Source: an uncultured Oscillibacter sp. (lineage in GTDB: Bacteria; Bacillota; Clostridia; Oscillospirales; Oscillospiraceae). From it: a DNA stretch of 64,000 bases. The notes beneath the pieces were generated by a model. It did no database searches. It was not told the origin of the DNA and saw nothing but the letters and a program-made list of their open reading frames with translations. This document shows, piece by piece, positions 1-64,000 of the stretch (its first letter is position 1; each line of letters begins with the position of its first letter). The translations under genes and the position numbers were made by a program. The DNA lies in contig CANAWG010000009.1 of assembly GCA_947365245.1 (NCBI GenBank), positions 1-64,000 of the forward strand, given 5' to 3'.

Positions 1-423
1 TACGGCGCCATCACCACCCCAGCGGGGCTGCCCCTCAGCCGCCGCCTGTACCAGATCAGCTGTGACGCGGAGGAGCTCATCGGCCAGCTGAAGCCGGACG
101 TGATCTCCATCGAGGAGCTGTTCTTCAACACCAACATCACCACCGGCATCGCCGTGGCCCACGGGCGGGGGGTCCTCCTCTGCGCCGCGGAGAAGTGCGG
201 AGTGCCCCTCTACGAGTACACCCCCTCCCAGGTGAAGCTGGCGGTGACGGGCTACGGCAAGGCGGAGAAGCGCCAGGTGATGGACATGACCCGGCGGCTC
301 CTGAAGCTGAAAGCCGTCCCCAGGCCGGACGACGCCGCGGACGCCCTGGCGCTGGCCCTGTGCCACGCAAGGAGTTTTACTTCACGGATCCCCCAGGCGG
401 GGGATGTGCGGGAGACCATTTGA
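1..423 (+). CDS. ruvC: RuvC Holliday-junction resolvase, C-terminal part (5' end outside window)
   Basis: The frame is open from base 1, so the gene starts upstream of the window. RuvC is the dimeric endonuclease that cuts Holliday junctions moved by RuvAB. The visible 140 residues hold the second half of the RNase-H-like fold: the acidic ISIEELFF strand, a GIAVAHGRG helix, the TPSQVKLAVTGYGKAEKRQV basic loop, and near the end DDAADALALALCH, whose Asp residues complete the metal site. The stop is 10 nt before ruvA, giving the usual ruvC-ruvA order. Identity is firm from motifs and context; the start and the first catalytic Asp cannot be seen. Confidence 0.95.
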   Translation, partial: YGAITTPAGLPLSRRLYQISCDAEELIGQLKPDVISIEELFFNTNITTGIAVAHGRGVLLCAAEKCGVPLYEYTPSQVKLAVTGYGKAEKRQVMDMTRRLLKLKAVPRPDDAADALALALCHARSFTSRIPQAGDVRETI

Positions 424-433
424 GGAGGCTGCC

Positions 434-1042
434 ATGTTCTACTATCTCGACGGCACCGTGGCGGAGCTGCTGCCGTACCTGGCGGTTATCGACTGCGGCG
501 GCGTGGGCTACGCCTGCAAGACCACCAACAACACCCTCTCCGCCCTGAAAAAGGGCCAGCGGGGCAGGGTCTACACCTATCTGAACGTGGGGGAGGGCGT
601 CTTTGATCTCTACGGCTTCGCAACGCAAAACGAGCTCAACAGCTTCAAGCTGCTGATCGGCGTCTCCGGCGTGGGGCCCAAGGCGGCCCTGGCGATCCTC
701 TCCGCGGGCACCCCGGAGACCCTGGCCATGGCCATCGTCACAGGGGACGAAAAGACGCTGACGGCGGCCCCCGGCGTGGGAAAGAAGCTGGCACAGCGCA
801 TTATATTGGAATTAAAAGACAAAATGTCGAAAGATTTTTCCTCCGGGCTGGATTTCTCCGGCGGCAAGGGTTCTCCCGCCCCGGCGATGTTTGCCAGCAA
901 GGCCACGGAGGCGGCCCAGGCCCTGGCGGTGCTGGGCTACTCCAGCCAGGAGGTCTCCGCCGCCCTGAAAGGCGTGGACGTGGAGAACCTGCCTTTGGAG
1001 GAGATCATCCGCCAGAGCCTGAAAAAGATGGTGCGGGGATAG
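434..1042 (+). CDS. ruvA: Holliday junction branch-migration protein RuvA
   Basis: RuvA forms the tetramer that holds the four-way junction and loads RuvB. At 202 residues it has normal length. The N-terminal OB-fold begins MFYYLDGTVAEL. Two helix-hairpin-helix motifs follow (GVSGVGPKAALAIL near residues 76-90 and APGVGKKLAQRII near 113-125). After a Gly/Pro/Ser-rich linker comes the C-terminal RuvB-contact domain (ALAVLGYSSQEV...). An ATG 30 nt further up is in frame, but the ATG at 434 has a GGAGG-type site at the correct distance (tgaggaggctgcc), so it was chosen. Lies between ruvC and a small membrane gene that precedes ruvB. Confidence 0.96.
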   Translation: MFYYLDGTVAELLPYLAVIDCGGVGYACKTTNNTLSALKKGQRGRVYTYLNVGEGVFDLYGFATQNELNSFKLLIGVSGVGPKAALAILSAGTPETLAMAIVTGDEKTLTAAPGVGKKLAQRIILELKDKMSKDFSSGLDFSGGKGSPAPAMFASKATEAAQALAVLGYSSQEVSAALKGVDVENLPLEEIIRQSLKKMVRG

Positions 1043-1086
1043 AGATCCGTGTATTTGACCGCCGCGGGCGGGAAGGAGGCCGGAAT

Positions 1087-1302
1087 ATGAAATTTTCCGA
1101 TCTGATCGGTCTGTGGTTTTTGGCCAGTATCTTCATGATGTGGCGGTTTTCCAAGTACACCCGCATTCTTATCAACAATAAGAGGCTGGACGCGGAGGAG
1201 CAGGAGCGGTACCGGAAAAAAGCCCAGGTATCTCTGGGGGCGGCGGGGGGCTTTCTGGCCCTGACGGCCCTCAGCATCATCCTGACGGCGATCTTTCACT
1301 GA
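1087..1302 (+). CDS. Small two-helix membrane protein between ruvA and ruvB
   Basis: A 71-residue protein I do not recognise by family. It has a hydrophobic N-terminal segment (residues about 5-20), a charged stretch with RLDAEEQERYRKKA in the middle, and a second hydrophobic segment (about 50-69), so it is probably a membrane hairpin. A good ribosome site (gggaaggaggccggaat) precedes the ATG. It sits in the ruv operon, 44 nt after ruvA and 21 nt before ruvB, and is presumably co-transcribed. No role in recombination can be inferred from sequence. Confidence 0.75.
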   Translation: MKFSDLIGLWFLASIFMMWRFSKYTRILINNKRLDAEEQERYRKKAQVSLGAAGGFLALTALSIILTAIFH

Positions 1303-1323
1303 CACGGGGGAGGCGGAGACAGC

Positions 1324-2385
1324 TTGAGCATTGACTTTGGAAACGACATCTACGAAGAGCCTATCGTGGCAAAGACGTTTCTCCAGGAGGACGTGCAGGA
1401 GGGCTCCCTCCGGCCCAAGACTCTGCGGGAGTATATCGGCCAGGAAAAGGCCAAGGAGAACCTGGCCATCTTCATCGCCGCCGCCCGGAAGCGGGAGGAG
1501 TCTCTGGACCACGTGCTGCTCCACGGTCCCCCGGGGCTGGGCAAGACCACATTGGCCGGCATCATCGCCCAGGAGATGGGGGTCAACATCCGCATCACCT
1601 CCGGCCCCGCCATCGAAAAGCCCGGGGATCTGGCGGCCCTTTTGACCAATCTCAACGAGGGGGACATCCTCTTTGTGGACGAGATCCACCGGCTGAACCG
1701 CTCCGTGGAGGAGATTCTGTACCCGGCCATGGAGGACTACGCCCTGGACATCATCGTGGGCAAGGGCCCCAGCGCCAACTCCATCCGGCTGGATCTGCCC
1801 AGGTTCACCCTCATCGGCGCCACCACACGGGCGGGACAGCTGTCCGCGCCGCTGCGGGACCGCTTTGGCGTAACGCTGCGGCTGGAGCTGTACACGGCGG
1901 AGGAGCTGGCCGAGATCGTCACCCGCAGCGCCGGCATTTTGAATGTGGAGATCGTGCCGGAGGGGGCATACGAGATCGCCCGCCGCAGCCGGGGCACCCC
2001 CCGGATCGCCAACCGGATGCTGCGCCGGGTCCGGGACTTCGCCCAGGTGAAGGCCGACGGCGTCATCGCCCGGGACGTGGCGGACCAGGCCCTGTGCGCC
2101 CTGGAGATCGACCACCTGGGCCTGGACCCCGTGGACCGGCGGATGCTGGGGGCCATCATCGACAACTACAGCGGCGGCCCGGTGGGCCTGGAGACCCTGG
2201 CCGCCACCATCGGCGAGGAGTCCGTGACGTTGGAGGATGTGTACGAGCCCTATCTCATGCAGCTGGGCTTCCTGACCCGGACTCCCCGGGGCCGGTGCGT
2301 CACCCAGAAAGCGTACCAGCATCTCCACAGACCCATCCCCGGCGGCGCCGCACCGGAAAGCCCCATGGAACAGCTGACGCTGTGA
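1324..2385 (+). CDS. ruvB: Holliday junction branch-migration helicase RuvB
   Basis: AAA+ motor that drives branch migration with RuvA. Of 353 residues, the Walker A GPPGLGKT is at 68-75, Walker B is LFVDEIHRL, sensor 1 is GATTRAG, and the C-terminal winged-helix domain ends with the typical [10 protein letters not shown] motif. The start is TTG; gggggaggcg about 10 nt upstream is the ribosome site, and no ATG lies between it and the conserved [12 protein letters not shown] motif. Third ruv gene of the operon, followed 13 nt later by an SdpI-like gene. Confidence 0.96.
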
Positions 2386-2398
2386 GGGGAGGGGAGCC

Positions 2399-2776
2399 AT
2401 GGCGAATTTCCTGTTTTGGCTGTTCACGCTGGCAACGGTACTGCTGATCCCGGGATGTATGCTGTACTTCGGCCGGCGCTTTCAAACGAGGCCGCCGGAG
2501 AGGATCAACGGCGGCTATGGCTACCGGAGCACCCGCTCCATGCAAAGCCAGGAGGCCTGGGACTTTGCCCAAGTCTACAGCGGGCGGTTCTGGTTACGGG
2601 CCGGCCGGCCCACCCTGGCGGTCTCGCTGGTCTGGATGCTTTTGCTCCTGGGGAGGGACATCGGCACGGTGGGGAGCTCTGCCGTGGTCCTGACAGGGCT
2701 CCAACTGCTCCCCCTTTTGGCGGTGATTCCCGCCACGGAGCGGGCCTTGAAGCGAAAATTCCAGGTCTCAGGATGA
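2399..2776 (+). CDS. SdpI/YhfL-like membrane protein
   Basis: A 125-residue integral membrane protein with hydrophobic segments at about 3-22, 70-85 and 93-112. The cytoplasmic stretch GYRSTRSMQSQEAWDFAQVYSGR matches the SdpI-family signature (G-Y-R-[ST]-x-R-S-M-x-x-x-E-A-W-x-x-A). In Bacillus, SdpI gives immunity to the SdpC toxin, but many homologues have no known partner, and no sdpC-like gene is near. Ribosome site ggggaggggagcc precedes the ATG; only 13 nt separate it from ruvB, so it probably ends the ruv transcript. Family call good, function unknown. Confidence 0.8.
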   Translation: MANFLFWLFTLATVLLIPGCMLYFGRRFQTRPPERINGGYGYRSTRSMQSQEAWDFAQVYSGRFWLRAGRPTLAVSLVWMLLLLGRDIGTVGSSAVVLTGLQLLPLLAVIPATERALKRKFQVSG

Positions 2777-2867
2777 AAAGGCATCCGATCTGCTCCGGAG
2801 ATGGCTGTTGATTTTCATAAATTCCCAGATTTTTTCAGAAATTTCCTTGTTTATTTTGATAATTCCC

Positions 2868-2897
2868 TTGACATTTCTATTGGAAAACAGGTATAAT
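2868..2897 (+). promoter_or_regulatory. Sigma-A-type promoter of sigH
   Basis: TTGACA (2868-2873), an 18-nt spacer and TATAAT (2892-2897) in an AT-rich stretch. The predicted transcription start (about 2904) falls on the sigH ATG at 2903, leaving no 5' leader. Confidence 0.8.
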
Positions 2898-2902
2898 GCA
2901 GT

Positions 2903-3544
2903 ATGTGCAAGTCTTGTGAGTATTCACAGTCCCCTATAGAGCAGATAGCCGATGAGGACCTGTGTGGTCTGGCAGCCTCTGGAAACCGCATCGCGGAGGA
3001 GGTTCTGGTCACCCGTTACAACCGTCTGGTCCGCACCTGCGCCCGCCCCTTTTTTCTCTTTGGCGGCGACAGCGAGGACCTGACTCAGGAGGGGATGGTG
3101 GGCCTCATCAAGGCCGTCCGGGAGTATGACGCCTCCAAAGAGGCCTCCTTTCGGACGTTCGCGGAAATCTGCATTCGCAGCCGGCTGTATTCCGTTCTCC
3201 GCGCCGCGGCGCGGGATAAGCACGCACCGCTCAATCAGTCGGTTCCTCTGGATACACCCTTCTTTGGCAGTAATTCCTACACCTCTGGTACCAATAATTT
3301 GGCGCAGCGGAACCCTGAAGACGATCTGATCGACAGGGAGCGCACGGCGGCCCTCTTATGCGGTGTCCGGAAACAGTTGTCCGAATTTGAAGCGAAGATT
3401 TTGGGGTACTATTTAGACGGTCTTTCATGCAGGGAAATTGCCAAGACGGTAGGCAAGCCCCCAAAGTCCGTGGACAACGCTGTGCAGCGCATTCGGCGCA
3501 AGGTAGCGCAGCAATTACTTTCCGGCGATATCAGCGAGAGCTGA
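2903..3544 (+). CDS. sigH: RNA polymerase sigma-H (sporulation/transition-state sigma factor)
   Basis: 213 residues with sigma-70 region 2 (EDLTQEGMVGLIKAVREYDASKEASFRTFAEICIR split across core-binding and -10 recognition) and a C-terminal region 4 helix-turn-helix (GLSCREIAKTVGKPPKSVDNAVQRIRRK). Length and motifs fit SigH, which starts the sporulation programme in Firmicutes. No other in-frame ATG, GTG or TTG occurs between the start and the conserved ADEDLCGLAASGN motif, and the consensus promoter ends six bases before this ATG, so the mRNA is predicted to be leaderless. The N-terminus MCKSCEY has a CxxC not usual in SigH. Confidence 0.88.
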   Translation: MCKSCEYSQSPIEQIADEDLCGLAASGNRIAEEVLVTRYNRLVRTCARPFFLFGGDSEDLTQEGMVGLIKAVREYDASKEASFRTFAEICIRSRLYSVLRAAARDKHAPLNQSVPLDTPFFGSNSYTSGTNNLAQRNPEDDLIDRERTAALLCGVRKQLSEFEAKILGYYLDGLSCREIAKTVGKPPKSVDNAVQRIRRKVAQQLLSGDISES

Positions 3545-3582
3545 GCGCAATATATTTTTCTTTTCAAAGAGAGGGTAAAATC

Positions 3583-3864
3583 ATGTACGAAGACAAGACT
3601 TTAGTGTGCAAAGAGTGCGGCCAGGAGTTCGTGTTCACCGCCGGTGAGCAGGAGTTCTACGCAGAGCGCGGCTTCCAGAACGAGCCCCAGCGCTGCAAGG
3701 CCTGCCGTGACGCCCGCAAGAACGCCGCCCGCGGTCCCCGTGAGTACTTCACCGCTGTGTGCGCCGCCTGCGGCGGCGAGGCCAAGGTTCCTTTCGAGCC
3801 CAGATCTGACCGCCCCGTCTACTGCAGCGAGTGCTTCGCCAAGATGCGCGAGGAGCAGAGATAA
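3583..3864 (+). CDS. Small double zinc-ribbon protein
   Basis: 93 residues with two CxxC...CxxC pairs: CKEC at about residues 9-12 with CKAC about 32-35, and CAAC about 56-59 with CSEC about 77-80. This matches the zinc-ribbon proteins (zf-trcl type) found downstream of sigma genes in Clostridia. The ATG at 3583 follows gagagggtaaaatc. Probably a zinc-binding RNA or protein adaptor; no function is established. It follows sigH by 38 nt and is closed by a strong terminator, so the two genes form one transcript. Confidence 0.8.
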   Translation: MYEDKTLVCKECGQEFVFTAGEQEFYAERGFQNEPQRCKACRDARKNAARGPREYFTAVCAACGGEAKVPFEPRSDRPVYCSECFAKMREEQR

Positions 3865-3896
3865 CAAAACTATTCGTTTTTGTCTCTTGCAGAGCG

Positions 3897-3930
3897 AAAC
3901 CGGCGTCCGTGTATCGGACGCCGGTTTTTT
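3897..3930 (+). terminator. Rho-independent terminator after the zinc-ribbon gene
   Basis: Perfect 13-bp stem (3897-3909 with 3915-3927), 5-nt loop TGTAT, followed by a T run to 3930. Confidence 0.92.
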
Positions 3931-3962
3931 ATGAAAACACCAATGTTTTCTTCGGTTTTCTA

Positions 3963-3991
3963 TTGAACTTGCGCAGATAATAGAGTATAAT
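3963..3991 (+). promoter_or_regulatory. Sigma-A-type promoter of the DUF1858 gene
   Basis: TTGAAC (3963-3968), 17-nt spacer, TATAAT (3986-3991), about 97 nt before the ATG. Confidence 0.75.
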
Positions 3992-4087
3992 ACCACACGA
4001 GCCGTTTCGCGCTGGGATGCGGCCGTCCTTTTTCCTGAAAGCGGACGGAGCTCCGGCGCGATGATTAAAATTGAAGGAGACATCTCT

Positions 4088-4297
4088 ATGGTTACCATTA
4101 CGAAAGATACCGTCATTGGCGATATTCTGGACATTGCGCCCCAGACGGCGCCCATCTTCCTGTCCATTGGCATGCACTGCCTGGGCTGCCCCTCTTCCCG
4201 CGGTGAGACGGTGGAGGAGGCCTGCATGGTCCACGGCGTGGACGTGGACAAGCTGCTGGCCCTGGTGAATGAGGAGGCCAACAAGGCCGCCCAGTAA
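4088..4297 (+). CDS. DUF1858 domain protein
   Basis: 69 residues: VTITKDTVIGDILDIAPQTAPIFLSIGMHCLGCPSS. This is the DUF1858 fold (ScdA N-terminal-like) with its conserved CxxC (HCLGC). In other bacteria the domain occurs alone or fused to hybrid-cluster or iron-sulfur repair proteins, suggesting redox or metal chemistry; a role here is inference. An upstream in-frame ATG (4061) exists, but AAGGAG at 4074-4079 lies 8 nt before 4088, so the shorter form is chosen. Single-gene unit between its own promoter and terminator. Confidence 0.85.
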   Translation: MVTITKDTVIGDILDIAPQTAPIFLSIGMHCLGCPSSRGETVEEACMVHGVDVDKLLALVNEEANKAAQ

Positions 4298-4310
4298 CGG
4301 ACACTGCAAG

Positions 4311-4339
4311 GACGCATACGGACAGCCGTATGCGTCTTT
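4311..4339 (+). terminator. Terminator after the DUF1858 gene
   Basis: Perfect 11-bp stem (4311-4321 with 4326-4336), ACAG loop, short T run. Confidence 0.8.
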
Positions 4340-4366
4340 CCGCGGGATGTTTCGAGGAGGTTTCCC

Positions 4367-5071
4367 ATGAGGCACCTGGAGCTCTCCCCCCGGCTGCGGC
4401 TGCTGGCCGGCTGGGTGCGGCCCGGCGCGCACATCGCTGATGTTGGCACAGATCACGCCTATCTGCCCGTGTGGCTGACGCTGCAGGGCCGCGTGGCCTC
4501 TGCCATTGCCAGCGACCTGCGGGAGGGCCCCCTGGCCCGGGCCCGGGAGACCGGAAAGGCTTTCGGGGCGGCTGGCATTGATTTCCGCCTGTGCGACGGC
4601 CTCTCGGGGATCCGGCCCGAGGAGGCGGACACCATCGTCATCGCCGGAATGGGCGGAGAGAACATCGCCGCCATCCTATCCGCCGCGCCCTGGACGGCGG
4701 ACGGCGCTCATACGCTGCTGCTGCAGCCCCAGACCCGGGCGGAGGATCTGCGGCGGTTCCTCTCGGAGCACGGCTGCCGGATTGTCCGGGAGGCCCTGGT
4801 CCGGGACCGGGGAATCCTGTATCCCTGCATAGAGGCCGAGGCGGGTCGGGAGGCCCTGACTCTGGGTCAGATTTACGGCGGAGCAAAGCTCCTCCATGAC
4901 CCTCTGGGAGAGCAGTACATCATCGCAAAGATCATCCGCCTGCAGAGCGCCGTGGCGGGGCTGAACCGGGCCGGTGGTCCGGAAAATCAGAAAAAAGCGG
5001 ACGGACTGCGGGAGATATTGACCGCGCTGCTGTCCATGAGAGAGGAGTGGCGCTATGCCAACTGTCCGTGA
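4367..5071 (+). CDS. trmK: TrmK-family tRNA (adenine-N1)-methyltransferase
   Basis: 234 residues. Class I SAM-binding fold with motif I ADVGTDHAYLP near residues 24-34, motif II region SDLREGPL, and IAGMGGENI near 95. The family methylates N1 of A22 in tRNA. gaggaggtttccc is the ribosome site. The last 17 nt overlap the next gene (nif3-like), the standard trmK/nif3 pair of Firmicutes. Confident in family. Confidence 0.92.
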   Translation: MRHLELSPRLRLLAGWVRPGAHIADVGTDHAYLPVWLTLQGRVASAIASDLREGPLARARETGKAFGAAGIDFRLCDGLSGIRPEEADTIVIAGMGGENIAAILSAAPWTADGAHTLLLQPQTRAEDLRRFLSEHGCRIVREALVRDRGILYPCIEAEAGREALTLGQIYGGAKLLHDPLGEQYIIAKIIRLQSAVAGLNRAGGPENQKKADGLREILTALLSMREEWRYANCP

Positions 5072-5843
5072 GGTGGAGGAGGCCCTGTTCGACTGGGCGC
5101 CCAAGGAGCTGGCCGCGGAGTGGGACAATGTGGGCCACCTGCTGGGCGGCCCTGACGACCAGGTCTCCCGGGCGCTGGTAGCGCTGGACATCACGGAGGC
5201 TGTGGCGGACGAGGCCCTGGCCCTGGGCTGTCAGCTGATCGTGTCCCACCATCCGGTGATGAACTGCAAGTGGCTGCCGGTGCAGAGCGTCCGGGAGGAC
5301 CGTCCCCAGGGACATCTGCTGCTGAAGCTCCTGCGGAATCAGATCTCCGCCGTCTGTATGCACACGAATCTGGACGCCGCCCAGGGAGGCGTCAACGACC
5401 TTTTGGCAAGAGCCCTGCATCTGGCGGACCCCGTCCCCCTCCATGAATCGGGCATCGGGCGGCACGGCCTTTTGCGGTCGCCCATGGCCCTGCCGGAGTT
5501 CGTTCGGTTTGTCTCCAAAACCCTGGGCTGCAGCGGCGTCCGCTACGCCGGGGCGGGGAGGCCCGTGTTCCATGTGGCGGTGGGCGGCGGCGCCTGCGGG
5601 GACTTTGAATCCGACGCCATTGCCGCCGGGTGCGACACCTTTGTGACCTCCGATCTCAGCTACCACCAGTTTTTGGACGCGGCGGGGAAAGGGATTACCC
5701 TCATCGACGCGGGCCACTTCCCGACAGAGGACCTGGTCTGCGGCGAGATCGTCTCGTATTTATCGGCCCGCTTTCCTCAGCTGGCCGTTACAAAATCCAC
5801 TTCCCACCGGGAAGTGATTCAGTACTATGTTGAAGGAGAGTAA
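5055..5843 (+). CDS. Nif3-like dinuclear metal centre protein
   Basis: 262 residues. NIF3/YqfO family: EWDNVGHLLG at the N-terminus, HHPV (residues about 65-68) and DAGHFPTED near the C-terminus provide metal ligands of the di-metal site. Possible GTP cyclohydrolase I type 2-like activity is suggested for some members; the cellular role is not settled. It lacks the PII-like insert of YqfO, having only about 260 residues. Start overlaps trmK; yebC follows after 6 nt. Confidence 0.9.
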   Translation: MPTVREVEEALFDWAPKELAAEWDNVGHLLGGPDDQVSRALVALDITEAVADEALALGCQLIVSHHPVMNCKWLPVQSVREDRPQGHLLLKLLRNQISAVCMHTNLDAAQGGVNDLLARALHLADPVPLHESGIGRHGLLRSPMALPEFVRFVSKTLGCSGVRYAGAGRPVFHVAVGGGACGDFESDAIAAGCDTFVTSDLSYHQFLDAAGKGITLIDAGHFPTEDLVCGEIVSYLSARFPQLAVTKSTSHREVIQYYVEGE

Positions 5844-5849
5844 TACACT

Positions 5850-6584
5850 ATGTCCGGACATTCCAAATGGCATAACATCCAGAAGACCAAGGGCGCGGCC
5901 GACGCCAAGCGCTCCGCCGCGTTCACCAAGATCGCCCGGGAGATTATCGTGGCGGTGAAGGAGGGCGGCTCCGGCGACCCCAACAACAACTCCCGCCTGG
6001 CCACCGTCATCGCCAAGGCCAAGGCCGTGAATATGCCCAACGACAACATCAAGCGCACCATCGACAAGGCCCTAGGCTCCGGCAATACCGACAACTATGA
6101 GTCCGTCACCTACGAGGGCTATGGCCCCGGCGGCGTGGCCGTCATCGTGGAGGCCCTGACCGACAACCGCCAGCGCACCGCGCCGGAGGTCCGCCACGCC
6201 TTTGACAAGTGCAACGGCAATCTGGGCGCCCAGGGCTGCGTCAGCTGGTCTTTCGACAAGAAAGGCGTTCTTGTGATCGACAACGAGGAGGGGGAGCTGG
6301 ACGAGGACACCGTCATGATGGACGCGCTGGACTCCGGCGCCGCGGACTTTGAGGCCGACGGCACCGCCCTGGAGATTACCTGCGACCCCGACGCTTTCAA
6401 CGACGTGGTGAAGGCCCTGGAGGAGAAAGGGTACACCTTTGCCAGCGCCGAGGTGGAGATGGTCCCCCAGAATTACATCCAGCTCTCCGGCGAGGGTGAT
6501 GTGAAGAACATGGAGAAGCTCATCGACATGCTGGAGGACAACGACGACGTGCAGAACGTCTGGCACAACTGGGACAACGACTGA
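5850..6584 (+). CDS. yebC: YebC/PmpR-family protein (translation/transcription factor)
   Basis: 244 residues with the family signature MSGHSKWHNIQKTKGAADAK at the N-terminus and an acidic C-terminal domain. YebC proteins have been described as DNA-binding regulators and as factors that relieve ribosome stalling at proline stretches; sequence alone does not decide. Strong ribosome site gaaggagagtaatacact. Ends the trmK-nif3-yebC unit at a terminator. Confidence 0.94.
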   Translation: MSGHSKWHNIQKTKGAADAKRSAAFTKIAREIIVAVKEGGSGDPNNNSRLATVIAKAKAVNMPNDNIKRTIDKALGSGNTDNYESVTYEGYGPGGVAVIVEALTDNRQRTAPEVRHAFDKCNGNLGAQGCVSWSFDKKGVLVIDNEEGELDEDTVMMDALDSGAADFEADGTALEITCDPDAFNDVVKALEEKGYTFASAEVEMVPQNYIQLSGEGDVKNMEKLIDMLEDNDDVQNVWHNWDND

Positions 6585-6590
6585 GAAAGC

Positions 6591-6618
6591 GGGCGGCGAA
6601 AGCCGCCCCTCTCTTTTC
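6591..6618 (+). terminator. Terminator after yebC
   Basis: GGGCGGC (6591-6597), GAAA tetraloop, GCCGCCC (6602-6608), then ctctctttt. Confidence 0.8.
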
Positions 6619-6626
6619 CATATTAT

Positions 6627-6654
6627 TATAAACAAAACCTAGTTTTTGTTTATA
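6627..6654. promoter_or_regulatory. 28-bp palindrome upstream of the XRE regulator (candidate operator)
   Basis: TATAAACAAAA (6627-6637) and its exact reverse complement (6644-6654) flank CCTAGT. AT-rich, no T run, 80 bp before a gene for an HTH protein: more like an autoregulatory operator than a terminator. Confidence 0.5.
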
Positions 6655-6735
6655 TATTGGACATAATCCGCCGCTCGACCGCTGGTCGGTTGCCTTTTTG
6701 GGCGGGGAGGGGTAGACTGAGGGCGAGGTGATTCC

Positions 6736-7755
6736 ATGACGAAAGAACAGCTTGGCGCGTTTATCGCGGACAACCGCCGGGAGCGAAGTCTGACCCAGCG
6801 GGACCTGGCGGAGAAACTCCACATCACGGACAAGGCCGTGAGCAAGTGGGAGCGGGGGTTGAGCTATCCGGACGTGACGCTGCTGGAGCCGCTGGCGGAG
6901 GTCTTCGGCCTGGGGGTGGAGGAACTGGTGGCCTGCCGCAGGGCGGAGGAGAAACGGGAGGAGGAACAGCCTGTGAAAAACATTTTGGAGATTTCCCGGG
7001 AAAACCGGCAGTCCGACCGCCGGAAAAACGTGATCCGGACGGCGCTGTCCGCGCTGGTGATGGTGGGACTCGCCCTGCTGGCGGTCTGGTATTCCGCAAC
7101 CTTTGTCCATGAGCAGCGAGAGCAGACAATCTTTCTGAAAGAGACCGTTGGCGATACGAACTACCTCTATGTGGAGGAGGAGGGACACCTCCTGCGGCTG
7201 AAATGCGGGGACAGCGTGGACTTTGACGCCATTGAACTGATTGATCCCCAATGGAGCGACGAGCGGATGTACCGGCTGGACTGCCGCTGGAACAAGAAGA
7301 CCTACCAGGGAACCGTCACCGCCTGTGAGCCTACGCATCTCTCTCCATTGGACCCGGAAGATACAATCGGCTCCGCCATTGGGCTGGACTATCCGCTCTT
7401 TGGCTGGAATGACGTCTCCTGTGAAACAGTCTACTGCCGTCAGGACCTCTATAGCCAGGAGCTCATCTACACATACGCCTTCTGGGGCGGCAGCGAGGAG
7501 AAGTGGAACGAGGAGCGGCTGTTGGAGGTGGAGGACTGCTTGGCCTACACCCAGGCGGACTGGGATAATGACAGGGAAATGGAGCTTCTGATCCGTACCC
7601 GCTGGCCGGAGAAGCCGTACGCCGTCTATGACATGGAGGATGGGGCCATGGAGACGATCTGGCTGGACTCCCTGGAGCCGGAGCTGGCGGAGCGTCTGAT
7701 GACGCCCGGGGAGCAACAGGCGGAACTTGAAAGGGAGCTGCGGAGTTCCACATAA
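6736..7755 (+). CDS. XRE-family regulator with a membrane anchor and extracytoplasmic domain
   Basis: 339 residues. N-terminal HTH_3 domain (residues 4-60; TQRDLAEKLHITDKAVSKWERGLSYPD is the classic recognition helix region), a basic linker, one transmembrane helix (about 97-117, VIRTALSALVMVGLALLAVWY), then about 220 residues predicted outside, rich in acidic and aromatic residues and with no family I recognise. The layout suggests a one-component membrane regulator that senses outside and binds DNA inside. RBS gggcgaggtgattcc. The palindrome 80 bp upstream may be its operator. Confidence 0.75.
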   Translation: MTKEQLGAFIADNRRERSLTQRDLAEKLHITDKAVSKWERGLSYPDVTLLEPLAEVFGLGVEELVACRRAEEKREEEQPVKNILEISRENRQSDRRKNVIRTALSALVMVGLALLAVWYSATFVHEQREQTIFLKETVGDTNYLYVEEEGHLLRLKCGDSVDFDAIELIDPQWSDERMYRLDCRWNKKTYQGTVTACEPTHLSPLDPEDTIGSAIGLDYPLFGWNDVSCETVYCRQDLYSQELIYTYAFWGGSEEKWNEERLLEVEDCLAYTQADWDNDREMELLIRTRWPEKPYAVYDMEDGAMETIWLDSLEPELAERLMTPGEQQAELERELRSST

Positions 7756-7762
7756 ATTGAGA

Positions 7763-7795
7763 GAGACCCACCCGCATGTTCCGCGGATGGGTCTC
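7763..7795. terminator. Bidirectional terminator between the XRE gene and rnpB
   Basis: 13-bp stem with one C-A mismatch (7763-7775 with 7783-7795), 7-nt loop. It lies just after the XRE stop (plus) and just after the 3' end of rnpB (minus). Confidence 0.65.
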
Positions 7796-7802
7796 ATATT
7801 TT

Positions 7803-8335
7803 GCGAGCAAAACTGTAAGCCGGGTTCTGTATTTGACAGTCATCTATCTAGGCGTGCCGTTGCCGGTACGCTCAAGCCACCTCCTGAGGACGGCCGGGCC
7901 AGCCTGTTGAGTCCTCCCACGGTGTTGCTCCGGATAGAGTTTACAGCGACGGACAGTTCCCAGCCGTCGGGTGCGCTCTTACCGCACCTTTCCACCCTTA
8001 CCATTGCGGCAAAACCGCAATGGTAAGGGTGGAAAGGCGTCCGCCCCCAAAGGGGGCGGACCGCTGCGGCGGGGTTGATTGAAATCGTGAAAGGCGGGCC
8101 TCGCCGACCCCTTTCACACTATCCCCCGCTTCCCGGCTTCGCTGCGCGATTGCCGGGACCGCAGTGATCCCTGTTCCTTATCAGCACGGTTTTACCGCAA
8201 TGGCGGTATATCTCTGTTGCACTTTTCCTGAAGTCGCCTTCGGCGGGCGTTACCCGTTATCCTTGCCCTGTGGAGCCCGGACTTTCCTCATGGACGGCCT
8301 TTCGGCCTGCCCACGCGACCGTCTGTTTTACTCGC
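7803..8335 (-). ncRNA. rnpB: RNase P RNA (type A) with a large P12 insertion
   Basis: Catalytic RNA that trims tRNA 5' leaders. On the minus strand the 5' end GCGAGTAAAAC pairs with the 3' end GTTTTGCTCGC (P1). Conserved blocks follow in order: GAGGAAAGTCCGGGCTCC (8265-8288 region), AGTGCAACAGAGA, GGTGCGGTAAGAGCGCACC, TAAACTC, and AACCCGGCTTACA close to the 3' end. Total length is 533 nt, well above the usual 350-400. The excess is one 180-nt block in the P12 loop flanked by a 10-nt direct repeat; removing it leaves 353 nt. The consensus promoter ends 7 nt before the P1 5' end. Confidence 0.95.
8014..8203. repeat. Structured 180-nt insertion in the P12 loop of rnpB, with 10-bp direct repeats
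   Basis: ACCGCAATGG occurs at 8014-8023 and again at 8194-8203, exactly 180 nt apart. Deleting one copy plus the DNA between restores a compact P12 hairpin. The inserted DNA folds extensively: 8039-8048 with 8052-8061, 8069-8074 with 8124-8129, 8087-8094 with 8110-8117, and 8131-8137 with 8152-8158. Its first 14 nt extend an inverted copy of adjacent core sequence, making a perfect 23-bp hairpin (7987-8009 with 8015-8037). Confidence 0.8.
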
Positions 8336-8341
8336 CCGTCT

Positions 8342-8370
8342 ATTTTACAGGAAAGGCGTGGGATTGTCAA
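8342..8370 (-). promoter_or_regulatory. Consensus promoter of rnpB
   Basis: Minus strand: TTGACA (8365-8370), 17-nt spacer, TAAAAT (8342-8347). Predicted start is at about 8335, matching the P1 5' end. The -35 box overlaps the stop codon of the upstream hydrolase gene. Confidence 0.9.
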
Positions 8371-9077
8371 CGGATAAAATCCCCGCCGGTTTCCCGCAGC
8401 CAGGCGGTCAGAGCGGACAGGTCCTCCGGCGTGTGGAACCAGTGCTCCGCGTGTTCCGCCGTCCGCAGGCGGCAGGAGAACCGCTCCGCGAAAGCGGCAG
8501 TAACAGCCCGGCCGCACAGGGTATCACGGCCTCCCGCCAGAATCTCCGTGGGAATCGGCCAGCGGCGGATGGGGTGGTCCCGCACATAGCAGAAATAATC
8601 CCAGTAGAGGGTCTGTCCCATGGGAGTGGGGATGGCCCTCTCCCGCTCCAGCCGCTCCGGGGAGACGCCGGACCAGGCCATCATGCTGCCGATCAGGGCC
8701 CCCATGTCCACCACGGGGGAGAGAAACCAGGCCCGCTCCACCCGGCGCTCCCCGCAGGCGAGCAGGCTGAAATAGGCGCCCATGCTGACGGCAAACAGCC
8801 CAACGCGCTTCCACCCAGCCTCCGCGTAGTCCAGCACGGCGGTGAGGTCATGGACGCAGACGGGCGGCTTGCAGAGGGTGGGCTCCGCCTTTCTCTCCCC
8901 ATGCTCCGGCAGGTCAAAGCTGAGGACCTGGCAGCCTCTGAACGTGTCCGCCAGGAGATGAAAGGGCGTGTCCTCCTTGTGGGACTGGGCCCCGTGAACG
9001 GCCACAAGCACGCGGTCCGACTCCGCCCCCCAGAGGGCGCAGGGAATGGTCTGGATTTGAAAGAGATGAGGGTTCAT
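8367..9077 (-). CDS. Alpha/beta hydrolase
   Basis: 236 residues. Core features: VLVAVHGAQSH (oxyanion region), SFDLPEHGE, nucleophile elbow AVSMGAY (G/A-x-S-x-G; Ser about residue 98), acid in ILAGGRD, and catalytic His in EHAEHWFH near the C-terminus. This resembles small serine esterase/lipase-like hydrolases; the substrate is unknown. Ribosome site aaaaaggaagtaccggcc. An extended -10 (TGGTATGAT, minus strand, near 9111-9119) may be its promoter. Monocistronic, followed at once by rnpB on the same strand. Confidence 0.85.
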   Translation of the reverse strand: MNPHLFQIQTIPCALWGAESDRVLVAVHGAQSHKEDTPFHLLADTFRGCQVLSFDLPEHGERKAEPTLCKPPVCVHDLTAVLDYAEAGWKRVGLFAVSMGAYFSLLACGERRVERAWFLSPVVDMGALIGSMMAWSGVSPERLERERAIPTPMGQTLYWDYFCYVRDHPIRRWPIPTEILAGGRDTLCGRAVTAAFAERFSCRLRTAEHAEHWFHTPEDLSALTAWLRETGGDFIR

Positions 9078-9172
9078 GGCCGGTACTTCCTTTTTCAGAG
9101 TGTTCTCATATCATACCACGGCGCTCCACGCACCGCAAGAGGCGAGGAAAAAGAGAAAATTTTCACGCCTCG

Positions 9173-9201
9173 TTGTAATTCGCAGCCGCTTGCGGTATAA
9201 T
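9173..9201 (+). promoter_or_regulatory. Sigma-A-type promoter of murD
   Basis: TTGTAA (9173-9178), 17-nt spacer, TATAAT (9196-9201), about 41 nt before the murD ATG. Confidence 0.8.
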
Positions 9202-9242
9202 TTCACTGTCTATTTTTTGGCGAACACGTAAGGAGCGGTTTC

Positions 9243-10619
9243 ATGACATTTGAGGATTACTTAAAGAGCTTACAGGGCAGGAGTGTGGCCGTCATCGGCA
9301 TCGGCGTGTCCAACCGGCCGCTCATCCAGCTTCTGCTCTCCCGGGGCGTCTCCGTCACCGCCTGTGACAAAAAGAGCCGGGAGGCCCTGGGCTCCCTGGC
9401 GGAGGAACTGGAGAGCCAGGGCTGCCGGCTGCGGCTGGGGGAGGATTACCTCCAGGGCCTGGACCAGGACGTGATCTTCCGCACCCCCGGGATGCGCCCG
9501 GACCTGCCGGAGCTGACCGCCGCCGTGGAGCGGGGGAGCCTCCTCACCAGTGAAATGGAGGTCTTTTTTGAGGTCTGCCCCTGCACGAAAATCGCGGTGA
9601 CCGGCAGCGACGGCAAGACCACCACCACCACCATCATAGCGGAGCTGCTGAGAGCCGCCGGGAAAACCGTCCACCTGGGAGGCAACATCGGCCACCCGCT
9701 GCTGGCGGAGACGGGGGAGATGAAGCCGGAGGATGTGGCCGTGCTGGAGCTGAGCTCTTTCCAGCTGATGACCATGACCCACAGCCCCCACATCGCCGTC
9801 GTCACCAATCTGGCCCCCAACCACCTGGATGTCCACCGGGATTTTGCGGAGTATATATCTGCAAAGGAAAATATCTTTATGCATCAAGCAGCAGACGATA
9901 TTGCCGTCTTCAACGCCGACAATGACATTACGCTTGAGGAGTCTGGCCGCGCCCCGGGCCGGGCCCGGCTGTTCTCCCGACAGAAAGAGGTGACGGACGG
10001 CGTGTTTCTGCGGGGAGACGCCGTCCTCGTCCGCCATGGCGGCGCAGAGCGGGAGGTTTTGAAGGTCTCCGGCATCAAGCTGCCCGGCGTCCACAATGTG
10101 GAGAACTACATGGCGGCTATCGCCGCCGTGGACGGCCTGGTCCCCGATGAGATCATCCGGAGGTTTGCCGCGGACTTCGGCGGCGTGGAGCACCGCATCG
10201 AGCTGGTGCGGGAGCTGGACGGCGTGCGCTGGTACAACGACTCCATCGCCTCCAGCCCAAGCCGCACCATCGCGGGGCTCCGCTCCTTTGATCGGAAGAT
10301 CATCCTCATCGCCGGCGGCAAGGACAAGGGCATCCCCTACGACGCCCTGGGGCCGGAGGTCAACGACCACGTAAAGCTGCTGATCCTCTGCGGCGCCACG
10401 GCGGGTGTGATTCGCCGGGCCGTGGAGCAGGCGGAGAACTACGGCGGGCTGGAGATCGTGGACGTGTCCGACTACCGGGAGGCGGTCTCCCTGGCCCGAA
10501 GCCGGACGGCGGCGGGGGACGTGGTGATGCTCTCCCCGGCCAGCACCTCCTTTGACCGCTTCGCCAACTTTATGGAGCGGGGCAGGGTGTTCAAGGAGAT
10601 CGTCAACGCTTTGAAATAG
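9243..10619 (+). CDS. murD: UDP-N-acetylmuramoyl-L-alanine--D-glutamate ligase
   Basis: Cytoplasmic Mur ligase that adds D-Glu to UDP-MurNAc-L-Ala in peptidoglycan synthesis. 458 residues, normal length. N-terminal Rossmann-like UDP-binding domain (VAVIGIGVSNRPL), P-loop GSDGKTTT at 121-128, central-domain NHLDVH, and the C-terminal domain WYNDSIASSP with the catalytic Mur pattern. It stands outside a dcw cluster and is followed by yunB and ligA. Confidence 0.96.
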   Translation: MTFEDYLKSLQGRSVAVIGIGVSNRPLIQLLLSRGVSVTACDKKSREALGSLAEELESQGCRLRLGEDYLQGLDQDVIFRTPGMRPDLPELTAAVERGSLLTSEMEVFFEVCPCTKIAVTGSDGKTTTTTIIAELLRAAGKTVHLGGNIGHPLLAETGEMKPEDVAVLELSSFQLMTMTHSPHIAVVTNLAPNHLDVHRDFAEYISAKENIFMHQAADDIAVFNADNDITLEESGRAPGRARLFSRQKEVTDGVFLRGDAVLVRHGGAEREVLKVSGIKLPGVHNVENYMAAIAAVDGLVPDEIIRRFAADFGGVEHRIELVRELDGVRWYNDSIASSPSRTIAGLRSFDRKIILIAGGKDKGIPYDALGPEVNDHVKLLILCGATAGVIRRAVEQAENYGGLEIVDVSDYREAVSLARSRTAAGDVVMLSPASTSFDRFANFMERGRVFKEIVNALK

Positions 10620-10671
10620 AGAAATACGTCCAAGCCGCCGCCGCATAGGATTGCCGGAGGAGGTGGCGATT

Positions 10672-13357
<2,686 letters not shown>

Positions 13358-13394
13358 CGGCGGAAGCCGCACTGCGGACAGAGAGGGGAGAGAG

Positions 13395-13604
13395 ATGGAT
13401 TCTATGGAACACAGGGACGCCGGAGAAGTGCTCCGGCGAATCGACAGCACCCTTTCGGAGATTGAACGCACACTGGACCAGATGCTGACACTGGCGGAGC
13501 TGTCCGCCAGCGATCTGAATGTGGACCGGGATACGCTGCAAAAAACCCTGGAGCGCTTGGGAAAGAAGATCGACCGCCTGGCGGACGGTATTCCGCCTCA
13601 GTGA
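13395..13604 (+). CDS. Small coiled-coil protein downstream of ligA
   Basis: 69 residues, no family recognised. Mostly charged helix with heptad-like spacing (EVLRRIDSTLSEIERTLDQML and LQKTLERLGKKIDRLADG), so probably a short coiled coil. gagaggggagagag precedes the ATG at 13395; another ATG at 13404 is possible. 37 nt after ligA, probably same transcript. Confidence 0.6.
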   Translation: MDSMEHRDAGEVLRRIDSTLSEIERTLDQMLTLAELSASDLNVDRDTLQKTLERLGKKIDRLADGIPPQ

Positions 13605-13626
13605 GCAAAAAGCGTTGAAATATAAG

Positions 13627-13651
13627 CATCCCCCGGCAAAGCCGAGGGATG
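13627..13651 (+). terminator. Hairpin after the ligA unit, weak terminator
   Basis: CATCCC-C-CGGC / GCCG-A-GGGATG, loop AAA, one mismatch; no clear T run follows. Confidence 0.35.
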
Positions 13652-13760
13652 GATTCCGGTCCAATTATTTTCTGCGTCTCCGTCTTTCACGCTATTTCAT
13701 CGGGCTGAATCACCCGTTTTCCTCTCTGCGCATATCCTGTGGGGAGGGGAGGGAAGCGGT

Positions 13761-14261
13761 ATGCAGCTGTATCCATACGACCGGAGGGCCGCCGTACTCT
13801 ACGCCCATCAGTGGGCCTATGGCCGTAATCCACGCTTCTACGACTACGAATACCTGGGCGGAGACTGCACCAACTTCGCGTCCCAGTGCATCTACGCCGG
13901 AAGCGGCGTCATGAATTTCACGCCCACCTATGGCTGGTACTACATCAACGCCGACCGAAAAGCCCCGGCCTGGACGGGCGTTCCGTATCTGTACAATTTT
14001 CTGACCAGGGGCAACCGCTCCGTCGGGCCGCTGGCGGAGCCCTGCGAAATCGAGGACCTGCTGCCGGGGGACCTGATCCAGCTCTCTTTCAAAGGAGAGG
14101 AGTTTCAGCACTCGCCCATTGTGGTTTCCGTTGGTGAACCGCCAACGCCGGAAAACGTCCTGATCGCCGCCCACAGCTACGACGCGGATTACCGGCCTCT
14201 GGCCACCTACGAGTACCAGAAGATTCGTTTTCTGCACATCGTCGGTGTCCTCCGGCCATGA
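13761..14261 (+). CDS. Amidase_6-type cysteine amidase/peptidase domain protein
   Basis: 166 residues that are essentially one putative amidase domain: start region YDRRAAVLYAHQWAYGRNP, then GGDCTNFASQCIYAG with presumed catalytic Cys36, and His117 in FQHSPIVV. The family is NlpC/P60-like and occurs in Firmicute cell-wall-associated or sporulation proteins. No signal peptide is visible, so it may act inside the cell or leave by another route. ggggaggggagggaagcggt is the ribosome site. Convergent with the recombinase gene across a strong hairpin. Confidence 0.8.
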   Translation: MQLYPYDRRAAVLYAHQWAYGRNPRFYDYEYLGGDCTNFASQCIYAGSGVMNFTPTYGWYYINADRKAPAWTGVPYLYNFLTRGNRSVGPLAEPCEIEDLLPGDLIQLSFKGEEFQHSPIVVSVGEPPTPENVLIAAHSYDADYRPLATYEYQKIRFLHIVGVLRP

Positions 14262-14271
14262 GCTTTTCGAC

Positions 14272-14305
14272 GAGAGAGCCCGCCTCAAAAGAGGCGGGCT
14301 CTCTC
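14272..14305. terminator. Convergent hairpin between the amidase and recombinase genes
   Basis: Perfect 15-bp stem (14272-14286 with 14291-14305), AAAA loop. No T run on either side, but the placement between two convergent stops fits a shared terminator. Confidence 0.6.
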
Positions 14306-14307
14306 AG

Positions 14308-15321
14308 TTAATCCGGATTTTTTCTTGTGCTTTTCACGTATGACAAGGGATTTGCCTTTGCGGCTACCCGCAGGGATTCGTTGTCGATATGGGTGTAGAT
14401 CTGGGTGGTATTCAGGTGGTCATGGCCCAGAACTTCCTGGACGGCGCGGACGTCCACGCCGTTTTGCAGCATCAGCGTCGCGGCGGTGTGGCGCAGCTTG
14501 TGGGAAGAGTACTGGGTGCTGTCCAGCCCCGCCGCCGTCAGCCGCTTTTTCACCATGGCGTGGACGGTGGAGCGGCTGATGCGCTCATTCTGGGCAGAGA
14601 GAAACAGGGCGTTCTCGTGGCGGCCGGTGATCTTCCGCCGCACGGCCAAATATCGGGAGATGGCGTCCTGACAGGCGTCGTTGAGATAGATAATCCGGAC
14701 CTTGTTGCCCTTGCCCAGAACCCGCAGGGCATCGCCTTGGATGTCATTGAGATTCAGGCCCACCAATTCGGAGATCCGCAGGCCGCAGTTGAGGAACAGC
14801 GTGAGAATACAGTAGTCCCGTTCCTGATTTTTACCGTCTACAGAGGATAAAAGGTTCAAGCTTTCGTCCAAAGTCAGGTATTTTGGCAAGGTTTTTCGCA
14901 GTTTTGGTGAATCCAAATCTTTGACAGGATTTTCACGAAGCAGATGGGCCTTGTTGGTCAGATAGTTGTAAAAGGACCGGATAGTGGCGATTTTCCGGGC
15001 TCTGGACGAGGCGTTAAGCCCGTACTCAGAGTTGCGGCTGTTGGGATGCTGGGGACGCTCCCGGCTGAGATAGGTCATGTAACCGTAGATATCCGTTAGA
15101 GACACGCCGGCAATCAGGTCGATGTCCACATCCATGATGTCAATCTCGTCCAGCGGTTTGTCAGCCAGAGCCGGGTCACGGATCTGCTTGATGTAACGGA
15201 AGAAATTCCGGAGGTCCAGAAAGTATTCGTCGACCGTGCGCTTGGAATGGGCCTTGACGTTTTCGTGATATGAGAGAAAATCCCGCAGAATCTGCGGCGC
15301 CTCGGTACGGTAGTCAGTCAT
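14308..15321 (-). CDS. Tyrosine recombinase (XerC/XerD type)
   Basis: 337 residues from the ATG at 15321. SAM-like N-terminal domain (RTVDEYFLDLRNFFRYI) and a catalytic domain with the whole active site: Arg182 (GLRISEL), Lys204, His274 and Arg277 (HKLRHTA), His300 (LGHDHLNTT) and Tyr309. Size and absence of an adjacent excisionase or phage genes fit a chromosomal Xer-type protein better than a prophage integrase. The frame stays open 165 nt upstream and the ATG has a poor ribosome site, so the start is uncertain. Confidence 0.8.
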   Translation of the reverse strand: MTDYRTEAPQILRDFLSYHENVKAHSKRTVDEYFLDLRNFFRYIKQIRDPALADKPLDEIDIMDVDIDLIAGVSLTDIYGYMTYLSRERPQHPNSRNSEYGLNASSRARKIATIRSFYNYLTNKAHLLRENPVKDLDSPKLRKTLPKYLTLDESLNLLSSVDGKNQERDYCILTLFLNCGLRISELVGLNLNDIQGDALRVLGKGNKVRIIYLNDACQDAISRYLAVRRKITGRHENALFLSAQNERISRSTVHAMVKKRLTAAGLDSTQYSSHKLRHTAATLMLQNGVDVRAVQEVLGHDHLNTTQIYTHIDNESLRVAAKANPLSYVKSTRKNPD

Positions 15322-15388
15322 AGTACTTGTTTGCGGACCAGCCGGCAAAACGCGCGCTATGGGCTGCCGGCGTGCTTTTTCCTCCCCC

Positions 15389-15420
15389 AAATTGAACAAA
15401 ATTTTTATTTTGTTCAATTT
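15389..15420. promoter_or_regulatory. 14-bp inverted repeat in the leader of the recombinase gene
   Basis: AAATTGAACAAAAT (15389-15402) and its exact reverse complement (15407-15420) around TTTT. It lies between a possible extended -10 (minus-strand TGGTATAAT at 15463-15471) and the ATG at 15321. Candidate operator or leader hairpin. Confidence 0.5.
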
Positions 15421-15633
15421 TCTGTATCCCCGCAAAATCCTCCTCCCCATGGTTTTTCGTGAATTATACCACGTTTCCGCCGTCAAGTCCAGCGCCGCTC
15501 ATTCCGCATACTTTCAAATTTCGCAAGGAAAAGGGTGTGTGCGGGAAAGAACTTGGCGGTTTTTTCCGCGCGATTATACGCGATTATAATCGACCCGCCC
15601 GCAGGCGTCTGCCTTTTGCTAACGGTTACGCAA

Positions 15634-15701
15634 AAATTCCCACTAGAGTGCAGTTTCCGGCGAAGCCGGAAGCGGAACGGTGGTGTGGATTTCTGACCTG
15701 G
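15634..15701. repeat. 68-nt direct repeat, copy 1
   Basis: Starts AAATTCCCACTAGAGTGCAG and aligns without gaps to copy 2 at 15799-15866, with about 12 mismatches. The two copies are offset by 165 nt in the 540-nt stretch between the recombinase ATG and the tRNA gene, which otherwise holds no ORF I would call. The repeat contains a small hairpin (TTTCCGGCGAAGCCGGAA). Confidence 0.75.
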
Positions 15702-15798
15702 AGTAAGCGGTCAAAACCGATTTTCCAACATCGAAGCCCCGCATCCCCGTCCCCCTCCGCCGCGAGTCCAGCGGAGCGAGTCGCGGTGGAAAGCGAAG

Positions 15799-15866
15799 AA
15801 ATTCCCACCGAAGTGCAGTTTTCGGCAAAGCCGGAAACGGAACGGCGGCGGGAATTTCTGAGCTGG
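15799..15866. repeat. 68-nt direct repeat, copy 2, abutting tRNA-Arg
   Basis: Second copy of the repeat at 15634-15701. Its last three bases are the CCA end of the minus-strand tRNA-Arg gene, so it lies immediately 3' of the tRNA. Confidence 0.75.
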
Positions 15867-15940
15867 TACGCCCGAGCGGATTCGAACCGCTGGCCTTCCG
15901 CTTAGGAGGCGGACGCTCTATCCTGCTGAGCTACGGACGC
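15864..15940 (-). tRNA. tRNA-Arg (anticodon CCT)
   Basis: 77 nt on the minus strand with encoded CCA. Acceptor stem GCGTCCG / CGGGCGT, D-arm TAGCTCAGCAGGATAGAGC, anticodon stem-loop TCCGC-CTCCTAA-GCGGA (anticodon CCT, reads AGG), and T-arm GCGGTTCGAATCCGC. Reads rare arginine codon AGG. Confidence 0.95.
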
Positions 15941-16040
15941 ATAGATAAAAAGCCGGTAAACTGCTGGCATTTTACCACGTTCTTGCCCGTCTGTCAATTG
16001 AAAGGGCATCATTGTACCGATCTTTTGGAAGACATCGGCC

Positions 16041-16077
16041 CCCTCTGCCGTCGGTCAAGCTGCGGCAGAGGGTTTTT
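16041..16077 (+). terminator. Plus-strand terminator with no assigned gene
   Basis: CCCTCTGCCG (16041-16050) pairs with CGGCAGAGGG (16063-16072), followed by TTTTT. No plus-strand ORF ends here; it may close an unrecognised transcript from the 15.94-16.04 kb gap, or be a relic. Confidence 0.6.
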
Positions 16078-16090
16078 GCTCTATCTCCTG

Positions 16091-16699
16091 TCATGCTCTA
16101 CAATTTTCAAAGCCAATGATTCCATTGTACATAATGTCAAATATTTTTATAAAGTCCTCTGCTGTTTCATGAAAATCCCGGTCATGCCAGCAAGATAAAA
16201 GCTCAAACCAGATTGCAAAATTTATCCGCAGACAATAGTCATACGCAATCCCACGTTTTATGATGTGGGTATCCCCTTTCGGGTCGACTGTGATTAAGTC
16301 ATACGCTCTCGCATGCTTTTGAAACGCCTGCCAAAAGCGTTCCCGGAAGTCCGCTTGATTATATCGGTTGAAAAATAGCGCCAAACAGTTCTTTTTCCGC
16401 TAGATGAGCTCGCAAACATTCTTCTCCTGTTCCAGTAAGAAGTAATTTTCCACCAAAACATCGTTTTTTTCTTTTGGAATATCGAATAGCAGCTGCAAAT
16501 ATTCTTCAAGAAAATCGGAGATCATCCACTCCATCGCATCCTGCACACTTTCAAAGTGATAATAAAATGTGGAACGATTGATTTCCGCCTCAGCAATAAT
16601 CTCCCGTACTGTCACTTTTTCAATTGGCCTGCTCTCACCCAATTTACAGAGAGCATCACTGATTCTCTGCTTTCCGTTAGCTTCTGATTTTCGATCCAT
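16091..16699 (-). pseudogene. TetR-family regulator split by one in-frame TAG
   Basis: The first 99 codons give a TetR N-terminus: RISDALCKLGESRPIEKVTVREI and the HTH IAEAEINRSTFYYHFESVQDAM. At 16400-16402 a TAG interrupts. The same frame then continues with RKKNCLALFFNRYNQADFRE and on for about 100 residues, ending at 16091 and resembling the TetR ligand domain. Together that is 202 sense codons plus the stop, the normal TetR length. Either a recent nonsense mutation or, less likely, read-through. The regulator is divergent from an isochorismatase-like lipoprotein gene that it may have controlled. Confidence 0.8.
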
Positions 16700-16781
16700 A
16701 CAACGATTTCCTCAACTTTGTTGCATTGTTTTAACCGATTCTGCGGGTTGCTATGGGAAGATAATCATGAGACAATAAAAT

Positions 16782-16863
16782 ACAGAGGCGGCGCCGCTCT
16801 GTTCTTTTTCTCGTTCATTATAGCATGGATGGGAGTGTCAAACAACTAAATTTTCAATTTTAG
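16782..16863. promoter_or_regulatory. Divergent control region between tetR and the lipoprotein gene
   Basis: Contains a near-palindrome centred on GGCGCC (16782-16802, ACAGAG...CTCTGT), a minus-strand promoter candidate TTGTTT-17-TATAAT (16840-16845 and 16817-16822) and a CTAAA...TTTAG inverted repeat (16846-16863) just before the lipoprotein ribosome site. The palindromes are candidate TetR operators. Confidence 0.45.
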
Positions 16864-16875
16864 GGGGGCACACAT

Positions 16876-17613
16876 ATGAAAAACTGGATCAGATTCTTTT
16901 TATGTATGGCTATCATCGGGACATTGACCGCCTGCGGCGGCCAGAGCAGCAGCGGAGATACCGGTGTTGAGGGAAAGATGCTTGCCCAGGAAGTGCAGGA
17001 AACCAGCGTAGAGGATTTGCCGGTGCATCAGCGGACAGCCTGGCAGAATGGAACCGGGTTTGATCCTGAGACGACTGCCATCCTGGTGATCGATGATTAT
17101 GGAGGTGACATTTACGGAGACACGACGCCGGAACAGGAGTTCCTCAACGCTTTCGATATCGTAAAGGCTGGCCGCAAGGCGAACTTGCCCATTCTCTTTG
17201 TAAACGACGCCCATCGGGAGGGTATCGATCTGGAACTGGAGCTTTGGGGTGAGCATGGTCTGGCCGGTGATGAAACCTCTCAGCCGCTGACCGGTTTTGA
17301 CGTTCAGGACAGCGATTATCTTCTGGTAAAGCGCCGTTACGATGGCTTCTTCCAGACAGATCTCGATCTCACGCTTCGGGAGCTGGGAGCCGACACGCTG
17401 ATTGCGTTTGGAACGGATACGAATATCTGTGTTCTGCAAACGCTCTCGAGTGCCTACAATCTTGGATATAAAATAATTGTTCCGGAGGATGCGTGCTCAA
17501 ATGAACTTGGTGTAGGGACCCATGAGGGCGCCATCGACTACTTTGACCAGTGCTACGGCGCACGGATTGTTTCCACTGAGACGATTATCCGTGAGATTAA
17601 GGCGGTTGCGTAA
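16876..17613 (+). CDS. Isochorismatase-fold (cysteine hydrolase) lipoprotein
   Basis: 245 residues. N-terminal lipoprotein signal with lipobox LTAC (Cys20), a short linker, then an isochorismatase-like hydrolase domain: VIDDYGGD with the catalytic Asp (73 or 74), Lys152 in LVKRRYDGFF, and Cys185 in DTNICVLQT form the expected triad. Most family members (nicotinamidase, isochorismatase) are cytoplasmic, so the predicted membrane anchoring outside the cell is unusual. Substrate unknown. Strong G-rich ribosome site before the ATG; divergent from the broken tetR. Confidence 0.85.
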   Translation: MKNWIRFFLCMAIIGTLTACGGQSSSGDTGVEGKMLAQEVQETSVEDLPVHQRTAWQNGTGFDPETTAILVIDDYGGDIYGDTTPEQEFLNAFDIVKAGRKANLPILFVNDAHREGIDLELELWGEHGLAGDETSQPLTGFDVQDSDYLLVKRRYDGFFQTDLDLTLRELGADTLIAFGTDTNICVLQTLSSAYNLGYKIIVPEDACSNELGVGTHEGAIDYFDQCYGARIVSTETIIREIKAVA

Positions 17614-17665
17614 GCAAACTCCGTCTGAAACTCTTTTCGCACAACATACTTTCTATAAACTATAA

Positions 17666-17698
17666 AAAGCCGTCCGGCGTCAAAAACCGGGCGGCTTT
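17666..17698 (+). terminator. Terminator after the isochorismatase-like gene
   Basis: AAAGCCGTCCGG (17666-17677) pairs with CCGGGCGGCTTT (17687-17698) with one G-U pair; 9-nt loop. Confidence 0.7.
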
Positions 17699-17837
17699 CC
17701 ATCTTCCTGAACCGCGTGGCCCACATACGGCCGCATTCCTACTTTTGCTGGCCAGGAAAGAGCAATCAGCGGCTTTTGCATGAAATTTCCCCGGACGGGT
17801 CAAGCTATGAAAAATTCGAAGAGATTGGATGATTGCC

Positions 17838-18059
17838 ATGAGCTTGATTCCCTGTACCAGTTCCTGCGTCTATCAGTCCGACGGCGTCTGCACGCTGGAC
17901 AGCGCCGCCGCCGCCGGGGTGCCCGCCCTGGGCGGCGCCTGCGTCCACTTCATTCCTGCGGACGCAAGGCGGCTCGGATCGCCTCACCGATATTTCGAGC
18001 CGGCAGCAGCTCCAGACCGGGAAATGTCCCCAGGCTCCCGGCCCGATGAGCTGGGATGA
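17838..18059 (+). CDS. Small Cys-rich protein, 3' end overlapping radA
   Basis: From ATG 17838 (or 17829, same frame) the reading is MSLIPCTSSCVYQSDGVCTL, then a CVHF motif at about residue 38. Four spaced cysteines followed by C-[IV]-H-F recall a small Clostridial family often mislabelled hydroxymyristoyl-ACP dehydratase, usually about 45-50 residues. Here the frame runs on to 18059 and overlaps the convergent radA by 110 nt, so the last 30 or so codons are probably not native and the ancestral stop may be lost. Weak ribosome site. Confidence 0.45.
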   Translation: MSLIPCTSSCVYQSDGVCTLDSAAAAGVPALGGACVHFIPADARRLGSPHRYFEPAAAPDREMSPGSRPDELG

Positions 18060-19326
18060 CACACTTTCGGAAGCCCAGCCGCCGCACCTCGGAGATCCGC
18101 TGGGCCAGTTGGTTGACGGTCCGCAGCTCTCCGGTCAGGCCCACCTCCCCAATGGCCACCAGGTCACTAGGGACGGGCCTGTCCAAGTAGCTGGAGGCCA
18201 GGGCTACCACCGCCGCCAGGTCGGCGGCGGGCTCGTCCAGCCAGAGGCCGCCGATGATGTTCAGGTAGGCGTCGCAGGCGGAGACTTTCAGTCCGCCGCG
18301 CTTTTCCAGCACGGCCAGCAGCATGGCCGCCCGGTTGTAGTCAAAGCCGTTGCTGGTGCGCCGGGGATTGCCCCCGGCGGAGGTCACCACCAGGGCCTGA
18401 ATCTCCGCCAGCACCGGGCGCATCCCCTCCATGACGCAGGTGACACAGGTGCCCGGCGCGTCCTCCGGACGGCCGGAGAGCAGCATCTCCGAGGGATTCT
18501 CCACTTCCGTCAGCCCCTCGTCCCGCATCTCGAAGACGCCGATCTCGTTGGTGGCGCCAAAGCGGTTCTTGGCCGCCCGCAGGATGCGGTAGGAGGTGTG
18601 CTGGTCTCCCTCGAAGTACAGTACGCAGTCCACCATGTGCTCCAGGACCTTGGGCCCCGCGATGGAGCCCTCCTTGTTCACATGGCCGATGACGAAAACC
18701 GTGGTTCCCCCCTGCCCTTTTGCCAGCTGCATCAGGGCCATGGTGCAGTCCTTCACCTGGCTGACGCTGCCCGCCGGGGAGTCCAGAGACTCGTTGTACA
18801 GGGTCTGAATGGAGTCCACGATCAGCACATCCGGCTGCTCCGCCGCCACGGACTCCAGCACGCCCCCCAGGCTGGTCTCCGAGACCACGTAGAGGTTTCC
18901 GCTCTCCACACGGAGCCGCCGGGCCCGCAGCTTCAGCTGGTGCTCCGACTCCTCGCCGGATACATACAGGATCTTGCAGCTCTCGCTGAGCTTGCTGCAG
19001 ATCTGGAGCATCAGCGTGGACTTTCCGATGCCCGGCGCGCCGCCCACCAGCACCAAAGAGCCCTTGACGGCGCCGCCGCCCAGAACCCGGTCCAGTTCCC
19101 CCATGCCGGTGGGGAACCGGATCTCCTCGTCGGTCTCCAGCTCCGTCACCGGGCAGGCCCGGCGGGGAGGCTGCGAGGAACGCGGGCCCTTTCCGCCCTT
19201 TGCCGTAAGGGACGTCTCCGGCTGCTCCACAATGGTGTTCCAGGCGCCGCAGGCGGGGCACTTCCCCGCCCATTTCGCCGTCTCGTTGCCGCATTCCGTA
19301 CAGTAGAACATGGTCTTTTGCTTCAT
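17950..19326 (-). CDS. radA: DNA repair protein RadA
   Basis: RecA-like branch-migration ATPase in recombination. 458 residues. N-terminal zinc finger CTECGNETAKWAGKCPACG, Walker A GGAPGIGKST, RadA-specific KNRFG motif, and a C-terminal Lon-protease-like domain (FDYNRAAMLLAVLEKRGG). Start: ATG at 19326 with gaggaggaagcgcc; the frame is open further up but that part is cwlD in another frame. Overlaps the cwlD stop by 4 nt (ATGA), so the two are translationally coupled. Confidence 0.96.
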   Translation of the reverse strand: MKQKTMFYCTECGNETAKWAGKCPACGAWNTIVEQPETSLTAKGGKGPRSSQPPRRACPVTELETDEEIRFPTGMGELDRVLGGGAVKGSLVLVGGAPGIGKSTLMLQICSKLSESCKILYVSGEESEHQLKLRARRLRVESGNLYVVSETSLGGVLESVAAEQPDVLIVDSIQTLYNESLDSPAGSVSQVKDCTMALMQLAKGQGGTTVFVIGHVNKEGSIAGPKVLEHMVDCVLYFEGDQHTSYRILRAAKNRFGATNEIGVFEMRDEGLTEVENPSEMLLSGRPEDAPGTCVTCVMEGMRPVLAEIQALVVTSAGGNPRRTSNGFDYNRAAMLLAVLEKRGGLKVSACDAYLNIIGGLWLDEPAADLAAVVALASSYLDRPVPSDLVAIGEVGLTGELRTVNQLAQRISEVRRLGFRKCVIPAHRAGSLGTFPGLELLPARNIGEAIRAALRPQE

Positions 19327-20054
19327 GGCGCTTCCTCCTCTGCTACATGCCGCAGGTATCCGGCGGCGATGGCGGCAGCCAGCTTTCGTTGATACTCCGG
19401 CTGCTGCAGCCGGCCGGTCTCCTCCGGGTTGGACAAAAAGCCGCACTCCACGATGATCCCCGGAGATGTGATATTCTTCATCAGGTAGATGGTGGCGGGG
19501 ATCTGCTTGGGGTGTTTTTCGTTCCCTGCGTTGATGTACTCGTTCAGCGCATCCTGCACCGTCTCCGCCAGACCCTCCGCCCCCTCCTGCCGGTTCCAGA
19601 ACACCTGGGCCCCGTGGGTCACCACGGAGGACGGCAGGCTGTTCTGGTGGATGCTCAGCAGCACGGCGTTCTCCGTGCCGTTTACCAGCGCCACCCGGTT
19701 TTTCAGGTCGGACACCTTCCTCTGGCGCATAGTACTCAGGTCAGGATCGGCGATGGTGACGTCCTCGCTGCGGGTCAGGAGTGTCCGCTGCCCCGCGAAG
19801 CGCAGCAGGTCGTTGACCCGCAGGGCGATCTCCAAATTCAGGCGGCTCTCCTCCACGCCGTCCGGCGAGATGGCGCCGCCGTCCTCCCCGCCGTGTCCGG
19901 CGTCCACCACCACGGTTACCGGCACGCCGTTCCGGACGGCAAAGGCCGGGGCCGTCGGCGTATGGCCGAAAAAGAGGACGGCGGCCAATCCCGCGAGAAA
20001 GCAGCAGAAGAGCGCGGAGAGCAGAAATACGCGTTTACGAATCAGAATAATCAC
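19323..20054 (-). CDS. cwlD: N-acetylmuramoyl-L-alanine amidase CwlD-like
   Basis: About 243 residues: one N-terminal signal/anchor helix and an Amidase_3 domain with zinc ligands in VDAGHGGEDGG, an Asn/Glu helix (EESRLNLEIAL), SIHQNS, and the catalytic Glu in VECGFLSNPEE. CwlD works with PdaA to make muramic-delta-lactam in spore cortex; the family call is safe and that role is inferred. GTG 20054 is preferred over GTG 20063 because AAGGGGG then sits 7-9 nt upstream. Co-transcribed with radA. Confidence 0.85.
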   Translation of the reverse strand: MIILIRKRVFLLSALFCCFLAGLAAVLFFGHTPTAPAFAVRNGVPVTVVVDAGHGGEDGGAISPDGVEESRLNLEIALRVNDLLRFAGQRTLLTRSEDVTIADPDLSTMRQRKVSDLKNRVALVNGTENAVLLSIHQNSLPSSVVTHGAQVFWNRQEGAEGLAETVQDALNEYINAGNEKHPKQIPATIYLMKNITSPGIIVECGFLSNPEETGRLQQPEYQRKLAAAIAAGYLRHVAEEEAP

Positions 20055-20240
20055 AGGCAGCACCCCCTTCTGGAGGCTATGCCGGAGGGCTTATCCCGTA
20101 TGCTTGCCGCATCCATTATACCGTCTCCGCCCCGGGAAAGCAAACGGTAATTTCGTTCCCCCGCTCCCCTTTCCGGCATACGATGGAGTGAACGCATGGC
20201 GCGGTCACTCCCGGGTCTCCGGCGGGACGCGCCAAGGCGT

Positions 20241-20280
20241 GGCGCGCAAATCAAAGCGCTTCCGTTTTTCTTTGCGCGCC
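20241..20280. promoter_or_regulatory. 10-bp inverted repeat just upstream of the cotJ operon
   Basis: GGCGCGCAAA (20241-20250) and TTTGCGCGCC (20271-20280), a perfect match with a 20-nt loop, ending 7 nt before the cotJ ribosome site (AAGGAGG, 20288-20294). Could be a leader hairpin or operator. A sigma-E-like -10 (CATACGAT) occurs at 20177-20184 but lacks a recognisable -35. Confidence 0.45.
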
Positions 20281-20306
20281 TCATCAGAAGGAGGCGTCCA
20301 TGACAA

Positions 20307-20759
20307 ATGGAAAAACCTGAACAGAGCAAGCCCGCCTGCGGCGTGGGCCAGGGCTCCCTGCCCGGCTGCGCCCAGCTGGCGTTTCCCTATATCCCCATGC
20401 AGGAGAACAATCCTACCCGCTACAGCCAGATGGAGGCGCTGGAGACCGGCACCCTCTTTCCCGGGCTGAACCTGCCTTTCAAGGCGGCCATCCAGGCCAG
20501 GACAAAGCTGGCAAATACCGCACTGGTGGAGCTGATGGCCCTGAGCTTCGCCGTCGATGAGCTGGGGCTCTACCTGACCACCCACGCCCAGGACCAGGAG
20601 GCGCTGGAGCTGTACTGGTCCTATGTGAAGCTGCTGAAAGAAGGGCAGGAAAAGTACCAGAAGATGCACGGGCCCCTGCTCCAGACCGACCTGACTCCGG
20701 AGGACGGCTACGCCTGGCTGCGGGACCCCTGGCCCTGGGATTTTGGAGGGAATGACTGA
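20307..20759 (+). CDS. cotJB: CotJA-CotJB fusion, spore coat protein
   Basis: 150 residues joining two coat proteins that are separate genes in Bacillus. Residues about 20-65 read as CotJA (LAFPYIPMQ...TGTLFPGLNLPF). Residues about 66-150 read as CotJB (LMALSFAVDELGLYL, DQEALELYWSYV, WLRDPWPWDF). The cotJ operon is sigma-E controlled in Bacillus and its products associate with the spore coat. AAGGAGG lies 12 nt before this ATG; a closer ATG at 20300 opens only a 6-codon frame. The stop overlaps the cotJC ATG (TGATG). Confidence 0.88.
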   Translation: MEKPEQSKPACGVGQGSLPGCAQLAFPYIPMQENNPTRYSQMEALETGTLFPGLNLPFKAAIQARTKLANTALVELMALSFAVDELGLYLTTHAQDQEALELYWSYVKLLKEGQEKYQKMHGPLLQTDLTPEDGYAWLRDPWPWDFGGND

Positions 20760-20946
20760 TGTTTGTCTATGAGAAGAAATTACAGTATCCGGTGAGGATC
20801 AAAAACACCAACCCCAAGCTGGCGTCGGTGATTATCAGCCAGTACGGCGGGCCCGACGGCGAGCTGGGGGCCTCCCTGCGGTATCTCAGCCAGCGGTATT
20901 CCATGCCCTATGCGGAGCTGAAAGGGCTGCTGACCGATATCGGTAC
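20759..20946 (+). CDS. cotJC: CotJC (manganese-catalase-family coat protein), 5' segment interrupted by an element
   Basis: MFVYEKKLQYPVRIKN... through SQYGGPDGELGASLRYLSQRYSMPY to LLTDIG is the conserved N-terminus of CotJC. After Gly62-Thr63 (GGTAC, 20942-20946) similarity stops: the frame runs into element DNA and ends at 21118 as a chimera of 119 residues. The missing part resumes in the same frame at 33274. Joining at GGTAC gives DIGTEELGHLEMVG, the normal family sequence, and a 198-residue protein. The break falls just before the EExxHxE metal-ligand motif, so the unjoined gene cannot make active protein. Confidence 0.93.
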
Positions 20947-22530
20947 TGAGGGTACGTTCTGGGACCTGTGGAGGTTTTCCAGTATAAAAGTCCATTTTTG
21001 CGGCAAAAGATTGAGATATACCTCCACTTTTCGGTCCTTATGTACCACCATGCGGTCCAGGACATTTTTGCAAAGGATCTCGCTCTCCGTTCTGCCATTG
21101 ACGATTTCCGCCACCTGACTGCTCACGTCTTCTCTCAGCTGTTCCGTTTCATAGGTAACGCATTCTTTGGCCCGAGCCGCCTCAAGCCGTTTTTGGAGCG
21201 CCTCCAGCTCTTTATCATACCGCTGGTTAACCAGCTGCATCTCCTCTTTTGTGATCTGCCTGGAGAAAAACGCATCCAATACATCCGCTTTCTTTTGGTT
21301 CAGTTGGCTGATCTCATATTCCAGCACCTCGGCGTGATCGCTGTTTTGATCCTCACTCATTTGAATGGCCTCTAATGCAAGGGCAGTGATATTTTGGACA
21401 ATCCCTTCCCGGTCCATCCGCAGAGCAGCCAGGGATTGCAGAAGGATATCCATCGCCAGCTCATCCCGCAGGAGCTTGCCTATATCGCAGCCTACCTCGT
21501 TGCCCTGAACATCCACCCGCTTCTGTCCCTCCGACGTGGCGGTATAGCAGCTCCATCGCTTATAATGTGAGCCATCCTTGCGGATTTTCTTTCGGGAGAC
21601 AAAACTGGCCCCGCACTCCCCGCACTTGATCTTACCGCTGAACACATACCGGTTGGAGTGCCCCGCTCCCAATTCTCCATTGCGATTCCGCTTTTTCAGT
21701 TCCAGCTGAACGGTATCCCACAGCTCCCGGTCGATAATCGGTTCATGGTGGTCACGGATTACCACCAGTTCTTCCTCTCCGTGGTTGTATTTCTTTGCGT
21801 GGCTCAGGTAATCGGGGGTAATGGTTTTCTTCTGCACCAGGTCTCCCACATACTTCTCATTTTTCAGAATCTTGACAATGTGAGTATTGGACCATTTTAC
21901 GTTTCCACTGTGCGTCCGGTAGCCAGCTTCCCGCAGTTCCCTGGCAATGACTGTGGTTCCCTTTTTCTCTACACCATATTTATAAAAAATCAGCCTGACA
22001 ATCTCCGCACCCTCCGGATTAACTATCAGGCATCCTCCCTTTACATTATAGCCCAGGAGTGATCTTCCGAACACCACTCCCTGCTCCATTCGCCGGGTCT
22101 GTCCCCACTTCACACGGGTGGAGGTCTTGCGGCTCTCCTCCTGGGCAATCGAGCCCATGATGGACAGGCGAAGCTCAGCGTCCGGCTCCAAGGTACTGAT
22201 CCCGTCGTTCATAAACAGAACACCTACACCCAGCGCTTTCAGCTCTCGGGTGTAGGTGATGGTGTCTAAAATATTTCGGGAGAACCGGCTGACCTCCTTG
22301 GTGAGAATCAGCTGAAATTTCCCCTGGCGGGCATCAGCGATCATACGGTTAAAGGCCGCCCGCTTTTTTGTCGAGGTGCCGGTGATCCCCTCATCGGCGT
22401 AGATCTGGTACAGCTCCCAATCTGGCTGCCGGTCAATGTACTCCTTAAAATATCTCTGTTGACTTTCAAATGAGTTGGCCTGGTCGTCTCGGTCAGTAGA
22501 CACGCGGCAGTAGGATGCTACTTTTATCAT
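20908..22530 (-). CDS. Large serine recombinase of the cotJC element
   Basis: 540 residues. Resolvase domain with catalytic Ser11 (YCRVSTD) and the Arg cluster in TKEVSRFSRN; recombinase domain (LLGYNVKGG..., LKNEKYVGD); zinc ribbon CGECGASF; long C-terminal coiled coil (YEISQLNQKKADVLDAFFSR...); end motif VEVYLNLLPQKW. Such enzymes integrate and excise elements with short att sites. ATG 22530 fits the family start MIKVASYCRVS; GTG 22542 abuts the ribosome site. The frame runs 34 nt past the attL core into cotJC DNA, so the last 10 residues (ISVSSPFSSA) come from the host gene. Confidence 0.93.
   Translation of the reverse strand: MIKVASYCRVSTDRDDQANSFESQQRYFKEYIDRQPDWELYQIYADEGITGTSTKKRAAFNRMIADARQGKFQLILTKEVSRFSRNILDTITYTRELKALGVGVLFMNDGISTLEPDAELRLSIMGSIAQEESRKTSTRVKWGQTRRMEQGVVFGRSLLGYNVKGGCLIVNPEGAEIVRLIFYKYGVEKKGTTVIARELREAGYRTHSGNVKWSNTHIVKILKNEKYVGDLVQKKTITPDYLSHAKKYNHGEEELVVIRDHHEPIIDRELWDTVQLELKKRNRNGELGAGHSNRYVFSGKIKCGECGASFVSRKKIRKDGSHYKRWSCYTATSEGQKRVDVQGNEVGCDIGKLLRDELAMDILLQSLAALRMDREGIVQNITALALEAIQMSEDQNSDHAEVLEYEISQLNQKKADVLDAFFSRQITKEEMQLVNQRYDKELEALQKRLEAARAKECVTYETEQLREDVSSQVAEIVNGRTESEILCKNVLDRMVVHKDRKVEVYLNLLPQKWTFILENLHRSQNVPSVPISVSSPFSSA
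20942..20951. other. Left recombination junction (attL core)
   Basis: GGTACTGAGG, matching GGTACGGAGG at the right junction in 9 of 10 bases. Crossover within GGTAC restores the canonical CotJC frame. A second GGTACG starts at 20951, but crossing over there would insert three residues. Confidence 0.8.
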
Positions 22531-22559
22531 GGTATCGTTCACCCCTTAGTTTTGATTCA

Positions 22560-22594
22560 GACTGGTGCGGCACACACAATATACCGCACCGGTC
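22560..22594. promoter_or_regulatory. 11-bp hairpin upstream of the recombinase gene
   Basis: GACTGGTGCGG (22560-22570) pairs with CCGCACCGGTC (22584-22594), one wobble, 13-nt loop. No T run. Located between the stop of the 61-residue gene and the recombinase start, where it could modulate recombinase expression. Confidence 0.45.
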
Positions 22595-22613
22595 TTTAGA
22601 AGTCCATTACTTT

Positions 22614-22799
22614 TTAGAATATATTCAACTGTTTTTTTAATTTTTCTTCCGCATATTGATACTGTATTTCTGTTAATACACCTTTGTCCTTCAGCGTCAG
22701 CAAAACGGCTCTTTGATACTCGAACAAGAACTGGCTGTCGGTCTCCTTTGTGATCTCCCGGTCGTTTTCGATACCAAGCAACCGTGCCTGTTCCGCCAT
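22614..22799 (-). CDS. Small SHOCT-like protein next to the recombinase
   Basis: 61 residues from ATG 22799 (ggggagtggcagg ribosome site); an upstream in-frame start is less likely. The C-terminus LKDKGVLTEIQYQYAEEKLKKQ resembles a SHOCT-type short helical motif. Small proteins like this commonly sit beside serine recombinases on Clostridial elements; a role as directionality factor is conceivable but unsupported. Same strand as its neighbours. Confidence 0.7.
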   Translation of the reverse strand: MAEQARLLGIENDREITKETDSQFLFEYQRAVLLTLKDKGVLTEIQYQYAEEKLKKQLNIF

Positions 22800-22932
22800 C
22801 CTGCCACTCCCCTTTGTCTCCAGGGTATGCATAGGACTGGCCTGCTTTGATAGATTTTACCCCTTTCTTATTTTATTTTCATGTGGCTGTTGCTCTGAGC
22901 CTTATGAAATTTCATTTCGTGCCTCCCAAATT

Positions 22933-23928
22933 TTACATAGTCTGTTCCAACCGCTGATCACCGCTCAACTTCTGCCCCATGGCCAGTTTCTTGATTGCCT
23001 CTCGCCGGCGCTGCTTGCTGTCTGTCCAAGTGGGCGGCGTGGGGAGCGGAGACATATCCTCGAGACGTTCCACTGACTTGCCCAGCTGAATGAGGCCGTC
23101 TGCCAGATCGCCCATCCAGCCATTGTCAGGCTCCACGCTACCGGGGCAAAATCCCACGGCCTGCCGGTAAGTGAACAGCGCCTCCAGATTTTCTTTGAGG
23201 AAGGTCTCATCGTGGAGGCTGCTGTCCCGGCACTTGCGCCCGTTGGGGCAGGTGAAGGTGATATGCTTCCGGGTGTCCGTCCAGGTCACTTCATACCCCT
23301 CGTACTCCATGTTCTCAATGAAGCTCTCCCGGTCAACGGCATACTCCAGCGCCTCGTTGATGGCCTGGATCAGATCCAGTTTCCAGCTGTCCGCCCTGAG
23401 TCCAGCCTGGTACTCACCGGGCTTCATCCGTTTCTTTTTCGGATACTTCTCCGGCTCCTCCAGCACTCGCAGTCCGTGGGTCATGCAGATCTCGTCGTTG
23501 AGCTTCCGGTGGGCCAGCAGGGTGTCTCGGTTTTGGTGGAGCTTTCTGCCGTTCTCGCAGCTGACACTGTTCACCACTAAATGGTTGTGGAGGTGATTGG
23601 TGTCGACGTGGGTGGCGATCACCACCTCGTAGCCGGGGAACGCTTTCTGGGCCAGCTCCAGTCCAATGGCGTTGGCCTCCTGGGGCGTGAGATCATCGTT
23701 CTCGGAGAAGGACTGCACGAAGTGATAGAACTGCCTGCCGTCCGTTTTCCGGAATCGCTGCTTGGTGGTCATCATCTCCAAGTAGGAGGACTGAGGTACG
23801 CAGTTGCTCCCGGTGACCAGGCACGCACCGTCCAACACCGTCTTCTTTGTCTGCACCACATAGGACAGCACTCCCAGCATGGCCCCGGTGGTCTGCTTCT
23901 TGTTTCGGATGGCGGTAAAAGTAGCCAT
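22933..23928 (-). CDS. MobP/VirD2-like relaxase
   Basis: 331 residues. The metal-binding His triad motif is plain: HVDTNHLHNH with His107, His112, His114 and His116. A Tyr in the first 25 residues (LSYVV) or the YHF motif may be the nicking residue. Nicks oriT and pilots the strand during conjugative mobilisation. Its start overlaps the end of mobC (ATG inside the shared 23926-23928), so the two are coupled. No type IV secretion genes are present, so transfer would need a helper. Confidence 0.88.
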   Translation of the reverse strand: MATFTAIRNKKQTTGAMLGVLSYVVQTKKTVLDGACLVTGSNCVPQSSYLEMMTTKQRFRKTDGRQFYHFVQSFSENDDLTPQEANAIGLELAQKAFPGYEVVIATHVDTNHLHNHLVVNSVSCENGRKLHQNRDTLLAHRKLNDEICMTHGLRVLEEPEKYPKKKRMKPGEYQAGLRADSWKLDLIQAINEALEYAVDRESFIENMEYEGYEVTWTDTRKHITFTCPNGRKCRDSSLHDETFLKENLEALFTYRQAVGFCPGSVEPDNGWMGDLADGLIQLGKSVERLEDMSPLPTPPTWTDSKQRRREAIKKLAMGQKLSGDQRLEQTM

Positions 23929-24239
23929 CAGCCCACCTCCTTTGTCAGTCTGCGGATAGCCGCACAGAGGTCGGCGTACTTGTCGATCAACTCATCGCTG
24001 CGGAGGACAGTGATCCATCCCATGTTGGCCAGCGTGGTCAGCTGGTTGAGATTGCGGCCCTGGGCCTTCAGCTCTGAGAGGACAGCGTCCAGTCCCTCTA
24101 TCCGAACGATCTCCTGCCCCAGTCCGCAGATACACAGGTAGTCTGTGAGGGTCATATTAGCGTCCTGCGCCCGCTGTTGGAGCTGCGCTTTCACCTTGGG
24201 GGTCATTCGTGCTGTGACGATTTCTGTTTTCTTCTGCAT
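23928..24239 (-). CDS. MobC-like relaxosome accessory protein
   Basis: 103 residues. N-terminal ribbon-helix-helix-like segment (EIVTARMTPKVKAQLQQRAQDANMTLTDYL) and a C-terminal MobC pattern (RNLNQLTTLAN). Binds near oriT and assists the relaxase in related systems. Strong ribosome site (ggagaaaggaaacgga). oriT is expected nearby but could not be located by eye. Confidence 0.85.
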   Translation of the reverse strand: MQKKTEIVTARMTPKVKAQLQQRAQDANMTLTDYLCICGLGQEIVRIEGLDAVLSELKAQGRNLNQLTTLANMGWITVLRSDELIDKYADLCAAIRRLTKEVG

Positions 24240-24261
24240 TCCGTTTCCTTTCTCCTCCCCT

Positions 24262-25455
24262 TCAGGGGCAGGGGGTGCGGGGCCTTGCCCCGGCGAATGC
24301 GGCCGGCGTATAGCCGGACGCTATGCTTGCCCCACCCGAGGGTGGGTTTTCCGCCCCAACGGGGGCCTCTCTGTCTGGTAAGGGCTCAGCTTCCCTCCTC
24401 GCCTCCCGCTGGCCCACACAGGGCGTTACAGGGGCAGTGACAGGGTCAACAGGGTCGGCGGTACTGGCCTCGGTGTTTTCGGCACTATCGGCACGGCGCA
24501 GGTCGATCAGCCGTCTCCCGTTGCTCCGGCGAATAATTGCCGTGATACCTGCGCTGCTTAGAGCCTCAACGCTTTGCAGGATTTTCCGGGATACGTTCTT
24601 GGACGTGATGCCCTCTGTGCCATCAGGGTCGATGTGCTGGGTCAGCTCTGTGGGAGTGCCGATAAACTGAGAGCGGTTCCGGAGTAAGGCAGAGAGAAGA
24701 ACAACCACTTTGCCGCCCAGCAGCTCAGGCTGGTGATAACTGTCCGCTGTCACCTCCCACACATTGTCTGCGTTGCGGCGCAGTTCCAGCTCCCGATACT
24801 CGATGTCCCGACCGATACAGCTGAGCCTCGCCCTGCCGCTGCCCCGCTGCTCCTCCACCAGCGTGAAGCTGGCGTCCACCGCACCGCTGATGGCGGTGGT
24901 ACCAGAGATGCGGTTGAACACGTCGTCCGCCTTTTCCTTGCGCAGGTGGTGGATCAACAGGATAGCGATCCTGTGGGCATCCGCCAGACGCTTCAGGACG
25001 GACAGGTCGCGATAGTCGTTGGCGTAGGTGTTGTTGTAGGAAGCACTCCGAATCATTTGCAGAGTATCGATGATGATGAGGGATGTGTCTGGATGTTCAT
25101 TGAGGAACTGCTCCAGCTGTTCCGTCAGGCCATCGCCCAGGATGCGGCTCTCGGTGCAGAAGTGGACGCTGGCCGGCGCGTCCTCTGTTACGTCGAACAG
25201 CCGGTTCTGGATGCGGAGCTGGGAGTCCTCCAGGCAGAGGTACAGGGTCGTGCCCTGCTTTACCTGCATCCCCCAGACAGGCTCACCCTTGGCAACTGTC
25301 ACCGCCAGCCACAGGGCCAGCCAGGATTTCCCCACCTTGGGTGAGCCTGCGAGGATGTGCAGGCCCTGAGAGATCAGCGTGTCCACCACGAAGTTCAGCG
25401 GCTGGAGCGGACGGCTCATCAGGGTCTCGCCATCGATGGTGTTGAGCTTGTTCAT
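24262..25455 (-). CDS. RecA-like AAA ATPase (RepA/DnaB-type) of the element
   Basis: 397 residues from ATG 25455 (aaaggggaaacaaa). Walker A GSPKVGKS at 37-44, Walker B LIIIDTLQM, and the RepA-like motif LLIHHLRK with SGAVDASF. C-terminal 70 residues are a low-complexity Ala/Pro/Glu tail, probably disordered. Similar proteins on mobilisable elements act as hexameric helicases in replication of the circular form; that is an inference here. First gene of the minus-strand mobilisation operon. Confidence 0.82.
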   Translation of the reverse strand: MNKLNTIDGETLMSRPLQPLNFVVDTLISQGLHILAGSPKVGKSWLALWLAVTVAKGEPVWGMQVKQGTTLYLCLEDSQLRIQNRLFDVTEDAPASVHFCTESRILGDGLTEQLEQFLNEHPDTSLIIIDTLQMIRSASYNNTYANDYRDLSVLKRLADAHRIAILLIHHLRKEKADDVFNRISGTTAISGAVDASFTLVEEQRGSGRARLSCIGRDIEYRELELRRNADNVWEVTADSYHQPELLGGKVVVLLSALLRNRSQFIGTPTELTQHIDPDGTEGITSKNVSRKILQSVEALSSAGITAIIRRSNGRRLIDLRRADSAENTEASTADPVDPVTAPVTPCVGQREARREAEPLPDREAPVGAENPPSGGASIASGYTPAAFAGARPRTPCP

Positions 25456-25506
25456 TTTGTTTCCCCTTTCGATGTTGTATTTTATTAGTTCAATCACTAC
25501 CATTGG

Positions 25507-25568
25507 ATTGTAGCATCCGCTCTTGACATCCGTCAATAGGTTTTATATCATAATAGTGCATACACTAT
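25507..25568. promoter_or_regulatory. Back-to-back promoters with adjoining -35 boxes and an operator-like repeat
   Basis: Plus: TTGACA (25523-25528), 17 nt, TATCAT (25546-25551), driving the DUF6076 gene. Minus: TTGACG (25531-25536), 18 nt, TACAAT (25507-25512), driving the ATPase-mob-recombinase operon. The -35 boxes form TTGACATCCGTCAA, itself a near-palindrome. ATAGTG-CATA-CACTAT (25553-25568) sits at the plus start site. Confidence 0.7.
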
Positions 25569-25604
25569 TCCGCTGGTTACATTATCTACTGGGAGGAAAC
25601 GAGC

Positions 25605-26480
25605 ATGGGCGTTCTGGGAAAAGACCTTTTTGACATTGACCGTCCCCGCACAAATGTCAAGGTGTACTTCGGTGCGATGGGCTATTGGGTTGAGGATGAT
25701 CCCGCTGTCATCCCCTATGGTACGGCACTGACGGAGCTTCTGAATCTGCCTGACGTAAAAGCCGCACCAAAGCCGGGCGGTATTTTGCGGACATATCTTT
25801 CAGCGGGTGAGGCTGCCGCACCAATCCGGGAGCGGTATACCTGGTTCCTGGAGAACCTCTTTGGGGATGCTGTGCCAGAAAAGAAAAAAGGCCAGAGGAA
25901 AAAACCTCTGGCCGAGTTGATTCATTCGCAGGGACTGGATGCGCTGGTGAGCGGCGTCAGTTTGGGGAAGGACCTGGAGATCGATACACCCCAAGTTAAT
26001 GTACAGTACGCTGTTTTAGAACGGGAGGATGAGACTCATGAGCTGGTGGAGAAGATGTACTTCGACCACCTGGCGGATTTCATCTATGTGGAGTTCATGA
26101 AGGGACTGCAAAAGGGATTTGTTCCAAAGCGCTGTGCTAACTGTGGGCACTGGTTCCTCCAGGAGCCGGGACTGACCTATCACTACTGCGCCCAAGTTGC
26201 ACCTGGGGAGACGGAACTGACCTGCAGGGATATCGGCTCCAGAGCCAGTTTCCGGGACAAGGTCAAGAACAATGAGGTCTGGCAGATCCACCAGCGGGCC
26301 TATAAAAAGTATTTCGCCAGAACGAAGAAAGGTACCATGAGCAGGACCGAATTTGAAGCTTGGGCACGGGAGGCTGAGGTATTGCGGGATGAGGCATTAG
26401 AACAATTTAAGAAAAGCAAGGAAATTGAAGAACGAAGACTCATCGCTAAAACGCTGGAAAAATCTTTAAACCGGGTCTGA
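25605..26480 (+). CDS. DUF6076-type protein with a C-terminal zinc-finger-like motif
   Basis: 291 residues, cytoplasmic. The central part is mixed charged with no catalytic motif I know; residues about 185-215 hold CANCGHWF...YHYC...C, similar to the treble-clef motif of CGNR/ABATE and DUF6076 proteins (RCANCGHWFLQEPGLTYHYC). It may bind DNA or RNA. Single gene driven by the divergent promoter; a common passenger on Clostridial mobile elements. Confidence 0.7.
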   Translation: MGVLGKDLFDIDRPRTNVKVYFGAMGYWVEDDPAVIPYGTALTELLNLPDVKAAPKPGGILRTYLSAGEAAAPIRERYTWFLENLFGDAVPEKKKGQRKKPLAELIHSQGLDALVSGVSLGKDLEIDTPQVNVQYAVLEREDETHELVEKMYFDHLADFIYVEFMKGLQKGFVPKRCANCGHWFLQEPGLTYHYCAQVAPGETELTCRDIGSRASFRDKVKNNEVWQIHQRAYKKYFARTKKGTMSRTEFEAWAREAEVLRDEALEQFKKSKEIEERRLIAKTLEKSLNRV

Positions 26481-26488
26481 GCAGGACA

Positions 26489-26692
26489 ATGCGCTTTCAT
26501 GTCCCATCGATAGCCTCTCAGATCAACAAAATGCAGTTTGATAAGTTCTGCGAATCGTCCCTCTCCCGGTGCTTCGGGAAATATGCGTTTCCCTGGTCCG
26601 CTCCCAACACGGAGGAAACCCGCCTGTCTCAGACTACATTGGATGCCATTGTCTCCGATCTTGACCGGATCGGCCAATCGTCCGCAATGTGA
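26489..26692 (+). CDS. Short ORF after DUF6076, doubtful
   Basis: 67 residues, no recognised family; starts 8 nt after the previous stop with a weak agga site. The middle (FDKFCESSLSRCFGKYAFPW) looks protein-like, so it may be a decayed 3' fragment of an older gene. Confidence 0.25.
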   Translation: MRFHVPSIASQINKMQFDKFCESSLSRCFGKYAFPWSAPNTEETRLSQTTLDAIVSDLDRIGQSSAM

Positions 26693-26697
26693 TCTCA

Positions 26698-26737
26698 GCC
26701 TGTCAAGAACCCGCCGACGGGCAAGTTCTTGACAGGC
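26698..26737. terminator. Strong hairpin between the DUF6076 unit and the lipoprotein gene
   Basis: Perfect 13-bp stem (26698-26710 with 26725-26737), 14-nt loop; convergent placement suggests a bidirectional terminator, although no T run follows. Confidence 0.6.
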
Positions 26738-26769
26738 CGAGTCATTTCACCGCATGATTGCTCGATTCA

Positions 26770-27498
26770 TCATTTCTTTGCCAGCGTCAGATAGTTTCCG
26801 TTCTCCATATCCGCCAGCAGGTCATTGCAGATGATGGCGGTGCCCTCCACACCCTCCAGAGACTCCAGCACTTCCCCGTCATTGACTTCCTTGTATACGC
26901 CATCGTCACAAGTCAGCAGCACAAATTCCGTCTCCGCGCCGCTGCCGGAACGCTGAACAATCAGCCCTCTGGTGCCGTACTCTTGTCCGTTGGTTGCTTC
27001 CTTTGTCACGATAATGGGCGTGTTAATCAGTGTGAGGGACTGATTTACCGCCATATCCGCATAGGGGAGTACCCACAGCATGGAGGAACCGCCGGTGCCG
27101 CTGGTGTACGGTCCCATGACTACCGCCAGAATTTCCTCCGTACCGTCGCCGTTCAGGTCCACATAGTTGTAGTAATACTTCGTGGCCTCCCAGGATTCCT
27201 CCGGGATCTCGTAATAGTCAATAATCGCCTGCTCCAGCTCCGGGTTCGCCTCCGTCTCCGCCATGACCTGCTCCACCCCCGCCGGGAGCCAGCCGGTAAA
27301 GGTGTTTTCTGTACCCTCGGCGGGTTCCGCATGGTCCGCTTTCTGCTCCGGCTGGGACACGGGAGCCTGGATTTCCGTCTGGTTCTCCGGTTGGCTGTCC
27401 AGCTGGCCGGTGGGGGCCTCTGTCTGTCCGCAGCCGGTGAGTGCCGCCCCCGCCATGCAAAGCGCCAAGGCCATAACCGCAAGTTTCCTCTTCATCAT
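26770..27498 (-). CDS. Lipoprotein of the ECF module
   Basis: 242 residues; signal peptide with lipobox LTGC (Cys about 23), a Gln/Pro/Glu-rich linker (about 25-65), and a globular domain with YNYVDLNGDGTEEILAVVMG, an FG-GAP/EF-hand-like D-x-N-G-D-G loop that could bind calcium. No enzyme motif. It is preceded by the same ECF-type promoter motif as the sigma gene, so it is probably a regulon member and not just read-through from the anti-sigma gene. Confidence 0.8.
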   Translation of the reverse strand: MMKRKLAVMALALCMAGAALTGCGQTEAPTGQLDSQPENQTEIQAPVSQPEQKADHAEPAEGTENTFTGWLPAGVEQVMAETEANPELEQAIIDYYEIPEESWEATKYYYNYVDLNGDGTEEILAVVMGPYTSGTGGSSMLWVLPYADMAVNQSLTLINTPIIVTKEATNGQEYGTRGLIVQRSGSGAETEFVLLTCDDGVYKEVNDGEVLESLEGVEGTAIICNDLLADMENGNYLTLAKK

Positions 27499-27552
27499 CG
27501 TCTTCTCCTTATTTCTTCAACAACTAGATTTTGGCTGCTTCTGAGGCCGCCA

Positions 27553-27586
27553 TCTATTAGACGGCAGCCTCGGTGATTTCGACGCA
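27553..27586 (-). promoter_or_regulatory. ECF promoter of the lipoprotein gene
   Basis: Minus strand TGCGTCGA (27579-27586), 15-nt spacer, CGTCTAATAGA (27553-27563). Identical in both boxes and spacing to the motif upstream of the ECF sigma gene. Confidence 0.8.
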
Positions 27587-27594
27587 TTAAACTT

Positions 27595-28452
27595 TTATTT
27601 TTCCGGAATTTCATCGGCAAGGCCGCTGGCTACAGACAGTCCGGTATCTCCGCCAAATTGATCCTCCAATGCCTTCAGCGCGGCGTTGGCCTCGTCCAAG
27701 GTATCGTATTGGCCGATGGTGATGATATAGCCGCCGCTCCGGGTTTGCAGTTGTGTGGCGCCGCTGGCCCAATAGATCTCATTCATGATTCCGAGTTCCT
27801 CGCCGAAGGGGACCGCCTCCGAACGAAGATAGTAGACCTCCCGCTCCGGCTGATACGCTTCATCGGGGTAGAACCGTACAGAGAGCGAGGCGGGATTGGC
27901 GTACTCAGTGATCTCATAGGTCCAGCCGCCGTTCAGGACGATGATAAAGCCGAACATGGAATCGTCGCCGATCATGGCCCGGGACACGCTCTGCACCGCC
28001 TCCGTGGACAGCAGGCTCTCGGAAATGGCCTCGTAGTCGATGGTGCGGACGCCGTGCAGGGTCAGGATGATCCGGTTGGGCGCCAGCAGATGGGAGACGG
28101 TGTAAACCGGCGCGGCGTCCAGTTCCTCCGTGGAACTCTCAAAATGAAATTCCACCGTTTCTCCTTCCGCGGACGCTTCGGTGTGGGCGCCGTCCGTGAT
28201 CTCCCCGCCGCTGCCGATGTGAAGCACCCGCACCACAGCCCCGATCACTGGCAGCCGGGAGGCGTAGGCATAGACTGGCGTAATGTTGGCGCTGAGAAAT
28301 GCCACGCAGAACACGGCGGCGGCGCTCACCAGCCATTTGCGCAGGGTTCGTGTCCAGGCTTCCCGCTCCGCCCGGCTGATGGCGTCCCAAATGATCCGGT
28401 CCAGATCCGTTGGGATCGGAATGGCGTCATACTGTGCTTTTCCAATGTTCAC
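27595..28452 (-). CDS. Anti-sigma-factor-like membrane protein with SPOR-like C-terminus
   Basis: 285 residues: N-terminal cytoplasmic segment (1-38), one transmembrane helix (about 39-60, WLVSAAAVFCVAFLSANITPVYA), and a large extracytoplasmic region. The last 60 residues (GGYIITIGQYDTLDEANAALKALEDQFGG) resemble a SPOR/peptidoglycan-binding repeat. Position directly after an ECF sigma, with 4-nt ATGA overlap, marks it as the cognate anti-sigma factor. No zinc-type HxxxCxxC motif is present. Confidence 0.75.
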   Translation of the reverse strand: MNIGKAQYDAIPIPTDLDRIIWDAISRAEREAWTRTLRKWLVSAAAVFCVAFLSANITPVYAYASRLPVIGAVVRVLHIGSGGEITDGAHTEASAEGETVEFHFESSTEELDAAPVYTVSHLLAPNRIILTLHGVRTIDYEAISESLLSTEAVQSVSRAMIGDDSMFGFIIVLNGGWTYEITEYANPASLSVRFYPDEAYQPEREVYYLRSEAVPFGEELGIMNEIYWASGATQLQTRSGGYIITIGQYDTLDEANAALKALEDQFGGDTGLSVASGLADEIPEK

Positions 28453-28967
28453 GATTCACTTGCTCCTTTCTCCAGAAAACCGCGCATTTTCCGCAGGGCC
28501 CGGTAGAGCCTGGACTTGACGGTGGTCTCCGGCTCCTGCAAAATTTCCGCGATTTGAACGAAGGTCTGTTCCTCGAAGTACCGCAGCGTCACGCAAATCC
28601 GGTCCTTTTCACTGAGGGCGTCCAGAGCCTTGTATAAGTCCATGGAATCCTCGGGGGTCAGTTCATCCTCCAGCACCGCCAGAACCTCCAGCGCCGGTTC
28701 CTCGCACAGGGTGACGCGGGAACGGCTGCGGGTAAAGTCAATGGCGGCGTTGATGACAATGCGGGTCATCCAGGTGTCAAAGTAATCCGCCTCCCGCAGG
28801 GTCCCCAGGGTCCCCAGGGTCCTGAGTCCCTTGTAGGCCGCCTCCCCCACAATGTCCAGGGCGTCATGCTCGTTTTTTACATACGAATAGGCAATGCGGT
28901 AGTATTTTTCCTTTCTGGATTGCAATTCCCGGGCAAAGCGGAATTTGTCTATGACGGCAGTACCCAC
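28449..28967 (-). CDS. ECF sigma factor 1 of the element
   Basis: 172 residues: region 2 (YYRIAYSYVKNEHDALDIVGEAAYKGL, DTWMTRIVINAAIDFTRS) and region 4 (DRICVTLRYFEEQTFVQIAEILQEPETTVKSRLYRALRKMR). AGGAG sits 7 nt before GTG 28967; the upstream ATG 28988 has no site. The gene has its own ECF-type promoter and the next-but-one gene carries the same motif, implying autoregulation. A local triplication of CCCAGGGT at 28800-28820 gives GTLGTL, a recent slippage product within region 2. Confidence 0.85.
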   Translation of the reverse strand: MGTAVIDKFRFARELQSRKEKYYRIAYSYVKNEHDALDIVGEAAYKGLRTLGTLGTLREADYFDTWMTRIVINAAIDFTRSRSRVTLCEEPALEVLAVLEDELTPEDSMDLYKALDALSEKDRICVTLRYFEEQTFVQIAEILQEPETTVKSRLYRALRKMRGFLEKGASES

Positions 28968-28999
28968 TTCATCACTCCTCGGCTTCATTTTTGCAAGGG

Positions 29000-29049
29000 G
29001 TATTGTACAATACTGTCTATTAGACGAAGTTCCCCGCAGAATCGACGCA
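29000..29049 (-). promoter_or_regulatory. ECF promoter of the sigma gene plus a 14-bp palindrome
   Basis: Minus strand TGCGTCGA (29042-29049), 15-nt spacer, CGTCTAATAGA (29016-29026). GTATTGTACAATAC, a perfect palindrome, follows at 29000-29013, close to the expected start site, and could be an operator. Confidence 0.8.
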
Positions 29050-29138
29050 GGAAACACAGAAAATAGGCGGGAAAACTTTTGGAGAGCTTCCCCGCCTTGA
29101 TTTCTATGAGAAAACAGGCTGTGTGTTCCGCCGCGGCG

Positions 29139-29831
29139 CTAAAAGTGCGGCGTCTCTTCATTGGCACCCGTCCCACCCGGCGCCGCCGCTTCACTGCCGG
29201 AACCAAACAAGCTGTCAATCAATTCCTGCAATTCACGGACGAAGCGGCAGACATGAAAGCCGTCGCATACCGCGTGATGAACCTGAATCGCAAGGGGCAG
29301 CCAGGTCTTCCCGTTCTCCTGATAAAATCTGCCCATGGTGAATATGGGAGTCAGATAGGTAAATCCGTGCTGGAGGTTGAGGTTAAATCCTTCAAACGTG
29401 GTCCAGGGAAGTATGGAAACCGGAAAGCTGTTTTCCGGAACGTCCGGCTTTCCCGTCATCCCCTCCCGGTCTCCAAACTCTGCCAAATCCGCTTCATAGG
29501 CGGCGAGGAACACCCTGTAATCGGAATGGTACTCCGTCCACAGGTTGGAAAACGTCTCCGTCTTCTTATGAAAAACCGTATAGCAGGGCAGCATATCCTG
29601 ATAGAATCCCGGCTCACCTGCCTTGTTCAGGGCCATTCTGAATTCCTCGTGCCGGTTGACTATCGTTGCAATGCAGTACAACATGGCGGGGTACAGCCTC
29701 TGTCCCGCCTCTTTGATCCGGGTGATATCCAATTTGACGGTCATGCTGTATGTGCAGGGAATCTGCGAAAAATAATGCTCAAAGTATTCTTTTCTGTCCC
29801 AATTCTTTCGATCTATGATTGTAAAACTCAT
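29139..29831 (-). CDS. Type A chloramphenicol acetyltransferase (CatP-like)
   Basis: Transfers acetyl from acetyl-CoA to chloramphenicol. 230 residues. The family pattern is complete: PCTYSMTVKLDITRIKE near the N-terminus, MLYCIATIVNRHEEFR, FNLNLQHG, PIFTMGRFY, and the active-site VHHAVCDGFH with His186-xxx-Asp190-Gly. It resembles Clostridial CatP, found on the Tn4451/Tn4453 mobilisable transposons that also use a large serine recombinase. The C-terminal 20 residues (Ala/Gly/Glu-rich) are an extra tail. Whether it confers resistance is untested. Confidence 0.9.
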   Translation of the reverse strand: MSFTIIDRKNWDRKEYFEHYFSQIPCTYSMTVKLDITRIKEAGQRLYPAMLYCIATIVNRHEEFRMALNKAGEPGFYQDMLPCYTVFHKKTETFSNLWTEYHSDYRVFLAAYEADLAEFGDREGMTGKPDVPENSFPVSILPWTTFEGFNLNLQHGFTYLTPIFTMGRFYQENGKTWLPLAIQVHHAVCDGFHVCRFVRELQELIDSLFGSGSEAAAPGGTGANEETPHF

Positions 29832-30026
29832 GTCGCTGCTCCTCTCAGATCGTATGCTATGATTGTACCACAGATTTCAGCGCGGGAATACAACGAGTTT
29901 TCCTGCCGGTATTCAACTTGAACGCCTTCTCCACAAAATGTTTTTATTTTTTGAATGGATTTTTCCAGGTCAATCGTGTTATAAGTGAAGCCGAAAGCGG
30001 CTACCAAAACATAACGGAGGAACATC

Positions 30027-30455
30027 ATGAAAAAAACACTTTTAGGAGTTTTGTCCACGGTCATCGTCTTGTCCGTATGCGCGGCCACCGCATTTGCGGC
30101 GGGTCCGAGATGCGGACGCAATTTCGTGGACGCAGATGGAGACGGAATCTGCGACAATGCCGGCAGCGGGTGCGTCTATGCCGACGCGGACGGAGACGGC
30201 CTCTGCGACGTCTGCGGCGCGGAGCACGGAAGCTGCCTGGCCGGGGAAGGAGCGGCCTTTGTGGACGCGGACGGAGACGGTGTCTGCGACAACTGCGGCG
30301 CGTATCACCGGTGCGGGACAGCCGGAGACGGCAATTTTGTGGACGCGGACGGCGATGGTATCTGCGACAACTACGGTTCCGGCCGGGGCTGCGGCTACGG
30401 GCGCGGCGGACACTGCGGCCGGGGGAACGGTTTCCGGGGAGGCCGGGGCCGGTAA
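30027..30455 (+). CDS. Secreted protein with four EF-hand-like Cys repeats
   Basis: 142 residues. Signal peptide (1-25, ending AFAA). Then four near-identical 12-residue repeats of the form F/Y-x-D-A-D-G-D-G-x-C-D at about 33-44, 50-61, 79-90 and 104-115, spaced by Cys/Gly-rich linkers, and a Gly/Arg-rich tail. The DxDGDG loops are typical calcium ligands (type-3 thrombospondin or dockerin-like); paired Cys suggest disulfides. Good ribosome site aacggaggaacatc. 15 nt before an ECF sigma and its RsgI-like anti-sigma: probably the first gene of that operon. Confidence 0.8.
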   Translation: MKKTLLGVLSTVIVLSVCAATAFAAGPRCGRNFVDADGDGICDNAGSGCVYADADGDGLCDVCGAEHGSCLAGEGAAFVDADGDGVCDNCGAYHRCGTAGDGNFVDADGDGICDNYGSGRGCGYGRGGHCGRGNGFRGGRGR

Positions 30456-30470
30456 ACAATAGGAGCGGTT

Positions 30471-30956
30471 ATGCGGAGCGAACAGGAGGCGGCCCGGGCC
30501 ATCGAGCGGTATTCCGATACCGTCCGGCGGCTCTGCGCGGTACATTTGAAAAATGAAGCCGACACCGAGGACATATTTCAAACCGTGTTTTTGAAATATG
30601 TCCTTAGCTCCGTTTCCTTTGAAAGTGAAGAGCATGAAAAGGCGTGGTTTATCCGGGTCACCATCAACGCCTGCAAGGATCTGCTGAAAGGATTTTTCCG
30701 CCGCCATGCGGTTCCGCTGGATGAAGTGAAAGAGTGTCCGGCGCAGCCGCCCCCGGATTACAAAGACGTCTGGGAGGCCGTGTTCTCCCTTCCGCAGAAA
30801 TACCGGGATGTTGTGTATCTGCACTACTTTGAGGAGTATACCGCCCCGCAGATCAGCCGGATTCTGGGAAAAAACGTCAACACAGTTTATACGCTCCTGA
30901 CCCGCTCCAAACAGATGCTGAGGGAAAAGCTGGGAGGTGGTTATGACTATGAATAA
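30471..30956 (+). CDS. ECF sigma factor 2 of the element
   Basis: 161 residues: region 2 (YSDTVRRLCAVHLKNEADTEDIFQTVFLKYV, KAWFIRVTINACKDLLK) and region 4 (PQKYRDVVYLHYFEEYTAPQISRILGKNVNTVYTLLTRSKQMLREKL). Ribosome site ataggagcggtt. It overlaps the next gene (RsgI-like) by 14 nt, the usual sign of a sigma/anti-sigma pair. No TGCGTCGA/CGTCTAA motif is seen upstream, so it probably recognises a different promoter from ECF 1. Confidence 0.88.
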   Translation: MRSEQEAARAIERYSDTVRRLCAVHLKNEADTEDIFQTVFLKYVLSSVSFESEEHEKAWFIRVTINACKDLLKGFFRRHAVPLDEVKECPAQPPPDYKDVWEAVFSLPQKYRDVVYLHYFEEYTAPQISRILGKNVNTVYTLLTRSKQMLREKLGGGYDYE

Positions 30957-31731
30957 CGCGCTCAAGAATCTCTTCGGCCCCATCCGGGCGGAGGAGGATC
31001 TTAAGGACCGCACCAGGGCCTCTCTCGCGGAGCGGACCCGCGGCTATACCAAAAGGGCGGCGGCAAAGCGCAGATATCCTGCCTATACTGCGGCCTGCGC
31101 GTGTCTGGCGCTGGTGCTGCTGGGAGGGCGCTGGCTGTACTTCACGCCCACAGCGGAAATCAGCATTGACATCAACCCCTCCATCGAACTAAGCGTCAAC
31201 CGGTTTGACCGGGTGATTTCCGTAACCGGCTTTAACGAGGACGGACGGGAACTCTCCCATGAGCTGAATGTAAAATACAAGAGTTATGCCCAGGCTGTGG
31301 AGCAGATCCTGCACCACGACAGCATCACGGCGCTGCTGTCGGCTGGCGAGGTAATGTCCATTACGGTGGTAGGCCCGGATGGACAGCAGTGCGCCAAACT
31401 CCTTTCGGGCGTGGAGGCGTGTACGGCGGGCCAACACAATACCTACTGCTATCTTGCGCAGCCCGAGGAGGCCGCCGCGGCCCACGAGGCGGGGCTTTCC
31501 TGCGGAAAATACAGAGCATTTTTAGAATTGCAGCGTCTCGACCCGGACATCACGCCCGAAGCCGTGCAGGGCATGACCATGCGGGAGATCTGGGATATGA
31601 TCGGCCGCCTGTCATCTGACGGCGGCAGCGATGCTCCACAGCCCGGCGGCTGGGGCAACGGGCATCATGGCAGCGGCGGCGGTCACGGAGGATGGAGGCA
31701 TGGCTGGGACGGGTATGACCAGCACAAATGA
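30943..31731 (+). CDS. RsgI-like transmembrane anti-sigma factor
   Basis: 262 residues. N-terminal cytoplasmic domain (about 1-45), a transmembrane helix (about 48-66), and an extracytoplasmic RsgI core EISIDINPSIELSVNRFDRV followed by VISVTGFNEDG. RsgI proteins normally control SigI and self-cleave at an Asn-Pro bond in the NPS motif; here the partner is an ECF sigma. The C-terminus is a Gly/His/Trp-rich tail (HHGSGGGHGGWRHGWDG), possibly metal-binding. Start at 30943 chosen because GGGAGG is 5-6 nt upstream; 30949 is an alternative. Confidence 0.82.
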   Translation: MTMNNALKNLFGPIRAEEDLKDRTRASLAERTRGYTKRAAAKRRYPAYTAACACLALVLLGGRWLYFTPTAEISIDINPSIELSVNRFDRVISVTGFNEDGRELSHELNVKYKSYAQAVEQILHHDSITALLSAGEVMSITVVGPDGQQCAKLLSGVEACTAGQHNTYCYLAQPEEAAAAHEAGLSCGKYRAFLELQRLDPDITPEAVQGMTMREIWDMIGRLSSDGGSDAPQPGGWGNGHHGSGGGHGGWRHGWDGYDQHK

Positions 31732-31771
31732 CAAGAGAAAAACAGGCACAATTTTCCCCGCTAAAGCAAAC

Positions 31772-31802
31772 AGGACCGGCGCTTTTCCTTTGCGCCGGTC
31801 CT
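31772..31802. terminator. Convergent terminator between the RsgI-like and SLH genes
   Basis: AGGACCGGCGC (31772-31782) pairs with GCGCCGGTCCT (31792-31802), 9-nt loop. Confidence 0.7.
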
Positions 31803-31822
31803 ACCCATATTTTATTGAGAGG

Positions 31823-32911
31823 TTACCCCTGCTTGTTCAATGCCTGCATCATCTGTTCCGCCTCCACTGAGGTCACAGCGTCTTTGGGACCCAACCGTCC
31901 CTCGGCGGGAATCAGGCCCTTCTGGTGGGCCCAGGCCAGCGCCGGCTGGGCAAAGCGGGAGATATCCCCCACATCGCTGTATTTGGTCAGGCCGGGATAG
32001 TCCATCAGCCTGGGACTGCCCGCCTGCCGCCAGAGGATGACGGCCAGCTGCTCCCGAGTCACAGGATTATCGGGGCCAAAACTGCCGTCGACATAGCCGG
32101 ACATCAGCCCTTCGCTGGCGGCCCAGCGGACTGCCTCAGCATAGGTGGCATTCTGATCTATGTCGCTGAAGCTCATGGCGTAGTTGACCACCGGGTTTCC
32201 CTGGGCGGTATGGAGCAGGACTGCCAGGGCGGATCGGGTCAGGGCCTCCTCCCCTTGGCTCAGGAGCATGATGTGGCTGACGTGGGCCTGTCCGGGATAG
32301 GACGCTGCCACAGGGCCGTACCACGCCATGATATGAGAGCCGGCTTTTATTTCACCAAGCCCCGCAGGGGCGGCCCCCTCGTAGGAGGAGAGGGACGTCT
32401 CTTCGTCCGCCAGCAGGAACAAACCGCCGTTGTCCGTTGTCATGCGGAGGGTTCCGTTCATTTCCTCCACAGCCTCCACCTCATGGTAACGGGCACAGGA
32501 AGCATCCTGGGGCACATTGCGCACGACGGCAAAGGCGGCGGACTGGGGCGGCAGGGAGCGGGTGGAAACAGGACTGTGGAATACATAGAGTCCCTCGCCC
32601 TCCTTCAAATCAAACGGGTCACTGGCCGTGCGGTTTCCGCTGTCGATCCATACGGTGTCCTCAGACAGGACCATGACATATTCGCCATACCGGTCAGAGG
32701 ACAGCCGCAGGGCGGTCATCCCTCCGTCCTCGCCCCGGGAGATGGCCTCTGCTTTTCCATAATAGAGGACACTGTCGGGAAGGGAGGCCACCTTTTCCAC
32801 CGGGGGCGTTTCAGAGGAAGCATTGTCCGTTTTTTGCGCCGCCGCTGCGGGGAGCGCAAGGGAGCAGGCCAATGCGCCGCCCAGAATCATGGACATCAGC
32901 TTTTTCTTCAT
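31823..32911 (-). CDS. S-layer homology (SLH) domain secreted protein
   Basis: 362 residues from ATG 32911 (aaaaggagaaaaacac); the open frame upstream is not native. Signal peptide 1-26 (ending PAAAAQ). A central beta-rich region of unknown type (about 45-230), then C-terminal SLH motifs: FSDIDQNATYAEAVRWAASEGLMSGYVDGSFGPDNPVTREQLAVILWR, followed by a weaker second one (YSDVGDISRFAQPALAWAHQKGLI). SLH domains anchor proteins to pyruvylated cell-wall polymer. Last cargo gene of the element, about 360 bp from its right end. Confidence 0.85.
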   Translation of the reverse strand: MKKKLMSMILGGALACSLALPAAAAQKTDNASSETPPVEKVASLPDSVLYYGKAEAISRGEDGGMTALRLSSDRYGEYVMVLSEDTVWIDSGNRTASDPFDLKEGEGLYVFHSPVSTRSLPPQSAAFAVVRNVPQDASCARYHEVEAVEEMNGTLRMTTDNGGLFLLADEETSLSSYEGAAPAGLGEIKAGSHIMAWYGPVAASYPGQAHVSHIMLLSQGEEALTRSALAVLLHTAQGNPVVNYAMSFSDIDQNATYAEAVRWAASEGLMSGYVDGSFGPDNPVTREQLAVILWRQAGSPRLMDYPGLTKYSDVGDISRFAQPALAWAHQKGLIPAEGRLGPKDAVTSVEAEQMMQALNKQG

Positions 32912-33273
32912 GTGTTTTTCTCCTTTTACTTGATTTCTGGAAACAAGGATTTTGCCGCTGTCAGGTATGACGGGAGAAACGTCCAAAAAGTTCCCATATA
33001 TTTCTGTTGAACCAGAAAAGGAGCGGTAAGATTCAGGCAGAAACTTCAGGTCTGTCTGCTGATTGTATGCTTTTTCTGAATTACTTTGGAAGCGCCACAC
33101 ATACATCCACCTGCCAGGAGGGCTTGTCCTTTTTGCAATAGCTCATCTCTCCCGTTCTCAGCCGGCGAAATGGTATCCGCTGAGGTGACAGGCTGTAAAG
33201 GTAACCAACCGGCAAGCCCTTGCAATCAACGGATTTTTCCGACTTTGAAGTGGTACATTTCGACCCCTTTGTA
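32912..33273. other. Right end of the element, no independent gene
   Basis: 362 bp with no convincing gene of its own. On the minus strand a frame is open from attR down to the stop at 33081. In the excised circle it would be joined in phase to the recombinase, replacing its last 10 residues with 63 others (beginning TKGSKCTTSKSEK). The 32912-33080 part probably holds the SLH promoter. Confidence 0.6.
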
Positions 33274-33283
33274 GGTACGGAGG
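33274..33283. other. Right recombination junction (attR core)
   Basis: GGTACGGAGG; the cotJC reading frame resumes here in the phase left at 20946. Confidence 0.8.
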
Positions 33284-33687
33284 AGCTTGGCCACCTGGAG
33301 ATGGTGGGCACCCTGGTTCATCAGCTGACCCGGAACCTGACGGAGGAGCAGATTCGGACCTCCGGATTTGACACTTACTTTGTGGACCACACCACCGGCG
33401 TCTTTCCCCAGTTCGCCTCCGGCTACCCCTGGTCCGCCTCTACCATGCAGGTCACCGGCGACGTCATCGCTGATCTGACAGAGGATCTGGCGGCGGAGCA
33501 GAAAGCCCGTGTGACCTACGACAACATCCTGCGCCTGAGCGATGACCCGGACGTCAACGATGTTATCCGGTTCCTCCGGGCCCGGGAAATCGTCCACTTC
33601 CAGCGCTTTGGCGAGGGACTGCGGCTGGCCAAGGACAAGATGAATGAGAAGAACGTCTACTATATGAATCCTGCGTTCGACAAGTGA
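33274..33687 (+). CDS. cotJC: CotJC, 3' segment beyond the element
   Basis: 137 codons: GTEELGHLEMVGTLVHQLTRNLT, FDTYFVDHTTGVFPQFASGYPW, DLTEDLAAEQKARVTYDNILRL, RFLRAREIVHFQRFGEGL. This is the metal-binding four-helix core of CotJC and continues the 5' half at 20759-20946 without missing or repeated residues. No ribosome site serves it in place; an ATG at 33220 would add 18 element-encoded residues. It is expected to be expressed only after the element leaves. Confidence 0.93.
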   Translation, partial: GTEELGHLEMVGTLVHQLTRNLTEEQIRTSGFDTYFVDHTTGVFPQFASGYPWSASTMQVTGDVIADLTEDLAAEQKARVTYDNILRLSDDPDVNDVIRFLRAREIVHFQRFGEGLRLAKDKMNEKNVYYMNPAFDK

Positions 33688-33724
33688 GATTTTCCCCTGC
33701 TGCGACCTGCAGGGAAATTGTCAA

Positions 33725-33756
33725 GGCAGGGACGGCATTGCCGTCCCTGCCTTTTT
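33725..33756 (+). terminator. Terminator of the cotJ operon
   Basis: Perfect 12-bp stem (33725-33736 with 33740-33751), 3-nt loop, TTTTT. Confidence 0.93.
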
Positions 33757-33760
33757 GTAT

Positions 33761-33787
33761 AAAGAAAGGGAGCGCCGAAGCGCTCCC
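33761..33787 (-). terminator. Terminator of fba
   Basis: Minus strand GGGAGCGC-TTCG-GCGCTCCC (33768-33787) followed by TTTCTTT (33761-33767). Confidence 0.9.
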
Positions 33788-33806
33788 CTTTGAAAGACAG
33801 GACCTA

Positions 33807-34775
33807 TCAGGCCTTGCCGGCGCAGCCCAGCACGTCCACCAGCTTGTGGCGAACGGTCTCCTTGATATTGGCCCGGGCGGGCTTGAGGTACTCACGGGGA
33901 TCAAACTTGTCGGGGTGCTCATCGAAGAACTGCCGGATGGTGCCGGTCATGGTCAGGCGCAGGTCGGAGTCGATGTTGATCTTGCACACGGCGCTCTTGG
34001 CAGCCTCACGCAGCTGCTCCTCGGGGATGCCCACAGCATCAGGCATCTTGCCGCCGTGGCTGTTCACCATCTTCACATACTCCTGAGGCACGCTGGAGGA
34101 GCCGTGGAGCACGATGGGGAACTCAGGCAGACGCTTGACGATCTCTTCCAGGATGTCGAAGCGCAGCGGGGGCGGCACCAGGATGCCCTTTTCGTTGCGG
34201 GTGCACTGCTCGGGCTTGAACTTGAAAGCGCCGTGGCTTGTACCGATGGCAATGGCCAGGGAGTCGCAGCCAGTCTTGGAGACGAACTCCTCCACCTCTT
34301 CGGGGCGGGTGTAGTGGGACTGCTCAGCGGAGACCTTGACCTCGTCCTCCACGCCGGCCAGGGCGCCCAGCTCGGCCTCGACGACGACGCCGTGGTCATG
34401 GGCATACTCCACGACCTTTTTGGTAATCTCAATGTTCTCGGCAAAAGGCTTGGAGCTGGCGTCGATCATGACGGAGGTGAAGCCGTCGTCGATGCAGCTC
34501 TTGCAGGTCTCAAAGGTGTCGCCGTGGTCCAGGTGCAGCACGATGGGGATCTCCGGGCACTCAATGACAGCGGCCTCCACCAGCTTCACAAGATACGTGC
34601 GGTTGGCGTAGGCGCGGGCGCCCTTGGAAACCTGGAGAATCACGGGGGCTTTCTCCTCGCGGCAGGCCTCGGTAATGCCCTGGATGATCTCCATGTTGTT
34701 GACGTTGAAAGCGCCGATGGCGTAACCGCCGTGATAGGCTTTCTTAAACATCTCGGTAGAAGTGACCAGTGCCAT
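33807..34775 (-). CDS. fba: Class II fructose-1,6-bisphosphate aldolase
   Basis: Zinc-dependent glycolytic aldolase (FBP to DHAP plus GAP). 322 residues from ATG 34775, 9 nt after GGAG; an ATG at 34784 abuts the site. Motifs: AFNVNNMEI, IVLHLDHGD with catalytic Asp83 and zinc ligand His84, MIDASSKPF, VEAELGALAG, LAIAIGTSHG, LHGSSS and NIDSDLR. Divergent from the phosphofructokinase gene, so two consecutive glycolytic steps share one control region. Confidence 0.96.
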   Translation of the reverse strand: MALVTSTEMFKKAYHGGYAIGAFNVNNMEIIQGITEACREEKAPVILQVSKGARAYANRTYLVKLVEAAVIECPEIPIVLHLDHGDTFETCKSCIDDGFTSVMIDASSKPFAENIEITKKVVEYAHDHGVVVEAELGALAGVEDEVKVSAEQSHYTRPEEVEEFVSKTGCDSLAIAIGTSHGAFKFKPEQCTRNEKGILVPPPLRFDILEEIVKRLPEFPIVLHGSSSVPQEYVKMVNSHGGKMPDAVGIPEEQLREAAKSAVCKINIDSDLRLTMTGTIRQFFDEHPDKFDPREYLKPARANIKETVRHKLVDVLGCAGKA

Positions 34776-34895
34776 AACAATCATCTCCTCAATTTTATCG
34801 CGTCCGCCTCCCCCCTCCTGCCCCGCGGGAGATACGCTCCCCCGCCAAATTGTAAAATGCAGGATTTGGAAAGGCGAAAACGTTTTTCTCCCTAG

Positions 34896-34923
34896 ATAAT
34901 ATCACAAAAAAATTAAAATGCAA
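34896..34923 (-). promoter_or_regulatory. Promoter of fba
   Basis: Minus strand TTGCAT (34918-34923), 16-nt spacer, TATTAT (34896-34901). Its -35 adjoins the -35 of the divergent pfp promoter. Confidence 0.6.
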
Positions 34924-34926
34924 GTA

Positions 34927-34955
34927 TTTACAATTCTTTTTTTCAATGATATGAT
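34927..34955 (+). promoter_or_regulatory. Promoter of the phosphofructokinase gene
   Basis: TTTACA (34927-34932), 17-nt spacer, TATGAT (34950-34955), about 63 nt before the ATG. Confidence 0.65.
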
Positions 34956-35018
34956 AAATCCTGCCATTGATGATTGACTGCCATCGGGAGCAGCAAAAAT
35001 GATTAGGAGGTTTTTCCC

Positions 35019-36257
35019 ATGAGTGAATTGAAAGGCGCCTGCATCTTCGGCCAGTCCGGGGGCCCCACTTCGGTCATCAACGCCAGCGCCTACGGCGTGA
35101 TCAGCACCGCTTTGAAGAATCCCAACATCACCCGGGTCCTGGGCGCGGAGCACGGCATCAAGGGCGTTTTGAACGACCGCCTGTTTGACATGGGCCAGGA
35201 GGATCCCGCCGAGCTGGAGCTGCTGAAGTACACCCCCTCCTCCGCCCTGGGCTCCTGCCGCTACAAGATCGCGGACCCGGACGTGGACGACACCGACTAC
35301 AAGCGGATCCTGGAGATCTTCAAGAAGTACGACGTCCGCTACTTCTTCTACAACGGCGGCAACGACTCCATGGACACCTGCAACAAGATCAGCAAGTATA
35401 TGCAGAAAGTGGGCTATGAGTGCCGGGTCATGGGCGTGCCCAAGACCATCGACAACGACCTCTTCGGCACCGACCACTGCCCCGGCTTCGCCTCCGCGGC
35501 CAAGTATATCGCCACCTCCTGCATGGAGGTCTACCAGGACGCCCGGGTCTATGACACCGGCATGGTCTGCGTCGTGGAGATCATGGGCCGCCACGCCGGC
35601 TGGCTGGCCGGCGCCGCCGCCCTGGCCACAGCTTACGGCGCGGGTCCCGACCTGATCTACCTCCCCGAGGTGGACTTCGACATGGAGCAGTTCCTCAGCG
35701 ACGTGGACCGGATCTACAAGGAGAAGGGCAACTGCATGGTGGCCGTGTCCGAGGGCATCCACTACGCCGACGGCTCCTTTGTCTCCGAGGCCAAGACCTC
35801 CGCCACCGACGGCTTTGGCCACGCCCAGCTGGGCGGTCTGGCCGCCACTCTGGCCGAGGCCTGCAAGCAGAAGACCGGCGCCAAGGTCCGAGGCATCGAG
35901 CTGAGCCTCCTCCAGCGCTGCGGCGCGCACCTGGCCTCTGAGACCGACATCGAGGAGAGCTTCATGTCCGGCAAGGCCGCCGTAGAGAACGCCGTGGCCG
36001 GCATCACCGACAAGATGGTGGGCTTTGAGCGCAGCTATGAGGGCGGCCAGTACGTCTGCAAGACCAAGCTGCTGGGCCTCACCGACGTGGCCAACACCGA
36101 GAAGAAAGTGCCCCTGGAGTGGATCAACGAGACCCACAACGGCGTGAAGAAAGAATTTGTCGACTACGCCCTGCCCCTGATTCAGGGCGAGCCGAAGCTG
36201 CCCAAGCAGGACTCCCTGCCCCGGTTTGCAAAGCTGAAAAAGGTTCTGGCGAAGTAA
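35019..36257 (+). CDS. pfp: Pyrophosphate-type 6-phosphofructokinase
   Basis: 412 residues. N-terminal GQSGGPTSVINAS, then YNGGNDSMDT at 112-120 and PKTIDND at 141-147. Asp116 in place of the ATP-enzyme Gly, and Lys142 in PKTIDND (PGTIDND in ATP enzymes), predict pyrophosphate as phosphoryl donor, as in many anaerobes; the reaction is then reversible. The site reads GGND where many relatives have GGDD. MGRHAGWLA follows. Ribosome site ttaggaggtttttccc. Confidence 0.92.
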   Translation: MSELKGACIFGQSGGPTSVINASAYGVISTALKNPNITRVLGAEHGIKGVLNDRLFDMGQEDPAELELLKYTPSSALGSCRYKIADPDVDDTDYKRILEIFKKYDVRYFFYNGGNDSMDTCNKISKYMQKVGYECRVMGVPKTIDNDLFGTDHCPGFASAAKYIATSCMEVYQDARVYDTGMVCVVEIMGRHAGWLAGAAALATAYGAGPDLIYLPEVDFDMEQFLSDVDRIYKEKGNCMVAVSEGIHYADGSFVSEAKTSATDGFGHAQLGGLAATLAEACKQKTGAKVRGIELSLLQRCGAHLASETDIEESFMSGKAAVENAVAGITDKMVGFERSYEGGQYVCKTKLLGLTDVANTEKKVPLEWINETHNGVKKEFVDYALPLIQGEPKLPKQDSLPRFAKLKKVLAK

Positions 36258-36272
36258 TGCCAGTGCGGAAAG

Positions 36273-36306
36273 CAGCCCGACGGCCTTTTGGCCGCCGGGC
36301 TGTTTT
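36273..36306 (+). terminator. Terminator after pfp
   Basis: 13-bp stem with one A-C mismatch (36273-36285 with 36290-36302), TTTT loop, then TTTTA. Confidence 0.85.
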
Positions 36307-36327
36307 ATCCTCGCTTGCCGAGTTCCC

Positions 36328-37407
36328 TTATTTCTCAATGCCGGACCAGACCAGCCGCCATTGGCCGTCTTGACGGAGCAGCTCCATGGTGAGATAGTTG
36401 TAGCTCTCCCCCTCCGTCAGATTCAGCCGGTGCTTTACCGAGACCATGGCGGAAGACGGATCCTGGTCATTGTCCGGGGCATAGTCCACGGAGGCGACTG
36501 TAAGATCATCCCAGACATCCTCGCTGTATGCGTCCGCTTCGGCGTTTCCCGCCAGCAGGTCGGAGACGCCGGAGAGATCATTGGAAAAAAGCGCCGGGAA
36601 GAGGCGGTTCGCCGCCTCCCGGAGAGAGGCCATCCAGGCCGGCTCCACCTTGTTCGGAGAAATCACCCGGAAGCTGGAAACCATGTCCCGGAACCGTGCT
36701 CCCAGCCCCTCCTCCGCCTCCAGGAAGTAGCGGGCGGTGAGGACAAAGCTCCCGCCCTGTCCGTCGCTCACGAACCAGAGCTCCGCCTGCTCAGAGTCCC
36801 AGGCCGTGCCCGCGCTGGCCCGGAGATAGAGCGCATCCGGCAGAGGGGCGGACAAATCCTCCGCGGAGACCTCCCCATAGTGCTCTTTGGCGGCGTTCTC
36901 CGCGTCCGTCCGCGCCTCATCCGGCGCCGTGCCGGAGAGATGAAGGATATCCAGCCCGCACTCCGGAAAATTCTCCGGCAAAGAGCTGGTACTCCTGATA
37001 CTGTAAAGTCCACTCTCTTCACAAATTGTGAACTGCTCCTCATTGATGTAAATGAGGAAATCCACGGACGCCTCCTGGGATTGAGGAGCATAACTCAGCA
37101 GCCGCAGCGTCCCGATCTCGCCGCCCCGCTCCGGCAGGGAGAGCATCTGTCCGCCGGCGTCCGGTTTCCCGTTTCCCGACGGGGATTCCGTGCCGGGGGC
37201 CAGTGCCTCCGGGGGCTCCGCCGGCGCGCCGGTGGAGAGCTCTGTCCACAGCGGGAGCACACGGCTTGCAGTCAATACCAGCGCCAGACAGGCCGCCGCC
37301 GTCAGACAGTACCCGGGCCACCGGCTCCGGCGGGTCCGCTCGCTGCGGATAACCAGCTCCGGTTCCGCCTCGCCGATGGCGAGAAACAGCCGCTCCTGAT
37401 TCGTCAT
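36328..37407 (-). CDS. Membrane protein paired with an ECF sigma (probable anti-sigma)
   Basis: 359 residues from ATG 37407 (aggaggggttgtt). N-terminal cytoplasmic part (1-30), one transmembrane helix (about 32-50, YCLTAAACLALVLTASRVL), a Pro/Gly/Ser linker and a 260-residue extracytoplasmic domain without a recognised family. Its ATG overlaps the ECF sigma stop (ATGA), the usual arrangement for a sigma/anti-sigma pair. No zinc anti-sigma motif. Confidence 0.75.
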   Translation of the reverse strand: MTNQERLFLAIGEAEPELVIRSERTRRSRWPGYCLTAAACLALVLTASRVLPLWTELSTGAPAEPPEALAPGTESPSGNGKPDAGGQMLSLPERGGEIGTLRLLSYAPQSQEASVDFLIYINEEQFTICEESGLYSIRSTSSLPENFPECGLDILHLSGTAPDEARTDAENAAKEHYGEVSAEDLSAPLPDALYLRASAGTAWDSEQAELWFVSDGQGGSFVLTARYFLEAEEGLGARFRDMVSSFRVISPNKVEPAWMASLREAANRLFPALFSNDLSGVSDLLAGNAEADAYSEDVWDDLTVASVDYAPDNDQDPSSAMVSVKHRLNLTEGESYNYLTMELLRQDGQWRLVWSGIEK

Positions 37408-37958
37408 AACAACCCCTCCTTTTTCAAATGGCGCCGCAGCTTCTCCCGGCTGCGAAAGAGACTGGTCCGCACGGTGTTCTCCCGCATCCCGTACCGCCTG
37501 GCGATATCCGCCATGGGCTCCGTAAACCAATAGCGCCGCAGGAACACGCCGCACTCCCGCTCCGGCAGGGTGCCAAGGAAGCGGTTGATCTCCTTTCCCA
37601 GCTCCGCCGCCTCCAGGGTCCGGAGCGTATCGGCGGACGAGACGCACTCTGACAGCTCGTCCAGAACCAGGGGCAGCTCTCCCCCGCCCCGTTTTTCCGT
37701 CCGGGCCGCCCGCCAGCGGGTAAGGGCCAGATTCCGGGTGATCTTCCCCAGAAACGGGGCCAATAGGCCAGGGCGGTTCTCCGGCATGGCGTTCCAGGCA
37801 CCCAGCCAGGTGTCATTGACGCACTCCTCCGCGTCTCGCCGGTCCGGCAGGATGTTCCGGGCAATGGCCCGGCAGTAGCCGCCGTATTTTTCCCCGGTCT
37901 GCCGGATGGCCTCCGGGTCCCGGGACCAGTACAGCTCTACAATGGCATGGTCTTCCAT
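37404..37958 (-). CDS. ECF sigma factor
   Basis: 184 residues. Region 2 (YGGYCRAIARNILPDRRDAEECVNDTWLGAWNAMPENRPG, FLGKITRNLALTRWR) and region 4 (RECGVFLRRYWFTEPMADIARRYGMRENTVRTSLFRSREKLRRHL). Typical of the DUF4179-associated ECF group in Clostridia. Ribosome site ggaaaggggagaacct. An ECF-type promoter 45 nt upstream suggests autoregulation. Confidence 0.9.
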   Translation of the reverse strand: MEDHAIVELYWSRDPEAIRQTGEKYGGYCRAIARNILPDRRDAEECVNDTWLGAWNAMPENRPGLLAPFLGKITRNLALTRWRAARTEKRGGGELPLVLDELSECVSSADTLRTLEAAELGKEINRFLGTLPERECGVFLRRYWFTEPMADIARRYGMRENTVRTSLFRSREKLRRHLKKEGLL

Positions 37959-38002
37959 AGGTTCTCCCCTTTCCTCCTTTTGCGAAAGAGCTCTTCACTG
38001 GT

Positions 38003-38037
38003 ATAGACGGGAAAAACGGACGGGTGTTCCCGTCTAT
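38003..38037 (-). promoter_or_regulatory. ECF-type promoter inside an 11-bp inverted repeat
   Basis: Minus strand GGGAAC (38026-38031), 16-nt spacer, CGTCTA (38004-38009), the GGAAC/CGTC form common to ECF sigmas. ATAGACGGGAA (38003-38013) and TTCCCGTCTAT (38027-38037) are exact inverted repeats, overlapping both boxes. Confidence 0.7.
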
Positions 38038-38049
38038 TTTCCGCCTGCG

Positions 38050-38082
38050 GAGAAAAGCCGTCCGCCGAAACGGCGGACGGCT
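38050..38082 (-). terminator. Terminator of coaX
   Basis: Minus strand 12-bp perfect stem (38071-38082 with 38056-38067), TTT loop, then a TTTTCT run to about 38050. Confidence 0.85.
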
Positions 38083-38092
38083 TCGGTTTCCG

Positions 38093-38863
38093 TCACTGAT
38101 TTTTCTGATAGATGGTCCAGAGCCCGTCCATCAGCAGGAATTTGTCGTACACAATGGGATTGCGGCAGTACCGCACGATCACCGGGGCGTTTCCGCCGGT
38201 GGCCACCACGCTGACCTCCTGCCCCGGGAACTCCTCCCGAATGCGGTCGATGATGCCGTCCAGCATCCCGGCGGTGCCGTAGACGATGCCGGAGCGCATA
38301 CAGTCCTCCGTGGTCTTTCCGATCAGGGATTTCGGGTGCTGAAGGGAGATGTCCGGCAGCTGGGCGGCCCGGCGGCTCAGGGCCTCCAGGGACACATTGA
38401 CGCCGGGCAGCAGCAGCCCGCCCTCGTAGTTCCGCCCCTGGGAGATGACGCCGATGGTGGTGGCGGTGCCCATGTCGATGGTGATGATGGGCGGGGAGAA
38501 CTTCTCCAGCGCCGCCACGGCGTCGGCCACGATGTCCGCCCCCACCTGGGTCTGGACCGTCAGACGGATGTTCAGCCCCGTCCTGACGCCGGGGCCCACC
38601 ACCATGGGCGGACGGCCCAGCAGCCGCGTCAGGGCCTTTTCCATCATGAAGTTCAGCGGCGGCACCACGCTGCATAGGATCGCGCCGCTGACCTGGGTGT
38701 AGTCGAAGCGGTACAGGGTGAACAGGTTCATCAGGTCCACGCTGATTTGGTCGGCGGTTTTCCGGCTGTCCGTGTCCAGGGAGGCCAGAAACCGCAGCTT
38801 CTTGCCCCTGTCAAACAATCCCACCGAGGTGTTGGAGTTGCCCACGTCAATGGCCAGCAGCAT
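38093..38863 (-). CDS. coaX: Type III pantothenate kinase
   Basis: First step of CoA synthesis. 256 residues from ATG 38863 (gggagagacctct); the frame is open upstream but the family starts at MLLAIDVGNSNTSVG. ASKHA-fold motifs: DVGNSNT (phosphate 1), the PGVRTGLNIR substrate loop near 98-110, IDMGTATT (phosphate 2), and VVATGG near the C-terminus. Type III enzymes need a monovalent cation and are not feedback-inhibited by CoA. Confidence 0.95.
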   Translation of the reverse strand: MLLAIDVGNSNTSVGLFDRGKKLRFLASLDTDSRKTADQISVDLMNLFTLYRFDYTQVSGAILCSVVPPLNFMMEKALTRLLGRPPMVVGPGVRTGLNIRLTVQTQVGADIVADAVAALEKFSPPIITIDMGTATTIGVISQGRNYEGGLLLPGVNVSLEALSRRAAQLPDISLQHPKSLIGKTTEDCMRSGIVYGTAGMLDGIIDRIREEFPGQEVSVVATGGNAPVIVRYCRNPIVYDKFLLMDGLWTIYQKNQ

Positions 38864-39030
38864 AGAGGTCTCTCCCTTCGTTTCCATCTTTTTACTATAT
38901 AGTATCACGAGTTGGGCCGCCTGGCAAGGGCGCGGAAAAAACCCCTTGCTTTCGTACGTTTGTTCCGGTATAATTGCATTGATAAATATAGAGAATAACA
39001 GCGTAGAAATATGGAAAGAAGGTACCGCCC

Positions 39031-39837
39031 GTGACGTATCGGACAACCTTGGCATCTCCCCTCGGTCCGCTGCTTCTGGCCTCCGACGGAACGTCCCTCA
39101 CCGGACTGTGGCTGGAGGGCCAGAAGTACTTTGCCGCCAAGCTGGACCCAAGCGCGAAGAGAGCACCGGAGCTTCCGGTATTCCGAGAGGCCGAACGCTG
39201 GCTGAGCGATTATTTCGCCGGAAACCGCCCCTCTTCCCTGCCGTCCCTGGCCCCCGCCGGAACCGCTTTTCAGCAGTCCGTTTGGAGGCGTCTGCTGGAG
39301 ATCCCCTACGGTCAGACCCGCACATACGGGACTCTGGCGGCGGAGCTGGGTTCCTCTCCCCGAGCGGTGGGGAGCGCGGTGGGCCGCAATCCCATCTCCA
39401 TTCTCATCCCCTGCCACCGCCTTATGGGCGCGGACGGCAGTCTGACGGGCTATGCCGGCGGCGTGGAGAGAAAGCAATTCCTGCTGGCACTGGAGCAGGC
39501 GGGACTGGAGCGGCGAAAAAAGGCAATGATTCTACCGGAGGCCTCCTCCACGCTTTCCTCTAAGCCCCAGGAACCGGAGCCGCCCGTCCCGGGAAAGTTC
39601 CCCTGTCCCTGCTGCGGGTACAGGACGTTTCCGGTTCCCAAAGAGGAGGCCATCGCCTATATCTGCCCCGTGTGCTTCTGGGAAAACGATGTGTTTGACC
39701 CCGGCGAGGACCAGCCCAGCGACGAGAACCGCGGCATGACCCTCCGCCAGGGCCGGGCCGCTTTCCGGCGGCTGGGCGCCGTCAGAGAAGATCTCCGGCA
39801 GTACGCGCGCAAGCCTCTGCCGGAAGAAATTCCATAG
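39031..39837 (+). CDS. ogt: O6-alkylguanine-DNA alkyltransferase fused to a CPCC zinc-like domain
   Basis: 268 residues in two parts. Residues 1-160 are a methylated-DNA--protein-cysteine methyltransferase: RTYGTLAAELGSSPRAVGSAVGRNP (helix-turn-helix), ILIPCHR with acceptor Cys128, and YAGGVERKQFLL. After a Pro/Glu-rich linker (170-188), residues 189-260 form a Cys-rich CPCC domain: PCPCCGYRTF, YICPVCFWEND, and DQPSDENRGMTLRQGRAAF. CPCC domains usually occur as short stand-alone proteins, so this fusion is unusual. GTG start after aagaaggtaccgccc. Confidence 0.88.
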   Translation: MTYRTTLASPLGPLLLASDGTSLTGLWLEGQKYFAAKLDPSAKRAPELPVFREAERWLSDYFAGNRPSSLPSLAPAGTAFQQSVWRRLLEIPYGQTRTYGTLAAELGSSPRAVGSAVGRNPISILIPCHRLMGADGSLTGYAGGVERKQFLLALEQAGLERRKKAMILPEASSTLSSKPQEPEPPVPGKFPCPCCGYRTFPVPKEEAIAYICPVCFWENDVFDPGEDQPSDENRGMTLRQGRAAFRRLGAVREDLRQYARKPLPEEIP

Positions 39838-39843
39838 AAAAGC

Positions 39844-39878
39844 GCCGTCCGGCGGCTCTCTCTGGCCCGCCGGACGGC
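39844..39878. terminator. Convergent hairpin between ogt and the OPRT-like gene
   Basis: Perfect 12-bp stem (39844-39855 with 39867-39878), 11-nt loop, no strong T run. Confidence 0.6.
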
Positions 39879-39914
39879 GTATGATTTCTCAAAGACGACT
39901 GCGGACAGTGGGTG

Positions 39915-40556
39915 TCAGAGCTTGGAGTAGCCGAAGTTGTCCACCACCGCGTCCACCTCCACGCCTTTCCGGCACAGCGGGCAGTCCTGGGGCGCGTAGC
40001 TGGCGTAATCCGGGAGGTCGTCGGTGTTAAAGAGGGACATCACAGGGATCCCCCGCACCTCCTTGACGTGGCTGTAGATCGAGGCGATTCCCGACACATT
40101 GCCGCCGTAGTACTCCACACAGCGGATGCCCTTTTCCACAGTGGTGCCGGTGGTGACGGAGGCCAGCAGAAGCAGGATGTTCTTGCCTTTCAGCATGGGA
40201 CGGGCGTTGTCCCGGAAAATCAGCCGGCCGTTGGAGCTGACATTCTCCCGGAGTAAGTAAATTTCCTTTCCCGCATTCACGGAGAGATATCCCCCCTGTG
40301 TCAGCCGGCGTGCCAGACACGTGCCGATCACACGGGTGCCGTCCATACACAGGATGGTATCCACCATGGTGTTGTTGGCCTCAAGACGCTGCCCCAGCTG
40401 CTGGGCGACGGCCTCCGCGCCCTGGAGACAGGACTGCTGGTGGGTAACGTCGATGAAGTAGTTGGTGTGACTGTGACGGGTGGCGAAATGGCCGCGGGCT
40501 ACGCGCAATGTAACGTCTCCAACGCAAACCGGGATATTGAAAAACTTGGGTTCCAT
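39915..40556 (-). CDS. Orotate-phosphoribosyltransferase-like protein with a degenerate PRPP site
   Basis: 213 residues. PRTase fold: ILCMDGTRVIGTCLARRL near residue 68, and NILLLLASVTTGTTVEKGI near 125 is the PRPP-loop position. The usual acidic pair before TTG (DD in most PRTases) is replaced by Ala-Ser, so catalysis may be lost or altered. The C-terminus adds DCPLCRKG, a CxxC not usual for OPRT. A regulatory or substrate-binding role is possible. Own promoter 60 nt upstream; ribosome site aaaaaggaggcagaccc. Confidence 0.75.
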   Translation of the reverse strand: MEPKFFNIPVCVGDVTLRVARGHFATRHSHTNYFIDVTHQQSCLQGAEAVAQQLGQRLEANNTMVDTILCMDGTRVIGTCLARRLTQGGYLSVNAGKEIYLLRENVSSNGRLIFRDNARPMLKGKNILLLLASVTTGTTVEKGIRCVEYYGGNVSGIASIYSHVKEVRGIPVMSLFNTDDLPDYASYAPQDCPLCRKGVEVDAVVDNFGYSKL

Positions 40557-40583
40557 GGGTCTGCCTCCTTTTTGTTCACAGGT

Positions 40584-40639
40584 GACGTATTTTACGTCCT
40601 TATTTGTCTATTATAGCACACACTTCCCTCTTCTGTCCA
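40584..40639 (-). promoter_or_regulatory. Promoter and small inverted repeat for the OPRT-like gene
   Basis: Minus strand TGGACA (40634-40639), 18-nt spacer, TATAAT (40610-40615). GACGTA-TTT-TACGTC (40584-40598) lies just downstream of the start site. Confidence 0.65.
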
Positions 40640-40730
40640 GAACATCCTGTAATTTTTAACCAAATAAATCTTTGGCATGGACTTTCTCCCCGGCGGTGTT
40701 CAACGGTTGTGAATACAGGTTCTTAGACGC

Positions 40731-40766
40731 AAAGACGGCGGACGCCTGTTTCCCGCGTCCGCCGTC
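40731..40766 (-). terminator. Terminator of spoIVA
   Basis: 12-bp perfect stem (40755-40766 with 40734-40745), then TTT on the minus strand. Confidence 0.75.
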
Positions 40767-40774
40767 TCACGTCT

Positions 40775-42250
40775 TTATAGAATAATGCAGATCAGCCCGC
40801 CGCTGCCCTCGTTGATAATCCTGGTCAGCGTCTCCTGGAGCTTTTTCCGGGCGTCCTCCGGCATCCGCTTCAGCTTGGCCTGGAGGTCGTCGTTCACCAG
40901 CTCGTGGAAGCTGCGGCCGAAGATGTTGGACTGCCAGATCTTGCTGGTGTCCCCCTCGAACTCCTGGAGCAGGTAGTTCACCATGTCCTCCGACTGCTTC
41001 TCGTTGCCCACGATGGGCGAGACGGCGGTCTCGATGTCCGCCCGGATCATGTGGATGCTGGGGGCGCTGGCTTTCAGCTTCACGCCGTACCGGCCGCCCT
41101 GCTTCATGATCTCCGGCTCCTCCAGCTTCAGTTCGCTGATGCCGGGGACCACGATGCCGTAGCCCGTCTCACGCACGTCCCGCAGCGCCCCGGCCACCTT
41201 GTCGTACTCCGCTTTCACCGCCGCCAGACGGGTCAGCAGGCTCATGAGGTCGCCGTCGTCCCCCACCTCGAAGCCGGACTGCTCCGAGAGTGTCTGGTAG
41301 AACAGCTCCCTGGGCAGGCCCAGCCTGGCGGTGGCCACGCCGGTGCCCAGGTCAATGCCGGTGATCTTGGCCTCGCTGATGTTCTCACAGCCCCCCAGAG
41401 CGGCGATGACGCCCTCGATCTCCCGGATGTGGCGCAGCTCCGCCGTCCCCTGGCGGATGGCCTCGTACAGTCCCGCTTTAATGGGATGGTCCGCCGGCAG
41501 GGCGTCCACCCAGGGGGGCAGGAACAGATCCAGCTCCTGCATGGGAAACTCGTAGAGCACGGCCTTGAGGATGTTCGTCACATCCTCCTCCCCCAGCTCC
41601 AGGCAGTTTACCGCCGCGCAGTTCACCTCATACCGGGAGGAGATGTCCCGTGCGATGGCCTCCGCCCGGTCCCCCTTGGGATCCGCGGAGTTCAGCAGGA
41701 CAATAAAGGGCTTTCCCAGCTCCTGGAGCTCCCGGATCACCCGCTCCTCCGCCTCCAGATAGTCCTCCCGGGGGATGTCGGACACCGTGCCGTCGGTGGT
41801 GATGACGATGCCGATGGTGGAGTGCTCCGAGATCACTTTCCGGGTGCCGATCTCCGCCGCCTCGGTCATGGGAATCTCATGGTCGAACCAGGGGGTGGTG
41901 ACCATCCGGGGCGCGTCGTCCTCAAACTGGCCGATGGCCCCCCGGACCATGTAGCCCACGCAGTCGATGAGCCGCACGGAGAAAGAGCCGCCGCCCTCCA
42001 GCTGGATCTGGGCCGCCTCCTCCGGCACAAACTTCGGCTCCGCCGTCATGATGGTGCGGCCGGAGCCGCTCTGGGGCAGCTCATCCCGGGCCCGCTCCTT
42101 GCGGTAGACGTTCTCGATGTTGGGGATCACCTGAGTCTCCATAAAGCGCTTGATAAAGGTGGATTTGCCCGTGCGCACCGGCCCCACCACACCGATGTAA
42201 ATATCCCCCGCCGTGCGGGTGGCGATATTCTGATAGATTGTGGTATTCAT
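40775..42250 (-). CDS. spoIVA: Spore coat morphogenetic ATPase SpoIVA
   Basis: 491 residues, the usual length. Polymerises on the outer forespore membrane, hydrolysing ATP, and is the base of the coat. Walker A GPVRTGKS at 23-30; LIDCVGYMVRGAIGQ; sensor-like TTDGTVSDIPREDY; LNSADP; and the conserved C-terminus ending GGLICIIL. SpoVM recruits it in Bacillus and SipL binds it in Clostridioides; both are encoded nearby here. ATG 42250 follows ggacgggatgct. A sigma-E-like promoter lies 38-67 nt upstream. Confidence 0.97.
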   Translation of the reverse strand: MNTTIYQNIATRTAGDIYIGVVGPVRTGKSTFIKRFMETQVIPNIENVYRKERARDELPQSGSGRTIMTAEPKFVPEEAAQIQLEGGGSFSVRLIDCVGYMVRGAIGQFEDDAPRMVTTPWFDHEIPMTEAAEIGTRKVISEHSTIGIVITTDGTVSDIPREDYLEAEERVIRELQELGKPFIVLLNSADPKGDRAEAIARDISSRYEVNCAAVNCLELGEEDVTNILKAVLYEFPMQELDLFLPPWVDALPADHPIKAGLYEAIRQGTAELRHIREIEGVIAALGGCENISEAKITGIDLGTGVATARLGLPRELFYQTLSEQSGFEVGDDGDLMSLLTRLAAVKAEYDKVAGALRDVRETGYGIVVPGISELKLEEPEIMKQGGRYGVKLKASAPSIHMIRADIETAVSPIVGNEKQSEDMVNYLLQEFEGDTSKIWQSNIFGRSFHELVNDDLQAKLKRMPEDARKKLQETLTRIINEGSGGLICIIL

Positions 42251-42287
42251 AGCATCCCGTCCTTTTTCCGCTCCATATTCATGGTTT

Positions 42288-42317
42288 ACTCTATGTCCGG
42301 CGGCGGCAAAGTATGAC
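42288..42317 (-). promoter_or_regulatory. Sigma-E-like promoter of spoIVA
   Basis: Minus strand GTCATACT (42310-42317), 14-nt spacer, CATAGAGT (42288-42295). Close to the Bacillus sigma-E consensus and the same design as upstream of sipL. Confidence 0.7.
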
Positions 42318-42390
42318 AGCCCGTCTTTTTTTGGCAAAAGCGCACAAAATGGGCCCGGTTTTTCGCCGCCGTTTCCGGTTGATTTTTGTA

Positions 42391-42419
42391 TTTACAGATA
42401 CGATTTAGCATGGTAAACT
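42391..42419 (+). promoter_or_regulatory. Promoter of the ABC transporter operon
   Basis: TTTACA (42391-42396), 17-nt spacer, TAAACT (42414-42419). A 6-bp hairpin GGACGG-AGGT-CCGTCC (42435-42450) follows in the leader. Confidence 0.5.
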
Positions 42420-42468
42420 GCTAATGTACTAAACGGACGGAGGTCCGTCCATTTTGGAGGATGAAATG

Positions 42469-43308
42469 ATGAAAAGCACAAAGAAGTTTTTGACCTTGCT
42501 GCTGACACTGGCAATGGCCTTGTCCCTGGCCGCCTGCGGCGGCCAGAATGGCGGCGCCCCCGCCGGCGGATCGGACGCCGCCCAGACAGCCGGCAGCGAC
42601 CTGGCCTATGTTCAGGGCAAGGGCACGTTGATTGTGGGCATCACCGAGTTTGAGCCCATGGACTATCAGAATACGGACGGCGAGTGGATCGGCTTTGATG
42701 CCGACATGGCCAAGGCCTTTGCCGAGAGCCTGGGCGTAAAGGCCGAGTTCCAGGTCATTGACTGGGACAACAAGGTCTTTGAGCTGGACGGCAAGACCAT
42801 TGACGTGGTGTGGAACGGCATGACCCTCACCGACGAGGTGAAAAGCGCCATGGAGTGCTCCAACGCCTACTGCAACAACACCCAGGTGGTGGTGGTCCCC
42901 GCCGCCAGGGCCGCGGACTTCCAGAGCAAGGAGAGCCTGGCGGGTTTGAACTTCGCCGTGGAGTCCGGCTCCGCCGGTCAGGCCCAGGTGGAGCTGCTGG
43001 GCGAGAGCTACACCGAGGTCTTGGACCAGGCCACCGCCCTGCTGGAGGTGAACTCCGGCACCGCCGACGCCGCCGTCATCGACTCTCTGATGGCCGGCGC
43101 CATGGTGGGCGAGGGCACCGGCTACGCCAATTTGACCTACACCGTCTCCCTCAACGAGGAGGAGGGCGAGCAGTACGGCGTGGGCTTCCGGAAGGGGTCC
43201 GACCTGGCCGCCGCCCTGAACGATTTCTTCAAGGCCAGCTACGCCGACGGCTCCATGTTGACCTGCGCCGAGACCTACGGCATCCAGGCCGCCCTGATCG
43301 AACAGTAA
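42469..43308 (+). CDS. Amino-acid ABC transporter substrate-binding lipoprotein
   Basis: 279 residues; signal peptide with lipobox LAAC (Cys23), Gly/Ala linker, then an SBP_bac_3 domain: GTLIVGITEFEPMDYQNTDGEWIGFDADMAKAF, DGKTIDVVWNGMTLTDE, and GSAGQAQVE. Family 3 proteins bind polar amino acids; the specific ligand is not readable. Start: ATG 42469 is 8 nt from GGAGG (42466 is 5 nt). First gene of an SBP-permease-ATPase operon. Confidence 0.92.
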   Translation: MKSTKKFLTLLLTLAMALSLAACGGQNGGAPAGGSDAAQTAGSDLAYVQGKGTLIVGITEFEPMDYQNTDGEWIGFDADMAKAFAESLGVKAEFQVIDWDNKVFELDGKTIDVVWNGMTLTDEVKSAMECSNAYCNNTQVVVVPAARAADFQSKESLAGLNFAVESGSAGQAQVELLGESYTEVLDQATALLEVNSGTADAAVIDSLMAGAMVGEGTGYANLTYTVSLNEEEGEQYGVGFRKGSDLAAALNDFFKASYADGSMLTCAETYGIQAALIEQ

Positions 43309-43329
43309 AGAAATCAAACCGCGGACAGA

Positions 43330-43364
43330 GAAACGCGGAGGGGAGATCTGCCCCTCTGCGTTTC
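43330..43364 (+). promoter_or_regulatory. 14-bp hairpin between binding-protein and permease genes
   Basis: GAAACGC-G-GAGGGG (43330-43343) pairs with CCCCTC-T-GCGTTTC (43351-43364). Probably an mRNA-stabilising or partial terminator that keeps the binding protein in excess. Confidence 0.6.
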
Positions 43365-43399
43365 CCGTCTGTCAAAATCAACAACGAGGTGGGAGAACC

Positions 43400-44068
43400 G
43401 TGTTTGAAACCGTCCTTGGCGCCCTGACCATGGGCTTTCTCCAGACGCTGAAGCTGTTTGCCGTCACCCTGATCGGGGCCATTCCCCTGGGACTGGTGGT
43501 CTCTTTCGGCTCCATGAGCCGCTTCACCCCCCTGCGGTGGCTGACCCGGACCGTGGTGTGGGTGATCCGCGGGACGCCGCTGATGCTCCAGCTGCTGATT
43601 ATCTTCTTCATCCCCGGCCAATGGATGGGGTCCAGTCCCTGGCCCAGCGGGGAGTCCGGCCGCTTTCTGGCCGCCGCCATCGCCTTTATCATCAACTACG
43701 CCTGCTATTTCTCCGAGATCTACCGGGGGGGCATCCAGAGTGTTCCGGTGGGGCAGCAGGAGGCCGGTCTGGTGCTGGGCATGACCAGGCGGCAGATCTT
43801 CTTCAAGGTGACGCTGCTGCAGATGATCAAGCGCATCGTCCCCCCCATGTCCAACGAGATCATCACCCTGGTGAAGGACACCTCTATCGCCCGCATCATC
43901 TCCCTCCAGGAGGTCATCTGGGCCGGGTACGCCTTTTTGAAGGGCTCCCACGGGTACTCCGGGCTGACCTGGCCCCTGTTCTTTACCGGCGTGTACTATC
44001 TGATATTCAACGGCGGGCTGACTCTGCTCTTTGGCTGGGTGGAGAAAAAGCTGGACTATTTTCGGTGA
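43400..44068 (+). CDS. Amino-acid ABC transporter permease
   Basis: 222 residues, about five transmembrane helices, HisM/GlnP family. EYYR-type EAA motif present: YRGGIQSVPVGQQEAGLVLGMTRRQIFFKVTLLQ. RGTPLMLQLLI is characteristic of the polar amino-acid group. GTG start, ribosome site gaggtgggagaacc. ATPase gene begins 12 nt later. Confidence 0.92.
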   Translation: MFETVLGALTMGFLQTLKLFAVTLIGAIPLGLVVSFGSMSRFTPLRWLTRTVVWVIRGTPLMLQLLIIFFIPGQWMGSSPWPSGESGRFLAAAIAFIINYACYFSEIYRGGIQSVPVGQQEAGLVLGMTRRQIFFKVTLLQMIKRIVPPMSNEIITLVKDTSIARIISLQEVIWAGYAFLKGSHGYSGLTWPLFFTGVYYLIFNGGLTLLFGWVEKKLDYFR

Positions 44069-44080
44069 GGAGGCGGCGAA

Positions 44081-44848
44081 ATGGCAATTTTGGAAGTACA
44101 TGACATTGAAAAGCACTTTGGCGCCACCCACGTGCTGGAGGACATCAGCTTCTCCCTGGAGCAGGGCCAGGCCCTGGCCATCATCGGCTCCTCCGGCAGC
44201 GGCAAGACCACTCTCCTGCGGTGCTTGAATTTTCTGGAGACCCCGGACCGGGGCCGCATCCTGGTAAACGGAGAAACCCTCTTCGACGCCGCGGACCCCA
44301 GGACGCAGCTGGAGAGCGAGATCCGGAAAAAGCGTCTCCACTTCGGTCTGGTGTTCCAGAACTTCAATCTCTTCCCCCAGTACACGGCGCTGCAAAATGT
44401 CACCCTGGCCCGGGAGCTGCTGGCAAAAGAGCGGGGCGGAGAGAGCCGGGAGGCCATATTGGAGGCCGGAAAAGCACTGCTGGCCCAGATGGGCCTGGCG
44501 GACCGGGCCAGCCACTACCCCCACCAGCTCTCCGGCGGACAGCAGCAACGGGTAGCCATTGCAAGGGCTTTAGCTTTACAGCCTGATATCCTCTGCTTCG
44601 ACGAGCCCACCTCCGCCCTGGACCCGGAGCTCACCGGAGAGGTCCTGCGGGTCATCCGGGGACTGTCGGAGCAGAGGACCACCATGATTATCGTCACTCA
44701 CGAGATGGCCTTTGCCCGGGACGTGGCGGACCAGGTCATCTTCATGGACGGCGGCGTCATCGTGGAGCAGGGCGACCCCCGGCAGGTCATCGACCACCCA
44801 AGGGAGGAGCGGACCCGGCAGTTCCTCTCCCGGTACGAGGAGGGCTGA
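44081..44848 (+). CDS. Amino-acid ABC transporter ATP-binding protein
   Basis: 255 residues. Walker A GSSGSGKTT, Q-loop FQNFNLFP, signature LSGGQQQR, Walker B ILCFDEPTSALDPE, H-loop VTHEMAFA. Powers import with the permease and binding protein before it. The YbhB-like gene starts one base after its stop region (ATG 44850). Confidence 0.95.
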   Translation: MAILEVHDIEKHFGATHVLEDISFSLEQGQALAIIGSSGSGKTTLLRCLNFLETPDRGRILVNGETLFDAADPRTQLESEIRKKRLHFGLVFQNFNLFPQYTALQNVTLARELLAKERGGESREAILEAGKALLAQMGLADRASHYPHQLSGGQQQRVAIARALALQPDILCFDEPTSALDPELTGEVLRVIRGLSEQRTTMIIVTHEMAFARDVADQVIFMDGGVIVEQGDPRQVIDHPREERTRQFLSRYEEG

Positions 44849-44849
44849 C

Positions 44850-45326
44850 ATGGACGCGCTGCGCCTCACCAGTCCCGCTTTCCAGGAGGGCCGTCCCATC
44901 CCCAGGCGGCACAGCGGCTTCGGGGAGGACCTCTCCCCCGCCCTGAGGCTGTCCGGTCTCTGCCCGGAGACCGTCTCCCTGGCCCTGATTCTGGAGGACC
45001 TGGATGTGCCATTCTGCAAGGCCTACTGCCATTGGCTGATCTGGAACCTGCCGCCCATGGCGGAGATCCCGGAGGGGGTCCCCCACGGATCGTCGGTTCT
45101 CTCCCTGGGAAACGCCGTGCAGGGCGTGGGCTACGGCATCCACCGATACCGCGGCCCCTGTCCGCCGCCGTTTCCGCGCAGCCCCCATCGGTATGTCTTT
45201 CGGGCCTATGCCCTGGACTGCAGGCTGGACCTCCCGCCCGCCGCCCGCCGGCGGGCGCTTGCGGTGGCCATGTCCGGCCACATCCTGCAGGAGGCCTCCC
45301 TCTCCGGGACTTTCCGGAGGCCATAA
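44850..45326 (+). CDS. YbhB/YbcL-family (PEBP-like) protein
   Basis: 158 residues. Phosphatidylethanolamine-binding-protein fold: LALILEDLDVPFCKAYCHWLIWNLPP matches the D-x-D-x-P...H-W ligand-site pattern, and RYVFRAYALDCRLDLPP follows. Role in bacteria unknown. gaggagggctgac is the ribosome site; last gene of the transporter operon, with no reason to think it is part of transport. Confidence 0.85.
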   Translation: MDALRLTSPAFQEGRPIPRRHSGFGEDLSPALRLSGLCPETVSLALILEDLDVPFCKAYCHWLIWNLPPMAEIPEGVPHGSSVLSLGNAVQGVGYGIHRYRGPCPPPFPRSPHRYVFRAYALDCRLDLPPAARRRALAVAMSGHILQEASLSGTFRRP

Positions 45327-45339
45327 TATGAAAATATGA

Positions 45340-45379
45340 AAAGAGCGTGGAGTACGCCGGAGGCGTCTCCACGCTCTTT
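45340..45379. terminator. Strong bidirectional terminator between ybhB-like and sipL
   Basis: AAAGAGCGTGGAG (45340-45352) pairs perfectly with 45367-45379, and ACGCC/GGCGT inside extend the stem; GGA loop. Serves both convergent genes. Confidence 0.9.
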
Positions 45380-45381
45380 GA

Positions 45382-46920
45382 TTATGTCCGTTTTCTGGGG
45401 ATCAGCAGCAGCTTCTCCCCAGGGATGTCCTGCTCCGTCTCCAGCCGGTTGGCCGAGAGGATGGTGGGGATGGTGGTGTTGTACTTCTTCGCCAGATCCC
45501 AGGCGGTCTCCTGCTTTCCCAGACACCGCAGCACCAGGGACGGGGCGCCGCTGAGATCCTTGGGAGACTCCGTATCCAGCTTGGCGGAGGAGATGCAGAT
45601 CTTTTTCACCCGGGCCGTGGCCTCCACCCGGAAGTCCACCGGGAACCGGACCTCGATTCCCCGGTCTCCCAGGGCCCCCTGCACCTCCTCGGCGCAGACG
45701 GCCCGGGCGGTGATCCGGCAGTCCTCTGGCAGCTCCAGCTGGCAGGATACGTCGATGCACCGCTCCGCCACCAGCGGCACGCCGCCCTCGTCCAGATACA
45801 GCGCCTGGACGGAGACTCCGGTCCGCAGTGTCGCGCCCGCTCCCTCCCGGGTGACAGACACCGGCCCGCAGACAGCGGACATGGACAGGATGGACTCCGC
45901 AACCACGCCGATTTCCAGCACCTCACGGACAGTCTGCCGGCGGCTCATGGTCTCACAGAAGCTGGTCAGGCTCAGGGGCGCCGCCTCGTAGGTCATGTCG
46001 TAGGCCGTGGAATAGAGGTCGTTGAGCACCGTGACCTCCTCCTCCGTCCGCAGCAGGGCCACGGCGTGGAAGTACAGCGTCACGGCGATCTGGCGGCCCT
46101 CGTCATCCGCGCCGTCAATCTGGAAATCCGTCCCGGTGAGCTGCACCTGTACGAAGGCCGCGGCCCCCTCCGAGGCCCCCTCCATCTCCATGATCTGGGA
46201 GAAAGGCAGCTCGGAAAACGCGGTACAGCAGCGGCCCTCCGCCGTACGGTAGAGCAGCGTGACATGGAACATCCCCTTAAACACCAGCTTGCTGCCCACC
46301 ACCTTCGCCTCGGTGACGGTGCCGCATACCCGGCTGGTCAGCAGCTCCGACGCGCCCTCCCGGCCCGGGGAGAGGTTCATCTCCTCTGAAAAGGTATAAT
46401 CCTTTTCAGCAATATGGGTCAGGAGGATGGCGTGCTGCTGCTCCTGCCGCTTCTCCACGCACAGCTTTCCGTCCGCCTCCGCGTCCGTGCAGAAATCCAG
46501 CGGCGTTCTCTGGTATCCGGTCAGGCGCGTCACCAGCTTGCAGTGGGTGAAGACCTTGCGGGGATTCAGCATCCGGGTTTCCAGAAACTCCGACTCCGTC
46601 TCCGCCGTCAAATATGTACAGCCCGCGAGAAGGCGGCTGTCGCTCTCGACGGTAAAAGGCACGGCGAACTCCAACGTGCGGATGCCGCCCTCCCCATCCG
46701 GCGTGTACAGCACCGTCACCCGGATCGTACCGGATACCTCCGCCTTTCCGTCCCGCAGCTCCCGGCTGTGGAGGAATACCATCCCCTCTGTCTTGATGAT
46801 TCGCGCAATGTCCGGGCAGTAGTCCGGCACAATGGTCTCCGTGGTCTCCTCCTGGGTCACGGCCAGCTCTCCGCCTACCTCATAGGCGTCCAAACCGGCT
46901 CTTTTCAATTCCAGCTCCAT
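45382..46920 (-). CDS. sipL: SPOCS (DUF3794) and LysM protein, SipL-like
   Basis: 512 residues from ATG 46920 (aggaaggacgat). Repeated SPOCS/DUF3794 units: an N-terminal one (ELAVTQEETTETIVPDYCPDIARIIKTEG), a middle one (VCGTVTEAKVVGSKLVFKGMFHVTLLY) and a third (MSRRQTVREVLEIGVVAES). A LysM domain ends the protein (CLGKQETAWDLAKKYNTT...). In C. difficile SipL binds SpoIVA via its LysM domain. The sigma-E-like promoter and nearby spoIVA and spoVM support this identity; other SPOCS/LysM proteins exist, so the symbol is probable, not certain. Confidence 0.82.
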   Translation of the reverse strand: MELELKRAGLDAYEVGGELAVTQEETTETIVPDYCPDIARIIKTEGMVFLHSRELRDGKAEVSGTIRVTVLYTPDGEGGIRTLEFAVPFTVESDSRLLAGCTYLTAETESEFLETRMLNPRKVFTHCKLVTRLTGYQRTPLDFCTDAEADGKLCVEKRQEQQHAILLTHIAEKDYTFSEEMNLSPGREGASELLTSRVCGTVTEAKVVGSKLVFKGMFHVTLLYRTAEGRCCTAFSELPFSQIMEMEGASEGAAAFVQVQLTGTDFQIDGADDEGRQIAVTLYFHAVALLRTEEEVTVLNDLYSTAYDMTYEAAPLSLTSFCETMSRRQTVREVLEIGVVAESILSMSAVCGPVSVTREGAGATLRTGVSVQALYLDEGGVPLVAERCIDVSCQLELPEDCRITARAVCAEEVQGALGDRGIEVRFPVDFRVEATARVKKICISSAKLDTESPKDLSGAPSLVLRCLGKQETAWDLAKKYNTTIPTILSANRLETEQDIPGEKLLLIPRKRT

Positions 46921-46952
46921 ATCGTCCTTCCTTTCCCGGCAGTTCATGTCCC

Positions 46953-46982
46953 AGTCTATGATTCGCCGGGAGGGTTTATGCC
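46953..46982 (-). promoter_or_regulatory. Sigma-E-like promoter of sipL
   Basis: Minus strand GGCATAAA (46975-46982), 14-nt spacer, CATAGACT (46953-46960). Confidence 0.65.
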
Positions 46983-47006
46983 ACTGTCCCGGGACAATCT
47001 TTCCGC

Positions 47007-47081
47007 TCAGTCCTTGATCTTAAACAATCTGCGCAGAATGCCCCGCAGGGCCTTGGGAGATTTCCAGACTACGATGTTCAT
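47007..47081 (-). CDS. spoVM: SpoVM, 24-residue spore membrane-curvature protein
   Basis: 24 codons beginning MNIVVWKSPKALRG and ending in a basic RRLFKIKD-type tail. Bacillus SpoVM (26 residues, MKFYTIKLPKFLGG...) has the same plan: short hydrophobic start, K-[SL]-P-K, Gly, then an amphipathic basic helix. It binds the positively curved forespore membrane and anchors SpoIVA. An ideal ribosome site (aaaggaggttcgggt) is 7 nt upstream. Gene order prpC-prkC-rsgA-...-spoVM is the Bacillus order. Very short, so easily missed by gene callers. Confidence 0.85.
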   Translation of the reverse strand: MNIVVWKSPKALRGILRRLFKIKD

Positions 47082-47096
47082 ACCCGAACCTCCTTT

Positions 47097-47255
47097 CTAT
47101 CGCTTGCAGCAGGCAAGACCGCAGGCGATCAGCACACAGGCGACCAAAAACATCAGCATCCCCACAGGAAAAATCGCCGCAATCAAAATCCCAGCGCCCA
47201 GCGCCACCGCGAAAATGCCGATGAACCAACTGTTTCCCGGTCCCCGATTGCACAT
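47097..47255 (-). CDS. 52-residue membrane protein just before spoVM
   Basis: MCNRGPGNSWFIGIFAVALG then continuous hydrophobic sequence with two short helices and a CC-K-R end: likely a membrane hairpin or single long helix. Strong ribosome site (gagggggcggggcgt). Its stop lies in the spoVM ribosome-site region (15 nt spacing), so the two are co-transcribed. No family recognised; the position suggests a sporulation role, but that is inference. Confidence 0.7.
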   Translation of the reverse strand: MCNRGPGNSWFIGIFAVALGAGILIAAIFPVGMLMFLVACVLIACGLACCKR

Positions 47256-47373
47256 ACGCCCCGCCCCCTCTCTGATTCATGCAGCCCGAGTGCCGCCAGA
47301 CGCAAGGGTGCCGGCTCAAAACACCGTCGGGACTTTCCTCCGCGGAGCCCCTTTTCACTGCGCTGACTATCAC

Positions 47374-47404
47374 AGTATATCCGCAGAGGCTGTCCCGGGT
47401 GCAA
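47374..47404 (-). promoter_or_regulatory. Possible promoter of the 52-residue gene and spoVM
   Basis: Minus strand TTGCAC (47399-47404) and TATACT (47374-47379), 19-nt spacer, too long for a good sigma-A site. ATATACTGT could instead be a sporulation-sigma -10. Uncertain. Confidence 0.3.
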
Positions 47405-47419
47405 AACGCAGAGAGAAGC

Positions 47420-47440
47420 GCCGGACAGTCTCCGTCCGGC
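47420..47440. terminator. Hairpin after rsgA
   Basis: GCCGGAC (47420-47426) with GTCCGGC (47434-47440), 7-nt loop. Confidence 0.45.
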
Positions 47441-47490
47441 CCTCTTTTAAAAGTTCCATTATATTATTTCTTTTGCTCAATATATCGGTT

Positions 47491-48387
47491 TTACTTTTTC
47501 CCCTTTTGCACCTGCCATTCCTGAAGCGGCTTCAGCTCCTCGTAGAGCCGCAGATAGCTCTGGTGGCGGCTTTTCTGGATCTTTCCCTGCTCCAGGGCCT
47601 CCAATACGGCGCAGCCTTTCTCCTTGGTGTGGCTGCACCCCACAAATTTGCACTGATCCAAGTATGGTGCAAACTCCAGAAAGGTCTCCGGCAGGCGGTT
47701 TTTCAGCTCCAGGTTCAGCTCCTCCGTCTCAAAAGAGGAGAATCCCGGGGAGTCCACCACTTCGGCCCCGCAGTCGAGCTTGTAGAGCTCCACATGGCGG
47801 GTGGTATGGCGGCCCCGGCCCAGAGCCTGGCTGACCTCCCCCACCTGGATGCGGAAAGCCGGATCCAGGGCGTTCAAAATGCTGGACTTGCCCACGCCGG
47901 AATTTCCTGTAAAGGCAGATAACTTTCCAGCAATCAGCGCTTTCAACTCCTCCAACCCCTCCCCCGTCTCCGCGCTGACGCGAAGCGTGGGAAAGCCGGC
48001 GGCGCGGTAGATGCCGTACAGCGCATCCGCCCGGTCCAGATCGCACTTGTTCAGGAGCACCACCACCCGGCACCCTTTCAGTGCCGCAATGGCCGCCACC
48101 CGGTCGATGAGATACGGGTCCGTCCTGGGGATGGCGGCGGAGGCGATGACCACCAGCTGGTCGATATTGGCCACCGCCGGCCGGGCAAAGACGTTTTTCC
48201 GCTCACAGATCCGCTCCACAAAGCCCTCACCGCCGCCCAGCTCCCGGACCTCCACCCGGTCCCCTACCAGGGGGGAAACGCCGTCCTTGCGGAATTTCCC
48301 CCTGGCGCGGCAGGTGAGAAGACGGCCCTCCGTCTCCACGTAGTAAAAGCCGCTGAGGGCCTTTTGAATCCGTCCCTCTTTCATCAT
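47491..48387 (-). CDS. rsgA: Ribosome small-subunit GTPase RsgA
   Basis: 298 residues. OB-fold N-terminus (LTCRARGKFRKDGVSPLVGDRVEV), circularly permuted GTPase with G4 NKCDL before G1 GNSGVGKSS and G3 DSPGF, then a zinc motif (CKFVGCSHTKEKGCAV). Checks late 30S maturation. ATG 48387 overlaps the prkC stop (ATGA), coupling it to prkC. Confidence 0.95.
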   Translation of the reverse strand: MMKEGRIQKALSGFYYVETEGRLLTCRARGKFRKDGVSPLVGDRVEVRELGGGEGFVERICERKNVFARPAVANIDQLVVIASAAIPRTDPYLIDRVAAIAALKGCRVVVLLNKCDLDRADALYGIYRAAGFPTLRVSAETGEGLEELKALIAGKLSAFTGNSGVGKSSILNALDPAFRIQVGEVSQALGRGRHTTRHVELYKLDCGAEVVDSPGFSSFETEELNLELKNRLPETFLEFAPYLDQCKFVGCSHTKEKGCAVLEALEQGKIQKSRHQSYLRLYEELKPLQEWQVQKGKK

Positions 48388-50363
48388 GTGCCAAACGTAA
48401 TATCCTCTTCGTGGTAGAGATCGCCGTCCAGATAGACCGTGATATGCGCCTTGCCGGTACCTTCCAACTCCCTGAAGAAGCTGCCGCTTCGGCAGTCCAC
48501 AGGGCCGGAGTAGATGCACTCCATATCCTGGAACACCTGGAGCTCGGCGCTGTCCCGGTCCGTGGGCAGAGGCAGCGTCCAGGAATAGGTCATGATGTCT
48601 CCGACGGCCTCCTCCGGGCCGGTGCTGACCACCACGTCAATCTTGGTGCCGGGGGCCACCTCTCCGGTGGCGGGATTCTGGCTGATGATGAGGCCCTCCC
48701 GCACCTCCGTGCTGCTGGCGGTCGTGACCTCGCCCAGATCCAAGCCGCCCAGCTGGAGCATGGTCTTCGCCATGTCCGGATCAATATTTGTCACGGAAAT
48801 CACCGGAACCGGCTGCGGCCCCTTGCTGAGAATGACTCTGACAGTATCTCCCTCTTTCAGCACCGAGCCCTCGGCGGGCTCAAAGGAGATCACATGTCCC
48901 TCGGTCACCTCGTCGTTGTACTCCTTCTCCCCCTCCTCGATGGTCAGGTTGAACTTCTCCTTGAGATCCTGCATCATCACCGTGACCTCCGCCATGGAGC
49001 GGTCTGCCAGGTTCAGCATGGTCCCGGTCTCCTGACCGGCGCTGATCCAGACCTTGATCACCAGGCCGTCTCCCTGGCGGGTCTCCCCCGCCGCCGGCTC
49101 CTGCTTGGCGATCTCCCCCGGGGCGTAGTCATTGGAGTAGAACGTCTCGTCCTGCCGGGTGATGGTGAAGATATCCTTGACCTCCGGCAGCTCCGCGGCG
49201 CTCTCCAGCGTCTCGCCCAGCACATTGGGCACGGTATAGTGCTCCGGCGCCACCGGACGGAACGAGCCCAGAATGGAGCGGAAGAGAACCCCCGCCAGGG
49301 CCAAAGCCAGCACACAGGCCACCACGATCAACACCACACGGCCCTTGCCGCCGCCGCTCTCCGGCAGATCATAGTCGTCATAATCCCGGCGGCGCTCCCG
49401 TTCCCGCTCCCGGACAGGAGTGGAGCGGTGGCTGACTGCCATGCTGCCGCCGTGGGCGGCGCCGGACCGCAGCTTCATGGTGGGTTCGTCCACCTCCTCG
49501 GACCGCAGATCCTTCAGCTCAAAATCCAGGTTGGTGTCCGGATTTTTCCGGAAAGCCTCCAGATCCTGAATCATCTCATCCGCGGAGCTGTACCGGCGGT
49601 CGATGTCCGGTGCCATGGCTTTCATGCAGATCAGCTCCAGCTGTTCCGGAATCTCCGGGTTGACCTCCCGGGGAGGCAGGGGGATGGAGCTCAGGTGCTG
49701 GATGGCCACGGACACGGCGGAGTCCCCCTCAAAGGGCAGCCGTCCCGCCAGCATCTCATAGAGCACCACACCGGCGGAGTAGATGTCGCTGCGGGCGTCG
49801 GTCCGGTCACCCCGGGCCTGCTCCGGCGAGATATAGTGGACGGAGCCCAGGGCCTCCTGGGTCAGGGTCTGGGCGGAGTTCTCCAGGCACGCGATGCCGA
49901 AGTCAGCCACTTTCACGCTGCCGTCCCGCAGGACCATGATGTTCTGGGGCTTGATATCCCGGTGGACGATGCCCCGGCTGTGGGCATGGGAGAGACCCCG
50001 CATGATCTGGGTGATGAAGTGCAGGGACTCCCGCCAGTTCAGGCGGCCCCGCTTTTCCATATACTGCTTCAGCGTGATGCCGTCAATCAGCTCCATGACG
50101 ATATACTCGATATCGCCGCCCTTGGACACGTCGTAGACGGACACGATGTTGGGATGAGACAGCTGGGCGACGGCCTGGGACTCCGCGTTGAAGCGGCGGC
50201 GGAAATCCGCGTCCTGCGCCAGATCGCTCTTTAAGATCTTAATGGCCACCATGCGGTTCAGCCGGTGGCATTTGGCCTTGTAGACCACCGCCATGCCGCC
50301 CATGCCGATCCGCTCCAAAATCTCATAGCGGTTGTCCAGCATTTTTCCGATGTACTGATCCAT
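48384..50363 (-). CDS. prkC: PASTA-domain Ser/Thr protein kinase PrkC
   Basis: 659 residues. Kinase domain: GMGGMAVVYKAK (P-loop), HRDIKPQN (catalytic loop), DFG, and SVHYISPEQARG. A basic juxtamembrane stretch, one transmembrane helix (about 345-367), then about four PASTA repeats (YTVPNVLGETLESA..., DRSMAEVTVMMQDL..., VISVTNIDPDMAKTMLQLGG) and a short C-terminal beta domain. Senses muropeptides/lipid II; in Bacillus it triggers germination. Paired with its phosphatase prpC 16 nt upstream. Confidence 0.96.
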   Translation of the reverse strand: MDQYIGKMLDNRYEILERIGMGGMAVVYKAKCHRLNRMVAIKILKSDLAQDADFRRRFNAESQAVAQLSHPNIVSVYDVSKGGDIEYIVMELIDGITLKQYMEKRGRLNWRESLHFITQIMRGLSHAHSRGIVHRDIKPQNIMVLRDGSVKVADFGIACLENSAQTLTQEALGSVHYISPEQARGDRTDARSDIYSAGVVLYEMLAGRLPFEGDSAVSVAIQHLSSIPLPPREVNPEIPEQLELICMKAMAPDIDRRYSSADEMIQDLEAFRKNPDTNLDFELKDLRSEEVDEPTMKLRSGAAHGGSMAVSHRSTPVRERERERRRDYDDYDLPESGGGKGRVVLIVVACVLALALAGVLFRSILGSFRPVAPEHYTVPNVLGETLESAAELPEVKDIFTITRQDETFYSNDYAPGEIAKQEPAAGETRQGDGLVIKVWISAGQETGTMLNLADRSMAEVTVMMQDLKEKFNLTIEEGEKEYNDEVTEGHVISFEPAEGSVLKEGDTVRVILSKGPQPVPVISVTNIDPDMAKTMLQLGGLDLGEVTTASSTEVREGLIISQNPATGEVAPGTKIDVVVSTGPEEAVGDIMTYSWTLPLPTDRDSAELQVFQDMECIYSGPVDCRSGSFFRELEGTGKAHITVYLDGDLYHEEDITFGT

Positions 50364-50379
50364 TTGTCTCCCCCCTCTC

Positions 50380-51120
50380 CTACAGCATCTGGACCAGCAC
50401 GGCCGTCACGTTGTCCGGCGCGCCGTGGTCCTTGGCGATCTGCATCAGACGCTCCAGAGACTGCTCCAGCCCCTCGCCCCGGAGAACCTCCGTGAGAATC
50501 TCCGGGTCGGTGACGGTGTTCACCAGACCGTCGCTGCACAGCAGCAGGAAGTCTCCTGCCGCCAGGGGGCAGATGTACCCGTCGCATTCGGCGTCAATAT
50601 CCGGGCCCAGGGCCCGGGTAATGAGGTTCCGGTTGGGATGGCGGCGGGCCTCCTCGGCGGTGATGTCCCCCCGCTCCACCATGCTCTGCACCAGGGAGTG
50701 GTCCCGGGTGATCCGGGTGATCTCCCCGCCGGTGATGTGATAGGCCCGGCTGTCTCCCACGTTGGTGATGACCGCCCCGTCCTGATAGATCACGGCGGAG
50801 ACCAGCGTGGTGCCCATGCCGCTGTACTCCGGCGACTCCCCGGCGGCATCGCGGATGGCCCTGTTGGCCATGGAGACGGCGTAGGACGACGCCTCCCGCA
50901 GCTGTTCCGGGTCCATAGAGGCCTTGAGCACGCTCTCCAGCGTCTCCAAATAGGTGGTGACGGCGATACGGCTGGCCAGTTTTCCCCCGGCGGCTCCGCC
51001 CATCCCGTCACAGACCACGCAGATCGTATGTCCGGAGTCCAATCCCTCCATCACCGCGTAGGCATCCTGGTTCTCCTTTCGGACCAGGCCGACGTCCGTG
51101 ACGCCCTGTACTCGAATCAT
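50380..51120 (-). CDS. prpC: PP2C-type Ser/Thr phosphatase PrpC (Stp1)
   Basis: 246 residues; metal-binding motifs VRKENQDAY, VVCDGMGGAAGG, TNVGDSRAY, LLLCSDGLVN, and DNVTAVLV at the C-terminus. Reverses PrkC phosphorylation. Start overlaps the rlmN stop by 4 nt. Confidence 0.96.
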   Translation of the reverse strand: MIRVQGVTDVGLVRKENQDAYAVMEGLDSGHTICVVCDGMGGAAGGKLASRIAVTTYLETLESVLKASMDPEQLREASSYAVSMANRAIRDAAGESPEYSGMGTTLVSAVIYQDGAVITNVGDSRAYHITGGEITRITRDHSLVQSMVERGDITAEEARRHPNRNLITRALGPDIDAECDGYICPLAAGDFLLLCSDGLVNTVTDPEILTEVLRGEGLEQSLERLMQIAKDHGAPDNVTAVLVQML

Positions 51121-52160
51121 TGGGAATCCTCCCCTTTCTGTGCTTCTTCCATCGCCTTCCGGCGGAGCTGTCCGCAGGAGGCGTCAATATCTCCGCCCAG
51201 GCTCCGCCGCACGGTGGCGGTGAGGCCGTGGGATTCCAGACGTTTTTGAAATGCCGCCAGACGGCGGGAGGGCCGCAGAGGGCTCTCCGCCACGTCGTTC
51301 AGCGGGATCAGATTCACATGGCCGGGCATTCCCCGGAGCTTCCGTGCAATCAGATCCGCCTGCCAGTCGTGGTCGTTGACGCCGTCGATCATGGCGTACT
51401 CAAAGGAGATCCGCCGCCCGGTCTTTTGGAAGTAGTCGCGGCAGGCGTCAAACAGCGTCTCCACGTCGTAGGCCCGGTTTACCGGCATGATTCTGGAGCG
51501 GGTCTCGCTGTCCGGCGCGTGGAGGGAGACCGACAGCGTCAGCTGCAGCTCCAGCTCCGCCAGGCGCCGGATTCCGGGAACCAGCCCGCAGGTGGACAGG
51601 GAGATGTGCCGCATCCCGATGTTCAGCCCGTCCGGGTGGTTCACCAGCTCCAGAAAGCGCAAAACCGCGTCCAGGTTGTCCAGGGGCTCCCCGATGCCCA
51701 TCAGCACGATGTTGGAGACCGTCTCCCCGGAATCCAGCTGGGTGAAAATCACCTGGTCCAGAATCTCCGCGGGCGTCAGGTCCCGGATCTTCCCCGCGAT
51801 GGTGGAGGCGCAGAACGCGCAGCCCATCCGGCAGCCCGCCTGGGTGGAGACGCACACGGTGTTGCCGTGGCGGTAGCGCATGAGGACGGACTCCACGCAG
51901 TTGCCGTCCGCCAGCTCCCAGAGGTATTTCACCGTCCCGTCCAGCCGGGAGACCTGCTTCCGGGCCGCTTTCGGCGGAACAAGGGGATAGCCTTGTGCCA
52001 GCTTCTCCCGGAGGCTCTTGGGGATATTTCCCATCTCATCATAAGATTGTATCCCCTTGTGCAGCCAGGTAAACACCTGCTTTCCCCGAAAGGCCGGCTC
52101 CCCCATGGCCCGCAGGGCCTCCGTCAGCTCCGGAAGGGTCATTGATTTCAGTTCGTTCAT
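51117..52160 (-). CDS. rlmN: Dual-specificity 23S rRNA/tRNA methyltransferase RlmN
   Basis: Radical-SAM enzyme that makes m2A2503 in 23S rRNA and m2A37 in some tRNAs. 347 residues. CRMGCAFC holds the Fe-S cysteines (CxxxCxxC); GIGEPLDN; the methyl-carrying Cys near the C-terminus in GGDIDASCGQLR. Start at ATG 52160 or the adjacent 52163; the open frame upstream is rsmB in another phase and a hairpin-rich gap. Confidence 0.95.
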   Translation of the reverse strand: MNELKSMTLPELTEALRAMGEPAFRGKQVFTWLHKGIQSYDEMGNIPKSLREKLAQGYPLVPPKAARKQVSRLDGTVKYLWELADGNCVESVLMRYRHGNTVCVSTQAGCRMGCAFCASTIAGKIRDLTPAEILDQVIFTQLDSGETVSNIVLMGIGEPLDNLDAVLRFLELVNHPDGLNIGMRHISLSTCGLVPGIRRLAELELQLTLSVSLHAPDSETRSRIMPVNRAYDVETLFDACRDYFQKTGRRISFEYAMIDGVNDHDWQADLIARKLRGMPGHVNLIPLNDVAESPLRPSRRLAAFQKRLESHGLTATVRRSLGGDIDASCGQLRRKAMEEAQKGEDSQ

Positions 52161-52187
52161 CATTTCCTCGCTTGATACCAATTCTTT

Positions 52188-52330
52188 ATAAAACGGGGTA
52201 ACCGTTTTATGGGGCCGCATTCTGCGGCCCGGCGGCGCAGCCGCCAAGAATGTTGTCAATACGTTTCCTGACGCGCCTTTGGCACGGCGGCGTTTCTCGC
52301 CGCCATAAAAAGGTTGAAAAGCCTTTTTAT
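52188..52330. repeat. Array of five hairpins between rsmB and rlmN (intergenic repeat copy 1)
   Basis: In order: 52188-52196/52202-52210 (ATAAAACGG), 52212-52219/52223-52230 (GGGCCGCA), 52231-52236/52240-52245 (GGCGGC), 52286-52292/52298-52304 (GGCGGCG) and 52305-52313/52322-52330 (ATAAAAAGG). The first half is repeated in altered form at 55854-55918. Confidence 0.7.
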
Positions 52331-53655
52331 CAAGAAGCAGTATTACGCCGCATCCGGCAGATGTAAAAGCCGTCGGTCCCGTGGCGCTGGGGCCACAGGG
52401 TGATCTCCCCCGGCGCCCGGCCCAGGGACGGCAGGTCGAATCTTTCCCGGGAAAAGTCCGGGTGCTCCGCCAAAAAGGCGTCCGCCGTCTGGTCGTTCTC
52501 CTCCGGCAAAACGGTGCAGGTGGAGTACACCAGCACCCCGCCGGGCCGGACATAGGCGGAGGCGTTGTCCAAAATGTCGTGCTGGACCACCGGCAGGGCA
52601 AAGAGGTCGTCGGCCTTTTTGTAGCGAATATCCGGCTTTTTCCGGATGATGCCCAGCCCCGAGCAGGGGGCGTCCACCAGCACGGCGTCAAACCGCTCCA
52701 CCCAGTCGGAGCGGCGGCTCCGCCCATCGGCGGCGGCGGTCTCCAGGCAGGCGAGCCCCAGCCGTGCCGCGCCGTCTCGAATCCGCTTCAGCTTCTTCTC
52801 GTGGAGATCACAGGCCAGCACATGACCCAGGTCTCTCATGGCAATGGCGGCGGCAAAGGACTTTCCCCCCGGGGCGGCGCACACGTCCAGCACCCGGTCC
52901 CCCGGCTTCACATCCATCGCCATGACCGCCAGCCTCGCCGCCGGGTCCTGAATGTAGAACCGCCCCTCTCGGAACGGGCGCAGCCGCTCCAGGGCCCCGG
53001 TATCGGACAGAAGCAGGCAGTCCGGCAGCCAGGGGTGGGCCTCCGCGCCCACGCCCTCCGCCTCCAGCGCCTCCCGGAGCTCCGCCATTGAACCCCGCAG
53101 GGGATTCACCTGGGCGGCCGTGGGGGGCTGGCTGTTGCCCGCGGCCAGAAACCGCTCCGTCTCCTCCCTGCCCAGGATGTCCAGGAGGCGCTTCACCAGC
53201 CACTTGGGGTGGCTGTAGCGGATGGAGAGATATTGGGCCTCCTCCCACTCCGGGATGGGCGGCAGGCAGTCTTTGTTCTGGGCAATCTTCCGCAAAACGG
53301 CGTTCACAAGTCCCGCGGCCTGGCCCCGCCCCGCCGTCTTTGCCAGCTCCACGGAGGTGTTCACCGCGGCGCTGTGGGGCACCTTGTCCAAAAATAGGAT
53401 TTGATACGCGCCAATGCGGAGAATATCCAGCAGGGGCGGCTGGAGGTGGTCCGGCTTTTGGGAGCAGTAGGCCGCCAGGTAAAAATCCAGCAGCAGCCGG
53501 TTCTGGGTCACGCCGTAGACGATCCGGCTGCACAGCGCCGCCTCAGAGCCGGACAGGCCGTCCCGGCCCAGCTGGGCTTTCAAGGCGGCGTCCGCCCAGG
53601 CGCCGCCGGTACGGCAGCTGGTGAGCACCCGCAGGGCCGTCTCCCGGGCGCTCAC
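52330..53655 (-). CDS. rsmB: 16S rRNA (cytosine-967-C5)-methyltransferase RsmB
   Basis: 441 residues. N-terminal NusB-like domain (ALRVLTSCRTGGAWADAALKAQL...), then a Rossmann methyltransferase: DVCAAPGGKSFA (SAM site), DAPCSGLG and STCTVLPEEN supply the two catalytic cysteines. Start overlaps the zinc-peptidase stop (ATGA). Part of the fmt-rsmB cluster. Confidence 0.95.
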   Translation of the reverse strand: MSARETALRVLTSCRTGGAWADAALKAQLGRDGLSGSEAALCSRIVYGVTQNRLLLDFYLAAYCSQKPDHLQPPLLDILRIGAYQILFLDKVPHSAAVNTSVELAKTAGRGQAAGLVNAVLRKIAQNKDCLPPIPEWEEAQYLSIRYSHPKWLVKRLLDILGREETERFLAAGNSQPPTAAQVNPLRGSMAELREALEAEGVGAEAHPWLPDCLLLSDTGALERLRPFREGRFYIQDPAARLAVMAMDVKPGDRVLDVCAAPGGKSFAAAIAMRDLGHVLACDLHEKKLKRIRDGAARLGLACLETAAADGRSRRSDWVERFDAVLVDAPCSGLGIIRKKPDIRYKKADDLFALPVVQHDILDNASAYVRPGGVLVYSTCTVLPEENDQTADAFLAEHPDFSRERFDLPSLGRAPGEITLWPQRHGTDGFYICRMRRNTAS

Positions 53656-54386
53656 CGGCGGCCTCCCCGGCGTCCGTTGTCGCTCCTGCCCAGAAAGATC
53701 AGTACAAAGCGCAGCAGCTGCAGGGCGGACATCAGCAGCGCCGCCACATAGGTCATGGCCGCCGCCCGCAAAACTTTCTTCGCGCCGCCGATCTCGTCGC
53801 CCTCCAGCAGGCCCTGGCCCTCGATGGTCTCAATGGCCCTGGCGGAGGCGTTGAACTCCACCGGCAGCGTCACCAGCTGGAAAAACGTGGTCAGGGAGAA
53901 CAGCACGATCCCCGCCAGAAACAGCGTCTGGCTGTACAGCAGCATACCGATCAGCAGCAGGATAAAGGAGAACTTGGAGCCGATCTGCGTGGCGGGAATG
54001 ATGGCTCCCCGCAGCCGCACGGGACCGTAGCCCTCCGCGTACTGCACGGCGTGGCCCGCCTCGTGGGCCGCCACGCCCACCGCCGCGATGGTGGGGGCGT
54101 TGTAGACCGGCTCCGAGAGATAGATGGTGTTGTCCCGGGGGTCGTAGTGGTCCGTCAGGCTCCCCCCGCAGGGGCGGATGGGCACGTCGTACACACCGTG
54201 GGCCCGGAGCACCGCCTCCGCCGCCTGGGCGCCGGTGAGACGGCGCCGGTTGGTCACCTGGCTGTACCGGCGGAACCTCCCGCTGACCTGGACCTGGGCC
54301 CAGAGGGAGAGGATCATCACCGGGATCAGCAGAAGACAGTAGATATTGTTGGCCAGAAAATCTCCGTAGTTGTAGTAATAAGGCAT
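53652..54386 (-). CDS. Zinc metallopeptidase (Zn_peptidase_2 family)
   Basis: 244 residues, about four transmembrane helices. VGVAAHEAGHAVQYAEGY holds the HExxH site; PVEFNASARAIE lies between later helices and may give the third ligand. Family known as YugP-like in Firmicutes; substrate unknown. Between fmt and rsmB in many Clostridia. Confidence 0.9.
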   Translation of the reverse strand: MPYYYNYGDFLANNIYCLLLIPVMILSLWAQVQVSGRFRRYSQVTNRRRLTGAQAAEAVLRAHGVYDVPIRPCGGSLTDHYDPRDNTIYLSEPVYNAPTIAAVGVAAHEAGHAVQYAEGYGPVRLRGAIIPATQIGSKFSFILLLIGMLLYSQTLFLAGIVLFSLTTFFQLVTLPVEFNASARAIETIEGQGLLEGDEIGGAKKVLRAAAMTYVAALLMSALQLLRFVLIFLGRSDNGRRGGRR

Positions 54387-54399
54387 AGAACTCCTCGAT

Positions 54400-55320
54400 T
54401 CAGCATTGGATTGGGTGCCCCAGCAGGTAGGCTGCCGCGGTCATCCGCTTCCCTCCCTGGGCCTGGAGCTCCAGGATCCGCAGGAGCCTGCCGTCTCCGC
54501 AGGCGACGTCGATCCCCTGCTTCCCCGCAGCCGCGATGGCGCCGGGCCGGGCCGCGGTCCTCTCCCCGGTCTCCCGCACGGCGTAGAGCTTCATCATCTC
54601 CCCGCCAATGACATTCGTAGAGGCACAAGGCCAGGGGACCAGCCCCCGCACCTGGCAGGCGATTTCATGGGCGGAGCGGCTCCAGTCCACCGGAGACATC
54701 TCCCGGCTGAGCATGGAGGCGTAGGTCTGCCGGCTCCCGTCCTGGGGCGTCCGGCTGGCGGTCCCATTGGCCAGAGCCGCCACCGCCTCGGAGAGCGCCT
54801 CCGCCCCGATCTCCGCAAGGCGTGCCGTCAGGGACTGGGCGTCCTCCTCCGCTCCGATGGGGGTGGATTTCTGCAAAATCACGTCCCCGGCGTCCAGCTC
54901 CTTTGCCATATACATGATGGAGACGCCGGTCTCCGTCTCGCCGTTTAAGATCGCCCAGTTGATGGGGGCCGCACCCCGGTACTTGGGCAGCAGAGACGAG
55001 TGGACATTGATGGAGCCACAGGGCGGGACGTTTAAAATGTCCTCCGGCAGCAGCTTTCCGTAAGCCGCCACCACGATCAGCTCCGGCGCCAGCTCCCGCA
55101 CCAGCTCCAACGCCCCGCCGTCCCGCAACTTCAGAGGCTGGTAGACCGGCAGATTCTCCGACAGGGCATATTCCTTTACCGGCGAGAACGCCAGCTTATG
55201 CCCCCGGTTTTTCGGCTTGTCCGGCTGGGTGAAGACCCCGCAGACCGTGTGGCCGTCCTCCACCATGCGCCGCAGCGACGAGACGGCGAATTCCGGCGTC
55301 CCCATGAACAAGATCCGCAT
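54400..55320 (-). CDS. fmt: Methionyl-tRNA formyltransferase
   Basis: 306 residues. MRILFMGTPEFAVSSL; the formyl-donor and catalytic region SSLLPKYRGAAPINWAILNGETETGVSIMYM with Asn-His-Asp equivalents (NVHSS); C-terminal tRNA-binding domain. Adds formyl to initiator Met-tRNA; def 4 nt upstream removes it later. Confidence 0.96.
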   Translation of the reverse strand: MRILFMGTPEFAVSSLRRMVEDGHTVCGVFTQPDKPKNRGHKLAFSPVKEYALSENLPVYQPLKLRDGGALELVRELAPELIVVAAYGKLLPEDILNVPPCGSINVHSSLLPKYRGAAPINWAILNGETETGVSIMYMAKELDAGDVILQKSTPIGAEEDAQSLTARLAEIGAEALSEAVAALANGTASRTPQDGSRQTYASMLSREMSPVDWSRSAHEIACQVRGLVPWPCASTNVIGGEMMKLYAVRETGERTAARPGAIAAAGKQGIDVACGDGRLLRILELQAQGGKRMTAAAYLLGHPIQC

Positions 55321-55324
55321 GGAC

Positions 55325-55819
55325 TCAATCCTCCTCGTCCTCCAGGTACTCTTTCAGCTCCTCGTCGGTGAGGAAGCGGTCGATGTGCTCGGTGTATATA
55401 TGGCCGTCCAGATGCTCGATCTCATGGCAGAAGCAGCGGGCCGTCAGTCCCTCGCCCTGGGCCTCGAACCAGTTGCCCTCCCGGTCCTGAGCCCGCACCC
55501 GCACCACGTTGGGCCGGGTGACGATGCCCCACTTGCCGGGGACGCTGAGACAGCCCTCCAGCCCCGTCTGCTCACCGCTCTGGGCGATAATCTCCGGGTT
55601 GATGAGCTCCAGATACTCCTCCGTGTCCTCGTCCAGCACCAGGCAGGCCCGACGCAGCACCCCCACCTGGGGCGCCGCCAGTCCCGCGCCGCCGGCCTCC
55701 GCCAGCGTCTCCGCCATATCGTCCAGCAGCTGGCCCAGGCGGGCGTTGAAATCCGTCACAGGGCGACAGACCTTGGTCAGGCAGTCCTCCCCCACCTCTA
55801 CAATCTTTCGCAATGCCAT
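55325..55819 (-). CDS. def: Peptide deformylase
   Basis: 164 residues. Three motifs: GLAAPQVG (residues about 42-49), EGCLSVP (Cys ligand) and HEIEHLDG (two His ligands and Glu). Class I-like length with an acidic C-terminus. Confidence 0.96.
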   Translation of the reverse strand: MALRKIVEVGEDCLTKVCRPVTDFNARLGQLLDDMAETLAEAGGAGLAAPQVGVLRRACLVLDEDTEEYLELINPEIIAQSGEQTGLEGCLSVPGKWGIVTRPNVVRVRAQDREGNWFEAQGEGLTARCFCHEIEHLDGHIYTEHIDRFLTDEELKEYLEDEED

Positions 55820-55853
55820 AGGTTTTATCCTCCCGATGGTTTATACTAGTTCC

Positions 55854-55918
55854 CCATAAAACGATGCCATCATTTTATGGAGCCGCAGAATACTGCCCGG
55901 CGGCGAAGCCGCCAATCG
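55854..55918. repeat. Intergenic repeat copy 2 between priA and def
   Basis: CCATAAAA-G-ATG near-palindrome (55854-55880) followed by AGCCGCAG...CCCGGCGGCG and AGCCGCCAA, matching the first half of 52188-52250 in order and spacing. Confidence 0.6.
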
Positions 55919-55920
55919 TA

Positions 55921-58389
55921 TCACTCCTGCCCGTTGCAGTCGGCAAAAATATGAAGTCCGCGGTTTTCGCGGCTGTTGGCAAATTCTCTCAGGGTCCAGC
56001 TCACCACTTCCCGGGTGGCCCGGTCGTTTTTCCCCACCAGAAGCACCCGGTAGCGGTAGCGGTTGTTCAGCTTCACCACCGGCGCGGGGGCGGGCCCCAG
56101 AACCTCCGGCTGGCTGGCCGCCACCGCCTCCGCGGCGCACAGGACGCGCAATCGCTCCCGCAGGGCCGCGGCGGCCCGCAGGACCCGCCCCTCCTCCGAT
56201 CCGGAGACGGTAAAGGTGAAGAGATCCGCAAAGGGCGGACAGCGCCGCAGCCGCCGCAGCCGGATCTCGTGTTCGTAGAATCCCGCGTAATCCTGCCGGG
56301 CGGCGCACTGAATGACATCGTTTTCCGGCGTATAGGTCTGGATCACCGCCCGGCCTGTCCGCTCTCCCCGGCCCGCCCGGCCCACCACCTGAGTCAGCAG
56401 GCTGAACGTCCGCTCCGCGGAGCGGTAGTTGTCCACATACAGCGAGAGGTCGGCGCACAGAACGCCCACCAGCGTCACATTTTCAAAATCCAGCCCCTTG
56501 GCCACCATCTGCGTGCCCAGGAGGATGGGAATCTTCTCTCTCTCAAACTGTGACAGAATCTCCTCGTGCCGCCCGGAGGCCGTGTCCGCGTCCATCCGCA
56601 GGATCCCCGCCTCCGGAAACAGGTCCCGCAGCTCCTCCTCCACCCGCTGGGTGCCGGCGCCCACGTGCTTCATCAGCCCGCCGCACACGGGGCAGGTGTC
56701 CCCCAGGCGCTGGGAGTGGCCGCAGTAGTGGCACATCAGCCGCCCGTTGGCGGAGTGGTAGGTCAGCGCCGTGCTACACCGGGGACACTCCGGCACATAG
56801 CCGCACTCCCCGCACAGCAGCATGCGGCTGTTCCCCCGGCGGTTTAAAAACAGAATGCTCTGCTCCCCCCGGGAGAGATTTTCCTCCAGCTCCCGCCGCA
56901 AAGCGCCGCCGATCAGCCCGGGGTTTCCGCCGCGGATCTCCTCCCGCAGGTCCGCCACCAGCACCTCCGGCAAACTCCGGCGGTTGTACCTCTGCCGCAG
57001 CAGCGCCCTTTGATAGGTCCCGCTCTCTGCAGCCCACGCGGTCTCCACCGCAGGCGTTGCGGAGCCCAGCACCAGCGTGGCCTTGCTGCGGCCGCAGAGG
57101 TATTTCGCCACGTCCCGGGTGTGGTATCGGGGCGGGTTTTCCGACTGGTAGGTACTCTCCTGCTCCTCGTCCAGAATGATAATCCCCAGGTTCCGCAGCG
57201 GGGCAAAGACGGCGGAGCGGGTGCCCAGCACCACCTGGACCTCCCCCCGCCGGATGCGCTTCCACTGGTCGTACCGCTCCGTCACGCGCAGCCCGCTGTG
57301 GAGCATGGCGGCCCGGTCGCCAAAATAGGACGAGAACTTCCGCATCATCTGGGGCGTCAGGGCGATCTCCGGCACCAGCACCATGGCCTCTTTGCCCCGG
57401 GCCAGCATCTCCTGCACCAGCCGGAGGTACACCTGGGTCTTCCCGCTGCCGGTGACGCCCTGGAGCAGCACCGCCTGGGCCGTGGGTTCCTCCGTCAAAG
57501 AGAGGATCTGCGCAAAGGCGGCCTGCTGCTCTTCGCTCAGCACGATGGCCTCACCCGGCTCCACCGGTTCCGGGGTGGAGATTCGCAGAGTCTCCTCCTC
57601 GGAAAAGCGGATCAGCCCGCTTTTCTCCATGGCCCGCAGCGTCCGCATGGACGCGCCGGTGAAGTAGCACACGTCGGCGGCGGAAGTCCGCCCGGCGGAG
57701 GAAAGGAGATTCACCACCTCGTACCGCTGGGGCGCGGAGCGCCGCCTGGGCTCCACCGCGGCCAGGGCCTCTTCCGCCGGGAGGGCCAGCTCCGCCATCC
57801 GGCGGGAGCGGTCCGTCACCTTTCGTTTGGCGGCGGTCTCACAGGTGACCAAGCCGATCCCCTGGAGCTTTCGCAGCGCCGCGTCCACCTGTCCGCCGCA
57901 GCTGGAGCGCAGTGTCTCCACATCCGCGCTGCCGCCGCCCGCATACAGCACGTCCAAAATCAAGACGGCCTGTCTGACGGAAGCGGCCATGCCGTCCGCT
58001 GTCAGCCGGTCCAGCTGGGGGTCCGTCAAGCGCCAGATCTCCCGGAGCTGATACCACAGCCCCGTTGGCAGGATGGTCTTCACCGCCTCAAAAAACGTGC
58101 AGAAATACCTCTGCCGCATCCACAGCGCCAGCTCAATCCCCGCCCGGTCCAGCACCGGCTCCCGATCCAGCACCGCCGTCAGGGGCTTGAGCTTCTTCGT
58201 CCGCTCCCCCGTCCCCCGGGCCAGGACCACGCCCTCCGACGGGCGGTTTCCCCGCCCAAAGGGCACCATCACCCGGACGCCGGGGACGGCGGTCTCCGCC
58301 ATGGCCTCCGGCACCAGGTAGTCATAGGGCTTGTCTATGGCATAGGGCGCGGCACTGACCGCGACCTTGCAAATCACAGCGGCCTCCAT
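55921..58389 (-). CDS. priA: Primosomal replication restart helicase PriA
   Basis: 822 residues. 3'-DNA-binding domain at the N-terminus (YLVPEAMAETAVPGVRVMVPFG), helicase motifs: GVTGSGKT (Walker A), DEEQE (Walker B), GSATPAVE; eight zinc cysteines (CGECGYVPECPRC, CHYCGHS, CPVCG), motif VVGRAGRG. Restarts stalled forks. Confidence 0.96.
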   Translation of the reverse strand: MEAAVICKVAVSAAPYAIDKPYDYLVPEAMAETAVPGVRVMVPFGRGNRPSEGVVLARGTGERTKKLKPLTAVLDREPVLDRAGIELALWMRQRYFCTFFEAVKTILPTGLWYQLREIWRLTDPQLDRLTADGMAASVRQAVLILDVLYAGGGSADVETLRSSCGGQVDAALRKLQGIGLVTCETAAKRKVTDRSRRMAELALPAEEALAAVEPRRRSAPQRYEVVNLLSSAGRTSAADVCYFTGASMRTLRAMEKSGLIRFSEEETLRISTPEPVEPGEAIVLSEEQQAAFAQILSLTEEPTAQAVLLQGVTGSGKTQVYLRLVQEMLARGKEAMVLVPEIALTPQMMRKFSSYFGDRAAMLHSGLRVTERYDQWKRIRRGEVQVVLGTRSAVFAPLRNLGIIILDEEQESTYQSENPPRYHTRDVAKYLCGRSKATLVLGSATPAVETAWAAESGTYQRALLRQRYNRRSLPEVLVADLREEIRGGNPGLIGGALRRELEENLSRGEQSILFLNRRGNSRMLLCGECGYVPECPRCSTALTYHSANGRLMCHYCGHSQRLGDTCPVCGGLMKHVGAGTQRVEEELRDLFPEAGILRMDADTASGRHEEILSQFEREKIPILLGTQMVAKGLDFENVTLVGVLCADLSLYVDNYRSAERTFSLLTQVVGRAGRGERTGRAVIQTYTPENDVIQCAARQDYAGFYEHEIRLRRLRRCPPFADLFTFTVSGSEEGRVLRAAAALRERLRVLCAAEAVAASQPEVLGPAPAPVVKLNNRYRYRVLLVGKNDRATREVVSWTLREFANSRENRGLHIFADCNGQE

Positions 58390-58410
58390 GCCCCGCCCCC
58401 TCTCGCCTGT

Positions 58411-58626
58411 TTATTCCCCCTCTGTCTCCAGCTCCAGGCCGCTGGCGTCCAGACGGCCCTCCGCCACCTCGTGGATGGCCAGGGTCACCGGCTTTTCATC
58501 CAGCGGCTCTCCCGTCTCCTCGGCGGCCTCGGCGATCTGGCGGGCCCGGCGGGCCACCACGTTCACCAGCATATAGCGGTTGGGAACAAAGCTTGTCAAC
58601 TTGTCCATCGCAGGATACAGCATCAT
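58411..58626 (-). CDS. rpoZ: RNA polymerase omega subunit
   Basis: 71 residues: MDKLTSFVPNRYMLVNVVARRARQIAE is the conserved omega core; acidic tail. Between gmk and priA as in other Firmicutes. Start among three close in-frame Met codons; ggaagtagagtatt favours the first pair. Confidence 0.93.
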   Translation of the reverse strand: MMLYPAMDKLTSFVPNRYMLVNVVARRARQIAEAAEETGEPLDEKPVTLAIHEVAEGRLDASGLELETEGE

Positions 58627-58690
58627 AATACTCTACTTCCATTCTGCCAAATCAGGCTTAAAATTTTTGTCGGAAACTACCGCCGCGGCC

Positions 58691-59287
58691 TCAGTTTTCG
58701 TCAATGATCTCCATGCGCTCCCTGGGCTTGCAGTGCTCCGCGGTCATAATGGCGTCCAGCTCCCGCACCGCGCTCTCCACACTGTCGTTGATGACAAAGT
58801 AGTCGTAGGTGTGGGCCGTCTGGAACTCCACCTTGGCCCGCAGCAGCCTCTTTTGGATCTTCTCCGGGCTGTCGGTGCCCCGCTCGGTGAGGCGGCGCTC
58901 CAATTCGGCCCAGCTGGGCGGGGCGATGAAGACGCTCACCGTCTCCGGCCGCTTGCCTTTCACCTGGATGGCCCCCTGGATCTCGATGTCCAGAATTACG
59001 TCCTCCCCCCGGTCCATGGCCTCGTCCACATACTGCCTGGGGGTGCCGTAGAAGTTGCCCACGTACTCCGCATATTCCAAAAAGTCCCCCCGGGCGATCC
59101 ACTGGCGGAACGTGTCCACCTCCAGAAAATGGTAGTGTACGCCGTCCTCCTCGCCGGGCCGCATCTCCCGGGTGGTGGCCGAGACGGAGAAGTACACGTT
59201 TTTTCTCCGCTCCAGCAGCGCCTTGAGCACGGTGCTCTTGCCGACCCCCGACGGGCCGGAGACGATAAAGGTCTTTCCCCTCTTCAT
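58691..59287 (-). CDS. gmk: Guanylate kinase
   Basis: 198 residues; Walker [10 protein letters not shown] (about 10-18), [20 protein letters not shown], and DIEIQGA. Phosphorylates GMP to GDP. ATG overlaps the remA stop. Confidence 0.96.
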
Positions 59288-59538
59288 ATCTCCTCACTCC
59301 CCTCCGTATTCCCGGCCTTGCCGCCAAACCGCTCCGGCGGCAGGGCCGATAAGATCACATGGCCGCTGTCCATCACAAAGACGGAGGCGGTCTTCCGCCC
59401 GTATGTGGCGTCGATCAGCATTCCCCGCTCCCGGGTCTCCTGGATCATCCGTTTTACAGGGGCGGAGTCCGGGCTGATGACGGCCACCAGCCGCTCCTCA
59501 GACACCAGGTTTCCAAATCCGATGTTGATCAGCTTCAT
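59284..59538 (-). CDS. remA: RemA/DUF370-family DNA-binding regulator
   Basis: 84 residues: [28 protein letters not shown] and [26 protein letters not shown] are diagnostic. In Bacillus RemA forms ring oligomers that activate matrix genes. Confidence 0.93.
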
Positions 59539-59541
59539 GGC

Positions 59542-60423
59542 TCACTCCACATTCTGGACCTGCTCGCGCATCTTCTCCACCTCGGCCTTGAGGCCCACCA
59601 CCACCTGGGCGATCCCCACGTCGTTGCACTTGGAGCCGATGGTGTTGGACTCCCGGTTGACCTCCTGGATCAAAAAGTCCATCTTCCGGCCCATGGGCTC
59701 GCCGGAGTCCAGCATGGTCCGCAGCTGGCTCACGTGGCTCCGCAGACGGACGGTCTCCTCGTCCACCGCCACCTTGTCGGCGTAGATGGCCGCCTCGGTG
59801 AGGATGCGCTGCTCGTCCACCGCGGCGCTTTGGAGCACCTCCTGCATCCTGGCGGTGAGCTTGCGGCGGTACTCCGCCACTGTCTCCGGGGACCGCTCCT
59901 CCACCTGGGCGGTGTAGGCGAGGATGTTGTCCAGCCGGTTTCCGATGTCCTCCGCCAGCCTGGCGCCCTCCGTGGCCCGCATGGCGTTGAAAGCCGCCAG
60001 GGCCTCCTCCAGCACGGCGCAGAGGTCGCCGCTGACCTCCTCCAGATCCTCGTCCGCCTTGGTGACGGTAAGAACGTCCGGAAAGCGGGCCAGTTGGTCG
60101 GGCATGACTTTATAGGCCGTGGGGCCGCAGACCTCCGAGAGCGCCTTCAGCGCGTCGGCGTACTGGGCCGCCAGCTCTTTGTTGACGGTGACTTTCGCCA
60201 CGTCGGCGGCGGAGGCGTCCACGGTGATGAACACATCCACCTTTCCCCGGGAGACGGCCTTTTGCACGCAGCTCTTCACCGCGTCCTCGGCAAAGGCGTA
60301 CATCCGGGGCATCTTCACCGCGCAGTCCAGATAGCGGTTATTGACGGAGCGCACCTCCACGGTGATATCCCGCCTGTGTACCTCCCGCCGCGCCCGGCCG
60401 TAGCCGGTCATACTCTTGATCAA
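59542..60423 (-). CDS. yicC: YicC-family endoribonuclease
   Basis: 293 residues. N-terminal SMTGYGRARREV and C-terminal GRKMDFLIQEVNRESNTIGSK are the family hallmarks. YicC/YloC proteins are hexameric RNases in E. coli and Bacillus. Confidence 0.93.
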   Translation of the reverse strand: MIKSMTGYGRARREVHRRDITVEVRSVNNRYLDCAVKMPRMYAFAEDAVKSCVQKAVSRGKVDVFITVDASAADVAKVTVNKELAAQYADALKALSEVCGPTAYKVMPDQLARFPDVLTVTKADEDLEEVSGDLCAVLEEALAAFNAMRATEGARLAEDIGNRLDNILAYTAQVEERSPETVAEYRRKLTARMQEVLQSAAVDEQRILTEAAIYADKVAVDEETVRLRSHVSQLRTMLDSGEPMGRKMDFLIQEVNRESNTIGSKCNDVGIAQVVVGLKAEVEKMREQVQNVE

Positions 60424-60444
60424 ATCGATTCCCTCCCCATCTCC

Positions 60445-61074
60445 TCAGCAGCAGAATAAATAGCCGCCGCCGTTGCAGAGCGTATAGATACAGCACAGCT
60501 CCAGGCACAAATTGCCCGGGCAGACCTCGGTCCCAAAGGGGCCGCCCCCGGGCCGGTAGGCGTTCCGAGGCCCGTTTGCCATAAAGCTCAGCGCCTGGCG
60601 GTACTCCCCGTTGCCCGGATCCATCTGACAGGCGGTCTCGTAGTACCGCCTGGCCTCGTCCATCCAGCCCCGGCGGTAGCAGATCACGCCCTTGAGGAAG
60701 TTCCACTCGGCGTTGTGGTCGCCGTAATTGGCCAGCAGCGCCTCCGCCCGGCTCAAATCCCCGGAGTTGATGGCCATGCGGGCCTGCTGCAGCACGGAGG
60801 ACGTGGAGGAGCCGGAGGGCCGGTAGTACTGCTGTCCGCCCCCGGATCCATAGCCTCCGTATCCGCCGCCTGTCCGGCCGCCGCCGCTGCGCTCCTTGGT
60901 GATCTGCTCATAAGCGGCGTTGATCTCTTTCATCCGCTCCTGGGCCAGATCCGCCAAGGGATTGTCGTGGTAGTTGTCCGGGTGGTACTTCCGGGCCAAA
61001 TCCCGGTAGGCCTTTTTGATCTCTTCATCCGTCGCGCCCTCAGAGACGCCTAATACCTGATAGGGATCGTTCAT
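60445..61074 (-). CDS. J-domain (DnaJ-like) protein
   Basis: 209 residues. N-terminal J domain with the HPD motif (ARKYHPDNYHDNP, about 28-40), a Gly/Tyr/Arg-rich linker (70-95), then tetratricopeptide-like helices (AMINSGDLSRAEALLANYG, GWMDEARRYYETACQMD). C-terminus hydrophobic and Cys-rich (LCLELCCIYTLCNGGG...). Likely a client-specific DnaK partner. Overlaps the DUF5685 gene by 4 nt. Confidence 0.88.
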   Translation of the reverse strand: MNDPYQVLGVSEGATDEEIKKAYRDLARKYHPDNYHDNPLADLAQERMKEINAAYEQITKERSGGGRTGGGYGGYGSGGGQQYYRPSGSSTSSVLQQARMAINSGDLSRAEALLANYGDHNAEWNFLKGVICYRRGWMDEARRYYETACQMDPGNGEYRQALSFMANGPRNAYRPGGGPFGTEVCPGNLCLELCCIYTLCNGGGYLFCC

Positions 61075-61994
61075 GTGGTTTCCTCTTCATTCTTGTGTTT
61101 CTTTCTATCGCGGCCCGCCGCTGTCATCTTTCCCCGCCGGGCCGCCTGGAACGTACCGTCCAGCACGGCTTTTCCCACCTGAAAGAGACCGGTGTACAGG
61201 GTGCTCTCCAATACCGGCGTCCAGACGCCGAAGTCCCACAGCTCAAAGGCCGTTGTCATCATGTGGATGGAATGGTCCAGCGTGGCGGCGAACGCCCGCC
61301 GACTCTCCGCCGTCCACACGCCGCCCTCCAGGGAAAAACGCAGGGCCACGGGGTTGTAGTTCCCGGAGGCGGCGTCCTTCTTGAGATCGTCCGCCGCGTC
61401 CACCAGGTAGACCCACCGTCCCAGGTGGTACAACAGCTGTTCAAGCACCCGCCGCCGCACGGGGTCGTCCACCTCTCCGGCGGCCGCTCCCAGCAGCGCC
61501 GCGAAAGCGTCCGCCGCCCGGTCGATGGAGGGGCAGCGCTCCTCCTCCAGACGCCCCAGCAGCTCCAGCTGGCGGCGGGTCCTCTCGTCAAACCCGGGCC
61601 GGAGGGAGGCCGCTTCGCGGTAGGCCGGCTCCAGAATTTTGGAGACGCCCCGGTACTTCAGCCCGTGGAGCCAGTCGTGGTCCGCCACGCCGTCCCGCAG
61701 CTGCCAGTAGGCCAGAATCACGCTCTCGTCCGCCGCCAGCTCCAGCGCGCCGTTGGGCCGCTGAAAGCTCCGCCGCCGGACAGGACTGACAAGGCATCTT
61801 GCCTTACAATCCTCTTCCTCCACCGGTTCGGAGAGGAGGATGGCCAGAAAGGTGAAGTCGTAGTTGAGGATGAACCGGGCCGCCGTCCCGTACCGCCGGC
61901 CCAGGGTGTGGCACAGCCCGCAGTAGGCCCGGCGGAACCGCTCCGTCTCCGCCTCCGGCAGCATTCCAAGGGGCGGTCTGACATAGCCGTACAT
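61071..61994 (-). CDS. DUF5685-family protein
   Basis: 307 residues. Begins MYGYVRPPLGMLPEAETERFRRAYCGLCHTLG, the CGLCH signature of the family; mostly helical. Function unknown; regularly paired with a J-domain protein as here (ATGA overlap), suggesting a functional pair. Start codon directly follows the RseC-like stop. Confidence 0.85.
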   Translation of the reverse strand: MYGYVRPPLGMLPEAETERFRRAYCGLCHTLGRRYGTAARFILNYDFTFLAILLSEPVEEEDCKARCLVSPVRRRSFQRPNGALELAADESVILAYWQLRDGVADHDWLHGLKYRGVSKILEPAYREAASLRPGFDERTRRQLELLGRLEEERCPSIDRAADAFAALLGAAAGEVDDPVRRRVLEQLLYHLGRWVYLVDAADDLKKDAASGNYNPVALRFSLEGGVWTAESRRAFAATLDHSIHMMTTAFELWDFGVWTPVLESTLYTGLFQVGKAVLDGTFQAARRGKMTAAGRDRKKHKNEEETT

Positions 61995-62405
61995 CTAAAA
62001 CAGCCGGACGATCTGAAAGGAGAGGCCGCCCTGCCGCCGCAGGCGGCGGTCGTAGAGGACCGCCAGCAGGATCCCCGCCGAAAAGCCGATGACAGCGGTC
62101 AAATATTGGACGGCCGTGCTGGGCGTCGCCGCCATGGCGGCCAGATATCCCGCGAGAAACAGCAGTACCGGCGTGAGATACACCAGAGCGATGATGCGCA
62201 GCATCTTCCTGGTGTCGCTCTGTACCACCACTTTCTGCCCGGGCTTGGCTCCGATGGGATTCAGGGCCCTGGCATGGACCGCCGCACCGCTGACGCCGCA
62301 GCCGGCGCACTCCTCACAGTCATGGCCGCAGGCGGATTTCCGGGGCACGGAGATCTCCGCGTGGTTGTCGTCAATGATCCGCTCCACCGTGGCGATCTGG
62401 GTCAT
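61995..62405 (-). CDS. RseC/MucC-like (SoxR-reducing system) membrane protein
   Basis: 136 residues; N-terminal Cys cluster CGHDCEECAGC (about 26-36), a beta-domain, then two transmembrane helices (about 69-88, 98-115). RseC-family proteins associate with Rnf/Rsx electron-transfer systems; no rnf gene is near here. Confidence 0.88.
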   Translation of the reverse strand: MTQIATVERIIDDNHAEISVPRKSACGHDCEECAGCGVSGAAVHARALNPIGAKPGQKVVVQSDTRKMLRIIALVYLTPVLLFLAGYLAAMAATPSTAVQYLTAVIGFSAGILLAVLYDRRLRRQGGLSFQIVRLF

Positions 62406-63718
62406 GTCTCCTCTCCCTCCTCCGGGCTCATAACGGGCTCCTGGCCCTCTTCCTCCGGAGGCGCCGGCTCGTCGCCGGGCTCCCGGATGGTCACCTGAAT
62501 CTCGTACTCCCCGGTGACGCCGATGTCGCCGCCGGAGTTGATCTCCACCGTGGCGGGGACGGCGTAGCTGCCCAGGGCGGAGCTGTAATCGCTGAGATTT
62601 ACCACCAGGGTGATATTCTCACCGGTGAGGGCCGATATATCCGCCTCGGTCCCAAAGACCGCCACCGCGACCTCCGGCGTCTGCACGCTCAGGTCCCGGC
62701 CCTCCGGGGCGTTGTCATAGCGAATGTGGTCCGTCACCACCACGGCGGTGGTCCGGTCCGGATAGGAGATGGTCAGCGTGGACCGGGTGACGCCGCTGAG
62801 GTTTGTACAGCCCTCCGGCACCGTGATGCCGTAGGTGTGGGTGCTCTCTGTATTCCCCACGGAGAGCAGGTCAAAGTCCCCCAGAATGATGCTCTCCCGG
62901 TCCCGCAGAACCTCCGCCGGCCCGGAGACCATGATGGTGGCGGGGTCCAGACTGGCGTTCATGCTCCGCAGACGCGCGCCGGGAGCGGCGATATAGTTCA
63001 TGGTCAGCCGCAGCTCCTTGGTGACAAACACCGGCAGAGAGACCTGGATGTTCTCCACCGTGGTGCGGATCCCGGAGGCGTCCAGCTCCTCCCCCTCCGC
63101 GGTGTAGTACTGGAGACCCAGCGTCTCGGAGATACTGCCTGTGGCGCTGCCGATGTCCAGCTTCACCTTGGCGTACGCCACCTGGTCAATGAGCTCCTGC
63201 TGACCCCAGATCTCAATCTCGCTGTGGGACATCTGGAGCTGTCCGGCGTTGTAGCCCTCCGCCACGTTGCCCACCAGTTCGCACTTGACCTCCACCTGCT
63301 TGCTGTACAGCTCGCTGATGTTCACCGTGGCCATGGAGATGCTCCGCTTCGTCACCTGCACCAGGTCGTCAAACCTGCTGCCCACCGTCAGCTGGTAGGG
63401 CACCCGCTGCTCGCCCGGGGAGGTGACGTTTTTCAGCTCCACAATCACGCGGACGCTGCTGCTGTCCATCTGGGCGACGTTCCAGCGCTTTCCCTTGACG
63501 GTGACGTCCATGGTGCTGTCCGTGTTCTCCTCCAGCAGCATCAGTCCCCGGTCGGCCAGGACGGTGTCCTCATCCGTATAGACGATGGGGATGCCCGTGA
63601 TCTCCCGCTCCACCTGCTTGTCGTTGGTGGTATCCACAAAAAACCAGAGGATGGCCGCCACGCAGAACGCCAGCAGGAGGTACAGTACCTTGCGCGTTTC
63701 CATGCTCTTACTCTCCAT
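62402..63718 (-). CDS. cdaR: YbbR-domain regulator of diadenylate cyclase (CdaR)
   Basis: 438 residues. One N-terminal transmembrane helix (about 9-26), then four YbbR repeats outside the membrane. Partner of CdaA in controlling c-di-AMP synthesis. Ends with an acidic Pro/Glu tail. ATG 63718 has GGAGG 8 nt upstream and overlaps the cdaA end; another ATG at 63703 is possible. Confidence 0.93.
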   Translation of the reverse strand: MESKSMETRKVLYLLLAFCVAAILWFFVDTTNDKQVEREITGIPIVYTDEDTVLADRGLMLLEENTDSTMDVTVKGKRWNVAQMDSSSVRVIVELKNVTSPGEQRVPYQLTVGSRFDDLVQVTKRSISMATVNISELYSKQVEVKCELVGNVAEGYNAGQLQMSHSEIEIWGQQELIDQVAYAKVKLDIGSATGSISETLGLQYYTAEGEELDASGIRTTVENIQVSLPVFVTKELRLTMNYIAAPGARLRSMNASLDPATIMVSGPAEVLRDRESIILGDFDLLSVGNTESTHTYGITVPEGCTNLSGVTRSTLTISYPDRTTAVVVTDHIRYDNAPEGRDLSVQTPEVAVAVFGTEADISALTGENITLVVNLSDYSSALGSYAVPATVEINSGGDIGVTGEYEIQVTIREPGDEPAPPEEEGQEPVMSPEEGEET

Positions 63719-64000
63719 CGTCAGATCCTCCGTCTTTCCTGCCCCGCAGAAGACGCAGCAGGTTGAACCGCTGCTTCCCGTCCTCGGCGTCCTCCTGGGG
63801 CAGCAGCTCGTTGCGCAGCAGATTTTCCAGCGTCTCCGGCTTCAGGTGCCGCTTGAGCATCCCCCCGATGGTCACGGAGATGGAGCCTGTCTCCTCCGAG
63901 ACGATGACCACCACCGCGTCGGAGTTCTCGCTCATGCCGATGCCGGCCCGGTGGCGCATCCCCAGGTCCCGGCTCAGGTTCATATTCTTGCTCAGGGGCA
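63708..64000 (-). CDS. cdaA: Diadenylate cyclase CdaA, C-terminal part (continues past window end)
   Basis: The frame is open to base 64000. Visible: LSKNMNLSRDLGMRHRAGIGMSENSDAVVVIVSEETGSIS, with the DAC-domain RHRA motif; then a helical/charged tail. Makes c-di-AMP from two ATP. The DGA motif and transmembrane helices lie outside the window. Confidence 0.94.
   Translation of the reverse strand, partial: PLSKNMNLSRDLGMRHRAGIGMSENSDAVVVIVSEETGSISVTIGGMLKRHLKPETLENLLRNELLPQEDAEDGKQRFNLLRLLRGRKDGGSDDGE

What the first reader, a model, noticed from the sequence alone, without database searches (positions are those of the whole stretch)
20759..33687. Skin-like 12.3-kb element splits cotJC, a spore-coat gene
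The cotJC frame stops at codon 62-63 (20946) and resumes in phase at 33274. Both junctions carry GGTAC within a 10-nt match of 9. Joining them gives a seamless 198-residue CotJC with the canonical DIGTEELGHLE, while the integrated form breaks just before the metal-ligand motif. A large serine recombinase ends at the left junction. Known elements that interrupt sporulation genes and are excised in the mother cell include skin in sigK, vfbin in spoVFB and gin in gerE. Here the target is the manganese-catalase-like coat protein, and the element also carries mobilisation genes, a CatP-like gene and two ECF modules. Whether a cotJC element of this type is already described I could not check.
Basis: partly seen in the sequence, partly recalled or inferred. 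Interest (0 to 1): 0.96.

Follow-up and report, generated by a model that had tools for sequence, protein, structure and literature searches.

The report
Excisable mobile elements splitting spore gene cotJC
A 12-kb mobile element sits inside the only copy of a spore-coat gene in this bacterium, and many related bacteria carry similar elements at a few fixed spots in the same gene, apparently cut out cleanly when the mother cell makes a spore.

Summary
Confirmed: the genome's only cotJC is split after codon 62; joining the host flanks gives a seamless 198-residue CotJC; the GGTAC repeats lie 12,332 bp apart. It is not a one-off. Among 400 family genomes (318 with a match) I flagged 87 others with apparently broken cotJC, breaks clustering at three sites. 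All 32 loci holding two flanking pieces have a serine recombinase in the gap, from at least five lineages. Of 95 loci found with the window's recombinase family, 88 hold a cotJC fragment, nearly all broken at this site. In six species pairs sharing the split, the detached 3' half has dN/dS 0.00-0.10, so precise excision probably restores the gene. A conserved small ORF (98 of 136 loci; candidate directionality factor) carries a sporulation-type -10 box (47 of 70 against 2.5 shuffled). In 51 of 69 loci the recombinase frame crosses the crossover point, so integration would swap its C-terminus; in several the displaced tail is conserved. Excision itself was not seen; the window's element also spreads horizontally, so this copy may be recent. 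No element in cotJC appeared in the open-access papers searched.

The parts
20307..20759 (+). fused CotJA-CotJB ORF, upstream gene of the cotJ operon
   Evidence: Pfam PF11007 and PF12652 in one 150-aa ORF
20759..20946 (+). cotJC 5' part (residues 1-62 plus GGTAC)
   Evidence: Mn_catalase positions 1-65; joins in phase to 33279
20942..20946 (+). left copy of GGTAC core (attL side)
   Evidence: intact cotJC in the same genus reads GA(C/T)ATCGG(C/T)ACCGA(A/G)GA
20908..22542 (-). large serine recombinase (544 aa); its frame crosses the core and stops in antisense cotJC
   Evidence: PF00239, PF07508, PF13408; stop inside cotJC in 51 of 69 loci examined
22614..22832 (-). conserved small ORF, candidate recombination directionality factor; likely start at 22799
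   Evidence: family in 98 of 136 loci, next to and upstream of the recombinase in 88 of those 98
22822..22829 (-). CATACACT, mother-cell-type -10 box before the likely start of the small ORF
   Evidence: sequence; CATANNNT in 47 of 70 dereplicated relatives
22933..23928 (-). MobA/VirD2-type relaxase
   Evidence: PF03432
23928..24239 (-). NikA/MobC-like accessory
   Evidence: PF21983
24262..25461 (-). AAA_25 ATPase (RepA-like by recall)
   Evidence: PF13481
25605..26480 (+). DUF6076 protein (cargo)
   Evidence: PF19553
26770..27498 (-). ORF without Pfam match
27595..29057 (-). ECF-type sigma factor (28449-29057) and DUF4179-like partner (27595-28452)
   Evidence: PF08281/PF04542; PF13786 below its cut-off
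29139..29831 (-). type A chloramphenicol acetyltransferase (cargo)
   Evidence: PF00302; NF000491 over its cut-off
30471..31731 (+). second ECF-type sigma factor and RsgI-like anti-sigma
   Evidence: PF08281, PF23750
31823..33106 (-). SLH-domain protein
   Evidence: PF00395
33084..33278 (-). 65-codon open tail in phase with the recombinase at the core; would be its C-terminus in the excised circle
   Evidence: shared end motif; dN/dS 0.27 against L050
33274..33278 (+). right copy of GGTAC core (attR side)
33274..33687 (+). cotJC 3' part with the DIGTEELGHLE remainder
   Evidence: Mn_catalase positions 62-198

Best explanation
A serine-recombinase mobilizable element has integrated at codons 62-63 of the cell's only cotJC. 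Like the skin elements it is most likely cut out precisely in the mother cell of sporulating cells, which rebuilds cotJC there, while germ-line cells keep the element. Shown by sequence: in-phase junctions, sole copy, resident recombinase, and a conserved companion ORF with a sporulation-type -10 box. Shown for relatives: the split is shared by diverged species while the detached half stays under strong purifying selection. Inferred: that the companion ORF is the directionality factor, that sigma-E (or sigma-K) times it, and that this particular element excises.
For: Seamless joined CotJC, no second match. 32 of 32 two-flank loci carry a recombinase in or overlapping the gap. 22 of those 32 show a repeat of 5 nt or more at the exact register. 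88 of 95 loci of this recombinase family hold a cotJC fragment, nearly all broken around residues 59-69. Two species pairs are collinear through flank and element: 87.6% over 7.4 kb (L042/L043) and 88.9% over 10.6 kb (L053/L054). 3'-half dN/dS there is 0.010 and 0.000; four further pairs, whose recombinase dS exceeds the upstream ORF's, give 0.022, 0.031, 0.099, 0.032; right-half dS in the six is 0.37-1.13. Small ORF in 98 of 136 loci, beside the recombinase in 88 of 98. CATANNNT before it in 47 of 70 against 2.5 by shuffling, and before 27 of 466 other ORFs. Site-C elements have a different small ORF with the same box in 7 of 9. SpoIVA lies in the window.
Against: No excision was observed; no reads or expression data were at hand. 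WIN-type elements move between hosts: recombinase 87-89% identical in L050, L088, L089, L095 while CotJAB is 46-49% identical, so the window's insertion may be recent and its own dN/dS (0.072, 0.079 against L050) may reflect earlier history. Against L046 the right half is an outlier, 0.31-0.41. L033/L034 do not fit simple vertical descent: recombinase dS 0.41 against 1.00 upstream. In L047/L048 the element (79%) is more diverged than the right flank (95%), so separate uptake is not excluded. Ten of 32 two-flank loci show no clear repeat at the exact register by my scan. The full sigma-E pattern is in only 17 of 70. 5 of 124 loci had an in-frame stop in a cotJC match. 7 of 95 loci showed no cotJC. 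In C. difficile, cotCB and cotD mutants had no significant coat defect (passage of PMC11222575), so CotJC may matter little.
Confidence: 0.75

Rival explanations
1. A plain integrative mobilizable element that happens to use cotJC as its attachment site; cotJC is simply knocked out and is dispensable.
For: Relaxase, NikA-like and AAA_25 genes, a resistance gene and horizontal spread; most matching genomes of the family were not flagged as split; C. difficile cotCB and cotD mutants lack a significant coat defect (passage of PMC11222575).
Against: Split genes shared by diverged species keep dN/dS of 0.00-0.10 in the detached 3' half; 12 of 14 genomes looked up had no full-length copy; sporulation-type -10 boxes before two different companion ORFs.
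Confidence: 0.17
2. The two halves are made as separate polypeptides that assemble in trans, so no excision is needed.
For: Both halves are under purifying selection.
Against: The 5' ORF runs on into unrelated residues, and the 3' frame only opens with an upstream TTG inside the element. Some genes are in three pieces.
Confidence: 0.03
3. Assembly artefact or chimaeric contig.
For: Many genomes here are metagenome bins, and some flagged pieces lie at contig ends.
Against: Same structure in isolates and in single-contig genomes: Flavonifractor sp. An10, G098, G370, and a replicon of Pusillibacter faecalis MM59.
Confidence: 0.02

Closest known systems
skin of C. difficile (sigK; recombinase CD1231, RDF CD1234)
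   Same: Serine recombinase inside the element; small partner needed for excision; partner under sigma-E and SpoIIID; gene restored in the mother cell (abstract and passages of PMC5025042).
   Different: Target is cotJC, not a sigma factor; here the companion ORF is next to the recombinase and unproven; a mobilizable element rather than prophage-like.
gin in gerE of B. cereus
   Same: Non-phage element in a small sporulation gene, serine recombinase plus extra factor GirX, 9-bp repeat (abstract and passages of PMC5595907).
   Different: Three recombinases, 28.6 kb, another gene.
yin in yabG of C. botulinum; SPbeta in spsM; vfbin in spoVFB
   Same: Mobile elements inside sporulation genes, excised to restore them (passages of PMC10747680; PMC4191935 seen only as a search listing with the start of its abstract).
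   Different: Other genes; in what I saw, no report of several lineages at several sites of one gene or of two elements at once.
Prophage phi027 of C. difficile R20291
   Same: Its attR lies beside a CotJC-like gene, ORF 1465 (passages of PMC11222575).
   Different: The gene is described as downstream of attR, not as interrupted, and two further CotJC genes exist there.
Suicidal integrases of archaea
   Same: Attachment site lies inside the recombinase gene, so integration changes that gene (abstract and passages of PMC8371274).
   Different: Those are tyrosine recombinases whose gene is split in two; here a serine recombinase keeps its catalytic part and only its C-terminal end would be exchanged.

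Membership tests
Sporulation gene-intervening (skin-type) elements | Interrupts a sporulation gene whose coding frame is otherwise intact | tested here: met
Sporulation gene-intervening (skin-type) elements | Short direct repeats at both junctions that restore the frame on recombination | tested here: met
   GGTAC, 9 of 10, in phase
Sporulation gene-intervening (skin-type) elements | Element-encoded site-specific recombinase | tested here: met
Sporulation gene-intervening (skin-type) elements | Directionality factor under mother-cell control | tested here: inconclusive
   Conserved small ORF with CATANNNT box; function not tested; structure job unfinished at the last poll
Sporulation gene-intervening (skin-type) elements | Excision during sporulation restores a functional gene | not testable with these tools
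   Only indirect: constraint on detached halves
Integrative and mobilizable element | Own integrase plus relaxase, no conjugation pore | tested here: met
   Recombinase, relaxase and NikA-like found; no pore gene among the 14 element ORFs scanned; transfer not tested
Prophage | Capsid, tail or terminase genes in the window's element | tested here: not met
   None among the 14 element ORFs scanned with Pfam; one relative, L081, has a minor tail protein and endolysin

The most novel reading that the evidence does not exclude
cotJC is a developmental docking gene: at least five recombinase lineages have converged on a few conserved spots of it (by recall, Mn-ligand codons) and use mother-cell timing to excise. 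In the window's lineage the attachment core lies inside the recombinase's own frame, so each integration replaces a conserved ~65-residue C-terminal tail by 12-16 residues read from antisense cotJC. The recombinase would thus exist in an integrated and a circle form with different C-termini, a self-editing switch that could set the direction of recombination.
Probability: 0.33. Interest if true: 0.93.

Novelty: new variant of a known kind. Interest (0 to 1): 0.9.

Why it matters
Programmed excision in spore formers is known from a few genes. Here one coat gene of Clostridia recurrently hosts mobilizable elements, a prophage and ~3-kb minimal elements, sometimes two at once, with cultured carriers (Pusillibacter faecalis MM59, Flavonifractor sp. 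An10) in which it can be tested. It suggests a stable niche: an attachment site whose loss of function costs little until the terminal mother cell, where excision repays it. Gene tables can miss cotJC in such genomes, as in Pusillibacter. A conserved tail that is contiguous with the recombinase only in the excised circle would be an evolutionary trace of excision.

Tried and rejected
Intron or intein: set aside, because a recombinase sits in every two-flank locus; I ran no RNA-family search. Host cotJ promoters: CATANNNT occurs near the cotJA start in 50 of 82 loci, without a shuffle control; the full sigma-E pattern upstream of cotJC was no commoner than in shuffles, 7 of 88 against 5.0. Sigma-K full pattern before the small ORF: 0 of 70. 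Circular copies of the element: none found. Ten of 13 viral contigs carry cotJC pieces and two more (L081, L084) end within a few bases of the recombinase; the tail found no relative in viral contigs; the plasmid search gave an integrated copy. Tail in Pfam: nothing. The first tail comparison used the wrong frame and was redone. Left-half values are spoiled by overlapping matches for L033/L034 and L047/L048; I use. Structure of the small ORF: sent, unfinished at the last poll. Literature searches; no element in cotJC seen, but only open-access papers are held.
Full report
Observation. cotJC begins at 20759, stays in frame to GGTAC at 20942-20946, and resumes in phase at GGTAC 33274-33278, ending at 33687. 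Joining the host flanks gives a 198-residue CotJC without stops. The own assembly has no other Mn_catalase-family match. A second GGTAC nine bases further into the left end offers another in-phase register, but three intact cotJC genes from the same genus (84-86% protein identity) fit the first one and show the empty site; a fourth same-genus locus, L171, held a more distant match. SpoIVA is encoded in the window, so the host is likely a spore former.

Element anatomy. From the left: a large serine recombinase, a 72-codon ORF with a likelier start at codon 12, a relaxase, a NikA-like protein, an AAA_25 ATPase, DUF6076, two ECF-type modules, a type A chloramphenicol acetyltransferase over its curated cut-off, and an SLH protein. 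It reads as an integrative mobilizable element. L050, from another genus, shares recombinase through ATPase at 85% nucleotide identity; the other window cargo proteins had no match there.

Scale. In 400 family genomes, the own included, 318 have Mn_catalase matches. By eye I flagged 87, besides the own, with two or more matches and no good full-length one; 80 of the 87 were looked up. By my reading of that capped listing, 42 have a piece starting at profile position 57-66 (site B, ours), 19 a piece ending at 150-155 (site C), and 18 a long piece starting at 24-30 (site A), two of these at contig ends; a few lie elsewhere (G391, near residue 52-56). Some are contig breaks, so 87 is an upper figure. 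In the window's CotJC these are about residues 33-35, 62-65 and 134-136, at glutamate or histidine codons that I recall as Mn ligands; that is recall, not a call. Control: SpoIVA in 120 genomes matched 100; two had it in two pieces, one overlapping and frameshift-like (G046) and one over contig ends (G037), and none showed an inserted element. Of the same 120 genomes 25, the own included, were flagged for cotJC.

Recombinases. I fetched 40 loci from the split genomes. With the window, 32 hold two flanking pieces, and all 32 have a serine recombinase in or overlapping the gap. 22 of the 32 show a repeat of at least 5 nt at the exact register; L036, L037 (10 nt, one codon off), L045, L049, L050, L052, L058, L059, L062 and L063 do not by my scan. 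In a tree of 49 rows (two more were left out by the program), all nine site-C rows form one clade (100/100), the two site-A rows another (100/99), L062 stands apart, and site B falls into a main group of 34 rows (90/94) and a distant group of three, L036, L039 and L063 (100/100): at least five lineages. Together with 13 viral contigs and two phage-collection records, 88 of 95 hold a cotJC fragment, nearly all broken around residues 59-69. These overlap the earlier loci and were chosen by recombinase likeness. Of the seven without a match, L081 and L084 end within a few bases of the recombinase, L111 and L113 are short contigs, and L085, L110 and L158 stay unexplained. Hosts include Flavonifractor sp. 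An10, Pseudoflavonifractor phocaeensis, Oscillibacter, Anaeromassilibacillus, Roseburia sp. 1XD42-69 and Lachnospiraceae. Of 14 such genomes, 12 have no full-length copy.

Two elements in one gene. 19 of 99 left pieces start at residue 18-40 rather than 1, as expected if a second element sits at site A; three lie within 400 bases of a locus end (L101, L109, L122), and only L138 shows the N-terminal piece in the same locus. Lachnospiraceae bacterium 3-2 has sites B and C broken on one contig, and Intestinibacillus has A and B broken over about 68 kb besides a full-length copy.

Selection. L042/L043 are collinear at 87.6% over 7.4 kb and L053/L054 at 88.9% over 10.6 kb, flanks and element together; L040/L041 match at 79-81% in long blocks. 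In L042/L043 dS is 0.67 for the upstream ORF, 0.87 for the recombinase and 0.48 and 0.37 for the cotJC halves; dN/dS of the 3' half is 0.010. L053/L054 give 0.000, L047/L048 0.022, L040/L041 0.031, L041/L051 0.099, L038/L044 0.032; L041 is in two pairs. L033/L034 give 0.046, but their recombinase dS (0.41) is below that of the upstream ORF (1.00), so the element was probably exchanged there; in L047/L048 the element is more diverged than the right flank. Intact pairs give a median of 0.152, range 0.023-0.385, n = 95. A detached half that stays this constrained implies that it is regularly reunited. The window's own comparison is weaker: 0.072 and 0.079 against L050, 0.31-0.41 against L046 on the right half, and its recombinase is 87-89% identical to copies in hosts whose CotJAB is only 46-49% identical, so the element has moved horizontally.

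Companion ORF and promoter. The small ORF family is in 98 of 136 loci and lies just upstream of the recombinase in 88 of the 98; among the 32 two-flank loci 15 have it, while the site-C, site-A and some site-B ones do not by this profile. With starts that I chose by ribosome-binding site, CATANNNT lies 12-50 nt before it in 47 of 70 dereplicated cases; shuffles average 2.5 with a maximum of 6 in 200, and 27 of 466 other ORFs have it. The full sigma-E pattern is in 17 of 70 against 0.35; the sigma-K pattern in none. Site-C elements carry another 43-52 aa ORF, with the box at -26 to -36 in 7 of 9. In C. difficile skin the small partner CD1234 is the directionality factor and is under sigma-E and SpoIIID (abstract and passages of PMC5025042). 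I propose the same role here, as inference.

A recombinase that crosses its own crossover. In 51 of 69 loci (some are the same genome twice) with a nearby recombinase 3' end, its stop lies inside antisense cotJC. At the far end of the element the frame in phase at the core stays open for 65, 64, 60, 40, 65, 69, 68, 26 and 70 codons in the nine crossing elements with a visible right end, against 18, 19, 16, 45, 12, 76, 19, 16 and 69 in nine loci whose recombinase stops inside the element; other frames are long in some (up to 200, the limit shown). The tails of the window, L050, L033, L034 and L066 end in a shared motif around VDV..ALP with synonymous codon changes, and L069 and L070 in variants of it; Pusillibacter faecalis MM59, not used to find it, has it too. 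Tail dN/dS is 0.27 (window against L050) and 0.16 (L033/L034). A profile of seven tails found those seven by construction, plus L035 and weakly L115, among 45 loci with a site-B right half. L042/L043 have no long tail. The simple reading is that the circle encodes a longer recombinase and integration swaps the end. A review of archaeal integrases says that recombinases disrupting their own gene are found only in archaea (passages of PMC8371274). That the swap controls direction is speculation, and translation of the tail from an antisense start in the integrated state is not excluded.

Known or new. Searches gave skin, gin, SPbeta/spsM, vfbin and yin, and no element inside cotJC; the nearest was prophage phi027 of C. 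difficile, beside a CotJC-like gene (passages of PMC11222575). Only open-access full texts are held. What it works like: skin-type elements. Whether it is one: the structural features are met, regulated excision is untested. I rate it a new variant of a known kind.

Noticed in passing
L041, L051, L040 (G166, G098, G260): Minimal ~3-kb site-B elements with recombinase and one ~430-470 aa ORF; in L041 that ORF is a pyrimidine nucleoside phosphorylase. A metabolic enzyme between the cotJC halves.
   Followed up: partly
G143 contig C1: Three cotJC pieces on one contig, the last one on the opposite strand: an inversion that simple excision would not repair.
   Followed up: no
NZ_AP023421.1 241210-271736 (L178, L179): In Pusillibacter faecalis MM59 cotJC is split by 29.9 kb on a 504-kb replicon; neither half is listed as a gene in the table held, which is known to be incomplete.
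   Followed up: partly
window 20307-20759: CotJA and CotJB are fused in one ORF.
   Followed up: no
window 30027-30455: Small ORF with repeated DADGDG-type motifs, Ca-binding in look, no Pfam match.
   Followed up: no
L081: A prophage contig ending at its site-B-type recombinase has a minor tail protein, an endolysin and two further serine recombinases side by side.
   Followed up: partly
L071 (G005): Two recombinase ORFs of the site-B family near the left junction, one a 197-aa fragment: possibly nested or tandem insertions.
   Followed up: no
C. difficile R20291, ORF 1465 (literature only): Prophage phi027 has its attR beside a CotJC-like gene (passages of PMC11222575); whether its attachment site derives from cotJC was not checked.
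   Followed up: no
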